From: an uncultured Cohaesibacter sp.
Lineage (GTDB): Bacteria; Pseudomonadota; Alphaproteobacteria; Rhizobiales; Cohaesibacteraceae
Direction: 5' to 3'
NCBI RefSeq assembly: GCF_963666525.1
Contig: NZ_OY762905.1
Location: 3,389,501-3,453,500 of the forward strand
Length of the DNA stretch: 64,000 nucleotides
Position 1 is the stretch's first letter; every line of letters starts with the position of its first letter. The notes beneath the pieces are model-generated. The model worked only from the letters and a program-made list of their open reading frames with translations, made no database searches and was not told the DNA's origin. Made by a program: the position numbers and the translations under genes. Shown here in pieces: positions 1 to 64,000 of this stretch.

Positions 1-1845
1 CTTTATGGCTGCCTGCTCGGCAAGCTTGCTGCTGTTGACGCCAGCGGGCGACCCCTTGGCGGCGAGCTGACGGATGTCCTCGCCCATGCGGTCCACGACC
101 TCAAAGCGGCTTTGCGCCCGGGCAAATTCTTCGGCCAGCGTGTCAAGCCGCTCCGTCAGCATTTCAAAGAACTGACGGTCATCGGACATGTTGCTGGCGC
201 TGTCGAGGCGCTGGGCCAGATCGACGATCTGGCTTTCCAGCTGCGACAGGGTATGCGGAGAGAGCCCGCTGCCATCGCCGCCAACCGGTGCTGCGCGCAA
301 AAGGTCTTCCTGCGCTTCCATCCGGTCGGCCAGTCTGGAAAGGCTGCGTTCCAGCGAGGTCAGATCGGCACTTTCCATCTTACTGGCAAGCATGTCGTCA
401 ATGCGGGCAAGGGTCTGTTCGACCTGATCGAAACGTCTTTCGGACGTGTTGGGAGCCTGCTCATGACGAATGAACTGGTCGAGATTGGCGACACGTTCGG
501 CCAGATTTTCCAGGACATCGAGGCGGTCGGCCTGATTGCGCTGGTCGGTCAGCTTCACAAGGCTTTCCACCTGACGGGCAAGAACTTCGAGCGGCTTGTG
601 AATGCCGGAGGCGTCGTGATCATCCTCCAGCCGGTCGGCAAGGCTTGCCAGTTGGGTCTCAAGGCTCATCAGCCGATCGGTTGGATCGAGCCGTTCGATC
701 ATCGTCTGCATCTGTGCCAGACGGTCTTCAACGCCGGTCTGAGAAGCGGCCGAGCCGGAGTTTCCGCCGCGCCGCACGTCATCTTCCAGAATGGCCAGAC
801 GGTTGATCAACTCGTTGATCTGTCCAGAGATGTTGCTCAGATGCTGGACGTCCGGCTGCGTCGACAGGATGTCCCGCAGATGATCCATCTGTTCGGAGAG
901 CCGGGCAAAATCCTCGTCATGCCCGCTCGCATGCATGTCATCGAGCTTGCGCAGAATGCGGTCGAAATGGCTGTCGATCGAAGGGTCGAGCGTCGGGCGG
1001 TCCAGCAGTGCACGGATTTCATGCATGGTGTCCAGCAGCGCCGGATCTTCCCGCGTTTCCGCAATCGCGCTCGAGAGCTGCTCGATGCGGCCGGACAGGT
1101 TGGCGATTTCGCGCAATACCGCTTCCGAGGCACCGCTGAGGTTGGCTTCCTCGATCAGCGTGCGCAGGGAAGACACATCGTCGCGCAGGATATCGAGGCT
1201 GTCGTCCTGGCTCTGCAGCTTGGCGAGCTTTGCCAGCGCATCTCGATAGGTGTCTTGTGACTTGTTGGCTGCTGACATCGCATCCTGTGCCGTGCGCGCC
1301 ACTTCCGATACGGAGGCCTTGGCGGTTCTGCCGATTTCCTCGTTGAGCGACTGGGTTCTGTCGAGCATTTGCCGCACAGTGGAATCAAGGCTGTAATCGC
1401 GCGATGCGCCGGTGGTTCCGGTGGCGACGGCCGCGCTTCGTACATAGCCGCGTTCGGCAGGGGCTGCTGCTGCTGCATAGGGCTCCCGTGCGGCGCGTGG
1501 CTGTTGGCGTTCAAGCGCATGGTCGACGCGCTGCAACTGGGCTTCGATGCGCTCGAGGGCGCTGCCATAACCGGACCGTTCCATGGGTGCCCGTTTGCGA
1601 GCCGGACGCTCATTACGGGCATTGCTGCGCGTGTCATCGGTAACCAGACCCGATTGACCCGCAAGGGAATGAAGCTGGGCTTCAATGTCTTCTATGGCGC
1701 TGAGCAAAGCCGCGTTCTGCCGGGATTGGTTCTGAGACAAGGCCCCGCGAGCCCGACCACGTGGTTTTCTTACAGGATCAGATCCCCGAAAACCCTCGAT
1801 AAATTCGCCTACGTCGCGATCGGTGTGGTATGTTTCATCAATCAT
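1..1845 (-). CDS. Coiled-coil-rich protein, N-terminal part (cut by window edge)
   Basis: An open frame runs from the ATG at 1845 down to base 1 with no stop, so at least 615 residues are present and the C-terminus lies outside the window. After about 130 polar, basic residues (Arg/Ala/Gln-rich) the protein becomes a long run of heptad-like segments full of Leu, Asp, Glu and Arg (for example LDRTQSLNEEIGR, LERSLSRLADRMEAQ, LAQRLDSASNMSDD). Signal peptide and membrane segment are not seen. Large cytoplasmic coiled-coil proteins of this look in Hyphomicrobiales often end in Sel1 repeats or a peptidoglycan-binding domain (PodJ-like polar organisers), but that part is not visible here, so the role is a guess. 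It is divergent from the MerR gene. The ribosome binding site is weak. Confidence 0.7.
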   Translation of the reverse strand, partial: MIDETYHTDRDVGEFIEGFRGSDPVRKPRGRARGALSQNQSRQNAALLSAIEDIEAQLHSLAGQSGLVTDDTRSNARNERPARKRAPMERSGYGSALERIEAQLQRVDHALERQQPRAAREPYAAAAAPAERGYVRSAAVATGTTGASRDYSLDSTVRQMLDRTQSLNEEIGRTAKASVSEVARTAQDAMSAANKSQDTYRDALAKLAKLQSQDDSLDILRDDVSSLRTLIEEANLSGASEAVLREIANLSGRIEQLSSAIAETREDPALLDTMHEIRALLDRPTLDPSIDSHFDRILRKLDDMHASGHDEDFARLSEQMDHLRDILSTQPDVQHLSNISGQINELINRLAILEDDVRRGGNSGSAASQTGVEDRLAQMQTMIERLDPTDRLMSLETQLASLADRLEDDHDASGIHKPLEVLARQVESLVKLTDQRNQADRLDVLENLAERVANLDQFIRHEQAPNTSERRFDQVEQTLARIDDMLASKMESADLTSLERSLSRLADRMEAQEDLLRAAPVGGDGSGLSPHTLSQLESQIVDLAQRLDSASNMSDDRQFFEMLTERLDTLAEEFARAQSRFEVVDRMGEDIRQLAAKGSPAGVNSSKLAEQAAIK

Positions 1846-2190
1846 GGTACTGGCTCAACTCTGTGCGGTTCTGGTCATCCGCTGCGCAAAATGCGGGCGC
1901 CCGAACCCCCGCGAAAACGGTCTTTTCCGAGAGTACTTTGCAAAGTTAGGGTAAATAACGGGTTAATCCTGATGCGTATTGCGAAAAATACTGAACCCTT
2001 TAATGATTTGCTCACCATAATTCTCGCGTTATGGTTGGGGCGTCGTTCTGTTGTCGACGCCCTTCCTGGAGAGCAATTCACACCCGACATTGACAGACGG
2101 GGTGGGGAGTGGTTTACCGACAGGTGGGCTCACAGCGACAGACAATGAGGGAAACCGCCTGCAACAAAGGCGGTTCGGGGGGAAATTGTT
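1846..2190. other. Intergenic region between divergent genes
   Basis: About 345 bases between the coiled-coil gene and the MerR gene. It is AT-rich around 1935-2030 and should carry both divergent promoters. No RNA gene is seen. The reading frames on either strand here lack coding character. Confidence 0.5.
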
Positions 2191-2655
2191 GTGAAAGACG
2201 AGAAGACGCCGCTGCCTTCTGCAGATGAAGGCAAGGATGTGCTGAGCGCAGCAACCAGCCAGTCAGGTCCGCTCTTCTATTCCATTGGTGATCTCGCCAA
2301 GGAGTTTGGCATTACGCTGCGCACCTTGCGCTTTTATGAAGACAAGAATCTGATCAGCCCGCGCCGCGACGGCACGAATCGCATCTATAGCCGACGAGAC
2401 CGCGCCCGCCTGAAGCTGGTGCTGATGGGCAAGAAGGTCGGCTTTTCCCTTTCCGAAATCAAGGAAATGCTGGATCTTTACGACCTGAGGGACGGGCAGG
2501 TACCACAGTTGAAAGCCGCGCTGGACCGCTTCAGCCTGCATATTACAATCCTGCGGCAACAGCGCGCCGACGTGGAACAGGCCATTGCCGATCTGGAGAG
2601 GACCGTCGAGGTCGTCTCCGGCATGTTGCGCGAGAAGGTCAGGAAAGAGGGCTAG
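2191..2655 (+). CDS. MerR-family transcriptional regulator
   Basis: A 154-residue protein. The MerR helix-turn-helix and wing occupy roughly residues 30-100 (YSIGDLAKEFGITLRTLRFY, then LISPRRDG and IYSRRDRARLKLV), followed by a dimerisation helix (residues 110-150) with no cysteine metal-binding loop. The wording of the DNA-binding part resembles the LiuR-type MerR proteins that control branched-chain amino acid and acyl-CoA catabolism, but no such target genes are adjacent. The start is GTG at 2191, preceded by the G-rich sequence GGGGGGAAATTGTT, which can serve as a ribosome binding site. It is convergent with the Nudix gene. Confidence 0.88.
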   Translation: MKDEKTPLPSADEGKDVLSAATSQSGPLFYSIGDLAKEFGITLRTLRFYEDKNLISPRRDGTNRIYSRRDRARLKLVLMGKKVGFSLSEIKEMLDLYDLRDGQVPQLKAALDRFSLHITILRQQRADVEQAIADLERTVEVVSGMLREKVRKEG

Positions 2656-2667
2656 GGCGGAGTTCTG

Positions 2668-2716
2668 CCTGACTGCCTGCCTGTCTGTCTTTCAGTCAGC
2701 CAGTCAGTCTGTCCAG
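2668..2716. repeat. CTGN tetranucleotide-like low-complexity tract
   Basis: Between the convergent MerR and Nudix genes the sequence consists almost entirely of degenerate four-base units (CTGA, CTGC, CTGT, CAGT, CAGC). The first half is CTG-rich and the second half CAG-rich, so the tract can fold back into an imperfect hairpin around TTTC. It may act as a bidirectional terminator, and it is a candidate for length variation by slippage. Confidence 0.6.
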
Positions 2717-2745
2717 GTGCTTGATCTGTTCCAGCATGGCGTTGC

Positions 2746-3303
2746 TCAGATACGACCTTTCATCTGCCAGTAGCCGATTGCGGCCATGGAGTTGGCGTCG
2801 GGCATGGTGCCGCGGGCAAACATGTCCATGATCTCGGCAAGGCTGAAGGCGGCCGTTTCCATGTCGGATTCCGTGGCTTCCCGTCTGGCTTCCCCCGGTG
2901 TCAGGTCGGTTGCCACAAAGATCTCGCAGCGCTGGCTGACCAGTCCGCCTGCGGGGAACATCTCGCCGATCTTTTCCATCTTTCCTGCGCAAAAACCCGT
3001 TTCCTCGGCCAGCTCGCCGCGCGCCAGTTCTTCGCGGTCGCTGTCCGGAGCGCTCTCCCATGTGCCTTGCGGCAGCTCCCAGTAGCGACAACTCACGGGA
3101 TAGCGATATTGCTGGACCAACTGGATGCGGCCATCGGCATGAACCGGAATGACAATGACGAAGTCGGGCTTTTCGACCACACCATAGATGCCTTCGAAAC
3201 CGGCCGGGAACCTGACCTTGTCTTCATTCACCCGCATCCACCGGTTTTCATAAACGGTGCGACGCGAAAGCTGGATGATGGTCTTGCTATTCTGCTCTTC
3301 CAT
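2746..3303 (-). CDS. Nudix hydrolase, ADP-ribose pyrophosphatase-like
   Basis: A 185-residue Nudix-fold protein. N-terminal strands (residues 10-70) precede the Nudix helix at about residues 78-103: Gly, five residues, then the downstream GELAEETGF. The paired glutamates that bind magnesium are present, but the Arg of the usual REUxEExGU motif is Gly. The upstream QQYRYP motif is typical of ADP-ribose and nucleoside-diphosphate-sugar hydrolases. The expected reaction is cleavage of a nucleoside diphosphate linked to another moiety; the substrate is inferred from resemblance only. Start ATG at 3303. Confidence 0.85.
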   Translation of the reverse strand: MEEQNSKTIIQLSRRTVYENRWMRVNEDKVRFPAGFEGIYGVVEKPDFVIVIPVHADGRIQLVQQYRYPVSCRYWELPQGTWESAPDSDREELARGELAEETGFCAGKMEKIGEMFPAGGLVSQRCEIFVATDLTPGEARREATESDMETAAFSLAEIMDMFARGTMPDANSMAAIGYWQMKGRI

Positions 3304-3621
3304 GCTCAGAAACTCGCTTCAATAATCGATAAAACAAAAATGGCAGCGCCTGATTGATAGAGGCCTCTGCGTATCATAATCGTCTTTCTATGGCAGAAGG
3401 ATGGACGCAGCCAGAAAAATGTCGATATGGGCTTTCGATCCGGCGTGCCCTTGGGACGCTAACCCGAAATTAACGCTCTATGGAGATCTCCTTAATAAAT
3501 TAGCGCTAATGTCGATTGGAGGCGCATTGGGGTGCGTCGGGTGAAGTGTGACTAATCCGGCCTTTGGCCGACGTCTTGGGGGCAAGGGGACCGCATGTCA
3601 CTCTGCGCCTGAGGAGAAAGA
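3304..3621. other. Intergenic region with two short palindromes
   Basis: About 318 bases between divergent genes. It holds two perfect 10-base palindromes close together, GGAGATCTCC (3482-3491) and TTAGCGCTAA (3500-3509), about 115 bases upstream of the DUF2336 gene. They could be operators for that gene. Nothing else is recognised. Confidence 0.4.
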
Positions 3622-4686
3622 ATGCCTGAAGATATCGTCCAACAGTTCCAGCATCTGGCGAAGGAGAAGGATCCTGCCGCACGGTCCCTGCTGATCCGCA
3701 AGGTGACCGCAGAATATGTGCGCCGAACGGGACTGGCTCCGACGGAGACCGAGCGGGAGTTGTTCTCTGCGCTCGTGCTGGATCTTTATGAGCAGATAGA
3801 CCTTTCTGTTCGCCGCGATATCATCACTCTGCTTGCTCGCACCCAGCATATTTCCACGCCATTGGCGGAACGCCTTGCTGGAGAACATGACGAGCTGGTG
3901 ACGACTCTTTATGAGTATTCTCCGATGCTCAGTCAGGAAACCCTGCTGCAGGCCGCCCGGATGCGCAGTGAAACCGTCCTGCGTGCAATAGCCCGGCGCC
4001 AGCGGGTGCCGGAGCCGGTGGTGGATGCCCTGATGTCGCGGGCCAAGAACAGCGTCGTCAGCGACCTGTTGCGCAATCTCGGCAGTGACTTTTCCAGCAA
4101 CGCGCTGTTGTTGTGCGCAATCATCTGCCAGACGTCGCTGGAAATCCAGTCGCTCATGGCTGCCCGCTGTCTAGCCGACCATCTGTTCCATTCACGCATG
4201 CGCCTGCAGGCCGAGCAGGGGTGCCCGTTCCTGCCTGGAGTGCTGTCCAAGGCGACCCTTGAGGGAACGCTGGATCAACTGGTGCATGACATGGAAGCCC
4301 GGCTGTTCAGGGCCGATGGTCTCAACGATGATCCGACACGGGATGAATTGCTGGTCAGGATCAATCTGGGCGAGCTGACCTTTGACAATCTGCTAGAAAC
4401 CCTGATCGCCAAGGATTGCAAGGAAGACGTGATCTGGCTGCTCAAGGATGCACCGGGGCTTTCTGCCAATGCAATGGAGCATCTGCTGGCCAGTGAGACC
4501 AACCGGATCCTGACGCGCTTGCTGCTCGAACAGAATGTCTCGGTCAAGACCTTTGCGGCCCTGACGCAATGGCGCGTTGACCACCTGGGCTTCCCGAATC
4601 GCCACATCCACCGTGAAGTCGAGAACTACCGCCAGTCGGTGTCGCAGAAGCGCAAGAGCGATGACCAGATTGCCAGCGCGGTCTGA
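3622..4686 (+). CDS. DUF2336 domain protein
   Basis: A 354-residue, almost all-helical cytoplasmic protein that reads as DUF2336, an alphaproteobacterial family with HEAT-like helical repeats. Supporting segments are the N-terminal VTAEYVRRTGLAPTETER, a central hydrophobic helix around residues 155-190, and a C-terminal region (residues 240-340) of repeated leucine-rich helices. No signal peptide is present. The biochemical function is not established for the family. The start ATG at 3622 follows GAGGAGAAAGA, a strong ribosome binding site. The gene stands alone and is followed by the exported coiled-coil protein on the same strand. Confidence 0.8.
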   Translation: MPEDIVQQFQHLAKEKDPAARSLLIRKVTAEYVRRTGLAPTETERELFSALVLDLYEQIDLSVRRDIITLLARTQHISTPLAERLAGEHDELVTTLYEYSPMLSQETLLQAARMRSETVLRAIARRQRVPEPVVDALMSRAKNSVVSDLLRNLGSDFSSNALLLCAIICQTSLEIQSLMAARCLADHLFHSRMRLQAEQGCPFLPGVLSKATLEGTLDQLVHDMEARLFRADGLNDDPTRDELLVRINLGELTFDNLLETLIAKDCKEDVIWLLKDAPGLSANAMEHLLASETNRILTRLLLEQNVSVKTFAALTQWRVDHLGFPNRHIHREVENYRQSVSQKRKSDDQIASAV

Positions 4687-4853
4687 TTTCCCCTGCAAAT
4701 CCTTTTCCTGATCTGATAAAATGGCCGTCAACCGAAGGGTTCCTGCCAGATTCGCTCCGGCCACTTGGCATGCTTGCGCGGGGAACCCTGATCCAAAGGC
4801 CACAGGTCTCATGGCAAGAGCACATGAAGGCCGTTCGGATACGGGAAAATTGT

Positions 4854-5594
4854 ATGATGACTGTCTTCACTACTCCGCCTTTCTTTAAAGACCCGGCGTT
4901 CAACGCCCCAGCCTTCAACGCCCCAGCCTTGAACGCCTCTGCACGTATTGTCGCAGCGCTGCTGCTGTTCGCAGGCGCAGGGTTCTCAGTGGGGGCTGCA
5001 CGAGCGGAGGGCGCTGCGGGCGCGAGCCTTGCGACGGAAAGGTCGACCTCCACCGTTGCCCAGGCCTCTCCTGCCATTTCTCCGATCCAATCGGCTGAGA
5101 GCGAATGGCGTGCGCCGCTTCTGGCCGAGATGGAGCGGATGGCAACTGACCTCGATCTGCAGCGCCGCCTCAACATCCTGCTCGAAGACAAGGTTGACTA
5201 TCTGACCGCCCGGATTGACCGGCTGGAACAGCGCACGATCGCGCAGGCCAAGCGGATAGAGGCTCTGCAATCCCAGGCAAGCAAGGCGGACCAGCAAGCC
5301 GCCACGCCAAATTCTGAGGAGCAGTCCGTCGCCAGCAGCAAGGCCCCGGAAGCATCTGAACCCGAGGCATCTCCGCCCGAAACTCCATCGGCTGAGGCCA
5401 GGAAGAGCCCTGAAGCCGGACTGGGCACTACCCCTCCCAAAGCAGAAGGCCCTGACAAGCAGGCCGGAGCCGAGAGGGATGGCAAGGCGATGGATGAGTT
5501 CGAGCGCTTTCTGGATCTGGGCGAAGCCATGATGCGTCGCTTCTTTGGTGTGGTCAGGGAATTCCGCAAGGATTTTGACGACAGCCGCGCCTGA
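4854..5594 (+). CDS. Exported or membrane-anchored coiled-coil protein, unknown function
   Basis: About 246 residues from the preferred ATG at 4854, which lies seven bases after GGGA. In-frame starts at 4770 and 4824 are also open. Residues 20-45 form a signal peptide or anchor (ARIVAALLLFAGAGFSVG, then AARAEG as a cleavage-like site). Next come a short coiled coil (about residues 85-135, DLQRRLNILLEDKVDYL), a long Pro/Glu/Ala/Ser-rich linker that looks disordered, and a compact C-terminal helix (DEFERFLDLGEAMMRRFFG). The segment just before the anchor carries a triple PAFNA-type repeat encoded by a 15-base DNA repeat. I do not recognise the family. It is convergent with the next gene, only five bases apart. 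Confidence 0.7.
   Translation: MMTVFTTPPFFKDPAFNAPAFNAPALNASARIVAALLLFAGAGFSVGAARAEGAAGASLATERSTSTVAQASPAISPIQSAESEWRAPLLAEMERMATDLDLQRRLNILLEDKVDYLTARIDRLEQRTIAQAKRIEALQSQASKADQQAATPNSEEQSVASSKAPEASEPEASPPETPSAEARKSPEAGLGTTPPKAEGPDKQAGAERDGKAMDEFERFLDLGEAMMRRFFGVVREFRKDFDDSRA
4893..4937 (+). repeat. Three tandem 15-base repeats inside a coding region
   Basis: Three adjacent 15-base units, CCGGCGTTCAACGCC, CCAGCCTTCAACGCC and CCAGCCTTGAACGCC, encode PAFNA-PAFNA-PALNA just before the membrane segment of the exported protein. The copy number could vary between strains. Confidence 0.85.
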
Positions 5595-5599
5595 CGGCA

Positions 5600-6652
5600 T
5601 CAATCGTCCTGCTCTTCGCCCCGCCGGGGTTTGGGAAGGGCGTAGCAGCCCAGAATGATCTCATGATCCGACAGCGCCTTGCCGCTTGCCTCGATGGCCG
5701 GAAGGATGGACGCCTCAATGGGCACAAGGCCGCGCGCGCACAGCCAATCTAGCTTCTTGGGTGGGCGTGGCTTGTAGGTGAGCAGACTGCGCCGGGTCGT
5801 CGTGCCCTTTGCATTGTTCGCCCAGCTGAAGCCATGGCGTTCCGCCGCCCGGAACAAGGGCTCCTCCCTTGTCCCGCCGTCTTCCCGAGTGAATGCGGTG
5901 TTGAGATCCCCTCCGATGATGGTCGGCAGGCCAGGCGCGAAGGCATCAAGCGCTGCGATCAGACGTTCCAGCTGCGACAAGCGGATGGAGGGATCGTCAA
6001 GGCTTTCCAGATGGACAGAGGCCACGCAGATTCCGCCCGCCTCGCTCGGCAGGATCGCGGCAATGGCGCACCGCCCGCCGACCCGCGGTTGCTTGAAGAC
6101 ACTGTCACTGACAAGGCCATCCTCCGGGCAGAACCACAGGCCGGACTCATCAAGACGAATGAGTGCCAACGCGTCCGGCTCCTGTCGGCACAAGAGGGCG
6201 TTGCCATGCCAGCCGCAGTCATTGTGGTCATCGGCTGCCAGCCGCCGTTCAAGATCATTGCCCAGACCCAGCTCGAAGAACTCCACTCCGAAGGCATAGC
6301 GCATGCCCAGACTGTCGGCCAGCGCGCGCACGGTGTGGCGCTGGTGGGTGCGTGCCATGCCGATATCCATCTCGGACAACAGGATGACATCCGGAGCATG
6401 GGGGCGTAGCAGATCGGCACTCTGTTCCGGGTAAAGACAGCGTTGCAGATTCCAGGCCATGACGGTGATCCGATCAGCCAACGGGTGGGCCATCGGCATT
6501 TCCCCTCCGGTTTCCAGAAGGTGCAGGGCGTCAAGGCGCGCGAACAGGGCCCGGTGCGCTTGCGGGGTCTTCTCGGAACACCGGATATCCCGCGACAGAT
6601 CCGGGCTCACCTGTGGCAGGCTGGAACATGTTGCCGTTTCAAAGAGTTTCAT
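5600..6652 (-). CDS. Endonuclease/exonuclease/phosphatase-family protein
   Basis: About 350 residues from ATG 6652, chosen over the longer frame (6736) because GGGGAG lies just upstream. The DNase I-like (EEP) fold is shown by its metal and catalytic motifs in order: MAWNLQR, LLSEMDIG (metal-binding Glu), a central SVHLES histidine, IIGGDLNT (the GDLN motif) and ALSDHEII (the SDH motif). Such enzymes cleave phosphodiester bonds of DNA, lipids or small molecules through a Mg-dependent mechanism; the substrate here cannot be told. No signal peptide is seen, so it is probably cytoplasmic. The C-terminus is short and charged (RRGEEQDD). Confidence 0.83.
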   Translation of the reverse strand: MKLFETATCSSLPQVSPDLSRDIRCSEKTPQAHRALFARLDALHLLETGGEMPMAHPLADRITVMAWNLQRCLYPEQSADLLRPHAPDVILLSEMDIGMARTHQRHTVRALADSLGMRYAFGVEFFELGLGNDLERRLAADDHNDCGWHGNALLCRQEPDALALIRLDESGLWFCPEDGLVSDSVFKQPRVGGRCAIAAILPSEAGGICVASVHLESLDDPSIRLSQLERLIAALDAFAPGLPTIIGGDLNTAFTREDGGTREEPLFRAAERHGFSWANNAKGTTTRRSLLTYKPRPPKKLDWLCARGLVPIEASILPAIEASGKALSDHEIILGCYALPKPRRGEEQDD

Positions 6653-7445
6653 GACCACTCCCCGCTGTCCACATACTCTGTCCTGATCCTGCCTCCGGCA
6701 TGATGCCTTCTTGGTCCGGACCCGCAGGGCGCCCACAAATGCAGGCCGGACAATGGCCGATATGTGACGGCAAGCGGATTTCAGACCGATTCATGCGGCA
6801 ATCTAGGCACGGAATGTAACGAACAGATGTCTTTGCCGTCCCGGCCGGCGTCGGGAAGCGGGGGCCAATACAGCCATGAATTGCTTGACCATGACGTAAA
6901 GGCGAGGGGAATGGGACGAAAGACCGATTCCCTTTAGGTAAACCACCCAACCCGACATGCAATACGAGGACTTCCAAGGTGGTGAATTTTTTTCCTCCAG
7001 ACACCACACAACGGTTCTGTCAGTGCAGAAATGTCTGATTAAATAGATGAAATTGCCAATATATCCAAGCAATGACTTGCCAACAGCCAAGCAACCGCTC
7101 ATAGTTTGACTAAAGTTACCAAGCGATCTGGCGGCAACCTATTCGGGTATAGGGTTTTGCTACAAGTCGTCAGAATTTGATTTGGGGGCACCAGGCAGAA
7201 TCCTGACGACATCGTCAACAGGAAAACAGGGTTCCAAACCTTGACTTGCAAAGCCGTCTGTCCTCAAAACGCTGAAGGGACTGCTCCGTCTCCTGTGAGA
7301 AGGGGCCTTGTGTTATTTGGTTGCGCGTATTCGCCGGGATGAGGGGCGGTTGGCTCCGACACCGAAGGATACGCAAGTTGGAATGATAGCCATTCACCTC
7401 AAGCAAGGTGCAATCATTCCGTTCAGTCGCTGGGGAGGACCGAAA
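6653..7445. other. Long intergenic region, no gene recognised
   Basis: Nearly 800 bases between two divergent genes. Small reading frames on both strands lack ribosome binding sites and coding character. I see no tRNA, no clear terminator and no repeat. It must contain the promoter of the response regulator gene and could hide a small RNA. Confidence 0.4.
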
Positions 7446-8117
7446 GTGCAACAGGCGTCGCTTAATATCATTATCGCGGACGATCACCCATTGTTCCGTG
7501 GAGCGCTACGGCAGACACTGGAGACGATCTTCGATCAGATAGCTATCCATGAAGCCGGAACCCTCGAAGAAGTTGGCGGAAAACTGGAACAGTTTGAAGA
7601 CATGGACCTTGTCCTGCTTGATCTTTCCATGCCGGGTGTCCGGGGTTTCTCCGGGCTTTTGTATCTGCGGGCGCAGTATCCATCCATTCCTGTGGTGATT
7701 GTTTCGGCCAGTGAGGATGTGCCGACCATTCGCCGCTGCATGGAGTTCGGCGCGTCCGGCTTCATTCCGAAGTCCCTGCCGATCGATGACATCGCTCAAG
7801 GTATCCGCGCCGTGTTGAACGGTGAGACATGGGTGCCGGAAAGCATCGATCTCAGTGCACCTTACAGTGATGAAATCACCGATCTGGTCGAGCGTCTCAA
7901 TACGCTGACCCCGCAACAGGTTCGCGTCCTGATGATGCTGTCCGAAGGCCTGCTCAACAAGCAGATCGCCTATGAGCTCAGCGTTTCCGAAGCCACGGTC
8001 AAGGCCCACGTCTCTGCCATCCTGCAGAAGCTCAACGTGGACAGCCGTACCCAGGCCGTGATCGCAGCCGCCAAGATCGAAGCCGGTCAGTGGCAGGCCA
8101 TCGGTGCCAAGGGCTGA
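7446..8117 (+). CDS. LuxR/NarL-family response regulator (PrlR-like)
   Basis: A 223-residue response regulator from GTG 7446, chosen because GGGGAGG sits eight bases upstream; the open frame extends back to 7308 but that part matches nothing. The receiver domain (residues 5-125) has the acidic pair Asp12-Asp13, phosphoacceptor Asp59 in LLDLSMPG and the conserved Lys in FIPKS. A LuxR helix-turn-helix follows (about 155-215: LTPQQVRVLMMLSEGLLNKQ, then SVSEATVKAHVSAILQKL). It is convergent with the symporter-kinase hybrid. In Brucella the comparable pair is PrlS/PrlR, linked to ionic and osmotic responses; the same role here is inferred. Confidence 0.88.
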   Translation: MQQASLNIIIADDHPLFRGALRQTLETIFDQIAIHEAGTLEEVGGKLEQFEDMDLVLLDLSMPGVRGFSGLLYLRAQYPSIPVVIVSASEDVPTIRRCMEFGASGFIPKSLPIDDIAQGIRAVLNGETWVPESIDLSAPYSDEITDLVERLNTLTPQQVRVLMMLSEGLLNKQIAYELSVSEATVKAHVSAILQKLNVDSRTQAVIAAAKIEAGQWQAIGAKG

Positions 8118-8203
8118 GTGAATCCGGACGCGGGGCTTTGAGAGGAAGCCCAGCCTGTTTCGGCAAGGCCCGTTTGGCGAGATGACGTTTGAAATGTCTA
8201 GAG

Positions 8204-8232
8204 GCCCGCGTTCCGGCGAACGTGGGCTTTTT
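8204..8232 (+). terminator. Rho-independent terminator after the response regulator
   Basis: GCCCGCGTTC and GAACGTGGGC form a 10-pair stem with one mismatch around CGGC, followed by five T. It lies 87 bases after the response-regulator stop codon. Confidence 0.85.
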
Positions 8233-8372
8233 GCTGTTTGGCAAAGGCTGAAGATGAGCGCCTTGGTTAGGCCTGCCGGGCCGAGGCCGCTGAGCTCCGT
8301 GCTCGTGCCTCGCACGCGGTGTGGTAGGTGTGCATCTCGCAAGATGGCCTTGCAGCGTCGGACGCTGAACCC

Positions 8373-11300
8373 CTATTTCGCCCGTCGGCGGATGGCGGTC
8401 ATGTTCCAGGTGTTGAGCAGGGCGCGCAACTGGGCCGGTTTGACCGGCTTGTTGAGAATGGCCATGTCCTTGGATTTGGCCTCGTCGCGCACTTCCGTGG
8501 TGCGGTCAGCGGTGATCAGACTGGCGGCGATCTCCTGCCCGAAGCGCATGCGCAGCTTCTCGCAGGCCTCGGTGCCGAGCATGTTGTCCAGATGATAGTC
8601 GATGAGAATGCCGTCAGGCACCTTGCCGCATTCCTCAAGCACCTTTTCGGCTTCTTCCAGCGACGAGGCGGTCTTGACGTTGCAGCCCCAGCCTTCCAGC
8701 ATCACTTTCATTCCGTCCTGAATGACCGGCTCGTTGTCCACGCACAGAACGCAAAGGTCGCTGAGTGGCTGATTGGCCATGGAGCGGGGAGCCTCAGCGC
8801 GGCTGGCGCTGTGCAGCAGGCGGAAGGCGGGCAGCTTGATGGCAAAGGCCGAGCCCTTGCCCGGTGTGGACACCAGCCGGATCGGATGGTCTAGCACCTT
8901 GGAGATGCGATCAACGATGGAAAGCCCCAGTCCGAGCCCGCTGGCGATGCGTGCCCCTTCGTCAAGCCGCTGGAACTCGAGGAAGATCTCTTCCTGCCGC
9001 TCCAGCGGGATACCGACGCCAGTGTCGTGCACCTGCACCTCGATGGCACCCTCGAACCGGCGGCAGCCGACAAGGACTTCCCCTTCTGGAGTGTATTTGA
9101 TGGCGTTGGAAATGAGATTCTGCAACAGGCGCCGGAGCAGATGCTTGTCCGAGCGCACATGCAGACCGCATGAGACGATCTTCAGTGTCAGGCCCTTTTC
9201 CTTGGCCTGAGGCTCGAAGTCGATCCGCATCCGATCGAGCATTTCGTCGATCGGAAAGGCCGAGAGCTGTGGCTTCATGGCACCGGAATCAAGACGGGCG
9301 ATATCCAGCAGCGCTGCCAGAATGTCTTCCACTGCTTCCAGCGAGCTGTCGATGTTGGTCGCCATGACGGCGCTTTCGGCCAGCCCGGAGTTGGCCTCAT
9401 CTGCCTTGGTCAGCGCTTCGAGGCGGTTGACCAGAGCCGTCGTATAGAGCCGCGCCGCGTTCATCGGCTGCATGATGTCGTGCCCGGCTGCGGCAAGAAA
9501 GCGGGTCTTGGACACGCTGGCCTCTTCGGCAGCCTGCTTGGCGCCGCGCAGGGCGTCGTTCAGATGCATCAGCTCGCGGGTGCGATCCTTGACCCGCCGC
9601 TCCAGCGACTCGTTGGCTGCTTCCAGCGCCCGTTCGGCCCGCACCCGCTCGGAGACGTCAGTGAAGGTGATCACGATGCCGCCATCGGGCATGGAGTTGG
9701 CGCGAATATCCAGGGTCAGACCGGACCCGGCCATGCTCTCCTGATAGGGAGCCTGCTGGACAACAATGAGGTCGAGACGATGGCTGACCAGTTCCTCGAC
9801 AGAGCCTTCACCGAGATCACCACGGGCGGCGATGTGGCGCAGCACCGAGGAAAGCGGTGTCCCCACCTGACCGAAATCGGCAGGAATATGCAACAGATCG
9901 CGGAAAGGCCGGTTCCAAAGTGTCAGGCGCAGGTCGGCGTCGAACACGGCTATGCCCTGCCGCACATGATTGAGCGCCGTCTGCAACAGGTCGCGGTTAT
10001 AATGCAAGGCTTCCGAAGCATCGTCGAGCAGCTTCATGGTGCCTTTGGGTGAGCTTTCCCGGCGCTTCAGCAACAGGCTCATCAGCAGCCGCGACGAGGC
10101 GGCACCAATGGCGCTGGCGAGCAATTGCTCGGCAAAGCGCATGAACTGCGGGTCGACCTCCATGTTGCGGTCATAGACGATATCCCGCTGCAGCGCGTGG
10201 GAGCGGAAGCTGCGCTGTGTGCGTTCGGCCCCCAGATAGCGGGCCACCATGTCTTCCAGATCGCCAACCGACAGCATCGAGCGCCACAGGCGCAGAGTCG
10301 GGGAGGGGCGTAGTTCATCGGGCACGAACAGATTGGCCTGCAGCCGTTCGATCAGCTCGGGCCGCCGTGAAACGGACCCTGCCGTATAGGCGATGAAGTT
10401 GAACAGGATACTCCAGAACACCCCATGCAAAAGCGGAGGCAGATCCGTTCCGAACAGCGCCTGCGGTTCAAGGAAGGAAATGCCGAACGGACCCTGGGTC
10501 AGGAAGCCTGAGGGGAACAGCCCGGATTGGGCGAACATCGGCAACAGCAGAGTATAGGCCCAGACAATGAAGCCGGCGATGAGGCCGGCAATGGCACCGC
10601 GGGCGTTGGCCCGTTTCCAGATCAGACCACCGATCAGCGCCGGCAGGAACTGTGCCATGGCAGCAAAGGCGATCAGTCCGATCTGGGCCAGCGAGCTGTT
10701 GTTCACCGCCAGCCGATAGAAGGCATAGGCGAGGGTGAACAGCGCCAGAATCGCCACCCGCCGCACATTGAGCAGAAGCCGCCCCATATCCGGTGCATCG
10801 ATGGCATCGTCGGCATGGCGGCGCAGAATGAGCGGGATTACCAGATCATTGGAGATCATGATCGCCAGCGCGACTGATGAGACAATGACCATGGCCGTTG
10901 CAGCAGAAAGCCCGCCAAGAAAGGCGATCAGTGTGATGGCATCCGCATTGACCGCCATTGGCAGGCTCAACACATAGCTGTCCGCATCAACGCCGGGGCC
11001 AAGAACCAGTTGTCCGGCCAGCGTGATCGGAATGACGAACAGGTTGATGCCGATGAGATAGAGCGGAAACAGCCATGTCGCGCGGATGAGAGACTTCTTG
11101 GAGGTGTTTTCCACCACGGCCACATGAAACTGGCGCGGCAGCAGCAGCGCTGCACTGGCTGACAGGATCGACAGGACGATCCAGTGGATGGCGTCGGGGC
11201 CCTGTTCCACCCCGTGGATGGAGATGCCAGCCTCGGCTGCCTTGGAGAACAGATCGTAAGGGCCATCGAAGATGGAATAGGTCACGAACAGCCCGACGGT

Positions 11301-11930
11301 CAGAAAGGCCACGAGCTTGACGACACTCTCGGCTGCAACCGCCAGAATGAGGCCGCCCTGATGTTCGGTGGCGTCAGCATGGCGCGTACCAAACAGGATG
11401 GCAAAAACCGCCATGGCCAGCGCCACGAAGAAGGCGATATCGGCCAGTACCGGCACCGATCCGTTCGGAAAGGCGATGTTCATGTGCTGGATCAGCGTGG
11501 CAACAGAGGTTGCAACCGCCTTCAGCTGAAGGGCGATATAGGGCATCGTGCCGACCACGGCAATGATGGTGGCTACAGCCGCCACCTGCTGGTTCTTGCC
11601 GTAGCGCGCGCCCAGAAAGTCGGCAATCGAGGTGATCCGCTCCGTCTTGGACAGGCGGATGATCCGCCAGACAAGCGGGTATCCGAGCGTGAAGACAACG
11701 ACAGGGCCGATATAGATGGTCAGGAAATCAAGCCCGCTTGCCTTGGCCATACCCACGGACCCGAAGAAAGTCCAACTGGTGCAATAGACCGCAAGCGACA
11801 GCGCATACAGGCTTGGGTGGCGTTGGTCTGCAGACTTGTTCCGTGCCCGATGGTCTCCATAAGACGCGATGGCAAACAGAAGCCCGATATAAAGAAGGGT
11901 TGTAAGAACAACCATCCAGCCCTGAAGCAT
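8373..11930 (-). CDS. Sodium/solute symporter-like hybrid sensor histidine kinase (PrlS/NahK type)
   Basis: An 1185-residue membrane sensor. Residues 1-500 form a sodium:solute symporter (SSS) module with about 13 hydrophobic helices. A PAS-like segment (about 655-760, ALNHVRQGIAVFDADLRLTL) and a coiled coil follow. The dimerisation domain carries His817 in AAGHDIMQPMNAAR. The ATPase domain shows NLISNAIKYTPEG, DTGVGIP and GLGLGLSIVDR. A C-terminal receiver has Asp1111 in LIDYHLD. The architecture matches the NahK/ErcS and PrlS group. The symporter part may sense or transport a cation or solute. Its phosphotransfer partner is probably the convergent LuxR-type regulator at 7446-8117. No separate phosphotransfer protein is visible nearby. 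Confidence 0.92.
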   Translation of the reverse strand: MLQGWMVVLTTLLYIGLLFAIASYGDHRARNKSADQRHPSLYALSLAVYCTSWTFFGSVGMAKASGLDFLTIYIGPVVVFTLGYPLVWRIIRLSKTERITSIADFLGARYGKNQQVAAVATIIAVVGTMPYIALQLKAVATSVATLIQHMNIAFPNGSVPVLADIAFFVALAMAVFAILFGTRHADATEHQGGLILAVAAESVVKLVAFLTVGLFVTYSIFDGPYDLFSKAAEAGISIHGVEQGPDAIHWIVLSILSASAALLLPRQFHVAVVENTSKKSLIRATWLFPLYLIGINLFVIPITLAGQLVLGPGVDADSYVLSLPMAVNADAITLIAFLGGLSAATAMVIVSSVALAIMISNDLVIPLILRRHADDAIDAPDMGRLLLNVRRVAILALFTLAYAFYRLAVNNSSLAQIGLIAFAAMAQFLPALIGGLIWKRANARGAIAGLIAGFIVWAYTLLLPMFAQSGLFPSGFLTQGPFGISFLEPQALFGTDLPPLLHGVFWSILFNFIAYTAGSVSRRPELIERLQANLFVPDELRPSPTLRLWRSMLSVGDLEDMVARYLGAERTQRSFRSHALQRDIVYDRNMEVDPQFMRFAEQLLASAIGAASSRLLMSLLLKRRESSPKGTMKLLDDASEALHYNRDLLQTALNHVRQGIAVFDADLRLTLWNRPFRDLLHIPADFGQVGTPLSSVLRHIAARGDLGEGSVEELVSHRLDLIVVQQAPYQESMAGSGLTLDIRANSMPDGGIVITFTDVSERVRAERALEAANESLERRVKDRTRELMHLNDALRGAKQAAEEASVSKTRFLAAAGHDIMQPMNAARLYTTALVNRLEALTKADEANSGLAESAVMATNIDSSLEAVEDILAALLDIARLDSGAMKPQLSAFPIDEMLDRMRIDFEPQAKEKGLTLKIVSCGLHVRSDKHLLRRLLQNLISNAIKYTPEGEVLVGCRRFEGAIEVQVHDTGVGIPLERQEEIFLEFQRLDEGARIASGLGLGLSIVDRISKVLDHPIRLVSTPGKGSAFAIKLPAFRLLHSASRAEAPRSMANQPLSDLCVLCVDNEPVIQDGMKVMLEGWGCNVKTASSLEEAEKVLEECGKVPDGILIDYHLDNMLGTEACEKLRMRFGQEIAASLITADRTTEVRDEAKSKDMAILNKPVKPAQLRALLNTWNMTAIRRRAK

Positions 11931-12381
11931 GAAGCCTGATCCTTGTTCGAGTTATCAAAGATATAGCACAAGAAAAAACGCCTCGGCTAGAAAGAGCTTT
12001 GTTCGCGCAGAAATTTAGACCAGTTTTTGAGCACAAGTGCAAACAGGTGGGAAAAGGCTGGCCAGTTTCATACAAAAGCCATCGGACTGTCGCTGCACAT
12101 TGTCTTGATCCGGTCCATCGTTCGGCAAGGTCCTGTCAGCGGTAGCCGGAATGGTGCGCCCTCTTCGAGGGGGCATCAGTGCGCCGCCGTCATTTTGGTG
12201 GAAAACCGGTCAAACGATCGGTCCGGTGAACCACAAATTTCAGGCTCCATTGTTGCGCTCTCTGCGCAAAGATCGCAAAGATAGGCATCCTGCCGGCCAA
12301 TCCGGAAGCGGTCGACGCTTTGTCCCTTGGCTGAAAAACTCGAATAATTCTAATAATATCCCGTACATTCCAGAGCCAGTC
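11931..12381. other. Divergent promoter region
   Basis: About 450 bases between the hybrid kinase and the aminotransferase. The stretch 12340-12365 just before the aminotransferase is AT-rich. No FixK-type site, RNA gene or strong hairpin is seen. Confidence 0.4.
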
Positions 12382-13593
12382 ATGAATCATGAAAATCAAG
12401 TTGCGGCTTCCGCTACCCCAATGAATGATCTGTTGAGCCACCTGAGCCCGGAAGCGCAAAATGCGCCCGCCAGTGGTATCATCGGCATCAAGACCTATGC
12501 CCAGGGCAAGGGCGACGTCATTCCCCTGTGGATCGGTGAGGGGGCCATTCCCACGCCGGATTTCATCTGCAAGGCGGCAGAAGATGCGCTGGAAGCGGGC
12601 GAGACCTTCTATACCTATCAGAATGGCATTCCAGAGTTGCGCTCTGCCATCGCAGCCTATCATGAGCGCCTTTATGGCCGCCCGTTCGACCCCTATCGCT
12701 TCTCGATCACCGGGTCTGGCATGCAGGCCATCCAGATGGCCGTCCGCATGGTGATCAGCTCGGGTGAGGAGGTCATCGTGCCATCCCCAGCCTGGACGAA
12801 CATCCGCTCTGCAGTGGTTGTGGCTGGCGGCAAGCCCGTTGATCTGGCCCTGCATTTCCATCCGGAGGGCTGGAAGCTCGATATTGACGAACTGTTCGAC
12901 GCCTGCACGGAAAAGACCCGTGCCCTGTTCATCAACACGCCGAACAACCCCACCGGCTGGGTTGCGACCCTTGATGAGCTGAAAGCCATTCTCGATTTTG
13001 CCCGCAAGCGCAATATCTGGATCATCGCCGATGAGATCTACACGCGCTTCTATTATGGCAAGGATCGGGAAAACGCACCGTCCTTCTATGAAATCGCCGA
13101 TGACGACGACAAGATTCTGTTTGTCAACAGCATGTCGAAGAACTGGGCGATGACCGGTTGGCGCGTTGGCTGGATTGGCGCACCGATCGCACTTGAACCG
13201 GTGATCGGCAACCTGATCCAGTGTTCCACTTCCGGTGTCGCGCCCTTCATGCAGCGAGCCGCAACGGTCGCTCTCAACGAAGGTGAATTGTTTATTGCTG
13301 AGCAAATAGGGAGAGCCCGTGTTGGTCGCGAAAAGCTTTTGAAGGCCTTTGAAGGCCAGAACGCCATTCGCCACGCCCCTCCCATGGGGAGTTTCTACTA
13401 CTTTTTCGGTCTGGAGGGCGAGCCTGATGCGTTACAGCTCGCGCGCAGGCTGGTTGATGAAGCAAATGTTGGTTTGGCACCAGGGTTTGCGTTTGGTCAA
13501 AGCGGGTCCGCATTTATGCGACTATGTTTTGCGACAAATCCGGACAGGTTGGATCAGGCGATTTCTCGTTTGACCCAATGGATGGCCCGGTAA
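12382..13593 (+). CDS. Class I/II PLP-dependent aminotransferase
   Basis: About 403 residues from ATG 12382; the open frame begins at 12151 but the extra 77 residues look non-coding. It is a fold-type I aminotransferase of the AspC/AlaT class. The visible signposts are FYTYQNGIPELRSAIAAY, the cofactor-pocket motif INTPNNPTGW, the Asp in IIADEIYTRF, the PLP-binding lysine in NSMSKNWAMTGWR, and a C-terminal Arg in the FMRLCFATN segment that would bind the substrate carboxylate. It should transfer amino groups between an amino acid and a 2-oxo acid in the cytoplasm; the precise substrate is not evident. It is followed at once by fixL, with no shared function apparent. Confidence 0.9.
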   Translation: MNHENQVAASATPMNDLLSHLSPEAQNAPASGIIGIKTYAQGKGDVIPLWIGEGAIPTPDFICKAAEDALEAGETFYTYQNGIPELRSAIAAYHERLYGRPFDPYRFSITGSGMQAIQMAVRMVISSGEEVIVPSPAWTNIRSAVVVAGGKPVDLALHFHPEGWKLDIDELFDACTEKTRALFINTPNNPTGWVATLDELKAILDFARKRNIWIIADEIYTRFYYGKDRENAPSFYEIADDDDKILFVNSMSKNWAMTGWRVGWIGAPIALEPVIGNLIQCSTSGVAPFMQRAATVALNEGELFIAEQIGRARVGREKLLKAFEGQNAIRHAPPMGSFYYFFGLEGEPDALQLARRLVDEANVGLAPGFAFGQSGSAFMRLCFATNPDRLDQAISRLTQWMAR

Positions 13594-13674
13594 TCTGTGC
13601 TAGACTAGTAATTCCACCTAGAATCAACGGTGACGCGCCGCCAGCACCGGCACGTGTCCGCAGAAGCAGAAAGA

Positions 13675-14943
13675 ATGAACGAATCTGTGACCATAAATGG
13701 CCCCAAGAGGATGCACACCCAAGCCTATGATCGGCAGGAGCGTCCATTTCGACCAATTGGTGAACTTGATTCGCGTCTCACGTCCCTTCTGGATGTGGCC
13801 GCTGATTCTGTCTGTCTGATTGATGACCAGTCCCGCATTCTGCTGTTCAACAAGGCTTCTGAAGCCATGTTTGGATATAGCGCAGAAGAAGTGATCGGCA
13901 AATCCGTTGATATCCTGATGCCTCCTCAATATGCCACCCATCACGCCGGATGGGTGGACCGCTATCTGCGCACCGGGGAGCATTCCATCATCGGCATCGG
14001 GCGCGAGGTTGTCGGCCGCCACAAGGACGGGTCGACATTCCCTTTTGACCTTTCGGTCGGCGTCGCGCAGACGGAAGATGGGAAACAGTTCATCGGCGTG
14101 ATGCGCGACCTGCGCGGCCGCAAGCAGACCGAGGAACGCCTGCGCAACCTGCAGACCGAACTCAACCAGATGACCCGAATCAATGCGATGGACGAGATGG
14201 GGGCCACGGTTGCCCACGAGCTCAACCAGCCTCTGACGGCGATCATCCTCTATCTGCAGGCCATCGAACGCAAGCTGCAGACCTATGACGAGATGAAACC
14301 CTGCAGCAAGCAGGAAATCGATAAACTGACGGATCTGTGCGGCCGTGCCGTGCGAGAGGCGCAGCGCTCGTCCAAACTGCTTCAGCGCATCCGTTCGATC
14401 ATCGAGAAAAAGGAACCCGACCGCAGCCTCGTCGATATCGTGGAGATCATCCGCAAATCGCACGAACTGGCGCTCGTCGGCTTTTCGGCGACGGATGTGC
14501 AGGTCGACCTCATTGCTCCGGATCATGTTCCCATGGCCTGGGTCGATCCGGTCCAGATCGAGCAGATTTTCCTCAACCTGCTGCGCAATGCCTTTCAGGC
14601 CATGCAGAAGGTCGAGACAAAGGCCATCACCATAACCCTTGATGTGGCACCCTCTGCGGAGAGAGATGGCCGCGACCGGCTGGTCGTCCGCTTCAAGGAC
14701 AGCGGTCCGGGCGTGCCCGAGAGCCATCGGGACAATCTGTTCAAGGCCTTCAATTCGGAACGGCGCAACGGCATGGGGCTCGGCCTCGCCATCGCCCGCT
14801 CCATCGCCCAGAGCCATGGCGGCAGCCTGGAGCTGGCACCCTTTGATGACAAGCAGCCGGGAGCCTGCTTTGTCCTGACACTACCCATAGCCTCCCAGCC
14901 TTCTGTCAGGTCTTCTCCTGCAGAAAGTGCAGAAACAGAATAA
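13675..14943 (+). CDS. fixL: FixL-type oxygen-sensing histidine kinase
   Basis: A 422-residue soluble kinase from ATG 13675 (a GTG at 13630 is also open). The PAS domain (about residues 30-150) has the haem-PAS features of FixL: YATHHAGWVDRY, whose second His (residue 90) aligns with the proximal haem ligand, and IIGIGREVVGRHKDG, whose Arg matches the oxygen-interacting position. The kinase core follows, with His181 in GATVAHELNQPL, an N box around NLLRNAFQAM, and DSGPGVP and GMGLGLAIARS in the ATPase part. No membrane segment is seen. FixL loses kinase activity when oxygen binds haem. The FixJ partner lies 71 bases downstream, and fixK follows. Confidence 0.92.
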   Translation: MNESVTINGPKRMHTQAYDRQERPFRPIGELDSRLTSLLDVAADSVCLIDDQSRILLFNKASEAMFGYSAEEVIGKSVDILMPPQYATHHAGWVDRYLRTGEHSIIGIGREVVGRHKDGSTFPFDLSVGVAQTEDGKQFIGVMRDLRGRKQTEERLRNLQTELNQMTRINAMDEMGATVAHELNQPLTAIILYLQAIERKLQTYDEMKPCSKQEIDKLTDLCGRAVREAQRSSKLLQRIRSIIEKKEPDRSLVDIVEIIRKSHELALVGFSATDVQVDLIAPDHVPMAWVDPVQIEQIFLNLLRNAFQAMQKVETKAITITLDVAPSAERDGRDRLVVRFKDSGPGVPESHRDNLFKAFNSERRNGMGLGLAIARSIAQSHGGSLELAPFDDKQPGACFVLTLPIASQPSVRSSPAESAETE

Positions 14944-15014
14944 CAACCGGGCAGCCCCCAACAGAGTTCACTGGCCCCTTAAGAGCCTGATTAAAGCCAA
15001 GAGGCGAAGACAAC

Positions 15015-15632
15015 ATGACCACTGACCTACATCCTTCTATCCATATCGTTGATGATGATCCCGCCGTGAGGGACGCTTTGTCGGTTCTGTTCGAGCTGGA
15101 AGGATATCACGTTGAGACTTTCTCCAACGGCGAGGATTTTCTGGCCAACCTGAAAGAATCGGTCCCTTCCATCATCCTGCTCGACGTGCATATGCCCGGG
15201 CGGTCCGGTATGGAAGTACTGGAAGAACTGGCTGCGCGTCACATCTCGGCCCCCGTCATGATCATCTCCGGTCAGGGCGATATCCAGATGGCCGTGGCTG
15301 CGATCAAGCAGGGCGCCCATGACTTCATCGAGAAGCCGTTTGATGGCACTCAGGTGGTCGACCGCATCGAGAAGATTCTGGCAACTGCCAACAAGGCTCC
15401 GGATCCGGGTCAGTCCGCGCTAACCAACTGGAGCTTCCCGCGTGCAGAAACCTTGACCCCGCGCGAACGTGATGTATTGTTGCAGATAACGCAAGGGGCT
15501 TCCAACAAGGAAGCAGGCCAGCATCTCGCTATTTCTCCGCGCACGATCGAGGTCCATCGGGCGCGCATCATGGAAAAACTGAAAGCACGCAATACGGCCG
15601 ACCTGGTCCGTATTGTACTGACCGGCCATTGA
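15015..15632 (+). CDS. fixJ: FixJ response regulator
   Basis: A 205-residue FixJ-family regulator. The receiver (residues 8-125) has the triple Asp in HIVDDDPAVRDAL, phosphoacceptor Asp57 in LLDVHMPGRSG, and Lys in FIEKPFD. The LuxR-type helix-turn-helix (about 145-203) includes LTPRERDVLLQITQG and ISPRTIEVHRARIMEKL. Phosphorylated by FixL at low oxygen, FixJ activates fixK transcription in rhizobia. The gene follows fixL directly and precedes fixK, so the local wiring can be read from gene order. The start is ATG 15015, with a GA-rich stretch (AAGAGGCGAAGA) upstream. Confidence 0.95.
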   Translation: MTTDLHPSIHIVDDDPAVRDALSVLFELEGYHVETFSNGEDFLANLKESVPSIILLDVHMPGRSGMEVLEELAARHISAPVMIISGQGDIQMAVAAIKQGAHDFIEKPFDGTQVVDRIEKILATANKAPDPGQSALTNWSFPRAETLTPRERDVLLQITQGASNKEAGQHLAISPRTIEVHRARIMEKLKARNTADLVRIVLTGH

Positions 15633-15756
15633 TCGGCCAACCTGCCACCATCGAGCATCTGTTGAGAGAGCCGGAGTGTGGACAGGGGCCAACAAGGAGG
15701 ACACTCTCGCCTGACGGCACACAGGATGTGCAGTCGGTTGAGGGGCAATGGCCAAT

Positions 15757-15787
15757 GGGACCGGGAGCAATCCCGGTCCTTTTATTT
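15757..15787 (+). terminator. Rho-independent terminator after fixJ
   Basis: GGGACCGGGA and TCCCGGTCC form a strong stem around GCAA and are followed by TTTTATTTT. It separates fixLJ from fixK. Confidence 0.88.
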
Positions 15788-15959
15788 TGCCGCCCTTTTG
15801 ACGGCGTGGACTTTCTTCCCATCTCTAGACTTTCCAGATCTTTCTCGGAGTGCCTGCCTGGCTCGTCTTGAGGCGCGCTTCTGGCGAATTCATGCCCGGA
15901 ACGCGATGACTCGCGGGCGCTGTCACCATGTTTTGATTGCAAAATTTGTTGGTGTAGGT

Positions 15960-15984
15960 GAAAATACGTGTAATAAGTATTTTC
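15960..15984 (+). promoter_or_regulatory. Inverted repeat upstream of fixK, candidate FixJ site
   Basis: GAAAATAC, nine bases, then GTATTTTC: a perfect 8-base inverted repeat 112 bases before the fixK start, in the AT-rich part of the promoter region. FixJ is the known activator of fixK in rhizobia and binds far upstream, so this is the best candidate site here. That assignment is inferred from position and symmetry, not from a matched consensus. Confidence 0.45.
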
Positions 15985-16096
15985 AGTTGGACAGATTGCT
16001 ACGAAGGTCAAGTTGTCGTATAGCTGCTGACAGTCTTCTGAAAATAATTATATTGGTTCTGAGGCCGCTGCGGCCTGAATCGGGAGAAAACGAGTG

Positions 16097-16825
16097 ATGC
16101 CGGAAGAACGTGTAGTCAAAATGCCCAAGGCCGATTTCAAGAGCGGCGGGGCCAATTGTCGATCTTCCTTCCCCATCGAATCCGAATTTAAAGGCATCAT
16201 GTCAAGCGAACAGAGCAGACACAAAACCTTTCCGGCCCATGGCGTAGTCTTTTTTGAGGGCGATCCGGCCAATAATATCTATGAAGTCGCAGACGGTTCC
16301 GTGATGCTCTACAAACTGCTGCCGGACGGCCGCAGACAAGTTGTCGAGATCCTTGGTCCGGGTGACCTATTCGGCGTCCCTGCAGGGGAAGTTTATGATA
16401 CTTCAGCAGAAACCCTGACAGAGACGCTCGTCCACATGATCTCCCGCAAGGACGCGGACAGCTCGGACGAAATCCAGCAGCACATGAAGAAATGCCTGAT
16501 TTCCCAGGTCCAGAATCTGCATGATCATGCCGTGCTTCTCGGGCGCAAATCTGCTCACGAGCGTGTCGCATCCTTCCTGATGCGCTTCGTTCCAAACCGT
16601 GGCGGCTTCGCCTGCACGGGCCCTCAGTCCGATAAAGAGGACGAATCTGTCGTCACGCTCTACATGACCCGTCAGGAAATTGCCGACTATCTCGGCCTGA
16701 CCATCGAAACGGTGAGCCGCGTTCTGTCTGACATGAAGCGCCGCAAGGTCATCACGATGGAAAAACAGGACCGCATCCGCGTGATGAATGTCTGCGGTCT
16801 GTGCCATCTGACTGGAAAATTCTAG
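16097..16825 (+). CDS. fixK: FixK-type Crp/FNR-family regulator
   Basis: A 242-residue Crp/FNR regulator. The cyclic-nucleotide-binding-like beta barrel spans about residues 35-120 (FFEGDPANNIYEVADGSV, then GRRQVVEILGPGDLFGVP). A dimer helix and a winged HTH follow, with recognition helix LTIETVSRVLSDMKRR, whose Glu-Ser-Arg pattern reads TTGA half-sites. The N-terminus has only one Cys, so the FNR iron-sulfur cluster ligands are missing. This points to FixK, which is controlled through FixJ, and not FnrN. Two Cys near the C-terminus (NVCGLCHL) are unusual and could tune activity. Start ATG 16097 (GTG 16094 also possible) after GGGAGAA. Confidence 0.88.
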   Translation: MPEERVVKMPKADFKSGGANCRSSFPIESEFKGIMSSEQSRHKTFPAHGVVFFEGDPANNIYEVADGSVMLYKLLPDGRRQVVEILGPGDLFGVPAGEVYDTSAETLTETLVHMISRKDADSSDEIQQHMKKCLISQVQNLHDHAVLLGRKSAHERVASFLMRFVPNRGGFACTGPQSDKEDESVVTLYMTRQEIADYLGLTIETVSRVLSDMKRRKVITMEKQDRIRVMNVCGLCHLTGKF

Positions 16826-17008
16826 TTAGGTGAAACTAACTACATTGCGAGAGATATCCACACAATGAAAGCGTGTAAATGCGTGTTTGCACCTAATCAA
16901 AAGGTTAGGTTCCGGCTTAATTTTGCCTGTTAAACGCATTTGGTAGGACAATTGTCGTAGGTGCTTTTCTCAATCATCGGAAAATCGCACACTAGTCGTT
17001 TTGCAGAT

Positions 17009-17050
17009 GAAAAGGGCCCCGCCAGGTAGTCCGGCGAGGCCCTTTCGTTT
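17009..17050. terminator. Bidirectional terminator between fixK and hemN
   Basis: AAAGGGCCCCGCC and GGCGAGGCCCTTT pair with one mismatch around AGGTAGTCC. T-rich sequence follows on the plus strand and A-rich sequence precedes, so the hairpin can stop transcription of hemN on the minus strand and of fixK on the plus strand. Confidence 0.8.
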
Positions 17051-17062
17051 GATCGGTGACAA

Positions 17063-18412
17063 TCAGACGGCGACAGAGTGGCGGGCCTTGCCTGTCTGCA
17101 GATAGGCGTCGAACACGGCTGCAACCAAACGCACCAGTGGCCGCCCGGCAAGGGTGACCCGGACAACATCGCCCGAACGTTCAGCTATTCCATCTGCCTG
17201 CAGCTCTTCCAGCTGGTGATAACAGGCGCGCAACGGCTCCAGGGGAACACCATAGGCCGCGGTAATCCCGGCGACGTCCGCTTCATAGGCGGTCATCAGT
17301 GACATGATGATGGTGGCCCGTGCCCGGTCATCCTGATCAAGCGCGATGCCGCGGGCAATAGGCAGCTGACCAGCTTCGACCGCCCGTTCCCAACCGCCAA
17401 AATCCGGGCTGTTCTGGATGTAACCCTGCGGCAGCTTGCCAATTGAGGAAGCACCGATTCCGATCAGCACATCCGCCTCGTCTGTCGTGTAGCCCTGAAA
17501 GTTGCGGCGCATGGAGCCTTCCCGCGCAGCAATGGCCAGCGGGTCATCAGCCTTGGCAAAGTGATCAAGACCGATTTGTTCGTAGCCATGCTCCATCAGA
17601 GCCTTTGAGGCTTCGTCGAACAGAACAATCCGTTCTTCCGCATTCGGCAGCTTGTCTTCCGGAATAAGCCGTTGATGTTTCTTCATCCATGGCACATGGG
17701 CATAGCCGAACAGGGCCAGCCGCGACGGATCAAGACTGACGGTCAGGTCAACCGCCTTGCGTATGGTATCGAGAGACTGGAAGGGCAACCCATACATCAG
17801 ATCGAGGTTGATCTTTTCGATGCCGACGGCGCGCAAGGCATCCACCGATGCCTTGACCTGATCATAGGGCTGTACGCGCCCCACGGTTTCCTGCACCTTG
17901 AGATCGAAATCCTGCACTCCGAGGCTGGCGCGGGTGATGCCTGCCTGCCGCAGCGTTTCGGCCAGCTCAGCAGTGACAGTGCGCGGATCCAGCTCGATGG
18001 CATGTTCCATATCGTCAAGGAAGCGGAAATGCCGCCTGAGGGCATCGACCACCTTGAGGAAACAGTCATGAGGCAGGATGGATGGCGTGCCTCCGCCCCA
18101 GTGGATGTGGCTGACCGGCGGATTGCCGGGCAGTTTGCTCGCCACCAGTTCCAGCTCCCGCACCAGATGCTCGGTATAGTCCCGCAGCGGCTTTTCCTGC
18201 TTGGTCACCTTGGTGTAGCAGCCGCAATAATGGCACATGGAATCGCAGAAGGGCACATGCAGATAAAGCGAGATCGGCTTTTGCGGATCAATCTCTGCCA
18301 GCCAGTACTCATAGGTCTCCGCACCCACTTCATTGGAGAAATGGGGGGCGGTGGGATAGGAGGTATAACGCGGTACAGAGCGCGTTGCATATTTCAAGGG
18401 TACGTTGGTCAT
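17063..18412 (-). CDS. hemN: Oxygen-independent coproporphyrinogen III dehydrogenase
   Basis: A 449-residue radical SAM enzyme from ATG 18412. The frame stays open to 18460, but those bases belong to a FixK-type site. The CxxxCxxC cluster motif is at Cys56, Cys60 and Cys63 (HVPFCDSMCHYCGC), followed by the HemN signature HWGGGTPS, Glu in HAIELDPRTVT, and a C-terminal HemN domain. It oxidatively decarboxylates coproporphyrinogen III to protoporphyrinogen IX without oxygen in haem synthesis. The FixK/FNR-type site 42 bases upstream of the start and the neighbouring fixLJK genes indicate induction under low oxygen, when the O2-dependent enzyme fails. Confidence 0.95.
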   Translation of the reverse strand: MTNVPLKYATRSVPRYTSYPTAPHFSNEVGAETYEYWLAEIDPQKPISLYLHVPFCDSMCHYCGCYTKVTKQEKPLRDYTEHLVRELELVASKLPGNPPVSHIHWGGGTPSILPHDCFLKVVDALRRHFRFLDDMEHAIELDPRTVTAELAETLRQAGITRASLGVQDFDLKVQETVGRVQPYDQVKASVDALRAVGIEKINLDLMYGLPFQSLDTIRKAVDLTVSLDPSRLALFGYAHVPWMKKHQRLIPEDKLPNAEERIVLFDEASKALMEHGYEQIGLDHFAKADDPLAIAAREGSMRRNFQGYTTDEADVLIGIGASSIGKLPQGYIQNSPDFGGWERAVEAGQLPIARGIALDQDDRARATIIMSLMTAYEADVAGITAAYGVPLEPLRACYHQLEELQADGIAERSGDVVRVTLAGRPLVRLVAAVFDAYLQTGKARHSVAV

Positions 18413-18446
18413 TGCGGCATTTAGATCCCGGATTGGCTGGGCGACT

Positions 18447-18460
18447 TTGAGCCTTGTCAA
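18447..18460 (-). promoter_or_regulatory. FixK/FNR-type site upstream of hemN
   Basis: Minus strand TTGACAAGGCTCAA fits TTGA-N6-TCAA. It is centred about 42 bases before the hemN ATG and is nearly identical to the site upstream of hemA (TTGACAAATCTCAA). Confidence 0.65.
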
Positions 18461-18560
18461 TTCTTACCAAATTGTCATCACAGGCTTTCGTCTAGGATCG
18501 CCGGTGGTGGCGGGAGTTGGCCCTCCTGCGCGTCATCGTGCAGGAGGAATGGAGCGGGCG

Positions 18561-19736
18561 TTACTGTTGCAGAATGGCACTGGTCGTCTTGACCACCAGC
18601 GTCAGGGGCAGGGTTGCCGTGTCGACGACGACATCGGAGAAGGTTGTCTTTTCACCCGGAGCCTGCAGGAAGACCCGCTGGTTGGTCGTCGTCATGCCTT
18701 TCAACAGGGCAACGAGGCTGGGCGAGGTCACCGCGGTCATGTGGTTCATGCCATCGCCGCCGGTAAAGTCCGACACATCGAACACGGTGATGCCAGCTCT
18801 CAAAATCTTTGTTTCATCGATATTGTTGCCGACGCGGTTCCTGTCACCGGCCAGGAAGCTGGAAAGCTGCAGAGCCTTGTCCTTCTGCGAAGCAAAGATT
18901 GCGAATTCGGGCGGTAGCGTCTTGATGACATTGAGCTGGGCGTTGAACACATCGATGTCGAGGTCGGGCGAAATGAGAATGACGGACCTGATTTTCGAGG
19001 GCAGGCTGCCGCGATTCTCAAGAGCAAGCTGCCTGAGGGTCTCCATCAACAGCTCGGAGCCGAGGGAGTGGGCGATGAGCGTCACGTCGTCAACAGGAGC
19101 CTTGACCATCAGCCGGATAAGAGAGGCAAGCTGGTCCCGCGAGGTCTTCACGCTGTCGCGGTCATAGATATAGAGGCCAGGTTCTCCGGCGGAAGGCCAA
19201 CTGAAAAGCGTCAGTGGCATCTTCAGACCGAAGTCATGGCGTAGCTGTGCCGCCCGATAGAGACTTTCGGAAAAGTCCGTGTTGTAGCCATGCACGAACA
19301 GGGCGGCGGAGCGACGTGCTCCTTTTCCCGTTCCCTTGGCGGCATCGGCCATCTGGCCGAGGCTTGCCTGAAAGGCGGCCGGGGTGGCAAACGGGTCCGC
19401 CGATGCGACAGCAAAATGGCGCTTGGGATCCGGGGCACCCTTTGGCCATTCGATCTGTCCGATCTTGTGGATCGGCGGTATCGAGATGCCATAGGACATG
19501 AGGTGCAATGTACCGTCCCGGTCGCCGCTGTAATCGGCTCGCCCGTTCGGGGCGCGGGTCGTGGCCACAAGCACGGTCTCGATATCCTGACCGATGAGAG
19601 GCCCCGAGGTGAACTTGATGCCGGTCGGGGTCGAGCAGGCCGTCAACAGGGCGCATACCAGCAGCACATAGGGTGCTGGCTTCACGCAGCGGGGAAGCAG
19701 CAGGCTGAGAATGCGTCTAGTCCAGATGATCGGCAT
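18561..19736 (-). CDS. Alpha/beta-hydrolase (DUF900) lipoprotein
   Basis: About 391 residues from ATG 19736 (the frame extends to 19865). The N-terminus is a lipoprotein signal: a hydrophobic stretch ending in LLTACS, with the lipidated Cys at residue 34. The mature part belongs to the DUF900/COG4782 esterase-like group: VLVATTRAPNGR at the start, FVHGYNTDF around the oxyanion site, the nucleophile elbow IAHSLGSEL (Ser, with Ala in place of the first Gly), the acidic ISPDLDIDVF segment and a histidine in the GMNHMTAV segment. It is probably a membrane-attached periplasmic hydrolase of unknown substrate. It lies downstream of no operon and is convergent with nothing; the spacer to hemN is about 150 bases. 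Confidence 0.82.
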   Translation of the reverse strand: MPIIWTRRILSLLLPRCVKPAPYVLLVCALLTACSTPTGIKFTSGPLIGQDIETVLVATTRAPNGRADYSGDRDGTLHLMSYGISIPPIHKIGQIEWPKGAPDPKRHFAVASADPFATPAAFQASLGQMADAAKGTGKGARRSAALFVHGYNTDFSESLYRAAQLRHDFGLKMPLTLFSWPSAGEPGLYIYDRDSVKTSRDQLASLIRLMVKAPVDDVTLIAHSLGSELLMETLRQLALENRGSLPSKIRSVILISPDLDIDVFNAQLNVIKTLPPEFAIFASQKDKALQLSSFLAGDRNRVGNNIDETKILRAGITVFDVSDFTGGDGMNHMTAVTSPSLVALLKGMTTTNQRVFLQAPGEKTTFSDVVVDTATLPLTLVVKTTSAILQQ

Positions 19737-20167
19737 GTATGGCTCGTGAACGGGTGTCGCAGATGTGCCCCGCCTCCAATGGCTCCAACGCCACCTGTGG
19801 CAAAACGGGCGCAAATCTGCTTTTAGCAGTTTTGGCGCGAACAGAAAACAGGGGATCTTTCCCACCCCGTATTCGGGGCCTGTTAAGGCCTGTTCAAGGC
19901 CCGACCATGTAGCGAGGACGAGGGCAGAAATATGGCATGCGATGAGGCATTATGCCGTTACCCCTTCAGTATTTGCCAACTTGCCAACATGTCGCATGAG
20001 TGATAACTGGTTAGCGCCTTTCAGTTTTGGAGAGGATTGCCCTCTTTTTGCAAGCTGATCGTCACTATCTCTTGCCTCCGCAATCCCCGGGGAGTGATCG
20101 TTCCCGTCGAGCCTTTCCCAGCCCGTCCAGTTTATCCCTTCCGTGCTGCCTGAAGTGTGACCGTTCC
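19737..20167. other. Divergent intergenic region
   Basis: About 430 bases between the lipoprotein gene and the AbrB-type membrane protein gene. It should contain both promoters. The reading frame that extends the AbrB-type gene back to 20027 is not coding-like. Nothing else is recognised. Confidence 0.35.
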
Positions 20168-21313
20168 ATGCCTCCTGAAAAAGACCAGAAACCGGCTCGC
20201 GGGCTGATCCGAACCGTCAAAGACATGAAGCTCATTGAGCGCGCGTATCAGGTGGTCGCCCTCTATGCTATTGCCTTTGCGGGGGGGGCGATTGCGCACT
20301 GGATCGACTTTCCTGCGGCCTGGCTGACTGGATCTCTGCTGGCGGTCGCCATCACGTCGCTTGCGGGGCTGCGCTACAAATTTCCAATTCTTCTGCGCGA
20401 TCTGGGGTTCGCACAGGTGGGGCTGATCCTTGGCTCGGGCTTCTCACCCGATATGCTTCAGGCGATCGCCGCCTGGCCGCTCAGTATCGCCATGCTGGCC
20501 GTCACCGTGGTCGCCATTGCCGCATCCGCCTACTGGGTTTTGCGCAAGGTCGGGCGCTGGGACCATGAGACGGCGCTGTTCTCCTCTTTGCCCGGAGCGC
20601 TGAGCTATATCATTGTCATCGCGGAGGATTCCCGGGCGGACATGACCCGGGTGGCGATCGCACAAAGCTTGCGGGTGTTCGTTCTGGTCTCGGTGTTGCC
20701 GATCATACTGGCCCCCTACACGGATGGTACGACCAGCCGCATAGGGCCGGGAACCGTAACGCTGGATCTGATGCATCTGGGACTGATGATCCTTGGTGTT
20801 GCCCTGCTGGTGCCCATCGCCCTGCGTCTCAAGATACCATCCGGATTGATGCTGTCGGGCGTTGCCGTTTCCGGCACGCTGTATCTGACCGGGGTCTATC
20901 ATGAACCATTCCCCAACTGGTTCACCATTCCTGGCTATCTGACGGTCGGCATCAATATCGGCGGCCGCTTCGCCTCCATCTCCGTCAGGGACCTGGTGCG
21001 CCTGTCGGGCATCTCGATGCTGTCCCTGATGACATCTGCCGGCGTCTCTGCCGTGGCGGCCATCCTGTGCGCTGAGCTGCTGGACTTCCCGATCGGTCAG
21101 GTTGTGCTGGCTTTCGCACCGGGAGGCTTTGACACGATGGTGCTGCTCTCCTTCCTCATCAATCTCAACCCGGCCTATGTCACCGGCCACCATCTGGTGC
21201 GCTATCTGGGCCTCGTCATTTTCGCGCCAATCGTCGTCTCGAAGCTTACGAAAATGCGAACCAATGAGGTTGATGATGAAAATGGAGGCTCCGGGACTTC
21301 GGATCCGTCATGA
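20168..21313 (+). CDS. AbrB-type (COG3180) multi-pass membrane protein
   Basis: About 381 residues from ATG 20168. Roughly ten hydrophobic helices arranged as two similar halves match the AbrB duplication family (often mislabelled ammonia monooxygenase or AbrB regulator). Repeated signposts are HWIDFPAAWLTGSLLAVAI in the first half, AQVGLILGSGFS, ALFSSLPGALSYIIVIAED, and FPIGQVVLAFAPGGFDTMV in the second half. This is a transporter-like inner-membrane protein; the substrate is unknown, and no DNA-binding domain is present. The stop codon lies inside a small inverted repeat that can act as a terminator. Confidence 0.83.
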   Translation: MPPEKDQKPARGLIRTVKDMKLIERAYQVVALYAIAFAGGAIAHWIDFPAAWLTGSLLAVAITSLAGLRYKFPILLRDLGFAQVGLILGSGFSPDMLQAIAAWPLSIAMLAVTVVAIAASAYWVLRKVGRWDHETALFSSLPGALSYIIVIAEDSRADMTRVAIAQSLRVFVLVSVLPIILAPYTDGTTSRIGPGTVTLDLMHLGLMILGVALLVPIALRLKIPSGLMLSGVAVSGTLYLTGVYHEPFPNWFTIPGYLTVGINIGGRFASISVRDLVRLSGISMLSLMTSAGVSAVAAILCAELLDFPIGQVVLAFAPGGFDTMVLLSFLINLNPAYVTGHHLVRYLGLVIFAPIVVSKLTKMRTNEVDDENGGSGTSDPS

Positions 21314-21326
21314 CCCTTTGTCATGA
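21308..21326 (+). terminator. Inverted repeat at the end of the AbrB-type gene
   Basis: TCATGAC and GTCATGA, 7 perfect pairs around CCTTT, span the stop codon. There is no T-run, so termination is only possible. Confidence 0.4.
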
Positions 21327-21847
21327 CAAGATGACTCCCGGCCGGCGGCAAAAGAAGTATTTTGGTTGCAGTTTATCCCGTTGAGACTAAAGGAAAATCG
21401 TGATTCTACATAAGCCTTTTGGTGAGCTGAAATGGCATTTTGGATCCTGATTTTTTCATTTGCCTCAGAAGGCTTTGTGATAACCGTGTATAAAGTGCAT
21501 AGCTAATGAATATTTTTCTGCCACTTAAGCAGCATGCGACCAAATGGACACGCTCCGCAGTCCAACATTAAGCAATTGTAATGATTGATATAAATTACAA
21601 GCACAGGCGCCAGTGCGTGCTTTAACTGTGACAACTGGTCGCACATTGGCGCGAGTGCCCCCCCTTTCCGTTGATATGAGTCAAAGCGTAAAAATAGGGC
21701 GATCCCTAGGGTTTTTTAACCCGCTTGGGGGAAGTGTGCTCAAAGATCAACCTGAAATTGCCGGCATCCGGGTGTCGTCAGGTGACTTTACAATGGTGCT
21801 GTTGCCCGACTTCATGGGGAGGTTTGGGCCACAGATGGGACTGAAAG
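21314..21847. other. ccoN upstream region
   Basis: About 530 bases before the oxidase operon. It holds the FixK site at 21671-21684 and, 25 bases further, GGGTT-TTTT-AACCC (21709-21722 region). A -10-like TAGGGT (21707-21712) is placed as expected for an activator centred near -41. The part 21400-21600 is AT-rich and featureless. Confidence 0.5.
21671..21684 (+). promoter_or_regulatory. FixK/FNR box upstream of ccoN
   Basis: TTGATATGAGTCAA is a near-perfect TTGAT-N4-RTCAA anaerobox on the strand of the ccoNOQP operon, about 170 bases before the ccoN start. FixK is the expected ligand; fixK lies 5 kb upstream. Confidence 0.88.
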
Positions 21848-23479
<1,632 letters not shown>

Positions 23480-23491
23480 GGAGTGGTTGGC

Positions 23492-24250
23492 ATGTCTTTG
23501 ATGAATAAACACGGCATTCTCGAACGCCACTCCATGCTGCTGCTCGTTGGCATCCTGATTGTGGTTGCCATCGGTGGTCTGGTCGAGATTGTTCCGCTTT
23601 TCTATCTGAAAAGCACCATCGAGAAGGTTGAGGGCATGCGCCCTTATACCCCTCTCGAACTCGCTGGTCGCAACATCTATATCCGCGAAGGCTGCTATCT
23701 GTGCCATTCACAGATGATCCGCCCGATGCGTGACGAAATCGAACGTTACGGCCATTATTCTCTCGCAGCCGAGTCCATGTACGACCACCCCTTCCAGTGG
23801 GGTTCCAAGCGTACAGGTCCTGATCTGGCTCGCGTGGGCAACAAATACTCCGATCTCTGGCACGTCAGTCACCTGACGGACCCGCGTTCGGTCGTTCCGG
23901 AATCCGTCATGCCAGGCTATCCATTCCTGACCAAGAGGGAGCTCAAGGTGCCAGACATCTCCGCTGACCTCAAGGTCAACCGGATGGTGGGCGTGCCTTA
24001 CACCGATGAACAGATCGCCAATGCCAAGGCCGACATGATGGCCCAGGCAAATCCCGATGACGACAATGTGGACGCATTCCTGGAACGCTATGGCCAGACC
24101 ATTGGCGACCAGACCCGCGAACCCACTGTTCGGGATTTTGACGGCAATCCGGCAAAGGTGACCGAAATGGACGCACTTGTTGCCTACCTGCAGATGCTTG
24201 GCACCTTGGTCGATTTCTCGATCTATGATGACAAGGCGGACCTTCGCTAG
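23492..24250 (+). CDS. ccoO: cbb3-type cytochrome c oxidase subunit II (mono-haem)
   Basis: A 252-residue subunit. One N-terminal membrane anchor ([20 protein letters not shown]) is followed by a periplasmic c-type cytochrome with a single CxxCH motif in [14 protein letters not shown] and distal Met candidates ([11 protein letters not shown]). It relays electrons from CcoP to the haem b of CcoN. The start at 23492 is preferred over GTG 23483 because AAGGAG at 23478-23483 fits it. The gene begins 12 bases after the ccoN stop. Confidence 0.96.
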
Positions 24251-24261
24251 GGAGCAGCTTC

Positions 24262-24414
24262 ATGTCGACCTATGAAACTTTGGCTAACTTCGCGCAGACC
24301 TGGGGCTTGCTCTATTTCGTGCTGATCTTTGCCGGTGTGCTGGCTTATACCTTCTGGCCCACCAACAAGAAGCGGTTCGATGATGCAGCCCAGATGCCAC
24401 TGCGGGAGGACTGA
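24262..24414 (+). CDS. ccoQ: cbb3-type oxidase small subunit (CcoQ)
   Basis: A 50-residue single-span membrane protein between ccoO and ccoP. MSTYETLANFAQTWG leads into one helix (LLYFVLIFAGVLAYTFW) and a short charged tail with NKKRFDDAA, the usual CcoQ end. It stabilises the oxidase complex. GGAG lies just upstream of the ATG. The stop codon is two bases before the ccoP start, so translation is probably coupled. Confidence 0.93.
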   Translation: MSTYETLANFAQTWGLLYFVLIFAGVLAYTFWPTNKKRFDDAAQMPLRED

Positions 24415-24416
24415 GA

Positions 24417-25292
24417 ATGAGTGAACACAAAAAAGATATAGACCACCTGTCCGGGGTAGAAACAACCGGTCACGAATGGGATGGCCTTAAGGAGCTCAAC
24501 AACCCGCTACCGCGCTGGTGGCTGTGGACCTGGTATGCCTGTATCGTCTGGGCGATCGGCTATTGGGTGTTGTTCCCGGCCTGGCCGATGGTGTCGAGCT
24601 ACACCAAGGGCTATCTGGGCCATACCAACCGCGAAGACGGCATCAAGGCCTATGACAGCCTGATTGCCAAACGCATGGAGCAGGGCGCTGGCCTGCAGGA
24701 CGCCACGGTCGAGGAAATCCTCGCCAATGACGATCTGCGTCAGTTTGCAGTTGCGCAGGGGGCTGCTGCCTTCGGTGACAACTGTGCGGCCTGCCACGGA
24801 TCCGGCGCTGCCGGCGGCAAGGGCTATCCGAACCTGCTCGACGACGACTGGCTCTGGGGTGGCACCATCGAGGATATCTATACCACCATCCGGTTTGGTA
24901 TCCGTTCGACCCATGAAGACACCCGCTTGAACGACATGACCGCTTTCGGTCGTGACGAGATCCTCGAGCCGGAGCAGATCCAGACGCTCGCCGATTATGT
25001 CCTGTCCATTTCCGGTCAGGAGCCTTCGGCTGGTGCCAATCTTGAAGAAGGGGCAACCCTGTTCCAGGAAAACTGCACCTCCTGTCATGGTGAGGACGCC
25101 AAGGGTCTGAAGGAAATGGGCGCGCCCAACCTGACTGATGCCATCTGGCTCTATGGTGGCGATCGCGCAACGATCGTGCAGACCATTACCAATGGCCGCA
25201 AGGGCGTGATGCCGACGTGGGAAGCCCGTCTTGATCCGGTTACGATCAAGTCTCTCGCTGTCTATGTCCACACTCGTGGTGGCGGCCAGTAG
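24417..25292 (+). CDS. ccoP: cbb3-type cytochrome c oxidase subunit III (di-haem)
   Basis: A 291-residue protein. An N-terminal cytoplasmic segment (with HEWDGLKELNNPLPRWW, the CcoP signature) leads to a membrane anchor at about residues 38-60 and then to two periplasmic cytochrome c domains with CAACHGSG and CTSCHGED haem motifs. It accepts electrons from soluble cytochrome c or the bc1 complex and passes them to CcoO. Spacing of a few bases from ccoQ marks it as the last gene of the ccoNOQP operon. Confidence 0.96.
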   Translation: MSEHKKDIDHLSGVETTGHEWDGLKELNNPLPRWWLWTWYACIVWAIGYWVLFPAWPMVSSYTKGYLGHTNREDGIKAYDSLIAKRMEQGAGLQDATVEEILANDDLRQFAVAQGAAAFGDNCAACHGSGAAGGKGYPNLLDDDWLWGGTIEDIYTTIRFGIRSTHEDTRLNDMTAFGRDEILEPEQIQTLADYVLSISGQEPSAGANLEEGATLFQENCTSCHGEDAKGLKEMGAPNLTDAIWLYGGDRATIVQTITNGRKGVMPTWEARLDPVTIKSLAVYVHTRGGGQ

Positions 25293-25306
25293 GAAGACAC
25301 TTTGAT

Positions 25307-25328
25307 CGGGGGAGGCATGCCTCCCCCG
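25307..25328. terminator. Perfect 22-base palindrome after ccoP
   Basis: CGGGGGAGGCA is followed directly by its reverse complement, 14 bases after the ccoP stop. It is a very stable hairpin but has only GTTT after it, so it may stop transcription weakly or protect the 3' end of the ccoNOQP message. Confidence 0.6.
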
Positions 25329-25390
25329 GTTTCATGGGACGAGGACGGCCGATGTCGTACGGTCCCTTTTCCTGCCCGGTCGCGGACGTT

Positions 25391-25405
25391 AATTGTGCGA
25401 CAATT
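25391..25405. promoter_or_regulatory. Short palindromic operator candidate
   Basis: AATTGT-GCG-ACAATT, a perfect 6-base inverted repeat in the promoter-side half of the ccoP-ccoG spacer. The regulator is unknown. Confidence 0.35.
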
Positions 25406-25653
25406 TGTCTCGGTATTTTTCCTAAAATTTGCAGCCGCTCTTCTGTAAAACAAGAATGACTGGCTATTTTTTTGGCCAAATACTGGTAAATCACATGCGA
25501 ATTACTTTGGGTGCACAGTCTTGATGACAAAACCCTGAGGAGTTTCATGAAGGACCGGGTTGAGGTAGAGACTTGGAGACCATGTCCCGCAAGGTCCGAT
25601 GACGGCCAACCCGGGACCCGGCCGCAGGCTGACGTAAGGGTCGGAATGCGGTG

Positions 25654-25707
25654 GGAATGATCTGAGAGGAAACCGGCAGCGAGAGGCCGGTTTGGGAAGA
25701 TCATTCC
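25654..25707 (+). promoter_or_regulatory. Nested hairpin in the ccoG leader
   Basis: Outer arms GGAATGATCT and AGATCATTCC (10 perfect pairs) enclose inner arms AAACCGGC and GCCGGTTT (8 perfect pairs) with an 8-base loop. The structure ends 12 bases before the GAGGAG ribosome binding site of ccoG. It could be a leader RNA element or an operator with two dyads. Confidence 0.6.
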
Positions 25708-25732
25708 GGAGACCATTTCGAGGAGACAGAAG

Positions 25733-27196
25733 ATGACGGTTGATGCCCCAGAGACCAGCTCGGACAACAGCCCTGGTGACATGCAGCTCTATGCCACGGC
25801 AAAGAAGGTGTATCCGCAGAGCGTCAAGGGCCGGTTCCGGAATTTCAAATGGGCCTTTATGATCTTTGCCCTCGGCATTTACTATTTCCTGCCCTTCGTG
25901 CGCTGGGATCGCGGACCGAATGCCCCTGACCAGGCTGTCCTGATCGACTTCCCGGCTCGCCGCTTCTATTTCTTCTTCATCGAGATCTGGCCGCAGGAAG
26001 TCTATTATCTTACCGGTCTGTTGATCCTTGCCGCGCTCAGCCTGTTTCTGATGAACGCACTGGCCGGGCGCGTCTGGTGCGGTTACATGTGCTTCCAGAC
26101 CGTCTGGACGGATCTGTTCATGCTGGTGGAGCGCTGGATCGAGGGCGACCGTCGTGAACGCATGAAGGCAGACCGTCAGCCGATGACCGGCAAGCGCGTT
26201 GGCAAGCTACTTTCCAAACATGTCATCTGGCTGATGATCGCCTGGTGGACCGGTGGTGCGTGGGTACTCTATTTCGCCGATGCGCCGACGCTGGTCAAGG
26301 AGCTCGCTTTCGGACAGGCCCCGATGGTGGCCTATGTCTGGATCGGTATCCTGACCGCGACAACCTACATCATGGCCGGACACATGCGTGAGCAGGTCTG
26401 CGTCTACATGTGCCCGTGGCCGCGCATTCAGGCCGCACTTACCGACGAATGGGCGCTCAATGTCACCTATCGCCGGGACCGTGGTGAACCACGCGGCTCA
26501 CTGAAGAAAATGAAGGCCCGTGCCTCGGAAGGGCTGCCCGCTGGCGATTGCGTCGACTGCGGCCAGTGCGTCGCGGTCTGCCCGACCGGCATCGACATCC
26601 GCGACGGTGCCCAGCTCGCCTGTATCCAGTGTGGCCTCTGCATCGATGCCTGTGACAGCGTTATGGCCAAGATCGGCAAGCCGCGCGGTCTGGTCGACTA
26701 TGACACCGACATCAACATCCAGCGCCATCTGGAGGGCAAGGACAGCGTCTACCGCTTCATCCGGCCGCGCACGATCATCTATATCGCCATGATCTCTCTG
26801 GTCAGCGGTCTGATGCTCTACACGCTGCTCAATCGCCAACTGGTCGATCTCAATGTCCTGCATGACCGCAATCCGCTGTTCGTGACCCTCTCTGACGGAG
26901 CGATCCGCAATGGCTATACCATTCGCCTGATCAACAAGGCTTCCACCCACAGGGAGTTTGAAATGTCTCTGGTCGGCGTGCCCGAAGGTTTTACCATGAA
27001 GGCGGTGGGTATCGAGAGCTCTGATCCGGATTCGATGATCATTCCGATCGATCAGGACATCACCAAGGAACTGCGTGTTCAGGTCTTTGCGCCACCCAAG
27101 GCCAAACTGGACAAATCCCAGCAGATCGGCTTCAACGTCAAGGATACCGTCACCGGAGAATCCCAGACCGTGACCGACTATTTCAAGGCGCCATAA
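25733..27196 (+). CDS. ccoG: cbb3 oxidase assembly ferredoxin-like protein CcoG
   Basis: A 487-residue membrane iron-sulfur protein. About five membrane helices (first at residues 38-55; NALAGRVWCGYMCFQTVW in the second loop) surround a cytoplasmic dicluster ferredoxin domain with CVDCGQCVAVCP and CIQCGLCIDACD. The C-terminal third is an Ig-like periplasmic domain (DLNVLHDRNPLFV onward). CcoG is a copper-reducing assembly factor for the CuB site of the cbb3 oxidase. It is the first gene of ccoGHIS, with a good GAGGAG ribosome binding site. Confidence 0.95.
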   Translation: MTVDAPETSSDNSPGDMQLYATAKKVYPQSVKGRFRNFKWAFMIFALGIYYFLPFVRWDRGPNAPDQAVLIDFPARRFYFFFIEIWPQEVYYLTGLLILAALSLFLMNALAGRVWCGYMCFQTVWTDLFMLVERWIEGDRRERMKADRQPMTGKRVGKLLSKHVIWLMIAWWTGGAWVLYFADAPTLVKELAFGQAPMVAYVWIGILTATTYIMAGHMREQVCVYMCPWPRIQAALTDEWALNVTYRRDRGEPRGSLKKMKARASEGLPAGDCVDCGQCVAVCPTGIDIRDGAQLACIQCGLCIDACDSVMAKIGKPRGLVDYDTDINIQRHLEGKDSVYRFIRPRTIIYIAMISLVSGLMLYTLLNRQLVDLNVLHDRNPLFVTLSDGAIRNGYTIRLINKASTHREFEMSLVGVPEGFTMKAVGIESSDPDSMIIPIDQDITKELRVQVFAPPKAKLDKSQQIGFNVKDTVTGESQTVTDYFKAP

Positions 27197-27356
27197 GGTG
27201 CCTTGAAGGCAAGATGAAGGGGCTTTGGCTTGAAGTCCCGTGTGTCAGTCGATGCCGGTATCTGGTGTCTAAAATGGAACACGCGGGACGATCTTGCTCC
27301 AAAGCCTCTCTTTATTTCTGGCAACCAACGCGCATAATGGCTAAGGATAAATCCGA

Positions 27357-27884
27357 ATGAGCATCGATCAAGAGGCAGGATCAATGGCAGTATCATCTGG
27401 CAAACGCGAAAAGAAACTGACGGGCTGGCATGTGTTGCTCTGGCTGTTCGGCTTTTTCGGGGTAATGTTTGTTGTCAATGGCTTCTTTGTTTATTATGCC
27501 CGTTCCACATGGCCAGGTGTTGTCGAGGACAGCCCCTACCAGGCCAGCCAGAATTACAACAGGACGCTGGCCGAGGCCGAAGCGCAGAAAGACCGCAACT
27601 GGCACATGGAAATGGCACTCAAGCGCAGCCAGCAGAGCGTCTTTCTTGTTCTTGAGGCAAAGGACAAGGACGGTAAGCCGTTGACGGATCTGACCGTCGA
27701 GGCCAATGTCGGCCGGGTTGTGACCGAGGATTTCGACCATAAGCTGACCCTCGTTGCTTCTGGCGATGGCGTCTATCAGGGCGAAATCGGTACGCTTGAG
27801 CCGGGACGTTGGCGCATCAAGCTCGAAGCCATGCAGGACGGGCAGCCACGCTTCCAGACGAATGAAACCATCGCGCTCCAATAG
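27357..27884 (+). CDS. ccoH: CcoH/FixH assembly protein
   Basis: A 175-residue protein. One membrane helix near the N-terminus (LLWLFGFFGVMFVVNGFFVY) is followed by the FixH signature YARSTWPGVVEDSPYQAS and a periplasmic beta-rich domain (VFLVLEAKDKDG onward, residues 85-170). FixH/CcoH interacts with the CcoN-CcoI stage of cbb3 oxidase assembly. An AAGGA ribosome binding site precedes the ATG. The spacing to ccoI is 18 bases. Confidence 0.92.
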   Translation: MSIDQEAGSMAVSSGKREKKLTGWHVLLWLFGFFGVMFVVNGFFVYYARSTWPGVVEDSPYQASQNYNRTLAEAEAQKDRNWHMEMALKRSQQSVFLVLEAKDKDGKPLTDLTVEANVGRVVTEDFDHKLTLVASGDGVYQGEIGTLEPGRWRIKLEAMQDGQPRFQTNETIALQ

Positions 27885-27902
27885 TCGCGCAAGGGTTTTG
27901 CA

Positions 27903-30170
27903 ATGACCGTACATCAAACCATCGAACGCGACTGGTCGGCTTTTTCAGAAAGTCTGCCTGACGGTAGCGAAAAGCTCGCTCTGGCCGTAGAGGGGATCTA
28001 TTGCCCTGCCTGCATGACGCGCATCGAAAAGGGTTTGATGGATCTGGAGGGGGTCTGCAACGCCCGTGTCAATCTGTCCTCCCACCGACTTGCGGTTACA
28101 TGGAACCCGGCGGAGACCGATCCGGAGAAACTGCTGAGACGGCTGGCCGATCTTGGCTATGGTGCCCATCCGTTCGATCCCGGCCGCGTCAAGACCGAGG
28201 AGAAGCGCGAGAGCCAACGTCTCTTGCGGGCGCTTGCCGTGGCAGGCTTTGCCGCGATGAATGTGATGCTGCTGTCAATCTCGGTCTGGTCGGGGAACGT
28301 GTCCGATATCACGCCCGAGACGCGCGATTTCTTCCATTGGCTGTCGGCAGTGATTACCTTACCTGCCGCCGCCTATGCCGGCCAGCCCTTCTTCAGCTCC
28401 GCCTGGCGGGTGCTGCGCAAGGGGCATCTCAACATGGATGTGCCGATTTCCATCGGGGTCATTCTGGCGCTGTTCCTCTCGGTGCTGCAAACGGTGCAGC
28501 ATCAGGCGGAAGCCTATTTCGAGAGTGCCCTTATGCTGCTGTTCTTCCTCTTGGTTGGACGCTGGCTTGATCAGATGATGCGGCTGAAAACCCGCGCCTT
28601 TGCCGAAAATCTCACCGCGCTCAAGGCAGAAACGGCAATGAAGCTGTTCGCTGATGGTGCCTTGCGCGAAGTGCCGCTCTCCAAGGTGGAGCCCGGCGAC
28701 CGTGTGCTGGTCCGGCCCGGAGAGCGTGTCTCTGTTGACGGAACCGTTCTTTCGGGTGCTTCCGAAATCGACCAGAGCCTTGTTACCGGCGAAACCCTGC
28801 TGGTCAAGGTGGCCGAAGGTGATGCCGTCTACGCCGGCACGCTCAATGGCGAGAATGCCTTGACCATTTCGGTCACCGCCGCAGCCAAGGGAACCTTGCT
28901 TGATGAGGTCAACCGGCTCATTGATGATGCCATGGAGGCCAAGTCACGCTATCGCCAGCTGGCCGACAGGGCTGCCGAATGGTACGCCCCGATCGTGCAT
29001 ACGGCCTCGGCCCTCACCTTCGCGGGCTGGTGGATCTATGGCATAGGCTGGCAGCCCTCGTTGGTCATCGCCATCTCGGTGCTGATCATCACCTGCCCTT
29101 GTGCGCTCGGGCTGGCGATCCCGGCGGTGCAGGTCGTCGCATCGGGCTCGCTCTTCCGCAATCAGGTCCTGCTCAATCGGTCCGATGCCCTTGAACGCTT
29201 CGCAAAGGTCGATATGGTGGTGTTCGACAAGACCGGCACCCTGACCCGCCCGACCTCCGGTCTGGTCAATCCGGACGCCTGTGATACTGAGGCCCTGCAG
29301 CTGGCCATCGCGCTTGCCAAGGCTTCGAGCCATCCGCTATCCGTAGCCCTTGCCGCCATGGATCGCTCCGTGCGCCCGCTCGAAGAGGCTGCCGAGCAGA
29401 AGGGCAGGGGGCTTGAAGTCAACCACGAAGGCGAACTGCTGCGGCTCGGTTCCATCGATTTCTGCTCAGCTCATGCAGAAGCCGCCAAGGTGCGTAATGC
29501 CCACCCGCAAGCATCGCTGATCGCCTTCCGTCGCGGTGAGCGCAAGCCGGTGGTCTTTGCTCTTGAACAGCAATTGCGATCCGATGCAAAGGCCGTGGTC
29601 GACAGCCTCAAGGAGCGTGGTTTCGAGCTGATGATCCTGTCCGGCGATCAGCGCCGCGCCGTGAGCGATATCGCCGACGCATTGGGCATCGAGTGTTATC
29701 ACGCGGGTATCTCTCCCACCGAGAAGATTGCGCTCATCGAAGCTGAAAAAGCCAAGGGCAAGCGGGTGATGATGGTCGGCGATGGGCTCAATGATGCCCC
29801 GGCGCTTGCCAGTGCCGATGTGTCCCTGTCACCGGTCACCGCTGCCCATGTCAGTCAGGCCGCCGCCGATGCGCTGTTTCTGGGCGAAAGGCTGGCACCT
29901 GTGTTGCAGGTTCTTGATATCAGCAAACGCGCCCGCCGCATCATGGAACAGAATCTCTTTCTGGCGACCCTCTACAATATCGTGGCGGTGCCTTTTGCCA
30001 TCGCCGGCTTTGTCACGCCGCTAATTGCAGCGCTCGCCATGTCCGGTTCCTCGCTGGTGGTTACCATCAATGCCCTGCGCGCCCGCGCCAGAAGCGACCC
30101 GTGGTTCACCGATAATGGTGGCTTCGACGAAGCCCTTGCCGATCGGTCTACTGGCGACACAGATAGATAA
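27903..30170 (+). CDS. ccoI: Copper-translocating P1B-type ATPase for cbb3 oxidase
   Basis: A 755-residue P-type ATPase. The N-terminal metal-binding domain has CxxC at Cys34-Cys37 (GIYCPACMTR). Six core plus two N-terminal membrane helices follow; the transport site is CPCALGLAIP. The cytoplasmic machinery is complete: TGE in the actuator (LVTGETLLV), the phosphorylated Asp in FDKTGTLTRP, HP in SSHPLSVAL and the hinge GDGLNDAPALA. CcoI exports copper for metalation of the CuB centre of CcoN. It sits between ccoH and ccoS, 18 bases after ccoH. Confidence 0.95.
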   Translation: MTVHQTIERDWSAFSESLPDGSEKLALAVEGIYCPACMTRIEKGLMDLEGVCNARVNLSSHRLAVTWNPAETDPEKLLRRLADLGYGAHPFDPGRVKTEEKRESQRLLRALAVAGFAAMNVMLLSISVWSGNVSDITPETRDFFHWLSAVITLPAAAYAGQPFFSSAWRVLRKGHLNMDVPISIGVILALFLSVLQTVQHQAEAYFESALMLLFFLLVGRWLDQMMRLKTRAFAENLTALKAETAMKLFADGALREVPLSKVEPGDRVLVRPGERVSVDGTVLSGASEIDQSLVTGETLLVKVAEGDAVYAGTLNGENALTISVTAAAKGTLLDEVNRLIDDAMEAKSRYRQLADRAAEWYAPIVHTASALTFAGWWIYGIGWQPSLVIAISVLIITCPCALGLAIPAVQVVASGSLFRNQVLLNRSDALERFAKVDMVVFDKTGTLTRPTSGLVNPDACDTEALQLAIALAKASSHPLSVALAAMDRSVRPLEEAAEQKGRGLEVNHEGELLRLGSIDFCSAHAEAAKVRNAHPQASLIAFRRGERKPVVFALEQQLRSDAKAVVDSLKERGFELMILSGDQRRAVSDIADALGIECYHAGISPTEKIALIEAEKAKGKRVMMVGDGLNDAPALASADVSLSPVTAAHVSQAAADALFLGERLAPVLQVLDISKRARRIMEQNLFLATLYNIVAVPFAIAGFVTPLIAALAMSGSSLVVTINALRARARSDPWFTDNGGFDEALADRSTGDTDR

Positions 30171-30272
30171 CATTGGTTACAAATTTCCCGTTTCATTGAC
30201 CCTGTCTGCTTGCTACCAATAGAGCATCGCATGGTATTGCCCCGGGTAACGCACCACAGGAGCCGCAGCAAC

Positions 30273-30488
30273 ATGAACGTTCTGTTCTTTCTCATTCCCA
30301 TTGCCCTGGGGCTTGGTGCACTTGGTCTCATTGCCTTTCTATGGTCCTTGAAGTCCAATCAATATGAAGACCTGCAGGGCGCGGCCTATCGCATTCTGGA
30401 TGATTCCGATCTCGAACCGGAAGAACAAGCCAGGATCCTGTCCGCCAAAGGCACCCGCAAAGGTCGGGATGGACTGAAGGAGGGGTGA
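30273..30488 (+). CDS. ccoS: cbb3 oxidase maturation protein CcoS
   Basis: A 71-residue single-span membrane protein from ATG 30273 (AGGAG upstream; the frame is open to 30210). NVLFFLIPIALGLGALGLIA forms the helix, followed by FLWSLKSNQYEDLQGAAYRI, the CcoS hallmark in which a Trp-Ser-Gln/Asn-Tyr-Asp/Glu-Asp stretch follows the membrane. It is needed for cofactor insertion in the oxidase. It lies about 100 bases after ccoI, the usual last gene of the set. Confidence 0.93.
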   Translation: MNVLFFLIPIALGLGALGLIAFLWSLKSNQYEDLQGAAYRILDDSDLEPEEQARILSAKGTRKGRDGLKEG

Positions 30489-30518
30489 TCTCCTTCGGCT
30501 AGGGAAAAGGAACGCTAA

Positions 30519-30938
30519 ATGCTCAAGGCTTTGCGATATTTCTGGAAAGAACAGCCGATTGCTCTTTCGGTTTTTGTTCTGGCGCTGGTGCTGCTGGTGT
30601 TTTTTGGCGTCCGTTTTGTCGATCGTTTCCTGTATTTTCACGATCCCGCCCATCACAATCAGGCCCTCGAGCCTTGGATGACGCCGCGCTATGTCGGCAT
30701 GAGCTACGAGCTGCCGCGCGAGGTAATCTTTGATGTCATGGGGATTGGCGACACCGAAGGCCGTCGGGTGCATGTCGGCGAAATCGCTGCCCGCATGGGT
30801 ATCTCGCTCAACGAGCTGGAGGCCCGGGTGCGCAAGGCCAAGGTCGAGTTCATCGAGCAGCAGAAACAGCAACAGCCACCCAAGCCGCCAAAGCCTCCAA
30901 AACCACCAAAGCCCGCAGCGGAGCGGAAAGGGCCATGA
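30519..30938 (+). CDS. Small single-span membrane protein with Pro-Pro-Lys tail
   Basis: A 139-residue protein of unknown function. One membrane helix (about residues 15-36, ALSVFVLALVLLVFFGVRFV) is followed by a compact domain with GMSYELPREVIFDVMGIG and a helix-turn-like GRRVHVGEIAARMGIS. It ends in a repetitive tail of Pro-Pro-Lys units (residues 118-131). The 3' end overlaps the DedA gene by four bases, and ccoS is 30 bases upstream, so all may be one transcript. I do not recognise the family; the tail could bind a partner or be disordered. Confidence 0.72.
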   Translation: MLKALRYFWKEQPIALSVFVLALVLLVFFGVRFVDRFLYFHDPAHHNQALEPWMTPRYVGMSYELPREVIFDVMGIGDTEGRRVHVGEIAARMGISLNELEARVRKAKVEFIEQQKQQQPPKPPKPPKPPKPAAERKGP

Positions 30939-31600
30939 TTGACACCATTCTTGCTCTTATTCCGACCTACGGTCTGTGGGTCATCTTCGTGACATTGGCG
31001 CTTGGTGCCATGGCCGTGCCTCTGCCCAGCTCCATGCTGATGATCGCTGCCGGGTCTTTTGCCTCGTCCGGTGACATCGACCTCTACACGGCGATGGCGG
31101 CAGCCTATGTCGGCTTCCTGCTCGGAGATCAACTGGCATTCAATATCGCTCATCTGGCTGGCCCAAGTCTCATGGTGCGGTTTCGCAAATCCGCCCGCGT
31201 TGCTCCGATGGTCAATCGCGCCGAACGCCTTCTGAACAAGCGCGGGGTATTGGCGGTGCTGATCGCCCATACGGTGGCCAGCCCGGTCGGGCCATGGATG
31301 AACTATCTGTGCGGTGCAGCCCGGATGAAATGGTTGCATTTCTCGCTGGCATCCCTGTTTGGAGCGGCCTGCTGGGTTGCGGCCTATGGGCTGGTTGGCT
31401 ATTACTTTGCAGACCGTCTGGCTGATCTGGCCCAGCTTGCCAACGATGGCATGGGCTTTGTGGCGGCATTTGCCTTTGCCGCCGCCGCTGCCTGGTGGCT
31501 GCGGATCAGCTGGAAGAAATACCGCGAGAAGATGCAATCGGAAGACCCTCTCGGGCAAGACAGTGTCTCCTCTGCGGATGAGCAAGGGCTGAATGCCTGA
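30935..31600 (+). CDS. DedA-family (SNARE-associated) membrane protein
   Basis: A 221-residue DedA-type protein. Signature features are VPLPSSMLMIAAGSFASSG near the N-terminus, YVGFLLGDQLAFNIAHLAG, and the re-entrant-loop segment SPVGPWMNYLCGAARM. About five hydrophobic stretches are visible. DedA proteins help maintain membrane potential and are thought to flip lipids such as undecaprenyl phosphate or phosphatidylethanolamine. It overlaps the preceding gene by four bases and lies ten bases from the LysE-type gene. Confidence 0.88.
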   Translation: MIDTILALIPTYGLWVIFVTLALGAMAVPLPSSMLMIAAGSFASSGDIDLYTAMAAAYVGFLLGDQLAFNIAHLAGPSLMVRFRKSARVAPMVNRAERLLNKRGVLAVLIAHTVASPVGPWMNYLCGAARMKWLHFSLASLFGAACWVAAYGLVGYYFADRLADLAQLANDGMGFVAAFAFAAAAAWWLRISWKKYREKMQSEDPLGQDSVSSADEQGLNA

Positions 31601-31609
31601 GGAACCGCC

Positions 31610-32254
31610 ATGCTTTTCTCGTTTGAGACCCTCGGTCTGTTTATTGTGACCTCGGCCGTGCTCGGCCTTGCGCCCGGGCCGGACAATATCTTCATTCTCA
31701 CCCAGTCGGCGCTGTCCGGCCGCAAGGTCGGTCTGGTCGTAACCCTTGGCCTTTGTACGGGCATTCTGGTCCACACGATGCTGGTGGCGGTCGGTGTGTC
31801 GGTCATCTTCCGCACTTCGGAAATCGCCTTCACCATCCTGAAGCTGGCAGGCGCGTCCTATCTGGCCTATCTGGCGTTTCAGGCCTTCAGGGCGGGTGCC
31901 AGTGAGCTTGGCAGCGAAAAGGGCAAGCCGACGACCCTCAACATGCGCAGGCTTTACATGCGTGGCATCCTGATGAATGTCACCAATCCCAAGGTTGCCG
32001 TGTTCTTCCTCGCCTTCCTGCCCCAGTTTGCCGATCCTTCGCGAGGAGCCGTGTCGCTGCAGCTGTTCATGCTCGGTATCATCTTCGACATTGTCACGCT
32101 CATGGTGTTTACCGTCATCTCGCTCGGTGCGGGATATCTGGGCGACTGGCTCAGAAAGACGCGGGGTGCCCAGATCGCGCTCAACTATATCGCAGGCACA
32201 ATCTTCCTTGCGCTGGCCTTCCGCCTTGTTACAACGCGCTTCTCTAGCAGTTGA
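31610..32254 (+). CDS. LysE/RhtB-family exporter
   Basis: A 214-residue LysE-family efflux protein with six hydrophobic segments. The family signature GLAPGPDNIFILTQSALSGR occurs at residues 20-40, followed by GLCTGILVHTMLVAVGVSV and the second half with GILMNVTNPKVAVFFLAFLP, the conserved Asn-Pro-Lys motif. Such proteins export amino acids or related compounds by proton exchange; the substrate cannot be told. It is the last gene of the run behind ccoS, followed by an AT-rich promoter region. Confidence 0.9.
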   Translation: MLFSFETLGLFIVTSAVLGLAPGPDNIFILTQSALSGRKVGLVVTLGLCTGILVHTMLVAVGVSVIFRTSEIAFTILKLAGASYLAYLAFQAFRAGASELGSEKGKPTTLNMRRLYMRGILMNVTNPKVAVFFLAFLPQFADPSRGAVSLQLFMLGIIFDIVTLMVFTVISLGAGYLGDWLRKTRGAQIALNYIAGTIFLALAFRLVTTRFSSS

Positions 32255-32450
32255 TGGTTGGCTGGGATTGATTTTGGATACTGATTATGATTATTTGTGT
32301 GTAATATATTTGCCACTTTTGATGGGTGTTGAGTACTATAAAGTATAGAAAGAAAAGGATGGAATAATATAAGAAATATTAAATTAATAAATTGAAGGGA
32401 ATATGCTGACCTGAGAATTGAATTACTTGCATTCGAAAGGTACCCCACCG
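32255..32450. promoter_or_regulatory. AT-rich promoter region before the chemoreceptor
   Basis: The region is unusually AT-rich (especially 32280-32405) compared with its neighbours. It probably holds the promoter for the chemoreceptor and binding-protein pair. No specific sigma-factor consensus was assigned. Confidence 0.45.
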
Positions 32451-34145
32451 ATGCAACTTGGAATGAACAGCCTTTCCATCAGGATCCGTCTTTTCCTCAC
32501 CTTTGTCGTCATATTGGCATTTTCCGTTGTACTCGGCCTGTTTGCGCTCAACCGCATCAACAACATGAGCACAATGACCCAGCGGTTGGCCCAGGACCTG
32601 ACCGGGGTCGAGACGCTGGGTGAAATGGCAACTCTGAGTCAGCAGTTGCGCGCTCACGATCTGTTGCGTCAGTTCACCAGGGACGAAGCCGAACGCGCCA
32701 CACTCACCAAGGAGATCCGAGACGCGCAGGTGGCCTTCTCGCGCGCCTGGAGCGGCTTTGCCCCGACCATCCAGCCCGGTGAGGACGAAAGCAGGGCCAA
32801 CGATCTGTTCAGCGCCTGGCAGCATTTTCTTGCCGTGGAAGAGGAAGTGTCCGGCTTGCAGGCCGCTGGCATGGGCGATCTGGCTGAATCGGTTCTGCTC
32901 AACGATCTCAAGAAAGATGCCGATCTCTTCAACCGCGCCGTGAACCGGATGCTTGAATTCCGCAATCAGCAGACAGACCAGACCTCTCGCATGGCGCAGG
33001 ACATGAGCGACAGTTCCAGTTTCAGCGTGATGATGGCACTGGCGATTGTCGTTGTTGTCGGCATGATGGTCGTCTGGCTGATCGTGCGCAATGTTTCCGG
33101 GCCGATTGTCACGCTGGCAAAGGTTATGCGGCTGCTTGCAGACAACCAGATGGATACCGATGTGCCCGGCGTCGAGCGCAGGGACGAAATCGGCAAGATG
33201 GCGTCGGCTGTGCTGGTGTTCAAGGAAAACATGATTGCGGCGGGCAACCTGCGCCTCGAAAAGGAAGTGCAGGACAAGCAGGCAGCTGAACGACGCCATC
33301 AGGAAATGATGGAACTGGCGGATCGCTTTGAAGCCGCAGTGGGGCAAGTTGTCGAACGAGTCGCTTCCGAGGCTCAGGAACTGCAGGTGAACGTCGGCAC
33401 GCTGACCGCTGCGTCCGAGGAAACCAACGCCCAGTGTGCCGCCGTGGCAGCCGCCGCCGAGCAGGCTTCCACGAACGTGGAAACCGTTGCCGCGGCGATT
33501 GAAGAACTGTCGGCCTCGTCTCAGGAAATCGGTCAGCAGGTCTCCCATTCCACCAGAGTGGCCCATCGGGCGGTGTCCGAAGCGCAGCAGACCAACTCCC
33601 GCATGTCCGGCCTGCAATCGGATGCAGAGCGGATCGGCACGATCATCGGCCTCATTGACGAGATCGCATCGCAGACCAACCTGTTGGCTCTCAACGCCAC
33701 GATCGAGGCGGCGCGGGCCGGAGAGGCCGGCAAGGGCTTTGCCGTGGTCGCCTCCGAGGTTAAGGGACTTGCCGAGCAAACCGCCAAGGCGACGGCGGAG
33801 ATTGCCGCCCAGATCAAGAGCATGCAGTCTTCCAGCTCCGACGCAAGCAACGCCATCAATGCCATCGGCGAGACGATTGGCGAGATGAGCGACATTTCCG
33901 GCTCGATCGTCGATGCCGTGCAGGAGCAGGGCAGGACCACATCGGAAGTGGCCATCAACGTCCAGCAGGCGTCCGTTGGCACCAGAGAGGTCACGTCGAA
34001 TATCGAGGGCGTCTCCCATGCGGCTCAGGAATCCGCCAGCGCCTCGGCGCAGGTGCTGGCCTCTGCCCAGCAGCTGGCCAGTCAGGCAGACACCCTTCGC
34101 TCTGAAATGAGCAATTTCCTCCAAACCGTCCGCGCGGCATCTTGA
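32451..34145 (+). CDS. Methyl-accepting chemotaxis protein
   Basis: A 564-residue transmembrane chemoreceptor from ATG 32451 (AAAGG upstream). Residues 9-35 form helix TM1 ([20 protein letters not shown]). A roughly 145-residue all-helical periplasmic domain of the four-helix-bundle type follows, then TM2 ([20 protein letters not shown]), a HAMP domain ([18 protein letters not shown]) and a long signalling coiled coil with the hairpin tip [17 protein letters not shown]-like sequence ([19 protein letters not shown]). There is no C-terminal pentapeptide tether for CheR. The binding-protein gene follows 46 bases later on the same strand, suggesting ligand presentation to this receptor. Confidence 0.93.
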
Positions 34146-34191
34146 TAGCCAGTCGGCCCCTCGCCAAACAGGATTGAAGAAAGGTCCAGAG

Positions 34192-35103
34192 ATGAAACGC
34201 CTATCGGTCTTCTTGCTTTCAACCGCCTTGATGGTCCATGCCGCCGCTGCGGTGACCATCGGCACGACCATGTCAAACTCCAAAGACCCATTCTTGCAGA
34301 TTGTCACCAACTCCATCAAAACCGCTGCAAGCAACGCTTCAGGCGTTCAGTTGGAAATGGTGAGCGCGGAATCGGACGGAGCAACCCAGATTCAGCAAGT
34401 GAAATCATTTATCGAACGTGGCGTTGATGCCATCATCATCAATCTGGTCGCCGATGATGGGTCGGAAGAATTGCAGCTGTTGGCGGCGCAAGCCAAGATC
34501 CCCCTGGTCTATGTAAACAGGCAACCGAAACAGAGCCGTTTTCCTGGGCCGGTCTCAGTCGTCTCTTGCAATGAGATCGTGGCTGGGCGTTTGCAGATGC
34601 GCTACTTGTCTGACAAGGCCGGAGGCAAGGGCAATGTTGTCATTCTCAACGGTGAGCTTTCTCATCCGGCAGCCAAGGCGCGCACTGCTGGCGTCAAGGA
34701 AGTCATGAGCCAGTATCCGGGCCTCAAGCTTGTTCATGAAGAAACCGCCAATTGGAGCCGTGATGATGCCGAGAGGCTTGTTACCGGCCTCCTCGAAAAA
34801 GGCATGAAGATCGATATCATCGCGGCCAACAATGATGAAATGGCAATCGGCGCTATCCGAGCCTACCAGAAATTGGGCAAGGATCTGGGTAACGTTCTCA
34901 TTGGCGGCGTGGACGCGACACCAGATGCCCGTGTTGAGGTGGGGGCTGGGAACTTGGAGGTTTCCATCCTCCAGAATGCTGCCGCACAAGGGCAGCAGTC
35001 GATCCGAAACGCCGTTGCGATGGCTGGCGGCGGCTATGCCCAGGAGTTCGATTGGGTACCTTGGGAGATGGTCATTCCTTCCAATCTCGCAAACTACAAA
35101 TAG
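34192..35103 (+). CDS. Periplasmic sugar-type binding protein
   Basis: A 303-residue periplasmic binding protein of the ribose/galactose (LacI-like fold) class. The signal peptide is at residues 1-20 (LSTALMVHAAAA). The mature protein begins VTIGTTMSNSKDPF, continues with VDAIIINLVADD, and has the hinge and sugar-contact patterns IIAANNDEMAIGAIRAY and LIGGVDATPDA, as in MglB. No permease or ATPase gene is adjacent, so it probably serves signalling together with the upstream chemoreceptor, or works with a transporter encoded elsewhere. A GA-rich ribosome binding site precedes ATG 34192. The terminator at 35184 follows. Confidence 0.88.
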   Translation: MKRLSVFLLSTALMVHAAAAVTIGTTMSNSKDPFLQIVTNSIKTAASNASGVQLEMVSAESDGATQIQQVKSFIERGVDAIIINLVADDGSEELQLLAAQAKIPLVYVNRQPKQSRFPGPVSVVSCNEIVAGRLQMRYLSDKAGGKGNVVILNGELSHPAAKARTAGVKEVMSQYPGLKLVHEETANWSRDDAERLVTGLLEKGMKIDIIAANNDEMAIGAIRAYQKLGKDLGNVLIGGVDATPDARVEVGAGNLEVSILQNAAAQGQQSIRNAVAMAGGGYAQEFDWVPWEMVIPSNLANYK

Positions 35104-35183
35104 GGTTCTCCTGTTTCTCTCAGCAGCCAATCCTCTCCGGTTGCAAAGCCGTCTTCGCCTCCTGACGGCCAAGACACAGCCTC

Positions 35184-35207
35184 GCCCCTCCCGGCGGGGC
35201 TTTTGTT
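35184..35207 (+). terminator. Rho-independent terminator after the binding-protein gene
   Basis: GCCCC and GGGGC pair around TCCCGGC and are followed by TTTTGTTTG, about 80 bases after the stop. Confidence 0.75.
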
Positions 35208-35230
35208 TGTGGGCAGGGCCGCGGGACAAC

Positions 35231-35265
35231 AAAAAAGGCACCAGATGCCCGAAGGCAAATGGTGC
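35231..35265 (-). terminator. Terminator of hemA with a TTCG loop
   Basis: Read on the minus strand, GCACCA-TT-TGCC-TTCG-GGCA-TC-TGGTGC folds into a hairpin capped by a UUCG tetraloop and is followed by C and six T. A second inverted repeat, TTTTAGCT...AGCTAAAA (35276-35298), lies between it and the hemA stop. Confidence 0.88.
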
Positions 35266-35304
35266 TTGCTGTCAGTTTTAGCTGGAAAAAAGCTAAAATG
35301 AAAC

Positions 35305-36582
35305 TTATCCGCCTACGGCCTGAAAGACCTGCTGTTCAGGCTGCTTGGTCAGGTCGTGAAAGGTGCCCGGCTCGATCAGAGGCAGGTTGAGCTGCTGCCA
35401 GACATCCTTCAGCGCTTCGCACAGCCCGTCTACCAGCTTGTCGTCATGGAACGGGGTAGGGGTGATGCGCAGACGTTCCGTGCCACGGGGCACGGTGGGA
35501 TAGTTGATCGGCTGGATATAGATGCCGTGCGTATCGAGCAGGATGTCCGACGCCTTCTTGCAAAGGTCCGGGTCGCCGACAAACAGCGGCACGATGTGGG
35601 TTTCCGAAGGCATGACCGGCAAACCGGCTTCGGAGAGAACCTTCTTGGTACGCTCGGCCTGACGCTGCTGACCGTCGCGTTCGCTCTGGCTCTGCTTGAG
35701 GTGGCGTACCGAACAGCAGGCCGCGGCGGCAATGGCCGGTGGCATGGCTGTGGTGAAGATGAAGCCCGGCGCGTAGGAGCGCACGGCGTCGACGATCGGA
35801 GCCCGCGCAGTGATATAGCCGCCCAGCGTACCGAAGGCCTTGGCCAGCGTTCCCTCGATGACGTCGATGCGGTCCATCAGACCTTCGCGCTCGGCAATCC
35901 CGGCGCCGTGAGGGCCATACATGCCGACAGCATGCACTTCGTCAATGTAGGTCATGGCGTTGTACTTGTCCGCCAGATCGCAGATTTCCTTGATCGGGGA
36001 AACGTCACCATCCATCGAATAGACCGATTCGAAGACGATCAGCTTGGCGCGCTCCTTGCCGGCAGCGGCCAGCAATTCTTCCAGATGCGCCATGTCGTTG
36101 TGGCGGAAGACCTGTTTCTGTACGCCGGAATTCTTGACACCGGCAATCATGGAGGCGTGATTGAGCTCGTCGGACAGGATAAGGCAGTTCGGTAGCAGTT
36201 TGGCGATGGTCGAAATGGCAGCTTCGTTGGACACAAACCCGGAGGTAAAGACCAGAGCGGCCTCCTTGTTGTGCAGATCGGCCAGTTCGGCCTCAAGCTG
36301 GACCAGCGGATGGTTGGTGCCGGAAATATTGCGTGTGCCACCCGCGCCTGTCCCCATCTTGTGGGCGGTTTCGCTCATGGCTTCAATCACATCGGGATGC
36401 TGTCCCATGCCCAGATAGTCGTTGGAGCACCAGACGAGGATTTCGCGTTCCAATCCATTGTCGGCGCGCCAGATTGCGTGCGGAAATCTCCCTGCCTGCC
36501 GTTCAAGGTCGGCAAAGATACGGTAGCGTTTCTCTTCCTTGAGGGAAGATACGGCGCTTTCGAAAAAATCAAGATACTGCAT
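35305..36582 (-). CDS. hemA: 5-aminolevulinate synthase
   Basis: A 425-residue PLP enzyme from ATG 36582. It condenses glycine and succinyl-CoA to 5-aminolevulinate, the first step of haem synthesis in alphaproteobacteria (Shemin pathway). Signposts are [64 protein letters not shown] (the Asp that contacts the PLP ring) and the Schiff-base lysine in [13 protein letters not shown]. Length and motifs are standard. A FixK/FNR-type site lies about 160 bases upstream, which would couple haem supply to microaerobic induction of the cbb3 oxidase. Confidence 0.96.
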
Positions 36583-37013
36583 TATCACTGATATCCGCTT
36601 GTTTCTGGTCCAAGGTAAGCGAACCGGTCGGTCTTGGTATGTGGCCTGAAATCTGGCCGGTCTGGGCCATTTCTTCGTCGTTCGGTGTCAGGCCCGGGTC
36701 CTCTTTTAATGGGTCTAACTTTACCCGACACTTTGCGCTGACATCTTGAGATTTGTCAATTGTCCCAAGGCTTACAAATTGTTAAGGCGCCCGTAAGCAT
36801 CCGGTCATCTTGTCCTTCCCGAACGCTGTAGCCATCAAATGGCCTGCCGTCAAGGGTGACGCTCGCCTATCTCAATCCAATGCCTAATTACAGGTTGTGC
36901 CGATAGAGTTTGACATTTGCCAGAATACATGAAGAATTGACGTAGGTAATAATGTGTAAGGATTAAATACAAGAAATATAAATACTTATTTATTCATGCT
37001 GGGGAGCTGAACA
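36583..37013. other. Divergent intergenic region between hemA and the radical SAM gene
   Basis: About 430 bases. It carries the FixK/FNR-type site at 36746-36759 on the hemA side. The 100 bases before the radical SAM gene are AT-rich, with a TTGACG at about 36938 as a possible -35 element. Confidence 0.5.
36746..36759 (-). promoter_or_regulatory. FixK/FNR-type site upstream of hemA
   Basis: Minus strand TTGACAAATCTCAA fits TTGA-N6-TCAA and differs from the hemN site only in the two central bases plus none of the half-site positions. hemA is a known FNR/FixK target in several alphaproteobacteria. Confidence 0.6.
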
Positions 37014-38693
37014 ATGTCACTGCATATCGCACTTATAACGCCGTCTCGCTATGATAGTGATGGTTATGTTCAGCAATGGAAGCGCCCTGTCATGGCGACA
37101 CAGGCGCAGGCCGCAGTCAAGGCGCTCCTGCTCGATTGCAACGCTCGTGGCGTGCTTGACGATGGCGAAAAGATTACCTGCGAAGACTATTATGAAATTT
37201 TTGGCCCGGTGCCGGTCGAGGGTATCGTTGAGCGTATCAAGCAGGCAGGCAAGGGGGCGGTCTTCCTGACCGGCGTGCTGAGTGCCTTCTATCCCCGAGC
37301 CCTTGATCTGGCCCGCATGTTCCGTGCCCATGATATTCCGGTCGTCATCGGCGGCGTCCATGTCAACGGCATCAAGGCCCTGTTCAAGAACAATGAATAC
37401 GGTCTGAAGGACGCTCTGGATATGGGAGTGTCGCTGTTCATCGGTCAGGCCGAGGGCCATATCGACGGGCTCATCAGGGATCTGGCAGCCGACACACTAC
37501 AGCCGGAATATGACTATCTGCGCGCCCTGCCGGATCTGCGCAATGTGCCGATGCCTGCCTATGATATCGAGACGATCAAGCGCAGCTTCACCGGTGTCGT
37601 GCCCATCGAAACCAGTCGCGGTTGTCCCTTCCGATGCACCTTCTGCTGCATTCCCAACACGCAAGGGGTCGAAATGCAGATGCGCGATCCGCAGGCCATC
37701 GCCGACTATGTGCGCGACTATGCCAGCCAGGGCGTCAAGACTTTCTTCCTGTCCGACGACAACATCGCCCGCAACAAGCGCTGGGAAGAGGTCTTCGACA
37801 AGCTTATCGAGATGCGCCAGAAGACAAAGCTGCGCTACGAGCTGATCATCGAGGCCGATACTGTTGCCTACAAGATTCCCCGTTTCATCGAAAAGGCCAC
37901 CGCAGCCGGTGTGACCGACGTCTTCCTCGGACTGGAATCCATCGATCCCGAGACCATCAAGGCCGCCGGCAAGAAGCACAACCGCGCGGCCAACGTACGG
38001 GACATGTTTGCCGCATGGTACGAGCGTGGAGCAGTCACCATATCCGGCTTTATCATCGGCTTTCCCGGAGAGACCGAAAAGAAGATCTACGGCAACGTTG
38101 AAACGCTGGTCAGCGAGTATCCCGGCGAGATCTTCACGCTGTCGGTTCTGACGCCGCTGCCCGGTTCGGTGGATCACAAACGCCTTGACGAACAGGGAAC
38201 CTACATGGATCCCGATCTCAATAATTACGATCTGGGCCATTTCGTCTTTGATCACGATACCCTCGACCAGAGCGCCGTCAAGCGCTTGCGGCCGAGTATC
38301 GTCTCCCGGGTCTATTCTCTGCGTCGGGTCTGGAGCATCATGCTGCAGGGCCTGCGCAATCCGGTCAAACCCGTCACCAACTTCTCCTGGACCGTCGGGC
38401 TCACCCTTGGCTATCGGGTGGGAGGAACCGGGGTTTATGAAATCGGCTCCGGGCGCTACCGCAATCGCCATCTGCGCCGCCCCGGTCTGCCAAAGGAACC
38501 GGCTCTGGTCTTCTATCCCAAATACTTCATCAAGGAGAGCTGGCAGGCGATCCATGCCGGTCTCTATCTGGCTACCCTGCGCAGCATGCTTTTCCTTGCG
38601 CGGCGAAAGGTGGCAAAGGAACGTGCCGCAACCGCTCTCGAGCGCAGCACGGCGGGCGTTCCGGCCCGCAAGCCTGCGCATAAAGCCGGATGA
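37014..38693 (+). CDS. Cobalamin-binding-domain radical SAM protein
   Basis: A 559-residue radical SAM protein of the B12-dependent (class B) layout. Residues 1-165 resemble the Rossmann-like cobalamin domain (VVIGGVHVNGIKALF), though the DxHxxG motif is absent. The radical SAM core follows with Cys204, Cys208, Cys211 (SRGCPFRCTFCC), the glycine-rich segments LSDDNIARNKRW and LGLESIDPETIKAAGKKH, and GFIIGFPGETEKK. The C-terminal 180 residues are unassigned, basic and partly hydrophobic. Relatives include BchE-like cyclases and lipid or antibiotic methylases; no pathway genes are adjacent, so the substrate is unknown. The receiver protein gene lies about 105 bases downstream. Confidence 0.85.
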   Translation: MSLHIALITPSRYDSDGYVQQWKRPVMATQAQAAVKALLLDCNARGVLDDGEKITCEDYYEIFGPVPVEGIVERIKQAGKGAVFLTGVLSAFYPRALDLARMFRAHDIPVVIGGVHVNGIKALFKNNEYGLKDALDMGVSLFIGQAEGHIDGLIRDLAADTLQPEYDYLRALPDLRNVPMPAYDIETIKRSFTGVVPIETSRGCPFRCTFCCIPNTQGVEMQMRDPQAIADYVRDYASQGVKTFFLSDDNIARNKRWEEVFDKLIEMRQKTKLRYELIIEADTVAYKIPRFIEKATAAGVTDVFLGLESIDPETIKAAGKKHNRAANVRDMFAAWYERGAVTISGFIIGFPGETEKKIYGNVETLVSEYPGEIFTLSVLTPLPGSVDHKRLDEQGTYMDPDLNNYDLGHFVFDHDTLDQSAVKRLRPSIVSRVYSLRRVWSIMLQGLRNPVKPVTNFSWTVGLTLGYRVGGTGVYEIGSGRYRNRHLRRPGLPKEPALVFYPKYFIKESWQAIHAGLYLATLRSMLFLARRKVAKERAATALERSTAGVPARKPAHKAG

Positions 38694-38798
38694 GACAATT
38701 CGCGCAGTAAAGATTCTTAAACGCTTTGCCCTTACACTTTCCGCACTGTCGGTCTGTCTGCAGACCACCGCAAATGACTTGCGGGTGCGGAGTGTGTA

Positions 38799-39317
38799 AT
38801 GTCGGTAACTGTTCTTTCAGCGTTGAGAGTACTGGTCATAGAAGATAGTGCGTATATGCGCACGATCATCCGTACCATTTTGCAGGGGCTGGGCGTTCGC
38901 GAGATCTTCGAGGCAGAAGACGGCGGCGTCGGGCTTGAGAAGCTTGAGCAGCTTTCCCCGGACATCCTGATCATCGACTGGGTTCTGCCCATTCTGGATG
39001 GCCCGGAACTGGTGCGTCTGGTGCGCAACCCGAACCACCCGATGGGTACCGTGCCGATCATCATGATATCGTCCTATGCCGAAAAGCACCGCATCATGGA
39101 AGCCAAGCAATTGGGGGTCCATGAATTCCTGCGCAAGCCATTTTCTGCCAAGGACATGTATCTCAGGATCGTGGCCGCCACCTCGATGGATCGCCCGTTT
39201 GTCCGCACCGACAATTATTATGGTCCGGCCCCGCGCGAGTCTGTCACCCGACGCACCGGAGACGGCACGGCAGATCTGGTTCAGACCGGAGTTTCCGTTC
39301 CAACCGCCTTCGCCTAG
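38799..39317 (+). CDS. CheY-like single-domain response regulator
   Basis: A 172-residue protein. The receiver (residues 8-128) has Glu15-Asp16 in VLVIEDSAYM, phosphoacceptor Asp60 in IIDWVLPILDG, Ser in MISSYAEKHR and Lys in FLRKPFSAKD. The last 45 residues have no known domain and look disordered. No output domain exists, so it should act by protein-protein contact, for example in chemotaxis or a phosphorelay. Its stop codon overlaps that of the helicase gene on the opposite strand. Confidence 0.9.
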   Translation: MSVTVLSALRVLVIEDSAYMRTIIRTILQGLGVREIFEAEDGGVGLEKLEQLSPDILIIDWVLPILDGPELVRLVRNPNHPMGTVPIIMISSYAEKHRIMEAKQLGVHEFLRKPFSAKDMYLRIVAATSMDRPFVRTDNYYGPAPRESVTRRTGDGTADLVQTGVSVPTAFA

Positions 39318-40423
39318 CGTACGATCGTCAGGCTTTCAGCTGCGCGCGTTACGCCGGTATAGAGCCAGCGCGTCCTGTGATCGCGGAATGCCCAGCTTTC
39401 ATCAAACAGCATGACATTGTTCCACTGGGAGCCCTGTGCCTTGTGCACGGTCAGCGCATAGCCATAGTCGAAAGCGTCTCCCTGTTTGCGCACGGTCCAG
39501 GGAATTTCCCCTTCATGTTCCTCGAACAGGGCCTTGGGAACCTTCAGCGCCACCCGCCCCGACAATTCGTGGGCCAGCTCGGGCGAGACACGCATCTTGA
39601 TGTCCTTGCCGGTGCGGCTGGTGACCTTGTCGACCATCCAGATGCCGCCGTTGAGCAACCCCTTCTGATGGTTGTTGCGCAGGCATACCAGCTTGTCACC
39701 CACCTGCGGGTAGGGGCCGTCGAAATCCTTCAGCTCCCTGAGGCGATTGTTGTATTTCTGCCGGGTCACATTGCGCCCGACGAGCACCTGATCGGCAGCC
39801 AGCACCTGATCGGTCTCCAGCGACCGGCGCCCTATCACCTGAACTGCGCCATAGTCGCCATAGTCCGGGGTGCGGCCTTCGCGGACGTCCTGAGCCAGAC
39901 GGATGATCGGATTGTCCTGTGCCTGACGGTGGATCTCGGTGAGCATGATGTCCGGCTCTGCATCCGTGAAATAGCCGCCGCCGGAAACCGGCGGCAACTG
40001 GGCCGGATCGCCCAGAACAAGCACCGGCTTGCCGAAGGAGAGCAGGTCCGAGCCAAGCATCTCGTCAACCATCGAGCATTCGTCGATGACGATCAGATCG
40101 GCATCATGGGCCGGGCTGTCTCGGTTGATGACAAAGGCGGGAACGTCTTCCTCGCGCTCGTCATCGTCACTGGTGTCCGGTCGGTAGATCATGGCATGGA
40201 TCGTGCTGGCTCCGGGGCATCCCTTCTGGCGCAGCACCTGTGCCGCCTTGCCCGTGAAGGCTCCGAACAGCACACTGCCATTGATCCCTTCAGCCAGATG
40301 CCGGGCAAGGGTCGTCTTACCCGTTCCGGCATAGCCAAACAGGCGAAAGATCGGCTCGTTTCCGTTCTTGATCCAGTCGTCGACTGCTTTTAGCGCCGCA
40401 TCCTGCTGTGGAGACCACTCCAT
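39314..40423 (-). CDS. RecD-like ATP-dependent DNA helicase
   Basis: A 369-residue superfamily 1 helicase from ATG 40423. The Walker A motif has Lys36 (GYAGTGKTTLARHL), followed by TGKAAQVLRQKG (motif Ia), the Walker B IVIDECSMVDEM, VLVLGDPAQLPPVSGGGYF (motif III), and the C-terminal UvrD-like signatures YALTVHKAQGSQW and YTGVTRAAESL. It is shorter than RecD of RecBCD and lacks its N-terminal domains, resembling the stand-alone helicases of phage and bacteria (RecD2/Dda-like). It probably unwinds DNA 5' to 3'. The stop overlaps the receiver gene stop by three bases. Confidence 0.87.
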   Translation of the reverse strand: MEWSPQQDAALKAVDDWIKNGNEPIFRLFGYAGTGKTTLARHLAEGINGSVLFGAFTGKAAQVLRQKGCPGASTIHAMIYRPDTSDDDEREEDVPAFVINRDSPAHDADLIVIDECSMVDEMLGSDLLSFGKPVLVLGDPAQLPPVSGGGYFTDAEPDIMLTEIHRQAQDNPIIRLAQDVREGRTPDYGDYGAVQVIGRRSLETDQVLAADQVLVGRNVTRQKYNNRLRELKDFDGPYPQVGDKLVCLRNNHQKGLLNGGIWMVDKVTSRTGKDIKMRVSPELAHELSGRVALKVPKALFEEHEGEIPWTVRKQGDAFDYGYALTVHKAQGSQWNNVMLFDESWAFRDHRTRWLYTGVTRAAESLTIVR

Positions 40424-40758
40424 ATATGCCTCATTGCAAACAAGACCTGCGCCAGCTGCGCGAATAGTCTTGGCCGGTGCGCTTGTCCTTTGAAAGCACA
40501 CGAGCCGAAGCGCGCATGGCTGCGATGGTCAGGTTCGTTCCGTTTGGGAATCACTTTGGGGATTCATTGCCAGATTGCGCCAAGACTGTCCAAGCGCAGG
40601 CAAAATATCAAGTCGCTTGCGCCGCGTTGTGGACCTGTTGGAAAAGTCTCATGCGCAGGACAGTCGCTTCCGAGGCCAGCGGCAGCATGAAAAAGCCCCC
40701 GGATGCGTTACTTCGCATCCGGGGGCCTGTATCTTGCCCACCACAGTTCCCAAACCGG
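40424..40758. other. Intergenic region between helicase and TetR genes
   Basis: About 335 bases. It holds the TetR terminator at 40690-40726 and the helicase promoter. No further gene is supported. Confidence 0.45.
40690..40726 (-). terminator. Strong rho-independent terminator after the TetR gene
   Basis: GCCCCCGGATGCG and CGCATCCGGGGGC make 13 perfect pairs around six bases. On the minus strand they are followed by TTTTT, matching the direction of the TetR gene. Confidence 0.92.
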
Positions 40759-41421
40759 TCAGGCCTGCATGAGAAGGCCTTCCGAGCTGCTTCTCGACCG
40801 GACTTCCCGATCAATCAGCTTGGCGAAATGCGGAGACAGACCCGAAAGCTGATCAAGACCGATGGTCGCCAGCCGGTTCTCGGTCGGGTCCAGCTTGGAA
40901 TAATGTGCCAGGCCAATGAGAATGGCCAGCACATGGTGCAGGCTGAGCGTGCCCATGTCCGATGAACCGGAGCCCTCTTTCTTGATGCGCTCGATCAGTC
41001 TGGACAGGCCGGCGGTCAGGTTCGCATACTGGTCCTGAAACAGTTCGTAGGATTGCAGGTCTTCGGTATTCAACTCGCTGAGGCCGTTGAAGATCAGGCA
41101 GCCGCGGCCGCGTCCCTTGTCTGCAAGGAAATGGCTGAAGTCCATGATCAGATCGACCAGTACAAGGTCTGGTTGCTGATCTTCTCCAATCGGTCCACCC
41201 TTCATAAGGTCGCGAAGTGGTGAACTTTCCAGGTAGCGATCAAGAACAGTTGCAAGAATACCTTCTCGGGATCCGAAGCTGTTATAGAAACTTGATCGTT
41301 GAATCTTCATGGCATCAACAAGAGAACTGATAGAAGTTCGAACGATACCATCAGACCAGAAGCAATTTGTGGCAGCTTCAAGTACTGTCTCGGAATCGAA
41401 TTCTTTAGGTCGGCCCATCAT
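40759..41421 (-). CDS. TetR/AcrR-family transcriptional regulator
   Basis: A 220-residue TetR-type repressor. The N-terminal HTH (residues 1-60) shows MGRPKEFDSETVLEAATNCF, SISSLVDAMKIQRSSFYNSF and GILATVLDRYL. The C-terminal ligand domain (70-210) carries GRGCLIFNGLSEL, typical of the TetR_C group with a cysteine in the GCL motif. No efflux or catabolic gene sits divergently; the upstream 310-base region is AT-rich. The DegT-fold gene lies upstream on the same strand. Start ATG 41421 (41418 also possible). Confidence 0.87.
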   Translation of the reverse strand: MMGRPKEFDSETVLEAATNCFWSDGIVRTSISSLVDAMKIQRSSFYNSFGSREGILATVLDRYLESSPLRDLMKGGPIGEDQQPDLVLVDLIMDFSHFLADKGRGRGCLIFNGLSELNTEDLQSYELFQDQYANLTAGLSRLIERIKKEGSGSSDMGTLSLHHVLAILIGLAHYSKLDPTENRLATIGLDQLSGLSPHFAKLIDREVRSRSSSEGLLMQA

Positions 41422-41732
41422 ATCCCCCCGGTCAAGCGTTTATGCAGATTGGAAATATTACTTACATAAAATTTACATCGCTTAACCAGTTGCTGCAACG
41501 GATTTGAGGAAACAAGCGGAAATTTAGTCGTACTAATACAATAGTCGGTGCGGAGAAATTGATCGTTTTGACAAGTTTAGAACTGTAATAATCCTATACA
41601 TATTAATCATAAATCTATTCATTTGCGCGATTGTGGCCAAAACACCCCTTGCGCCGATTATATGCCAGATAATTGAAGTTATTGATACATTACTCAGATC
41701 GCGTTTTTGTGTAAGTAGATTACCTAAGGCAT
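41422..41732. other. AT-rich spacer before the TetR gene
   Basis: About 310 bases, markedly AT-rich (especially 41440-41700). It probably holds the TetR promoter and operator. No clear palindrome or gene was found. Confidence 0.4.
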
Positions 41733-42899
41733 TTAGGCGCGGTGCTGCCGCAACGTCAAGAAATTTTTAACCGTTGCGCAGAGTTGTATTTGCTCCTTGT
41801 AACACAACCTGGTGCCTGTGGGTAAACTGATTGCACCGGCACTCCAGCTCGCTGCATTCGGGAAAATGTCGCCTGATTCTGAGCGCTGAAAGAACTTCAA
41901 CTGGTCCAGATTGCGGTAGGTTACGTGGACTTTGAAGCCTTCATGACAGAGCAATTCGAATAGCTCGTTTCTCAGAGCAGGGTCTACTGCGATGGGGTAA
42001 CTTTGTGGAATTCTGACGCCAATCTCACCCAGAGGTAGTGTTTTCAAGCCTAGTCCGGCAAAGCTTTCATCGTAGATTGCTGTCTGTTTGCCAATCAGCT
42101 CCCGAGTATTAAGGCTATAACTAATACAAGTCTGGAAATGGGTATCCTGCGTCTCGTCGAGGCTGCTGACCAGGTCGACATAGGGTGCCTCTTCCATGGC
42201 CGGAGCATCAAACTGGAACAGGCGCTCGGCGACATCGTGCTGGGCTGTCCAGTAGGACATTCGTGCATGATGCGACGCGTTGCGTGTAACGATGAAGGCC
42301 GGCAACTCTCCCTCTACTTCGCGCATGCCGGGAAGACAGCCCACGAGCAGGTCGCTATGGGCGGCCGGTTGGTCGTACACGCCAAAGGCCAGAAAGGCAT
42401 CGGATCCATCTTCTACAAGCGCAATGGAGCGACGGGTCAGGTCTTCATGCAGGGCGGCTTGAGGGACGACCTGACCGTAGAGGTTGCAGAGCACCACGCA
42501 GCGGGTGCGCTCGGTGATTGCTGCCAGCACGGCTTCCGGTGCCAGAAGCTGTGTGTCGGGCGCCACATCGACCAGCACCGGTTTGGCCTTGGCAAGCAGC
42601 ACTGCATGGGCAACACCCGCCGGGGCCAGGGCAGGAATGATCACTTCATCGCCAGGTTCCACATTCGAGGCCAGAAGCGCCGTATAAAGGGCGCTGGACC
42701 AGCCCGCGCAAAAATGGACATGGGCATTCTTGAAATGGTTTTTGAGCAGGGATCGTGCGCCATCTGGGGCTCCATGGGCGCCGGGCTGGCTCTCCCGGGC
42801 AACTGGTGCCTGTGCCGGGCCTGTACCCTGCGCGACATCGACCAGAGCCGATGCGGATGAAGGCTGGTTGCTTGCGGAAGTTGGATGAAAATCAATCAT
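41733..42899 (-). CDS. DegT/DnrJ/EryC1-fold protein lacking the PLP lysine
   Basis: A 388-residue protein with the fold of the DegT/DnrJ/EryC1 sugar aminotransferases. It keeps the phosphate-binding start of the fold (GWSSALYTALLAS), the PVLVDVAPDT strand, the ring-contacting Asp in ALVEDGSDAFLA, and a C-terminal domain ending LPTGTRLCYKEQIQ. The lysine that forms the Schiff base is replaced: the expected FHATK-type motif reads GCLPGMREVEGELP, with Arg in the lysine position. It may be an inactive paralogue with a binding or regulatory role. The first 45 residues are Ala/Pro/Ser-rich. No sugar-nucleotide pathway genes are adjacent. Confidence 0.8.
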   Translation of the reverse strand: MIDFHPTSASNQPSSASALVDVAQGTGPAQAPVARESQPGAHGAPDGARSLLKNHFKNAHVHFCAGWSSALYTALLASNVEPGDEVIIPALAPAGVAHAVLLAKAKPVLVDVAPDTQLLAPEAVLAAITERTRCVVLCNLYGQVVPQAALHEDLTRRSIALVEDGSDAFLAFGVYDQPAAHSDLLVGCLPGMREVEGELPAFIVTRNASHHARMSYWTAQHDVAERLFQFDAPAMEEAPYVDLVSSLDETQDTHFQTCISYSLNTRELIGKQTAIYDESFAGLGLKTLPLGEIGVRIPQSYPIAVDPALRNELFELLCHEGFKVHVTYRNLDQLKFFQRSESGDIFPNAASWSAGAISLPTGTRLCYKEQIQLCATVKNFLTLRQHRA

Positions 42900-43247
42900 G
42901 GTGACAGCGCCTGAACTTTGCCCGTGACGTGGAGCTTTGACTTGCGGGATAGGGTGTTGTCAGGCTAACGCCAGAGACGGCAAGAAGCGGTTAATCGCTG
43001 GGGTCCGGCGGGCATCATTTCCCCCGCGCGGAGGCCTTTTTGCCTCTATGGTGAACAAAATCTTGCCTCTGTCTTGAGGGCAGCCGACAGAATTGGCCCA
43101 AACAGCTTCACGGTCGTGCAGACAGGGGGCAGGGCAGGATGCAAGGACGCATTATGCGCTTGCGTCTGGCGCGCAGGGGTAGGCCATCTCCGACATGTCT
43201 ATTCTCTGTGGCCCTGAGGTGGTCCCGGAAGTGAGCCTGAAATTTGT
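42900..43247. other. Spacer between DegT-fold and RpiR genes
   Basis: About 350 bases on the upstream side of the DegT-fold gene and downstream of the RpiR gene. GAGGCC-TTTT-GCCTC-like sequence near 43030-43046 may terminate the RpiR transcript. Nothing else is recognised. Confidence 0.35.
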
Positions 43248-44162
43248 TCAGTAATTGAATAGCTCGTCTTCATCGAGATCGTCAGCGGGCTCGACCGGGC
43301 TGAGATAGCCCTCAACCGCATGAACCTGATCGCGGAAACGACGCAGGTTTTCGACCACTGCGGAGCCGCCAAGGCGCGTGCATTCCGCCAGAATCAGCTC
43401 GCAGGCCGATGCGGCAGGCACCAGCGAGGGCAGCAACTGCGGACCGGTCATCGGCACGAACAGGCCCATGTTGGCATAGGGTACGGCGGGCGAGGACATG
43501 GTGTCGGTGATCGCCACGATCTTGCAGCCGCGCTTCTTGGCAACAGTCAAAAGGCGGCCACCCTCAGAGGCATAGGGGGCGAAGGTGAAGAGGATGATCA
43601 GATCATGCTCGTCCGCTTGCCCCAACACGTCGAAATGGGAGCCGTCCGGGCTTTCCAGCAGCTGGATCTTGGGCATGGCGATCTGGCCAGCGTAAGCCAG
43701 ATAGTGAGCAAAGGCGAATGACGAGCGATAGCCCGAAACATAGACCCGCTTGGCCTCCAGAATGGCCCGTGCGATGCGTTGCACCGCCTTTTGTGTATCC
43801 GGCTGGAACAGGCTGGTCAGGTTGCCAAGTGTCGCCTTGCCGATCTCGAAGAAGATGTCGGACTCGGTGTCCCAGCGGCTGTCCTTCTGCAGGGCCGCAG
43901 CCCGGTCCTCAAAGCGCACATCTCGTGCCTGCACGCCCTGCTGGAACACGGCCCGGAATGGCTCGAACGTGGAGAAGCCGACGACCTGCGCAAGCCGGAC
44001 CACGGTGGAGGGATGCACATCGGCAGCCTTGGCCAGCTGGCGAACCGACTTGAAGGCGACGTCGGCCGGGTTTTCCAGAATATAGGAGGCTGCCACCTTC
44101 ATCTGGGGTGACAGGTCGGCATAGGAGTCCCAAAGTTCTTGGCGTAGGTCATCCAGCGTCAT
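43248..44162 (-). CDS. MurR/RpiR-family transcriptional regulator
   Basis: A 304-residue regulator. The N-terminal HTH_6 domain (residues 1-80) shows LSPQMKVAASYILENPADVA, QLAKAADVHPSTVVRLAQ and VVGFSTFEPF. The C-terminal SIS domain (about 125-265) contains KRVYVSGYRSSFAFAHYLAY and CKIVAITDTMSSPAVPYANM, the sugar-phosphate-binding fold. RpiR proteins sense phosphosugars or other catabolic intermediates. It is divergent from the BKACE-like gene, which makes that gene a likely target. The C-terminal acidic tail (DDLDEDELFNY) is unusual. Confidence 0.9.
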   Translation of the reverse strand: MTLDDLRQELWDSYADLSPQMKVAASYILENPADVAFKSVRQLAKAADVHPSTVVRLAQVVGFSTFEPFRAVFQQGVQARDVRFEDRAAALQKDSRWDTESDIFFEIGKATLGNLTSLFQPDTQKAVQRIARAILEAKRVYVSGYRSSFAFAHYLAYAGQIAMPKIQLLESPDGSHFDVLGQADEHDLIILFTFAPYASEGGRLLTVAKKRGCKIVAITDTMSSPAVPYANMGLFVPMTGPQLLPSLVPAASACELILAECTRLGGSAVVENLRRFRDQVHAVEGYLSPVEPADDLDEDELFNY

Positions 44163-44439
44163 GACGGCTCATTTCATTCAATGTCAAAGGCAGAAGTGTC
44201 TCAGCTTGCGGGCTGCGCGGATGGAGCGCAGCACATACAGTCATCTTAATACATAAGTTGGGGCGGTTTGGCAAAAGCCTCTTGCTTTTCTGTTGTCAGG
44301 CGTAAAGCCGGAGGCTGCAATCATGACTTGTTGATAGATGAAAATGGCGCTTCATATGCCGATTTGTCATGTTAAGGTATTGAAATATAATAATGCAATG
44401 AAGTGCTTGCCACTTCGAATACTGTTGGGGCAGCAAGTC

Positions 44440-45294
44440 ATGCTCGGAATACCAAAACCCTTGATTGTCTCCTTTTCGGTCAATGGACCGAAAAGGTCTA
44501 AACGTGACCATGTTTTCATACCGATAAAAGTGGCGGAATTGCAGGCTCAGGCGCAGCAGGCCAAGGCGGCCGGGGCTTCCCTTTTTTCCTTCTCCGTTCG
44601 TAATGGGCACGGTGCGGCCACGCTCGATCCCAGCCTTTCAACTGAAGCCGTTGCGGCCGTGCGCGAAACGCTTGGCGAGAGCTGCCTCATCCAGTTGGAA
44701 CTTGATCTGGACCAGCCGAATGCGGTGGAGGCGGCGTTGCCGCTGCTTGAGGCTGCGCAACCGGATGCCTGTCTGCTGCCGTTCGCCCAACTGTTCCCGC
44801 GCGATGGCGACGAAGCCGATGAGGACAAGGCTCGTGATCTGCTGGACGGGTGCGAGGACCTCAAGATCGGCGTGCAGTTCGCCATGTCCGACCACACTGA
44901 CATCGACTGGTTCTATGCCTTCCGCCAGTATGGGGTCATTCCGGAGGAGCAGCACGCCCTTCTGTTCATTCTGGGCGAGGACGGAGAAGAACCTAAGAGC
45001 GATCCTCATGCCCTGCGCAAATATCTTGCGTCTCTCGACAAACAGCATCTTCTGGATGTTGTGCGCTGGTCGGTGGCTGCCTATGGGCTTCAAGAGAAGG
45101 CTGCTCTCAGCGCAGCGATAGCTCTGGGTGGACAGATCGCTTCCGGTTGGGCATATAATATCCACTCGGTGGAGGGTGAAGTCTTCCCAAGCCAGCAAAC
45201 GCAGCTCGAAGCACTCGGACAGATTGGACGGGCTCTCGGACGCCCGTTGGCCAGCGCTTTTGAAGCTCGCACCCTGCTGTTCGGACCACGCTAG
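44440..45294 (+). CDS. BKACE (DUF849)-fold protein lacking metal ligands
   Basis: About 284 residues from ATG 44440. The order of conserved segments is that of beta-keto acid cleavage enzymes (TIM barrel): KPLIVSFSVNG at the first strand, AKAAGASLFSFSVRNGHG, DDVDWFYAF-like helix (HTDIDWFYAF), LLFILGEDGEE, SVAAYGLQEKAALSAAIALGG and the C-terminal QIGRALGRPLASAFEARTLL. In active enzymes the second segment ends in HLHARD, supplying two zinc-binding His; here both are Ser (FSFSVRN), and the GLEDN glutamate is also lost (GWAYN). It is therefore probably not a zinc-dependent cleavage enzyme. Divergent from the RpiR gene. Confidence 0.78.
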   Translation: MLGIPKPLIVSFSVNGPKRSKRDHVFIPIKVAELQAQAQQAKAAGASLFSFSVRNGHGAATLDPSLSTEAVAAVRETLGESCLIQLELDLDQPNAVEAALPLLEAAQPDACLLPFAQLFPRDGDEADEDKARDLLDGCEDLKIGVQFAMSDHTDIDWFYAFRQYGVIPEEQHALLFILGEDGEEPKSDPHALRKYLASLDKQHLLDVVRWSVAAYGLQEKAALSAAIALGGQIASGWAYNIHSVEGEVFPSQQTQLEALGQIGRALGRPLASAFEARTLLFGPR

Positions 45295-45416
45295 GTGGCC
45301 CGCATCCTTTAAGATCAATCAGCCCGGTCTGGTCAGCGAGGGAAGTGTTCTGCGCCTTTCGATCGCATCGGTCCAGTTGTGCTGTCTGGTCTTCATCCGT
45401 TACGAAGGGACTGAAT

Positions 45417-46034
45417 ATGTCGGATCGCTTTCTTCCCCGGCGCGACAAGGTGGACGCTGTGCTCGGCAAATGCGAGCTCAGATATGATGGCTTCATCAAG
45501 CTGTCCACCTGCGAGCTTTCTTTTACACGCAGCGACGGCGAGCGGGTCACCCTGAGCCGGGAAATCCACGACCACGGCGAAGCGATCTGTGTGCTGCCGG
45601 TCGATCGCGAGCGGCGGGTGGCCATGCTGGTGCGTCAGCTCCGGGCCGGTGCCGTCTACAATGGCGAGACGGACCCGATGATCCTTGAAGTGGCTGCCGG
45701 TCTCATTGATCCGGGGGAAGAGCCGGAAACGGCCGTCATGCGGGAAGCGGCAGAGGAATTGGGATTTCGCCTGTCGGATCTTCAGCAGGTGGCCGCCTAT
45801 TATGTCTCTCCAGGCACCCTGACCGAGCGGATCCATGCCTACCTTGCGTCCTACAACCTCAATGACCGCATCGGTGAAGGCGGCGGTCTGGAAGACGAGG
45901 GGGAGGACATCATTGTCGAGGAAATCGCCCTGGATGAGCTTGGCGAGGCGGTGCTGCAAGGCTCTTTGCGAGATGCCAAGACCATCATGCTGATCCAGCA
46001 TCTGATGCTTAGCGAGCCGGAACTGTTTTTCTGA
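45417..46034 (+). CDS. Nudix hydrolase, GDP-mannose/ADP-sugar pyrophosphatase-like
   Basis: A 205-residue Nudix protein from ATG 45417 (GAAGGGA upstream). The Nudix box is complete: Gly, LIDPG, Glu, seven residues, REAAEELGF (about residues 95-117). The preceding VLPVDRERRVAMLVRQLRAG and the following YYVSPGTLTERIHAYLA match NudK/NudF-type enzymes that hydrolyse nucleotide sugars to sugar phosphate and nucleotide. The long acidic insert (GGGLEDEGEDI) is usual in this subgroup. It follows the BKACE-like gene by about 120 bases on the same strand, possibly co-transcribed. Confidence 0.88.
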   Translation: MSDRFLPRRDKVDAVLGKCELRYDGFIKLSTCELSFTRSDGERVTLSREIHDHGEAICVLPVDRERRVAMLVRQLRAGAVYNGETDPMILEVAAGLIDPGEEPETAVMREAAEELGFRLSDLQQVAAYYVSPGTLTERIHAYLASYNLNDRIGEGGGLEDEGEDIIVEEIALDELGEAVLQGSLRDAKTIMLIQHLMLSEPELFF

Positions 46035-46093
46035 CCGCTTATCGTCACACCCGCGCATCGGCCCTGCGGACCATGCGAGCCAGAGGAAAGCAA

Positions 46094-46121
46094 TAAAAAG
46101 CCGGAGACGCGGGTCTCCGGC
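46094..46121 (-). terminator. Terminator after the threonine dehydratase-like gene
   Basis: On the minus strand GCCGGAGAC and GTCTCCGGC (9 perfect pairs, 4-base loop) are followed by TTTTTATT. It can also serve the convergent Nudix gene. Confidence 0.88.
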
Positions 46122-46190
46122 GAGTTGAGTGCCCTTTTCTTGGTTTCCCACACGCGGTGTGCGGCCAGGCAAGAGGCCGCGCTTGTTTCT

Positions 46191-47159
46191 TCAGACGGTC
46201 GGGGTCTGGCCACTGAGGACCTGAGCCATCCAATCCGTATCGATATTCTGGCCACTGAGAACCACGCCGACCTTTTTGCCAGCCATCTTGTCCTTTTCGG
46301 TCATCAGACCGGCAAGGGCGGCAGCCCCAGCGCCTTCGGCGACATTGTGGGTCGCCCGGTAGATCAGACGGATGGCTTCGGCAACCGTGTCCTCTTCCAC
46401 CCGGACAATGCGTTCGGCATTTTCCATGATGATTTCCAGCGAAGCCGGATCGGGAACGCGCACGGCAAGGCCATCGGCGAAGGTGTCGCTGCGGTCTGCG
46501 GCGGTCAGCTTGCCGCATTCAAAGGAATTGGCATAGCCGTCGACGCGGGCGGTCACGACGCCAACGATCTTGGTCTTGAGATTGAGGGCATTGCGTGCTT
46601 CGATCATGCCACAGATGCCAGACCCCTTGCCAATTGGCACATAGACGGTATCCAGATCTGGGTTCTGCTTCAGCATTTCATAGGAATAGGTGCCAACGCC
46701 AGCTACCAGATCCTCATGATAGGACGGCACCATGTGCAGGCCTTCATCGGCGGCCATAGCCTTGGCCTTGTTGACTGCCTCGTCGAAGTCGTCGCCCGCT
46801 TCGATCACGGTCGCGCCAAAGGCGCGCATGGCGGCGTTCTTTTCGGGGGAATTGCCCTTCGGTACAACGATCGTGGCGCTCAGTCCTTCAATGCCGGCGG
46901 CAAAGGCGAGGCTCTGGCCGTGGTTGCCGCGGGTGGCGGAAATGAGGCCCGCTCCCTTCGGGAAACGTTTCTTGTAGCGGTTGGCATAGACCAGCCCGCC
47001 ACGCACCTTGAAGGCTCCGGTCGGGGTGTGATTCTCATGCTTCATCCAGACATCGGCCCCGAGCGCATCGGCCAGAATCGGCCAGTTATAGCAGGCAGTG
47101 GGGGCAAGAACCCGATAGATCAGTTCTTCGGCCTTTTCAAAATCGACACATGTAAGCAT
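46191..47159 (-). CDS. Threonine/serine dehydratase-like PLP enzyme
   Basis: A 322-residue fold-type II PLP enzyme. The cofactor lysine is in TPTGAFKVRGG, the substrate-binding loop is ATRGNHGQSLAFAA, and the phosphate-binding glycine loop is PIGKGSGICGM. It ends with VVLSGQNIDTDWM, as in short, unregulated threonine/serine ammonia-lyases (no ACT domain). It should deaminate a hydroxy-amino acid to a 2-oxo acid and ammonia; hydroxyaspartate or other substrates are possible. It is divergent from the MocR gene with a repeat-rich operator region between, so MocR control is likely. A terminator follows. Confidence 0.86.
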   Translation of the reverse strand: MLTCVDFEKAEELIYRVLAPTACYNWPILADALGADVWMKHENHTPTGAFKVRGGLVYANRYKKRFPKGAGLISATRGNHGQSLAFAAGIEGLSATIVVPKGNSPEKNAAMRAFGATVIEAGDDFDEAVNKAKAMAADEGLHMVPSYHEDLVAGVGTYSYEMLKQNPDLDTVYVPIGKGSGICGMIEARNALNLKTKIVGVVTARVDGYANSFECGKLTAADRSDTFADGLAVRVPDPASLEIIMENAERIVRVEEDTVAEAIRLIYRATHNVAEGAGAAALAGLMTEKDKMAGKKVGVVLSGQNIDTDWMAQVLSGQTPTV

Positions 47160-47564
47160 GGGAATATCCTTTTCGTGATTTTTGCGACCTGTCGCCTGCC
47201 TGCCCGAAACGGGATCTCTGGTTTGGTTGGTCCGGTGGAGACTGTGTGAACACGGTCGGTCTCGTTGGGAGCCGGTCTTGGCAGGGGGCTGTCGCCTTGA
47301 GCAATCAAATTCTTGTTGTTAAAAATCATGGCAAAGGATATTGTATGGTTCAAACCTTATATTGTATGGGGTGCAAGAATATTGCCATCCATACAATTTG
47401 GCCGTCTGGCCTCTTGTCAGGCCGGAAAGACGGGTCAAGGTTAAGTGATTTGCTGGTGTGTGCGTCATGTGGGGCCGACAGGGGAGGTGTCGGACACGGA
47501 CGGGCACACGGGCAGCCGGATGAGCGCAGGTCGACAAAGGCAAGACGATGCAAGAGAGCTGGTC
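47160..47564. other. Divergent promoter region of dehydratase and MocR genes
   Basis: About 400 bases containing the repeated ATTGTATGG motifs described at 47338-47397. The rest shows no gene. Confidence 0.5.
47338..47397. promoter_or_regulatory. MocR operator: two direct repeats and one inverted copy
   Basis: ATATTGTATGG occurs at 47338-47348 and again at 47359-47369, exactly 21 bases apart (two helical turns). CCATACAAT, the inverted copy, is at 47389-47397. Direct repeats with an inverted element between a MocR gene and its divergent target are typical for this family. Confidence 0.75.
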
Positions 47565-48965
47565 ATGAAGGAAACAAAAGTAAGTTGGTGCCCTGATCTG
47601 ACGGGCCATGACGGGCCGATCTATCGTGCGATTGTTGAAGCCATGCAACGGGATATCCGCACCGGCACCCTGCCGGAGGGCTCTCGCCTGCCAACCCAGC
47701 GCGATCTGGCCTGGGCCCTCAATGTCAACCTGTCGACGGTGACGGAAGCCTTTCGCGAGGCCACCCGGTTGCGCCTGATCGCCGGAGAGGTCGGGCGTGG
47801 AACCTATGTCCTGCCGGTCAATACCGCCACCAGCCTCTATGCCATCGATCGCCCCCACGCCGAGAATGCCATCGACCTGTCCACCATCAAGCCGGTGCAG
47901 GGCTTCTCCCGAGAGGATGTCCAGAGCCGCTTCGCCGCCCTGTTGCAGAGGCAGAATCTCGTTGACGTGATGGACTATCACGCCCCTAGCCTCATCGGGC
48001 GCTGCCGTGCCGCCGTCGTGAAATTGTGCCAGAGCCGCGGCTTCCATCCGCCGGCTGACCGCATCTTTCCCTGCGCCGGTGCGCAGGCCGCCCTGTTCGC
48101 AGCCTTGCAGATGATTGCCAAGCCAGACTTGCCGGTCTTGGTGGAGGAACTGACCTTTCCCGGCATGAAGGTGGCCGCCAAGCAAATGGGGCTGCGGTTG
48201 GTGCCTGTTGGGATGGACAAGAAAGGCATCCTGCCCGAAGACCTCGACCGCGCCTCAAGAGCCAGTGGTGCCCGCACGCTGGTACTCAGTCCGATTCTGC
48301 AAAATCCCACCGGGACGACCATGGACCGCCAGCGTCGCGCCGACATCGTCGAGATGGCTGAAAAGCTAGACCTGCTGGTGATCGAGGAAGATGTCTATGG
48401 CGGGTTCTCCGGACAACCGCCGCTCAGCCTGCAATTGGCTGGCCGCTCCATTCTGGTGGGGGGACTTTCCAAGCTGGTGGCTCCGGGGCTGCGCTTTGGC
48501 TATATCATCGTCACCTTCGATGCTGACAGTCCGCGTTCCCGGCTGATGAATTTTGCTACCGACGAGCTGGTGCATGTGACGAGCTGGATGACGGCACCCA
48601 TCATGCTGGAGCTGGTTTGCGACTGGATTGAAAGCGGTGCTGTGGACGAGCAGATGGAATGGCAGCGGCAGGAAGCGCGTGCCCGGCAGTCCCTCGTCCG
48701 GCGTCGCCTTGGCTTGCCGGCCCTTGGCCGCAATCCCGCTGCGCCGCATCTCTGGGTCTCGACCGATGAAGGCAGCCCCTATGAAGGGCGCACAGGCGAA
48801 CAGCTTGCGTCGCTGGCCCGGGCAGCCGGGGTCGATCTGGTGTCTGCCTCGACCTTCTGTGCCGGGCGCATGTTGTCCGATGGGGTTCGAATCTGCGTGA
48901 CGGCCCCCAGAGACAGGGCTGACCTCGTCGAAGCCTGCAAACGCCTCGTCCAGGCCTGGAACTAG
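47565..48965 (+). CDS. MocR-type GntR regulator with aminotransferase domain
   Basis: About 466 residues from ATG 47565 (GAGAG upstream; the frame is open to 47445). The N-terminal GntR winged HTH (residues 15-85) has LPEGSRLPTQRDLAWALNVN, STVTEAFREA and GEVGRGTYVL. A linker of about 40 residues leads to a fold-type I aminotransferase domain (about 125-465): SPILQNPTGTTMD, VIEEDVYGGF, and the PLP lysine in LVGGLSKLVAPGLRFG. MocR proteins use PLP or an aminated ligand as effector; some regulate genes of amine or amino-acid use. The target is probably the divergent dehydratase gene. Confidence 0.9.
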   Translation: MKETKVSWCPDLTGHDGPIYRAIVEAMQRDIRTGTLPEGSRLPTQRDLAWALNVNLSTVTEAFREATRLRLIAGEVGRGTYVLPVNTATSLYAIDRPHAENAIDLSTIKPVQGFSREDVQSRFAALLQRQNLVDVMDYHAPSLIGRCRAAVVKLCQSRGFHPPADRIFPCAGAQAALFAALQMIAKPDLPVLVEELTFPGMKVAAKQMGLRLVPVGMDKKGILPEDLDRASRASGARTLVLSPILQNPTGTTMDRQRRADIVEMAEKLDLLVIEEDVYGGFSGQPPLSLQLAGRSILVGGLSKLVAPGLRFGYIIVTFDADSPRSRLMNFATDELVHVTSWMTAPIMLELVCDWIESGAVDEQMEWQRQEARARQSLVRRRLGLPALGRNPAAPHLWVSTDEGSPYEGRTGEQLASLARAAGVDLVSASTFCAGRMLSDGVRICVTAPRDRADLVEACKRLVQAWN

Positions 48966-48978
48966 ACCCGTAAATCAG

Positions 48979-49028
48979 GACCAGCCGGCCGGAAGCTGGC
49001 CTCTGGACCGGACCCCGGACCAGAGGCC
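48979..49028. terminator. Hairpins between the MocR and PdhS-like kinase genes
   Basis: GGCCTCTGG and CCAGAGGCC (48998-49006 and 49020-49028) form 9 perfect pairs; CCAGC...GCTGG lies just before. No T-run is seen, so termination between the convergent genes is only likely. Confidence 0.5.
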
Positions 49029-49071
49029 TGTCCTCAGCAGTGCCCCGATCTTCATCAGCGTATGGTCGTGA

Positions 49072-52000
49072 TCAGTTGACGGGTTCGGCCGTCCGCGGCA
49101 GATCTTCCTCTGGGCTTTCGACCACCCGTTCTGGCGGGAATATGACCTCAACCAGCGTCCCGTGTCCGCGCTCGCTGGAAAGGTTGAACCGCGCCTTGTT
49201 GGCTTCAATCAGGGCCTTGGTCAGCGGCAGGCCGAGGCCTGTGCCTTCCGCAGCGCTGCGGGTGGTCGGTGATACCTGCCGGAAAGGCTCAAGCGCCCGC
49301 TTCATGTCATCCTTGCTCATGCCGATGCCGGTGTCGCGAATGCGCAGGATCACCTCGCCACTATCCTGTTGGGTCGTTGAAACGATCACCTGTCCACCCG
49401 GATGGTTGAACTTGACCGCATTGGACAGGATATTGAGGATGATCTGACGCAGAGACCGGCTGTCTGCAACCACATCGGGAAGCCGCGAAGAGGCAGATGT
49501 CCGGATGATGATCTGGCTGCGGTTGGCCTGCGGCTGCATGATGCCGACGCATTCTGCTACCATGCCATTGAGCGGAACGGCCTCGAACTGCAGTTCCATC
49601 TTGCCCGCCTCGACCTTGGAAATATCGAGCAGATCGTTGAGCAGGCTGATGATATGCGTGCCGGATATCTTGATATCCTTGAGATAGTCCTTGTAGCGTT
49701 CCTGTCCAATGGCCCCGAAACGCTCTTCCATCATCACTTCGGAAAAGCCGATGATGGCGTTGAGCGGCGTCCGGATCTCATGGCTGACCTTGGCCAGAAA
49801 TTCCGATTTCTTCTTGCTGGCCCGCTCGGCGCGCAGCTTCTGGGCCATCAGCTCTTCCTGCGTCCGTTTCCATTCGGTCACGTCCCGCAGCACCGCGCAG
49901 AAGCGGTTGGTGCCCGGTATCGATACCCGCCCCATGGTCATGACCAGCGGAATGAGGCCACCCGAACGCAGCTGGCCGATGACTTCCTGTCCGCCGTTGA
50001 TGAGGCTGGCAAGTCCGCTGTTCCTGAGCCGCTCGAGATAAGCGAGGGCATCCTTGTGACTCTCTTGAGCAAGCAGCGAAATGAACGGCCCTCCGGCCAC
50101 CTTGTGACGGTCCACCTCGAACAGCGCCTCGGCCGAATGGTTCATCCTGAGGATGTTGCCATCCCTGTCCAGCACCAGAACGCCGTCGGTGGCGGTATCC
50201 AGAATGGCTTCCAGTTCGGCGATCTTCTCGTCCTCTTCGGAGACGCCAATCGACGGCGGCGTGACCGGGGTCTCTTCAAAGCACAGCATGGCCGCAGGCT
50301 GATCGCCCCAGCCAATAGAGGAAATGTTGGCCTGAACCGAAATGGGGCTGCCGTCCTCTGTGCGTAGAGTGGTGCGGCCATTGGTTTTGGTCAGCCAGTC
50401 GCCGGGACGTCCGGAAAACAGCCCCTCCATGCCGCCTGCTTCATCAAGGGCATCCTCGGAGGCAAATTTCAGCAGGCGCAAGGCGGTCTTGGAGGCGAAC
50501 AGAACCTGGCTCTTGGCCGACACGATGATTGCCGTCTGCAGCTTGTTGAGCATGTCGATCAACGGTGAGGTCTTGTCCTGACGGTCCCACAGCGACTCCG
50601 ACCCGAGCGCAGCAACGCCCGCAACCGCCGCTGCCGTGAGAGCTGCCGTCCCCTCGATGGTGCCCGCCACCGGGGAGGCTTGTTGCAGATCGACTTGCGC
50701 ATTGTCTGCGTCGTCATCCATCGCCGAAATGACGAAGTGGTTCTCGGAAACAACCGGCTCGTCAAACAGCTCATCGCCCAGCGCTTCACCCGGTGTCGGG
50801 ATCTGCGGTTCCTGAAACTCGGGTGCGTCGTTGCCACCAGCTTCAAGGGGCACGACTTCATCAAGAGGAGAGGTGTCTTCAAGGCTTTCGCCTTCACTGG
50901 GCTCCTCCAGAGGCGCCGCTTCGGTCTCGTCCGGTGCAGGCATTTCCTGCGGTGTGAAATCTGCCAAAGGCTCAGCCAGAGAGCCCGCAAAAGGACCGGT
51001 CAAGGCTGCGGCAGGGCCTGTGTCTGTGGTCGAGTCGTCCGGCACCACGGGAGCTGCCTGATGTTCGTCCGTCTGCGGGAGAGGCGCTGCCGTTTCAAAA
51101 GACGGTGCATCGCCTTCAGTGGCATCCGGGGTTTGCTGCGGATTCTCCTCGACAGGCTGTGATGGCTCAACCGGCGCAGTCGCCTGCTCTCTGGCCTGTG
51201 CGGCCTGATCATGCAGCTGTTTCAGCCGTGGGTCGATGGACAGGATGTCCAGAAGGGCCTTGCTGGTGGCTGCCGACTTGTGCGCATCCTCCTTGCGCTC
51301 GCGAGCTGCGAGCAGGGCGCTGAGGGGCTTGTTCGCGGATTGCCATGGTAGGACCAGATGATCCTCCTTGCGCCGCGGCGGAATGAAGGAACAGAGCGGG
51401 CGGCGCACAAAGGACGGCTCGGGCTCGGTCTGCTTTTCGCCATCGTGGGAGGGACTCGCTTCTGGCTTGTCGACCTTTTCCACTTCGCTTGCGACCTGCT
51501 GCAGGATCTCATGGGTCGGGAAGGTCGGGGCAGGATCGGCCGAAACCTCTTCCTGCTCTTCCTCATCCTCGGTTTCCTCGTCGGAAAGCGCGGCAGGATC
51601 CTCATAGTCGTCATCGAGATCTTCGGCGGGCAACCGGCTTTCGAATGTCTCGTCGGACAGCACGTCGGCGATTTCCTGGAAGGCATGCTCTTCACCGGCG
51701 CTGAGCTTGTTGCCGCTCACTGAGGGCGAGTCTGCATCCCCGGCATCAGCCAAGGAAGGCGCGGCCACTTCACGCACGCCGGTGGCGCTGCCGCTGAGCA
51801 AAGTGTCCACGAGATCGTGGCGATTGCCAGCAGTCTGATCTGGTTGGGTCAGATCCGTGCCATCGGTCGCGGCTTTGGCAGCTTCTTCATCGTGCGATGG
51901 CTGGTTGGTCGTCTGGTCTTCTAATCCCTTCTCATTGTCTTCACACACGGCGATCACCCCGGTTGTTTCGACAGCGGCTTCTTGCGGCGTCCCCCGGCCG

Positions 52001-53664
52001 CATTGATCATCTGGCGAAATCAGTTCAGTCGTGGTTGCTACGGCATTCCAGGCAGCCTGGAGCAGGTCTGCGGATATTAAGTCATCAATTTGTGCAAGAT
52101 GAGGCAGGACCGTGGTTTGTCCACTCTCTTGTTGCATGGCTTCTGTGGTCAGTTCGGCCTCTGTGTCTGCTTCAGGCTCATGGCCTGTTGAGGCCATCAC
52201 GTCGGCTGGTCTGCAAAGGCCAAAGCCGCGATAACCCTGAAATCCATGAAGCCGGCCATAGATCGGCAGACCCGTCAGCTCTACTGCGATGCGGCAGTCC
52301 TCTCCTTCAACCGGCCACCAGACATCGAGGCTGGCCCAGGTATCACAGCTGGCAAAGCCCCTGGCGATGGTGCCGTCCCCGTCCATGTCAAAGCGTTTGG
52401 CGATCTCGGACCAGCGCATGCCGACAATGTCTGCGTTGCCGCGGCCCACGGCCATCGCCAGTTCATCGGAGACAAACTTGAAACGCCCGACCTCGTCGCT
52501 TTCCCAGACAAAGTGGAACGGTCCAACCGCGCCACTGGTGGGCTGGCCATGGTCACTGGCAGGCAGAATGGTCAAAGAGGCACCCTTGCCCTTGTGCGGC
52601 AGACGCAGCGGATAGACATTGTCGCCGGAGCGGCCCGTGGCAGCCTGCTTCTGCCGGAAGTCGGCAAGGTTGGTAACCGACCGGTCGCTTGGCTTTCCGA
52701 CGTTCTGCCCGGTCACCGGATCGGTAAGGGGAAGCGCAGATGGCTTGCCATCATCGCGATGGAACGGTGCCTGTTCAGCCCTTTGCAACAATTCAAGGCC
52801 GGTCGTCAGCCTGTCCCGGATTTCAGACAGCTCATCAAGGCCGAAGTGGTCATCGAAGACATCCGCGTCTGCCGCAGAAAACCCGGCTTCATCAGCCGGC
52901 TGATCAGGCGATTCCAAATCGGCAAAGGGGTTTTCAATCCACGGATCATGGGTCGGAACGGGACTGGCCGGATTGTGCACCAGAAGCAGATACCGGGCAC
53001 GCAGATCGTCTGAAACACGGGCAACAACAGCTCCTGTCTGGCTGTCGCAGAAGGGGAGAGAGCCTTCGCTAATCCGCTCATCACCATCCACTCTGGCTAG
53101 CAGTTTACCAAGGGCGACAGCGTTTCCGCCAAACGGCAGAAAGCCCTCGGACGACGCCAGCAACTGGCCATCCTTGTCGATTACTGCGGCGAACAGATCC
53201 TGATCTGCAGCAAGCGCCTTGAGTAGATCCGCTGTCGGCTCGACCGGCGCAAAGGCTATCTCGCGGGAGCTTTCGATAGCTTCCAGCGGCACCGAAGACA
53301 GAACCAGCAGTACGGTCTCTCCCTCTACCGTCAGCTTTTTGCAAAGACAGGACAATGTGACGAAGGACAAGCCGAGAAAGAAACGCAACTGGTCTAGGGT
53401 CGGCGTGTCAGGCCGTGCGTTGCGCGCCAGCCGCGCCAAATGGCGCCGGGCAGGGTGCACATCGCCAAAGCTGCGCGCCAACAGTGATTCCATGCTTGTT
53501 TCGGAGAAAAACGCCAGCCCGGCGGCATTTGCCCACAAGATGCGGTTGCCATCGGCGTTCCAGACCCACGCCGGGCGCGAGTCGAGCAGAACCGCTCCGA
53601 TCGTCGGATGCGCGGACAGAGTCAGGAAGGGTCTGGCCAGAGATGCTGCGGGAAACGTTGGCAT
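49072..53664 (-). CDS. PdhS/PleC-like PAS sensor histidine kinase, very large
   Basis: About 1530 residues from ATG 53664. Two or more PAS-like regions lie near the N-terminus (residues 30-90 and about 380-480, FVWESDEVGRFKFVSDELA). A 500-residue acidic, Pro/Glu-rich segment (DDDYEDPAALSDEETEDEEE) looks disordered. Further PAS domains follow (about 1010-1090, 1135-1250; ATDGVLVLDRDGNILRMNH). The dimerisation domain has His1295 in SHEIRTPLNAIIGFSE with ERYKDYLKDI, the pattern of the PleC/DivJ/PdhS kinases that act on DivK. The ATPase domain has ILSNAVKFN, DTGIGMS and GTGLGLPLTK. No membrane helix is evident. A role in cell-cycle and pole control is likely. Confidence 0.87.
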   Translation of the reverse strand: MPTFPAASLARPFLTLSAHPTIGAVLLDSRPAWVWNADGNRILWANAAGLAFFSETSMESLLARSFGDVHPARRHLARLARNARPDTPTLDQLRFFLGLSFVTLSCLCKKLTVEGETVLLVLSSVPLEAIESSREIAFAPVEPTADLLKALAADQDLFAAVIDKDGQLLASSEGFLPFGGNAVALGKLLARVDGDERISEGSLPFCDSQTGAVVARVSDDLRARYLLLVHNPASPVPTHDPWIENPFADLESPDQPADEAGFSAADADVFDDHFGLDELSEIRDRLTTGLELLQRAEQAPFHRDDGKPSALPLTDPVTGQNVGKPSDRSVTNLADFRQKQAATGRSGDNVYPLRLPHKGKGASLTILPASDHGQPTSGAVGPFHFVWESDEVGRFKFVSDELAMAVGRGNADIVGMRWSEIAKRFDMDGDGTIARGFASCDTWASLDVWWPVEGEDCRIAVELTGLPIYGRLHGFQGYRGFGLCRPADVMASTGHEPEADTEAELTTEAMQQESGQTTVLPHLAQIDDLISADLLQAAWNAVATTTELISPDDQCGRGTPQEAAVETTGVIAVCEDNEKGLEDQTTNQPSHDEEAAKAATDGTDLTQPDQTAGNRHDLVDTLLSGSATGVREVAAPSLADAGDADSPSVSGNKLSAGEEHAFQEIADVLSDETFESRLPAEDLDDDYEDPAALSDEETEDEEEQEEVSADPAPTFPTHEILQQVASEVEKVDKPEASPSHDGEKQTEPEPSFVRRPLCSFIPPRRKEDHLVLPWQSANKPLSALLAARERKEDAHKSAATSKALLDILSIDPRLKQLHDQAAQAREQATAPVEPSQPVEENPQQTPDATEGDAPSFETAAPLPQTDEHQAAPVVPDDSTTDTGPAAALTGPFAGSLAEPLADFTPQEMPAPDETEAAPLEEPSEGESLEDTSPLDEVVPLEAGGNDAPEFQEPQIPTPGEALGDELFDEPVVSENHFVISAMDDDADNAQVDLQQASPVAGTIEGTAALTAAAVAGVAALGSESLWDRQDKTSPLIDMLNKLQTAIIVSAKSQVLFASKTALRLLKFASEDALDEAGGMEGLFSGRPGDWLTKTNGRTTLRTEDGSPISVQANISSIGWGDQPAAMLCFEETPVTPPSIGVSEEDEKIAELEAILDTATDGVLVLDRDGNILRMNHSAEALFEVDRHKVAGGPFISLLAQESHKDALAYLERLRNSGLASLINGGQEVIGQLRSGGLIPLVMTMGRVSIPGTNRFCAVLRDVTEWKRTQEELMAQKLRAERASKKKSEFLAKVSHEIRTPLNAIIGFSEVMMEERFGAIGQERYKDYLKDIKISGTHIISLLNDLLDISKVEAGKMELQFEAVPLNGMVAECVGIMQPQANRSQIIIRTSASSRLPDVVADSRSLRQIILNILSNAVKFNHPGGQVIVSTTQQDSGEVILRIRDTGIGMSKDDMKRALEPFRQVSPTTRSAAEGTGLGLPLTKALIEANKARFNLSSERGHGTLVEVIFPPERVVESPEEDLPRTAEPVN

Positions 53665-54061
53665 GGTTCTGTAATCTTGTTCATTGAAGGAAACCCTTAA
53701 CAAAAGGTTTCCGGATAAATGATTGCGTTAATAAACTGTTATGACATTTTCGTCTGGCGAGGTCCAATATTTCGAGTGGAATAACCTCGCTTATGAGCGA
53801 GCATGGTTAATCTGCCCAGGCTCATTATGGTAACCAATTATAAAGCACTTGAACGGGTTGTGCATAGTCATTTTTACAAGGTTGGATGCCAAAACCGGAT
53901 TGGCAACAAGCGGTTCCGCCTTGGTGCTGGGGCCGTCGGAGGCGGTTTTTACTGCCGGGGTCGTGCGTTGCTGCAATGATGTTGCGATGCAAAATAATTG
54001 CTGCTATGCTGCGATGCACAATGCTAGCCGATACCAACCCCGAAACGCCGGAGACAACTGC
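53665..54061. other. Promoter region of the phasin gene
   Basis: About 400 bases between divergent genes. The phasin-proximal 100 bases are full of TGC/GCA words, including TTGCTGCAA (53968-53976), TTGCGATGCAA (53982-53992) and TGCGATGCA (54010-54018). The kinase-side part is AT-rich. Confidence 0.5.
53968..54019 (+). promoter_or_regulatory. TGC-N-GCA motifs, candidate PhaR operators
   Basis: TTGCTGCAA, TTGCGATGCAA and CTGCGATGCAC lie in tandem 45-95 bases before the phasin start; the last two share GCGATGCA and are 27 bases apart centre to centre. PhaR, the repressor of phasin genes in alphaproteobacteria, binds TGC-rich dyads of this form. Confidence 0.6.
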
Positions 54062-54448
54062 ATGGCCATGTCCGAAAGACTGTTCGATGTTCCTTCCGAA
54101 TTCCGCGAAATGGCGGAAAAGGGCATCAAGCAGACCCTCAAATCCTATGAAACGCTGCATGGTTTTGCCGAACAGACCGCCGATCGTTTCGCTGGCCCAG
54201 CAGAAGGCTTGCGTGGTGAGTTGATCGGCTTCAACAAGACGGCGATATCTGCGGCGGACGAGGGTGTCCGAGCTTCCTTCGCGCTGGCTGCCGACCTGAC
54301 CAGGGCCGAGAGCCTGCAGGATGTCATCGCGCTCCAGACCCGATATGTCCAGTCGCAGATGCAACGCTTCAGCGCTGTTGCCGGTGAACTGGGTGCCATG
54401 GCAGGCCGTATGACCGAAGGACCTGCCAAAGCATCAGAGGAAGAATAA
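54062..54448 (+). CDS. Phasin-family protein
   Basis: A 128-residue all-helical protein from ATG 54062 (GGAGA upstream; ATG 54068 also possible). It matches the Phasin_2 group: an N-terminal FDVPSEFREMAEKGIKQ, the middle helix LKSYETLHGFAEQTADRF and the C-terminal helix with LQDVIALQTRYVQSQMQRF. Phasins coat polyhydroxyalkanoate granules, the carbon store of many alphaproteobacteria; some act as stress or chaperone-like proteins. No other PHA gene is adjacent. PhaR-type motifs upstream support the granule role. Confidence 0.85.
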   Translation: MAMSERLFDVPSEFREMAEKGIKQTLKSYETLHGFAEQTADRFAGPAEGLRGELIGFNKTAISAADEGVRASFALAADLTRAESLQDVIALQTRYVQSQMQRFSAVAGELGAMAGRMTEGPAKASEEE

Positions 54449-55007
54449 CTCCTTCTGTTCATCTGCGCGAAGGGAACAGTCGTTTGCCTTGTGCGCTGCA
54501 AAGGCAGCGCAAGGACACATGCCGCGGAAAGCACCTGCATTCTTGCGGGAATGGAATGGGTCGGCGTGCTTTACGACCTTGCCAGACCTACGGCAGCACT
54601 GGTGCAATCGTCTGAGACGAAAAGTGAGTTCTTAATCACAACAGGTTAACACTGGTCCATGGCGGCAGAGAGTTATCAGGCGGGGGCGGGCGGATTTTGC
54701 TGGCGCAGGAGCTCAATCGGAGAGCCGCTGCCGCGCAAGGCATAAACGCAGCTCCTGTCCCGCATCGGGACTGGCGACCTGCGCGACCATCCTGATCAGC
54801 TCGTCATTGGACGAAATACCTCACCCTCCTCAAGGCAGCCGTTGTCCAGAATCAGCCATCCCCGCATAGGTTGTTCACAAACCTTCTGATCTGGCATGGA
54901 GAATCGGGCTCTGGTGACGTTTTTTTGACAAGCTGTGGGAAGTCCCGATTTCTGCTCTTGCATTTTCCGCCAAGCTTCCCTAAAAAACGCGCACTACAGG
55001 GTGCTAT
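54449..55007. other. Spacer between phasin gene and tRNA-His
   Basis: About 560 bases. It contains the hairpin at 54487-54514, a degenerate coding-like stretch on the minus strand at about 54713-54867 and otherwise nothing recognised. The last 100 bases before the tRNA should contain its promoter. Confidence 0.45.
54487..54514 (+). terminator. Long hairpin downstream of the phasin gene
   Basis: TGCGCTGC and GCAGCGCA pair perfectly around AAAG, extended by CCT/AGG after a small bulge. No T-run follows, so it may be a stabilising 3' structure; its core CTGC-N4-GCAG also resembles a PhaR-type dyad. Confidence 0.5.
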
Positions 55008-55084
55008 GCAGTCGTAGCTCAGTTGGTTAGAGCGTCGGATTGTGGCTCCGAAGGTCGGTGGTTCGAATCCACCCGACTGTACCA
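55008..55084 (+). tRNA. tRNA-His (GTG)
   Basis: A complete 77-base cloverleaf including the encoded CCA. The anticodon arm is TCGGA-TTGTGGC-TCCGA, giving anticodon GTG. The T arm is GGTGG-TTCGAAT-CCACC. The acceptor stem GCAGTCG/CGACTGT has a G1:U72 pair, the discriminator is A73, and no extra G at position -1 is evident, as known for many alphaproteobacterial tRNA-His genes. Confidence 0.97.
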
Positions 55085-55716
55085 TTTCTACCCTGTGTTT
55101 TTCCTCGCAAAATTTATGAGAAAAACGCTCCGAGACGCGAGCGCGTTTTGTTGGTGTCAGCGCTTTGAGGCGGCACTGCAAATTGTCCTGCGTCTTGCAC
55201 GATATGCGGAGCGTGATGGAGCAATTTGTCCGGATGCTGCGTGGGATTTGAATATCCGCTTTGCGTGCAGGGCTGTTGGATGCACTTTTCTCCGGTCTCG
55301 CACGGTTGTTTCCTGTCAGTACAATCCTGCAAACCATGAAGACGAGTGATGATTGTTAAATTGGCGCCCGAAAGGCATGTTGCTGGTCGATGTCCTTGGT
55401 GATGGCGGCCTCTCCACTACCCGGCCACCTTGTTCTGGGGACTCTGCAAATGGCTGAAGCGCGTCGGGCTTTTTGCCGTTGGACGGGTGGTTGGCAGTGC
55501 GTTGGCATTTGCTCTTTCGCAAACAAAAAAACGTTTAAAACCAGCAATCAGTTTGCGTAATTTACCAAAAATTTACCACTGCCGTCAAATGTGGCACCGT
55601 CATTTTTACCGATAAAACCAGTAGCCGAAAACAACAACCTGAAACAGATATTCAGATGCTCTACTGATCTTTGAGGTTCATTTTTAGCACTAATCAAACC
55701 AGCTTCAGGTGCCAAA
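55085..55716. other. Spacer after tRNA-His, no gene recognised
   Basis: About 630 bases. AAAACGC...GCGTTTT (55122-55149) shortly after the tRNA can be its terminator. The part 55500-55720 is AT-rich. No copy of the tRNA 3' end that would mark an attachment site was seen here. Confidence 0.45.
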
Positions 55717-57555
55717 TTGAACGACTTGATTCTTCTTGATGAAAGCAAATGTACCGGGTGTAACAAGTGTATTGCTGTGTGTCCTGTCGATGGCGCGAAT
55801 GCCGCCTACATCGCAAATGGCAATAACAAGGTCCGCATCAACGCGGAAGCCTGTATCCAATGCGGCAAGTGCATTGACGTTTGCGATCACAATGCCCGCT
55901 ATTACGCCGATGATACGGATGCCTTTTTCGATGCCCTCGACAGAGGGGAGAAAATTTCCGTGGTTGTTGCCCCCGCAATCCGCTTCAATTTCCCGAATTA
56001 CAAAAAGCTGTTCGGGTATCTGAAGAGTATCGGTGTTCATCTAATTTATGACGTGTCATTCGGAGCCGACATCACGACCTGGGCCTATCTCAAGGCAATT
56101 GATGAACAGAAGCTGGAAAGCATCGTTGCCCAGCCCTGTCCGGCTGTTGTGAACTTCATCGAAAAGCATCAGCCCCATTTGATAAAGCAGCTCTCACCAA
56201 TTCAGAGCCCGGTTCTTTGCACGGCTATTTATCTCAAAGACTACAAGCATGTTCATGACAGGCTGGCGTTCCTGTCGCCCTGTATCAGCAAGAAGCAGGA
56301 GTTCGTCGACACGAACGAACGCATTTCCTTCAATGTGACCTACAAAAAGCTGAAGGCCTATTTGAAAGAAAAGAATGTCTCGATCGAGCGCTTTCAGGAA
56401 ATCGACTTTGACGATATCGGGTGCGGCCTGGGGCTGACGTTCAGCCGTCCTGGAGGTTTGCGGGAAAACGTCGAGTATCACACAAACGGACGGGCATGGA
56501 TTCGCCAGATCGAAGGTGTTGAGCATGCGTTCGAATATCTCAAGGACTATTCTCAGAGAATTGCGCAGCACAAGCCTGTGCCACTGCTCGTCGATGTCCT
56601 GAACTGTGCTCAGGGGTGCAATCTCGGGACGGGCACCGACAAGGACATCAGCATCGATGATGTTGACGCGAAAATGAATGCTTTGAAAGCGGCAAAGCTC
56701 AAGGAAAAGGAGCAGGAAACCGATGGCAAGGTTGTCTACTCGCTGTTTGAGCAGTTCGACAAGGAGTTGAGGCTCGCGGATTTCATCCGACGATATAAAG
56801 ACCGGTCCGATGAGTTCAGAAAGCAGAATTTCTCGGATGCGGAATTGGATCGTGTGTTCAATTCGATAAAAAAGCCTGATGAAGATAGCCGCGACATCAA
56901 CTGCTTTGCCTGCGGTTATGGCAAGTGCAAGGATTTTGCGGTGGCCATTCTCGGAGGCGACAATCATCCGGGCAATTGCATCGACTATAACCGCAAAAAG
57001 GCGGAGGACGAGCGGCAGCTCATCGAGACCAAGGAAAAAGACCTGAGGCTTCATGTTGCGGATATCACGGAAGCGCTCGATGAAGTTGCGGTTGGGGTGC
57101 GGGATGGGGCCGAGGCTCTTGCGGAAGTCAACATGCAGATCCAGTCGGTTTTCCGAATGGCGACGAGCATACGGCAAAACAGCCTGTCGGCAGAGGAGAA
57201 CATCAATCTGTTCGGCAAGGCCCTTGGTCAAGTTGTTGCCATCGCCGGGCAGACCAACCTGCTTGCGCTCAACGCCACGATCGAGGCGCAAAGGGCTGGC
57301 GAATTTGGTCGAGGATTTGCTGTTGTCGCAAATGAGGTCAAGAAACTTGCAGGACAGACGCGCAACGTCGTCGACTCGACCAAGGCAAGCGAAAAGAGCA
57401 TTCGCGGCAATAATGGCGAGCTTGCCGTGTTGGCGGGGGAGCTGGAAAGCCAGATGGAGAAGATTGACAGCCAGATCACGACAGTGTCTGCCATGATTGA
57501 AGAAACGACGGTGAAGAGCCACGAAATTGCCAATACCGCCAAGAAGATTGTCTAG
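55717..57555 (+). CDS. [FeFe]-hydrogenase-like iron-sulfur chemoreceptor (soluble)
   Basis: A 612-residue fusion with no membrane helix. Residues 8-60 are a two-cluster ferredoxin (Cys12/15/18/22, Cys46/49/52/56). Residues 80-320 match the large domain of [FeFe]-hydrogenases: Cys141 in [13 protein letters not shown] (motif L1), Cys189 in [11 protein letters not shown] (L2), Cys297 and Cys301 in [12 protein letters not shown] (L3). These are the four H-cluster cubane ligands, but the proton-shuttle Cys before Cys141 is Pro. A further four-Cys motif follows (396, 399, 404, 421). Residues 440-612 are a methyl-accepting signalling domain with [19 protein letters not shown]. It probably signals redox state or a gas to the chemotaxis kinase. 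Start TTG 55717 after AGGTG. Confidence 0.85.
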
Positions 57556-57765
57556 TCAGCCGGTGACCATGATCCGATCGGCGGTGCTCCAACGGCTATG
57601 ACATGGGAGGGATAACAAAGAGGTCTTTGATCCCTTCACGTGTCCATTTGAAAAGGCGGCAATCAGGTTAATCCGGGCTGGTTGCCAATTGCTTCACTGC
57701 ACCAATTCTGCAAAGCCATCCCCTTGAAATCATGAGTGGAACAGGGGCTCTCTCCCAGAGAAAGT

Positions 57766-57781
57766 GCATCACGCGTGATGC
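57766..57781. repeat. Perfect 16-base palindrome over the TPR gene stop
   Basis: GCATCACGCGTGATGC spans the stop codon of the TPR/hydrolase gene; an imperfect second copy (GCATCGCCTGATCG) lies just inside the gene. It may be a weak terminator or simply reflect coding sequence. Confidence 0.5.
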
Positions 57782-59445
57782 CGCATCGCCTGATCGAATG
57801 TGGCCTGCAGGGAACCCTCATGCAGCATGAAAAGCATGCTTTCGTGCGTATGGCAGGACAACACCTCCATAGATACGCAGTCCAACCCCTCCAGGTAGCG
57901 CGCGTGGCTGCTGTCCCGGTGATTGTGCTCGCCGTAAAAGAGCTTCACGACAGGAGGGTTTTGCGCGCGTGACAGGGTTGCCCGGGCATCCAGAAGCGAC
58001 GGATCAACGGTCTTTTGCAATTTGCGGGCAAGAATGTTTGCTCTCTTGTCCTGATAGAGTTTGGCAACGAACGGCACCTGGAAATTGGTGACCGCGCTGA
58101 ACGCAAGGACGAGTTCTGCCCCGAGGGCAAGGCCATAGTTGATGGCGGTCAGTCCAAAGCCGGAATATCCCGCCACGATAATGCGTTTGGCTCCGATCTG
58201 ATCGATGATATCCCGCACGGAAACGATGGTTGCTTCCAGTGAAGCGGAAAAGCCTTCAACGCCGGTGAGCCCCCAGTTCAGCCCCTTTTCAGCGTCGAAA
58301 TGAATGTGAGAGCAATGATACCGGGCCAGAAATGCGTCCAGAATCGGAGCGGGAATTCCCGTTCGAAAGGTGATGATGACATCATCGGCACCCGGTGCTT
58401 CGGCGACGAATAGTTTGGCATCCTCAGTCCAGACAATGCGATTTCGGCGCTGGCTACTGCCATTCAGTGATTTTAGGAATGACAGCACAGCCCCAATGTC
58501 GGCTCCTCCGATGTTGGGGTTGGCGGCATGGGCATAGGCAGAGCAGATCGCATCGATTTGCCTTTCGCAATCCTTATCGCCGCTTTGAAAGACTGCAGCG
58601 GCCTTTTGGAGGATCTCCTGCGTGAGCCCCATCTTGCTTTCATCAAAATGGGTAATCTGCCTTGCGAAGGCATCGGGCAGTGCCTGCCTGAGCACATCAA
58701 AGCGCTCCAGAGACAGTTCATGGTTGCCCAGCTTGCTCGGGATCTGTGCAAAGGTGACGAGGGCTCGCCGATTGCGAGCGTCCTTGCTGAGGATCGTTTT
58801 GCATATGGCTTCCGCTTCCGCGTAACGCCCCAGATCTTTAAGTGTAACGGCCGTTTCTGCCCGGGCCTCAAGGAAGTCAGGATGTGCCTTCGTTGCGGCA
58901 CGCAGCCATTCGAGCGCCTGCTTATGATTGCCCTTCTTGCGTTCCAACGTGCCAAGCGTCATCAGGGCCTGACGATGATCCGCCTCCTTGCCGATGATTT
59001 CCCTACACAGGCTTTCAGATCTTGCCAGCTCTCCCATGGCAAAGAGTTCGGATGCCAGCGCCATGCGGGCCTGGGAGAAACCCGGGTGAGCGTCGACTAC
59101 CTTCTGGAACCAGGAAGCTGCCTGTTCGTGCTGGCCCAGGCGACGAGCGCCAAGACCAAGCGTCATCAAGGCCAGTTGATCATCAGGATGAGCGGACAGA
59201 ACGGCGTGCGACAGGGTTTCAGCCTCTTGCGTGGCTCCTTCCGCATTCAAGGATTGCAGCAGGCCTCTTTGGGCTGGACGAAAGTCGGGCCAGCTTGCCA
59301 AAACGGCGCGAAATGACTGGATGGCCAGCGTATGGTTGCCTGTCCGACTGGCTTTGAAACCCCGACGATAGAAGGCGAGGGGGACGCTCTTTCGCCCAGT
59401 GGCCATCCTTGCCAGGGAACGGATATGGCGAATGATCCAGTTCAT
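57769..59445 (-). CDS. TPR-repeat protein with C-terminal alpha/beta-hydrolase-like domain
   Basis: A 558-residue protein. Residues 25-260 are about seven tetratricopeptide repeats (LGLGARRLGQHEQAASWFQK, LGTLERKKGNHKQALEWLR, AVTLKDLGRYAEAEAICKT). Residues 320-555 look like an alpha/beta hydrolase: DDVIITFRTG at an early strand, the nucleophile elbow VAGYSGFGLTAI with a GxSxG-type Ser, VVKLFYGEHNHRDSS near the acid, and a candidate catalytic His in LSCHTHESM. No signal peptide. The combination is unusual, and I know no named family. The radical SAM gene lies 93 bases upstream on the same strand, so the two probably form an operon. GGAG precedes the ATG. Confidence 0.78.
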   Translation of the reverse strand: MNWIIRHIRSLARMATGRKSVPLAFYRRGFKASRTGNHTLAIQSFRAVLASWPDFRPAQRGLLQSLNAEGATQEAETLSHAVLSAHPDDQLALMTLGLGARRLGQHEQAASWFQKVVDAHPGFSQARMALASELFAMGELARSESLCREIIGKEADHRQALMTLGTLERKKGNHKQALEWLRAATKAHPDFLEARAETAVTLKDLGRYAEAEAICKTILSKDARNRRALVTFAQIPSKLGNHELSLERFDVLRQALPDAFARQITHFDESKMGLTQEILQKAAAVFQSGDKDCERQIDAICSAYAHAANPNIGGADIGAVLSFLKSLNGSSQRRNRIVWTEDAKLFVAEAPGADDVIITFRTGIPAPILDAFLARYHCSHIHFDAEKGLNWGLTGVEGFSASLEATIVSVRDIIDQIGAKRIIVAGYSGFGLTAINYGLALGAELVLAFSAVTNFQVPFVAKLYQDKRANILARKLQKTVDPSLLDARATLSRAQNPPVVKLFYGEHNHRDSSHARYLEGLDCVSMEVLSCHTHESMLFMLHEGSLQATFDQAMRHHA

Positions 59446-59538
59446 GACTGTACTCCGTCACGATACTGTCGAGACCGAGGATGAACGGCTTCACGTCCTT
59501 GGACGGTGGATGTTTCAGGCAAAGGGTTCAGGGTCATT

Positions 59539-60630
59539 TCAGTAGACAAAAATGCGTGAGAGAACGGTCACCATTTCCATCCAGTCGCAAAAACTGCTTC
59601 TGGAGCAAAGGTCTTTCAGCGTGAGGTTGAGCTTGCTTGACCAGCCGCCTGAGTGCATGCGGCAGTGTCGGCAGTCGACTTCCTCTGAACAGCATTTGGC
59701 ATCTACCGAGGCCAGAGAGGTCGTGTAATAGCGCATTGGTTCAACGATGCGGGAATGGCAGTTGAGGGCAATACCGCTTTGCTCATCTATGTTGTGCAGG
59801 GGGCCCGGCGAAGTCGACCATCGATTGTAGTTGTGTGAATAAACCACAGTTTCGGGATAGGCATCAAGCAGGCCGGACAAGGTGTCCCGGATGCGAATGA
59901 GGTCTTCATCGCCGATACAAGGGTTGGCATTTGGGCGGCTTACCCTGAAAAACTGGTTATCGTTGGGGGCGGCATCGGTCAGTTTGTGCAGAAGCGATTT
60001 TGTTGGCGAAAACAGGTTGAATGTAATGGGTATGCCCGCATCTCGGCACAATAGGACTGCGGCTTCACATTGCTCGAAATTCCATGCGTTCACGGTATAC
60101 AAAACAATGGCACGCGGATCTTCGGCATAATTCTCCAAGGCCTTGTGAAAGACGCTGGCACCCCGCATGCGTCGATCCATGGCGTCGTCGCTTCCCCACA
60201 TGGAGATGCTGATCTTGAAGGGAATTTCGCGCGGAATGAACACACTGCCGTTGGTGCCAATGTTGCCGTGGGGGATATGGCGCGCAGCCACTTTAAGGCG
60301 CTCTTTTTCAAGAGACGGCTCAGCTCCGAGAAAATAGGCCATGGACACCCCTCTTTTCGCTTCTGCTGCGAAAAAGGCATCCCAAACTCCAAGATCCTGC
60401 TCCTCACTTAGTGTTTTGGGGTGCTCCGTATCGAAATAATAACACCCTTCGCAGCGCAGATTGCAGCGGGTCGAAGTTTCATAAAAGGCGGGTCGCCGAA
60501 AGATTCGGATGATCTTCTTTGTCTGCTCATATTGATCAGCCAGGTCGGGATTCTGCGCCAACAATTGCTTGAGCGCGCTAATGGTCGCGCGATGCATATC
60601 TTCCCTGGCTGCAGCTTCGGCAAGCCTCAT
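59539..60630 (-). CDS. Radical SAM protein with SPASM-like cysteine tail
   Basis: A 363-residue radical SAM protein. Cys56, Cys60 and Cys63 form the cluster motif (STRCNLRCEGCYYFD). The barrel continues with SMAYFLGAEPSLEKERL (the GGE-like motif reads GAE), GNIGTNGSVFI and FKISISMWGSDDAMD. After residue 290 a Cys-rich tail (CHSR, then KCCSEEVDCRHCRMHSG) resembles SPASM/twitch auxiliary-cluster regions used in peptide or protein modification. No small precursor peptide gene was found beside it. The TPR/hydrolase gene downstream is the probable partner. AGGTG lies just before ATG 60630. The substrate is unknown. Confidence 0.85.
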   Translation of the reverse strand: MRLAEAAAREDMHRATISALKQLLAQNPDLADQYEQTKKIIRIFRRPAFYETSTRCNLRCEGCYYFDTEHPKTLSEEQDLGVWDAFFAAEAKRGVSMAYFLGAEPSLEKERLKVAARHIPHGNIGTNGSVFIPREIPFKISISMWGSDDAMDRRMRGASVFHKALENYAEDPRAIVLYTVNAWNFEQCEAAVLLCRDAGIPITFNLFSPTKSLLHKLTDAAPNDNQFFRVSRPNANPCIGDEDLIRIRDTLSGLLDAYPETVVYSHNYNRWSTSPGPLHNIDEQSGIALNCHSRIVEPMRYYTTSLASVDAKCCSEEVDCRHCRMHSGGWSSKLNLTLKDLCSRSSFCDWMEMVTVLSRIFVY

Positions 60631-61117
60631 ACGTCACCTTGAAAAACAAAACTAAGGTATTGAATGGAACGGGTCAGGTGTTCTGGCGTCAATAAATGTC
60701 GCTTCAAAATTTGCCAACCATTGTTAGTAAAACTTGCATATATAGTAATATTGAACACTAATGGTTGAACGGCCAACATTACTCGCTGAACGACACAAAG
60801 AAAAGCGGGTCTGATGATTTTAATGTAAAATTCCAGAAGAACCTCCTGAATGCGCTCAATAGTAGTTGTGCTCAACTTGGGGTGGTGTTGCTGTTCAAAG
60901 CCATGCCCCAGCGGATGGCTTGTGCACAAGAGAGATGCCGACCGAGTGGGGTGCGGTTCCGTCGATAAAAATCATATTTGTTTTCAGCGCGTTGGACGCG
61001 AATGAGTCCGCGTTGCAGGGGGCAATTTTGCGCAACTTCAAAGGTCGGAGTTGCTCGGGCCCGAAGCAATTGCCCGCCAGCCTCTGGTAATTGCCATGGG
61101 TTTGCGCTTAAATCGGC
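60631..61117. other. Spacer between radical SAM gene and thi riboswitch
   Basis: About 490 bases. The radical-SAM-proximal 200 bases (60640-60850) are AT-rich and should contain its promoter. The thi promoter must lie before the riboswitch. A 100-residue minus-strand frame here is not supported as a gene. Confidence 0.45.
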
Positions 61118-61198
61118 TGCGTAACAGGGGCGTCCGGGAGACCGGGCTGAGATGAACCCTTCGAACCTGAACCAGATCATACTGGCGGAGGAAGTTGC
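61118..61198 (+). promoter_or_regulatory. TPP riboswitch (THI element)
   Basis: The conserved THI-box words occur in order: ACAGGGGCG, GGCTGAGAT, ACCCTTCGAACCTGA, CCAGATCAT and TGGCGGAGGAAG. They lie 75-150 bases before thiM in the operon direction. Binding of thiamine pyrophosphate should reduce expression of the salvage operon. GGTCCCTAAGGAACC (about 61203-61217) just after it may be part of the expression platform. Confidence 0.93.
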
Positions 61199-61273
61199 GC
61201 TTTGGTCCCTAAGGAACCCGATGGTTTCCGCATCGACCCGATGTCAATTCTTCCGCCTCAGTAGGAGCGAAGA

Positions 61274-62062
61274 ATGACCGACTGGGGCCAATATCTCTCT
61301 CACATGCGCCAAACCGCGCCACTCATCCAGAATATCACCAACTATGTCGCCATGAATGTCATGGCCAATGCGCTGCTCGCATCCGGGGCGTCGCCTGCCA
61401 TGCTGCATGCCGAAGAGGAAGCGGGCGAATTTGCCGCCATCGCTTCGGCCCTGACCATCAACATCGGTACCCTTTCCACCGACTGGGTGCGCGGGATGAT
61501 CGTGGCGGCAGAAAGTGCCAACGACAATGGCACGCCATGGGTGCTTGACCCGGTTGCCGCCGGGGCGACGGCTTTCCGGCGTGAGACCGCCGCCTCGCTG
61601 GTGGCGCTCAAACCTTCCGTCATTCGCGGAAATGCGTCGGAAATCCTGGCGCTATGTGGTGAGATGACCAAGGGCAAGGGGGCGGACAGCTCTGATAGCG
61701 TGATGGCTGCCGAAGAGGGGGCCCGGGCGCTCGCCAGCTCCATCGACGGGATCGTGGCTGTCACCGGCCCTGAGGATTTCATCACCGATGGCACCCGTGC
61801 CTATCGGGTGGGTAATGGTCATGCAATGATGCCGCTGGTCACTGCTTTGGGCTGTACGCTCAATGGCGTGATAGCCTCCTTTATCGTTGGCATGCCGCAT
61901 CTGGAAGCAACCGCTGCCGCCATTGCCTATTATGGTCTTGCCGGCGAGGTTGCAGCAGAGACCACTTCTGCGCCGGGCTCCTTTGCCACCGCCTTCATTG
62001 ATGCGCTTTACACCATTACCCCCGATCAGCTTTCAAGCGCCGCAAGGATACAGGAATCATGA
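61274..62062 (+). CDS. thiM: Hydroxyethylthiazole kinase
   Basis: A 262-residue ThiM. It phosphorylates the thiazole alcohol of thiamine with ATP in the salvage pathway. Family signposts are PLIQNITNYVAMNVMANALL, GASPAMLHAEEEAGEFAAIA, PWVLDPVAAGATAFR, IRGNASEILALCG, and the nucleotide-binding/catalytic GNGHAMMPLVTALGCTLN with the active-site Cys. The length is normal. AGGAG lies seven bases before the ATG. The stop codon overlaps the start of thiE (ATGA), so translation is coupled. The TPP riboswitch is upstream. Confidence 0.96.
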   Translation: MTDWGQYLSHMRQTAPLIQNITNYVAMNVMANALLASGASPAMLHAEEEAGEFAAIASALTINIGTLSTDWVRGMIVAAESANDNGTPWVLDPVAAGATAFRRETAASLVALKPSVIRGNASEILALCGEMTKGKGADSSDSVMAAEEGARALASSIDGIVAVTGPEDFITDGTRAYRVGNGHAMMPLVTALGCTLNGVIASFIVGMPHLEATAAAIAYYGLAGEVAAETTSAPGSFATAFIDALYTITPDQLSSAARIQES

Positions 62063-62673
62063 ATCTCTCCGTCTATTTCGTCACCCCTCACAATCCCGCC
62101 GATACCCTTGTGCTGGCAGCGCTGAAGGGCGGCGCATCCATCATCCAGCTGCGCGACAAGACCGCGCCCGATGACGTGCTGATCGAGCAGGCAACGCGCC
62201 TCAACAAGCTGGCTGAGGCGTATGGCGTGCCACTCATCATCAATGACCGCTTGAATGTGGCGTTGGCAAGTGGGGCCGCAGGCCTGCATATGGGCCAGTC
62301 CGATGGCGACCCGGTTGCCATGCGCAAGGCTCTGGGGCCAGACAGGATCCTCGGGCTGTCCATCGAGAATGAAGAACAGCTGGCCATAGCCGCAGCACTG
62401 CCCGAAGGGACGCTCGATTATATCGGCTGCGGACCGGTGCGCGCCACCTTGTCCAAGAAGAACCACGCCACTCCGATCGGCCTTGAAACCATGGGCCGTA
62501 TCGCCCGTGCAGCACCGTTCCCATGCGTTGGCATCGGCGGCGTCAAACTGGCCGACATTCCCCGCGTCAAGGCCGAAGGCTGTGCCGGACTTGCAATCGT
62601 TTCTGCCATTTCCGAAGCGGAGGACCCGGAAGCGGCAACCCGCGAGCTGGTTGCCGCCTGGGAGGCCGCATGA
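62059..62673 (+). CDS. thiE: Thiamine-phosphate synthase
   Basis: A 204-residue ThiE, a TIM-barrel enzyme that joins HMP pyrophosphate and thiazole phosphate to make thiamine phosphate. Diagnostic segments: GGASIIQLRDKTA (pyrophosphate contact Arg/Lys), VPLIINDRLNVAL, GLHMGQSDGD, LDYIGCGPVRATLSKKNH, and CVGIGGVKLADIP. It overlaps thiM and thiD by four bases each, so the three genes form a tight operon. Confidence 0.96.
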   Translation: MNLSVYFVTPHNPADTLVLAALKGGASIIQLRDKTAPDDVLIEQATRLNKLAEAYGVPLIINDRLNVALASGAAGLHMGQSDGDPVAMRKALGPDRILGLSIENEEQLAIAAALPEGTLDYIGCGPVRATLSKKNHATPIGLETMGRIARAAPFPCVGIGGVKLADIPRVKAEGCAGLAIVSAISEAEDPEAATRELVAAWEAA

Positions 62674-63467
62674 TCCCGAATATCCTGTCGATTGCCGGCT
62701 CTGATCCCTCAGGCGGGGCTGGCATTCAGGCCGACCTCAAGGCGATCTCTGCCAACGGTGGCTATGCCATGGCGGTGATTGCCGCCATGACGGCCCAGAA
62801 TACCCAAGGGGTGAGCGGCTGGGTGCCTACCGAGCCGGACTTCATCGTCGCCCAGATCGAGGCCATCCTCGCCGACATCCGCGTCGACGCCATCAAGATC
62901 GGCATGCTGGGCACGTCCAGTGCCGTCGAGGCCGTCGGGCAAGTGCTGAGGGGCGGAGCAGCCCCTATCGTGCTGGACCCGGTAATGGTCGCCAAGGGCG
63001 GCTCACGGTTGCTCAACGAGGAGGCGGTTGAGGCCGTGCGCACCGTGCTGGTGCCCATGGCAACCATCATCACGCCCAACCTGCCCGAGGCGGCAGACCT
63101 TCTTGGCACCATGGAGGCAAGGAGCACTGACGACATGCTGGCTCAGGCCAGGGCGCTGCTGTCTCTCGGCCCACAGGCGGTCTATCTGAAGGGTGGCCAT
63201 CTGGGCTCGGCCGACAGTCCCGACCTGTTCCTGACGAAAGACACGCAGGAATGGATCTCGGCCCCGCGTGTCGAGACGAAAAATACCCATGGCACCGGCT
63301 GCTCCCTGTCGTCGGCGCTTGCCACCCGGCTCGCCCTCTCCGGTGATGGCCTCACCGCAGCCCGTGAAGCCAAGGACTATATTTCCAGGGCCATTGCAGG
63401 CAGTGCCAATCTCGATGTCGGATCCGGCCACGGGCCGACAGATCACTTTTTCATGCTGAGGAGCTGA
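62670..63467 (+). CDS. thiD: Hydroxymethylpyrimidine/phosphomethylpyrimidine kinase
   Basis: A 265-residue ribokinase-fold kinase from ATG 62670, which overlaps the thiE stop. It phosphorylates HMP and HMP phosphate to HMP pyrophosphate, the pyrimidine substrate of ThiE. Seen are LSIAGSDPSGGAGIQADLKA (substrate site), AMTAQNTQGVSGW, IVLDPVMVAKGGSRLL, and NTHGTGCSLSSALATRLA with the catalytic Asp-equivalent/anion-hole motif GTGC. Together with thiM and thiE this makes a complete salvage route from thiazole and pyrimidine precursors. Confidence 0.96.
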   Translation: MIPNILSIAGSDPSGGAGIQADLKAISANGGYAMAVIAAMTAQNTQGVSGWVPTEPDFIVAQIEAILADIRVDAIKIGMLGTSSAVEAVGQVLRGGAAPIVLDPVMVAKGGSRLLNEEAVEAVRTVLVPMATIITPNLPEAADLLGTMEARSTDDMLAQARALLSLGPQAVYLKGGHLGSADSPDLFLTKDTQEWISAPRVETKNTHGTGCSLSSALATRLALSGDGLTAAREAKDYISRAIAGSANLDVGSGHGPTDHFFMLRS

Positions 63468-63471
63468 CCCC

Positions 63472-64000
63472 GTGACGAATTTTTCCCTCAAGACGCTGGC
63501 CATCAAGACACTGGCAACCGCCGCCCTGTTTGTCAGCCTCAGTCTGCCAGCGAGCGCCGGAACCCCTTTCTCGGTGATGCTCGACTGGTTCGTCAATCCC
63601 GATCACGGCCCGATCATCATCGCCAAGCAGCGAGGCTATTTCGCCGAGGCTGGGCTGGATGTCGACATCATCGCCCCTGCCGATCCGTCCGATCCGCCCA
63701 AGATGGCAGCCGCCGGCGAAGTAGACCTTGGTGTATCCTATCAGCCGCAGCTCTATTTGCAGCACAAGGAAGGCCTGCCCGTGGTCCGCGTCGGATCGCT
63801 CATCGATAGCCCGCTCTATTGTGTCATGGTGGATGCTGATGGTCCCATCAAGAGCCTTGCCGACCTCAAGGGTGGCCGTATCGGCTTCTCCGTGCCGGGC
63901 ATCGAGGAAGCTCTGATGCACCGCATGCTGCGCACCAATGGCGTGGAACCCGAACAGGTCGAGAGCATCAATGTCAACTTCGCCCTGACCTCGGCGCTTG
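63472..64000 (+). CDS. thiY: THI5/NMT1-type ABC transporter binding protein, N-terminal part
   Basis: At least 176 residues from GTG 63472 (GAGGAG upstream), cut by the window edge. A signal peptide (ATAALFVSLSLPASAG) is followed by the NMT1/THI5-like periplasmic fold: VMLDWFVNPDHGPIIIAKQ, GYFAEAGLDVDIIAPADPSD and AAGEVDLGVSYQP. In riboswitch-controlled thi operons this protein (ThiY) delivers a thiamine pyrimidine precursor to the ThiXZ transporter. The position four bases after thiD supports that. Permease and ATPase genes would lie beyond the window. Confidence 0.85.
   Translation, partial: MTNFSLKTLAIKTLATAALFVSLSLPASAGTPFSVMLDWFVNPDHGPIIIAKQRGYFAEAGLDVDIIAPADPSDPPKMAAAGEVDLGVSYQPQLYLQHKEGLPVVRVGSLIDSPLYCVMVDADGPIKSLADLKGGRIGFSVPGIEEALMHRMLRTNGVEPEQVESINVNFALTSAL

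Follow-up and report, generated by a model that had tools for sequence, protein, structure and literature searches.

A stretch of 64,000 nucleotides from an uncultured Cohaesibacter sp. (hereafter the window) encodes a soluble chemoreceptor whose input module is a homologue of [FeFe]-hydrogenases, and in this host the receptor is on balance probably a horizontally acquired, cytoplasmic [4Fe-4S] redox or O2 chemoreceptor with a HydS-type input and without the organometallic [2Fe]H subsite. Receptors of this kind are known, since HydDB already lists group C2 [FeFe]-hydrogenases as 'chemotactic (putative)' (PMC5037454). Beyond what an earlier note on this DNA had recognized, the receptor falls in a large catalogued category (HydDB C2), was found in no other genus genome searched, and shares 16 cysteines with every aligned member of its family. 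The putative sensory [FeFe]-hydrogenases owe their name to sequence and may or may not sense H2; a host with a complete genome and no recognizable maturases offers a clean test, as taxis there would mean that the H-domain signals without [2Fe]H.

Domain architecture and flanking sequence

The earlier note had described one protein joining a two-cluster ferredoxin, a hydrogenase large domain, a further four-Cys motif and a methyl-accepting hairpin, and the Pfam matches within a single 612-residue frame agree with that description (Table 1). These are Fer4_10 (residues 5-56, 46.9 bits), Fe_hyd_lg_C (PF02906; residues 79-304, 109.5 bits versus a cut-off of 22.1), FeS (PF04060; residues 394-422, 23.7 bits versus 23.0, marginal when taken alone), and MCPsignal (residues 507-611, 71.7 bits versus 34.6). 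H-domain homology and MCPsignal thus occur in the same frame, as in HydDB group C2. A frameshift separating the iron-sulfur part from the signalling domain, which the earlier note had raised, is excluded by the intact frame, and the relative L016 begins at the matching place in the alignment, in support of the TTG codon. With a highest 19-residue Kyte-Doolittle mean of 1.16, the protein should have no membrane segment; five of 78 relatives exceed 1.6. No gene was assigned between the tRNA-His gene and the receptor start, and the next assigned gene on the 3' side is convergent. A promoter/terminator scan gave no plus-strand promoter-like site in 55085-57768, and an FNR-like pattern (up to two mismatches allowed) had no match between the tRNA-His and receptor genes and 31 in the window versus 24.7 expected; nothing follows from either scan about anaerobic control.

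Table 1. Features of the receptor gene and its surroundings (positions are those of the window).
Feature	Position	Strand	Remarks
tRNA-His beside the variable slot holding the receptor gene	55008..55084	+	ARAGORN; tRNA-His in 7/7 genus stretches
Receptor gene, soluble chemoreceptor with hydrogenase-like input	55717..57555	+	612 aa, TTG start, intact frame
Two-cluster ferredoxin domain, residues 5-60	55729..55896	+	Fer4_10/Fer4_7; Cys 12, 15, 18, 22, 46, 49, 52, 56
[FeFe]-hydrogenase H-domain homologue, residues 79-304	55951..56628	+	PF02906; Cys 141, 189, 297, 301; Pro140; Lys192, Ser187, Glu195 invariant
C-terminal four-Cys motif Cx2Cx4Cx16C	56896..56982	+	PF04060; Cys 396, 399, 404, 421
Cytoplasmic MCP signalling hairpin, residues 425-612	56989..57552	+	MCPsignal 507-611
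TPR protein, neighbour of receptor	57769-59445	-	same slot; in three relatives without the receptor
Weak radical-SAM match, below cut-off	59539-60630	-	same slot; in three relatives without the receptor

Conserved cysteines and the hydrogenase pocket

All 16 cluster cysteines (eight in the ferredoxin, four in the H-domain, and four in the C-terminal motif) are invariant in the 60 aligned members, and none of the 60 rows lacks any of them. The aligned rows comprise the receptor and 59 of 78 full-length family ORFs, 19 others having been omitted as redundant; eight loci had been omitted earlier, of which L002 and L015 are the receptor's own gene and L018, L038, L051, L053, L072, and L100 are partial or duplicated. 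The four cysteines that the earlier note assigned to the H-cluster cubane are indeed all kept. In a four-row family profile (residues 6-305), they align with the H-cluster cysteines of the solved [FeFe]-hydrogenase 7p5h, Cys141 with the second Cys of SCCPAW, Cys189 with that of PCTAKK, and Cys297 and Cys301 with those of ACNYGC, the last stretch being recovered by the 60-row profile only as a separate, insignificant piece. They also match the host's own group A homologue (L001), and they sit on the cubane ligands when aligned with presumed group A, B, and C rows, groups that we named from length and motifs. The C-terminal cysteines have the spacing that characterizes sensory HydS (groups C/D).

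The proton-transfer cysteine of group A is lost, as in sensory HydS, and its position is occupied by Pro140, in line with the earlier note. Proline stands there in 59/60 rows of the alignment and in 78/79 family rows of a wider one, and the position holds Cys in all 18 group A and B rows and Ala (4/5) or Cys (1/5) in the group C rows. Ser187 and Leu295 occupy the positions of Met353 and Met497. Among the CpI residue labels, those besides Cys299, Met353, and Met497 are ones that we presume. A-P-[AS], S-P, K192, E195, and GG, which we take to be residues lining the [2Fe]H pocket, are kept in 79/79 rows including the receptor, and such conservation argues against a family-wide cavity that is empty and free to drift.

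A family with interchangeable outputs

A scan of genome contigs yielded at least 588 stretches, at least 577 of them encoding relatives of the receptor. Among the best 80 of these relatives, 67 are, to judge by record title, from Bacillota (Sporomusa, Desulfosporosinus, Clostridium, Lachnospiraceae, Selenomonadaceae, and others), and those from elsewhere include a few from Spirochaetales, Gastranaerophilales/Cyanobacteria, and Bacteroidota, one each from Calditrichales, Acidobacteriota, and Capsulimonadaceae, and two from alphaproteobacterial MAGs. Behind the hydrogenase-like module, Pfam recognizes MCPsignal in 50 of the 60 aligned members, HisKA with HATPase in five, GGDEF in three, and HD in two; the counts do not overlap and account for all 60 members, each with a signalling output. 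In a quick 84-row tree the type of output switched at least five times, judged by labels that we set (n = 79; 67 MCP, 6 histidine kinase, 3 GGDEF, 3 HD) by reading the C-termini, with MCP as the fallback label; the counts from Pfam are the safer of the two, and they bear out ten of the twelve GGDEF, HD, and histidine kinase labels given by eye. The labelled members are L077, L087, and L096 (GGDEF), L103, L104, and L105 (HD-GYP-like), and L067, L069, L078, L089, L092, and L093 (histidine kinase). Because one invariant 16-Cys input is combined with exchanged outputs, the module is best read, as far as sequence can tell, as a sensor input, and the swapped outputs are strong sequence evidence for such a role. 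The ferredoxin, H-domain, and C-terminal cluster may even form a portable cytoplasmic sensor cassette for MCP, histidine kinase, GGDEF, and HD outputs that works without [2Fe]H, a proposal that we hold tentatively, at slightly less than even chances; if true, it would concern a host organism that cannot make the H-cluster. The family is a natural toolkit for Fe-S-based signalling.

On a wide quick tree (SH-aLRT only, with an outgroup that is not one side of a branch), the family is split (99*) from the group C rows, including the R. albus locus L136, which is presumably the RaHydS of the literature, and group C together with the family is split from groups A and B (97*). Several long branches (L052_HKlong, L062_HKlong, L136_C, L137, L136b, and L095) are flagged as possible false joins. 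A single origin of the alphaproteobacterial copies (the receptor, L045, L016, and L017 as one clade) was weakly rejected (p-AU 0.032), and a clade of the receptor and L045 alone was not (p 0.72); these clades were named after the quick trees had been viewed.

Among 12 family loci with 20 neighbouring proteins, no shared operon partner was found besides the CheA-like genes adjoining the sister members L055 (Desulfocucumis) and L058 (Calditrichales), both of which have longer hairpins. The gene beside L055, the one of the two that was scanned, combines a CheA-type kinase with CheW and receiver domains, and a partial CheA-like match lies about 4.5 kb from L047. Other neighbours are a GAF-HD gene, which adjoins the longer histidine kinase-type homologue at L052 and L062, and short MCPs of a different make directly upstream of family members (L046:5096-5908 and L097:4683-5471), the one in L097 opening, by eye, with a Rossmann-like stretch (GAGQGG).

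Maturases and the possibility of H2 sensing

The earlier note had found no HydE, HydF, or HydG gene in the window, and the observation now extends to the complete host genome (one contig, 5.18 Mb, 99.98% complete), where profile searches gave nothing over the cut-off: the best matches reached 77.7 bits versus 325.6 for HydF, 30.3 versus 312.2 for HydG, and 41.9 versus 254.6 for HydE. The cut-off of each of the three profiles was exceeded by one of 14 control genomes, for HydF that of Thermotoga maritima. At E 1e-30, none of the 21 genomes searched for HydF (the host plus 12 further genus genomes and eight of the order) gave a match. The ten HydF-profile matches in the host are led by L003, presumably a GTPase of the EngA/Der type. 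The best HydE and HydG matches are one frame (L011/L013), which is CofH over the NCBIfam cut-off, and the second HydE match (L014) is likewise CofG, so neither stands as a maturase; the second HydG match (L012) reaches 24.9 bits. The CofG and CofH genes lie in tandem (L013, L014, G000:C1, about 4.574-4.576 Mb), which suggests synthesis of the coenzyme F420 chromophore in this alphaproteobacterium.

The genomes carrying relatives present another picture, with HydF over the cut-off in 42 of the 51 surveyed (those of 48 of the 80 loci plus three class genomes). The nine others comprise two with HydG over the cut-off, two with matches below it, and five with none, and these five are metagenome bins, one genome 78% complete, and one draft isolate, in which absence is weak evidence. 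The receptor family thus lives mostly alongside maturases, and none is recognizable in the host.

An H2 sensor with a complete H-cluster, in which H2 reacts at [2Fe]H and the cell steers along H2 gradients, has been suggested for HydS and group C2; in this host it would depend on an unrecognized maturation route, and we consider it unlikely here. The lack of maturases over the cut-off and the proline at the Cys299 position speak against it, as does a survey of eight Clostridium acetogens whose authors are reported to have dropped group C2 candidates for failing a check of H-cluster motifs (PMC9431212); among the species surveyed there is C. ljungdahlii, which carries the family member L094. 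The family as a whole may well include H2 sensors, given HydF in most of the surveyed genomes and the kept pocket. Ser187 and Leu295 moreover correspond to residues of TamHydS, which is reported to hold an H-cluster (PMC8163306), and from this correspondence, the pocket, and the distribution of HydF the family probably evolved with the [2Fe]H subsite. The host copy may simply have been inherited from a sensor that held [2Fe]H.

The genus itself supplies a further argument for H2 sensing. The host encodes a group A [FeFe]-hydrogenase homologue (L001:760-2619; G000:C1, about 1.851 Mb) behind a GltD-like gene, with a TIGR02512 score of 518 bits versus a cut-off of 406 and with TSCCPAW, PCIAKKDE, and ACPGGC kept. 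Equally strong PF02906 matches in a 620-aa frame occur in 12 of 17 other genus genomes, and eight of the 12 other genus genomes without HydF hold the homologue. A homologue with complete motifs in a genus where HydF was not found in 13 genomes hints that a maturation route may be missed, and a complete-motif group A hydrogenase without recognizable HydF is worth separate attention.

Genomic slot, probable acquisition, and possible coupling to host chemotaxis

A PF02906 search of 17 other genus genomes, of which one is only 64% complete, did not find the receptor gene, and close relatives (49-55%) occur in only three others among 385 genomes of the class. The gene lies in the interval between tRNA-His and thiM (window 55085-61273), a variable slot of 0.5-6.2 kb with differing genes in the host and six genus relatives. 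Of seven genus stretches, six have thiM 0.5-6.1 kb beyond tRNA-His, the distance in the window being 6.2 kb, and lack the receptor; the seventh stops before any thiM and likewise shows no receptor. Three of the six share the TPR and radical-SAM-like neighbours, and one stretch (G443) holds a different receptor in the slot, membrane-bound by eye, of which the tip alone matches. The GC content of the receptor gene is 0.515 versus 0.576 for the window, and the lowest 1-kb value nearby (0.47) covers the first part of the gene and the preceding bases. Because it was not found in the 17 other genus genomes and lies in the variable slot, the gene looks horizontally acquired. Elsewhere in the window, 49072-53703 (minus strand) encodes a histidine kinase of 1543 aa whose PAS domain is preceded by a very long acidic run, judged by eye to be probably disordered, and a cbb3 oxidase is indicated by the annotated features of plasmid matches (about 74% identity).

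The signalling end of the receptor was compared with that of host MCPs (24 rows from 30 loci, representing 23 distinct proteins, as one neighbour was read twice). The CheA/CheW-binding tip is conserved, with the motif LNATIEA of all host MCPs compared. One hairpin arm spans 90 residues, from the last FeS Cys up to the tip, and the other 101. These 101 residues after the tip start compare with 136-282, mostly 155-161, in the host MCPs, so that by this crude measure the receptor is about 55 residues shorter after the tip than most and does not share their length class. Joining of host receptor arrays is uncertain on account of this difference. The host has 34 MCPsignal matches, the receptor's being the weakest, and CheW domains at one site only, where a 941-aa frame is probably CheA.

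An acquired passenger, functionally uncoupled in this host by the wrong hairpin length and a missing cofactor and not yet decayed, would fit the short hairpin, the slot, the low GC content, and the failure to find the gene in any of the 17 other genus genomes. It is doubtful nevertheless, as the frame is intact with all 16 cluster cysteines and the tip motif is that of the host MCPs. Identity to 57 of the 59 aligned relatives is at most 52%, and the end branch of the receptor amounts to 0.49 changes per column, a long time without decay, though part of it was perhaps spent outside this lineage.

Proposed mechanism

For the preferred reading, a redox or O2 chemoreceptor without [2Fe]H, the input is a HydS-type module of ferredoxin, H-domain, and C-terminal Cx2Cx4Cx16C cluster, which in this host would most likely contain four [4Fe-4S] clusters and lack the organometallic [2Fe]H subsite. 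In its favour stand the intact frame with its invariant cysteines, the exchanged outputs, the CheA-like genes beside L055 and L058, the lack of maturases over the cut-off, the proline at the proton-transfer position, the precedent of Nar1 described below, the CheW domains and MCPs of the host, and the cbb3 oxidase in the window; the HydF of most surveyed genomes with relatives, the kept pocket, and the short hairpin weigh against it. Cytoplasmic electrons, or the loss of a labile cluster to O2, would alter the state of the H-domain and the C-terminal cluster. The latter stands directly before the hairpin, 90 residues before the tip, and could shift the hairpin and so modulate CheA; the protein would then work as a redox or O2 receptor of an energy-taxis-like kind. 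We infer the direction of signalling, from clusters to hairpin, together with the coupling to host CheA. A relay through the C-terminal cluster would be the obvious link, but the corresponding cluster of TamHydS was reported not to be reduced by H2 (PMC13104023). Of the redox or gas taxis that the earlier note suggested, the soluble chemoreceptor with a hydrogenase-like sensor stands, on the strength of the domains, the hydropathy, and the four kinds of output, and the stimulus is still something that we infer. Sensing of CO has general plausibility and no support beyond it. A catalytic hydrogenase with an accidental signalling tail, which the PF02906 homology would allow, is very improbable and already disfavoured by the proline at the proton-transfer position, the signalling outputs of 60/60 aligned members, and the lack of maturases over the cut-off in the host.

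Comparison with known systems

The receptor shares with HydDB group C2, where its architecture places it, an H-domain homologue linked to methyl-accepting chemotaxis signalling, and differs in that its host has no recognizable maturases. Reports on this and the related group include H-cluster motifs hardly found in C1 proteins (PMC11406978) and C2 genes that were commoner in the rumen microbiome of one cattle breed (PMC10811737). A literature search found no paper on hydrogenase-GGDEF fusions, which is not proof of their absence from print.

The Cx2Cx4Cx16C spacing is reported for the TmHydS and TamHydS subclasses (Land et al., PMC8163306). TmHydS (group C) has the same two-cluster ferredoxin, H-domain, and C-terminal four-Cys motif as the receptor, with a PAS domain reported instead of the MCP hairpin. 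The presumed group C rows (L019, L020, L021, L039, and L136 from R. albus) branch next to the receptor family, and the family lies with them against the A and B rows, on a separate starred branch of the quick tree with its long branches. They have Ala or Cys at Cys299 where the family has Pro, and Gly (5/5) at Met353, and at the R. albus locus a SpoIIE phosphatase gene adjoins instead of an MCP hairpin. TamHydS (group D), compared by description, agrees with the receptor in the Cx2Cx4Cx16C spacing and in Ser at Met353 and Leu at Met497 (PMC8163306), and differs in having Ala at Cys299 (PMC10407848) and, in the accounts cited, no reported output domain; an alternative proton path through Glu252/Glu289 (TamHydS numbering) is described for group D (PMC10407848).

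A last parallel, again by description, is Nar1/Narf/IOP1, in which an H-domain homologue has retained the cubane site although the organisms concerned lack maturases, and the Fe-S clusters of Nar1 are described as O2-labile, perhaps with [2Fe-2S] in the [2Fe]H cavity (PMC12621388). These proteins differ in being a eukaryotic CIA factor with no MCP output. If the proposal of a portable cassette is true, the alphaproteobacterial copy would show a module of hydrogenase descent put to new use in a pure [4Fe-4S], or Nar1-like [4Fe-4S]/[2Fe-2S], O2 or redox chemoreceptor.
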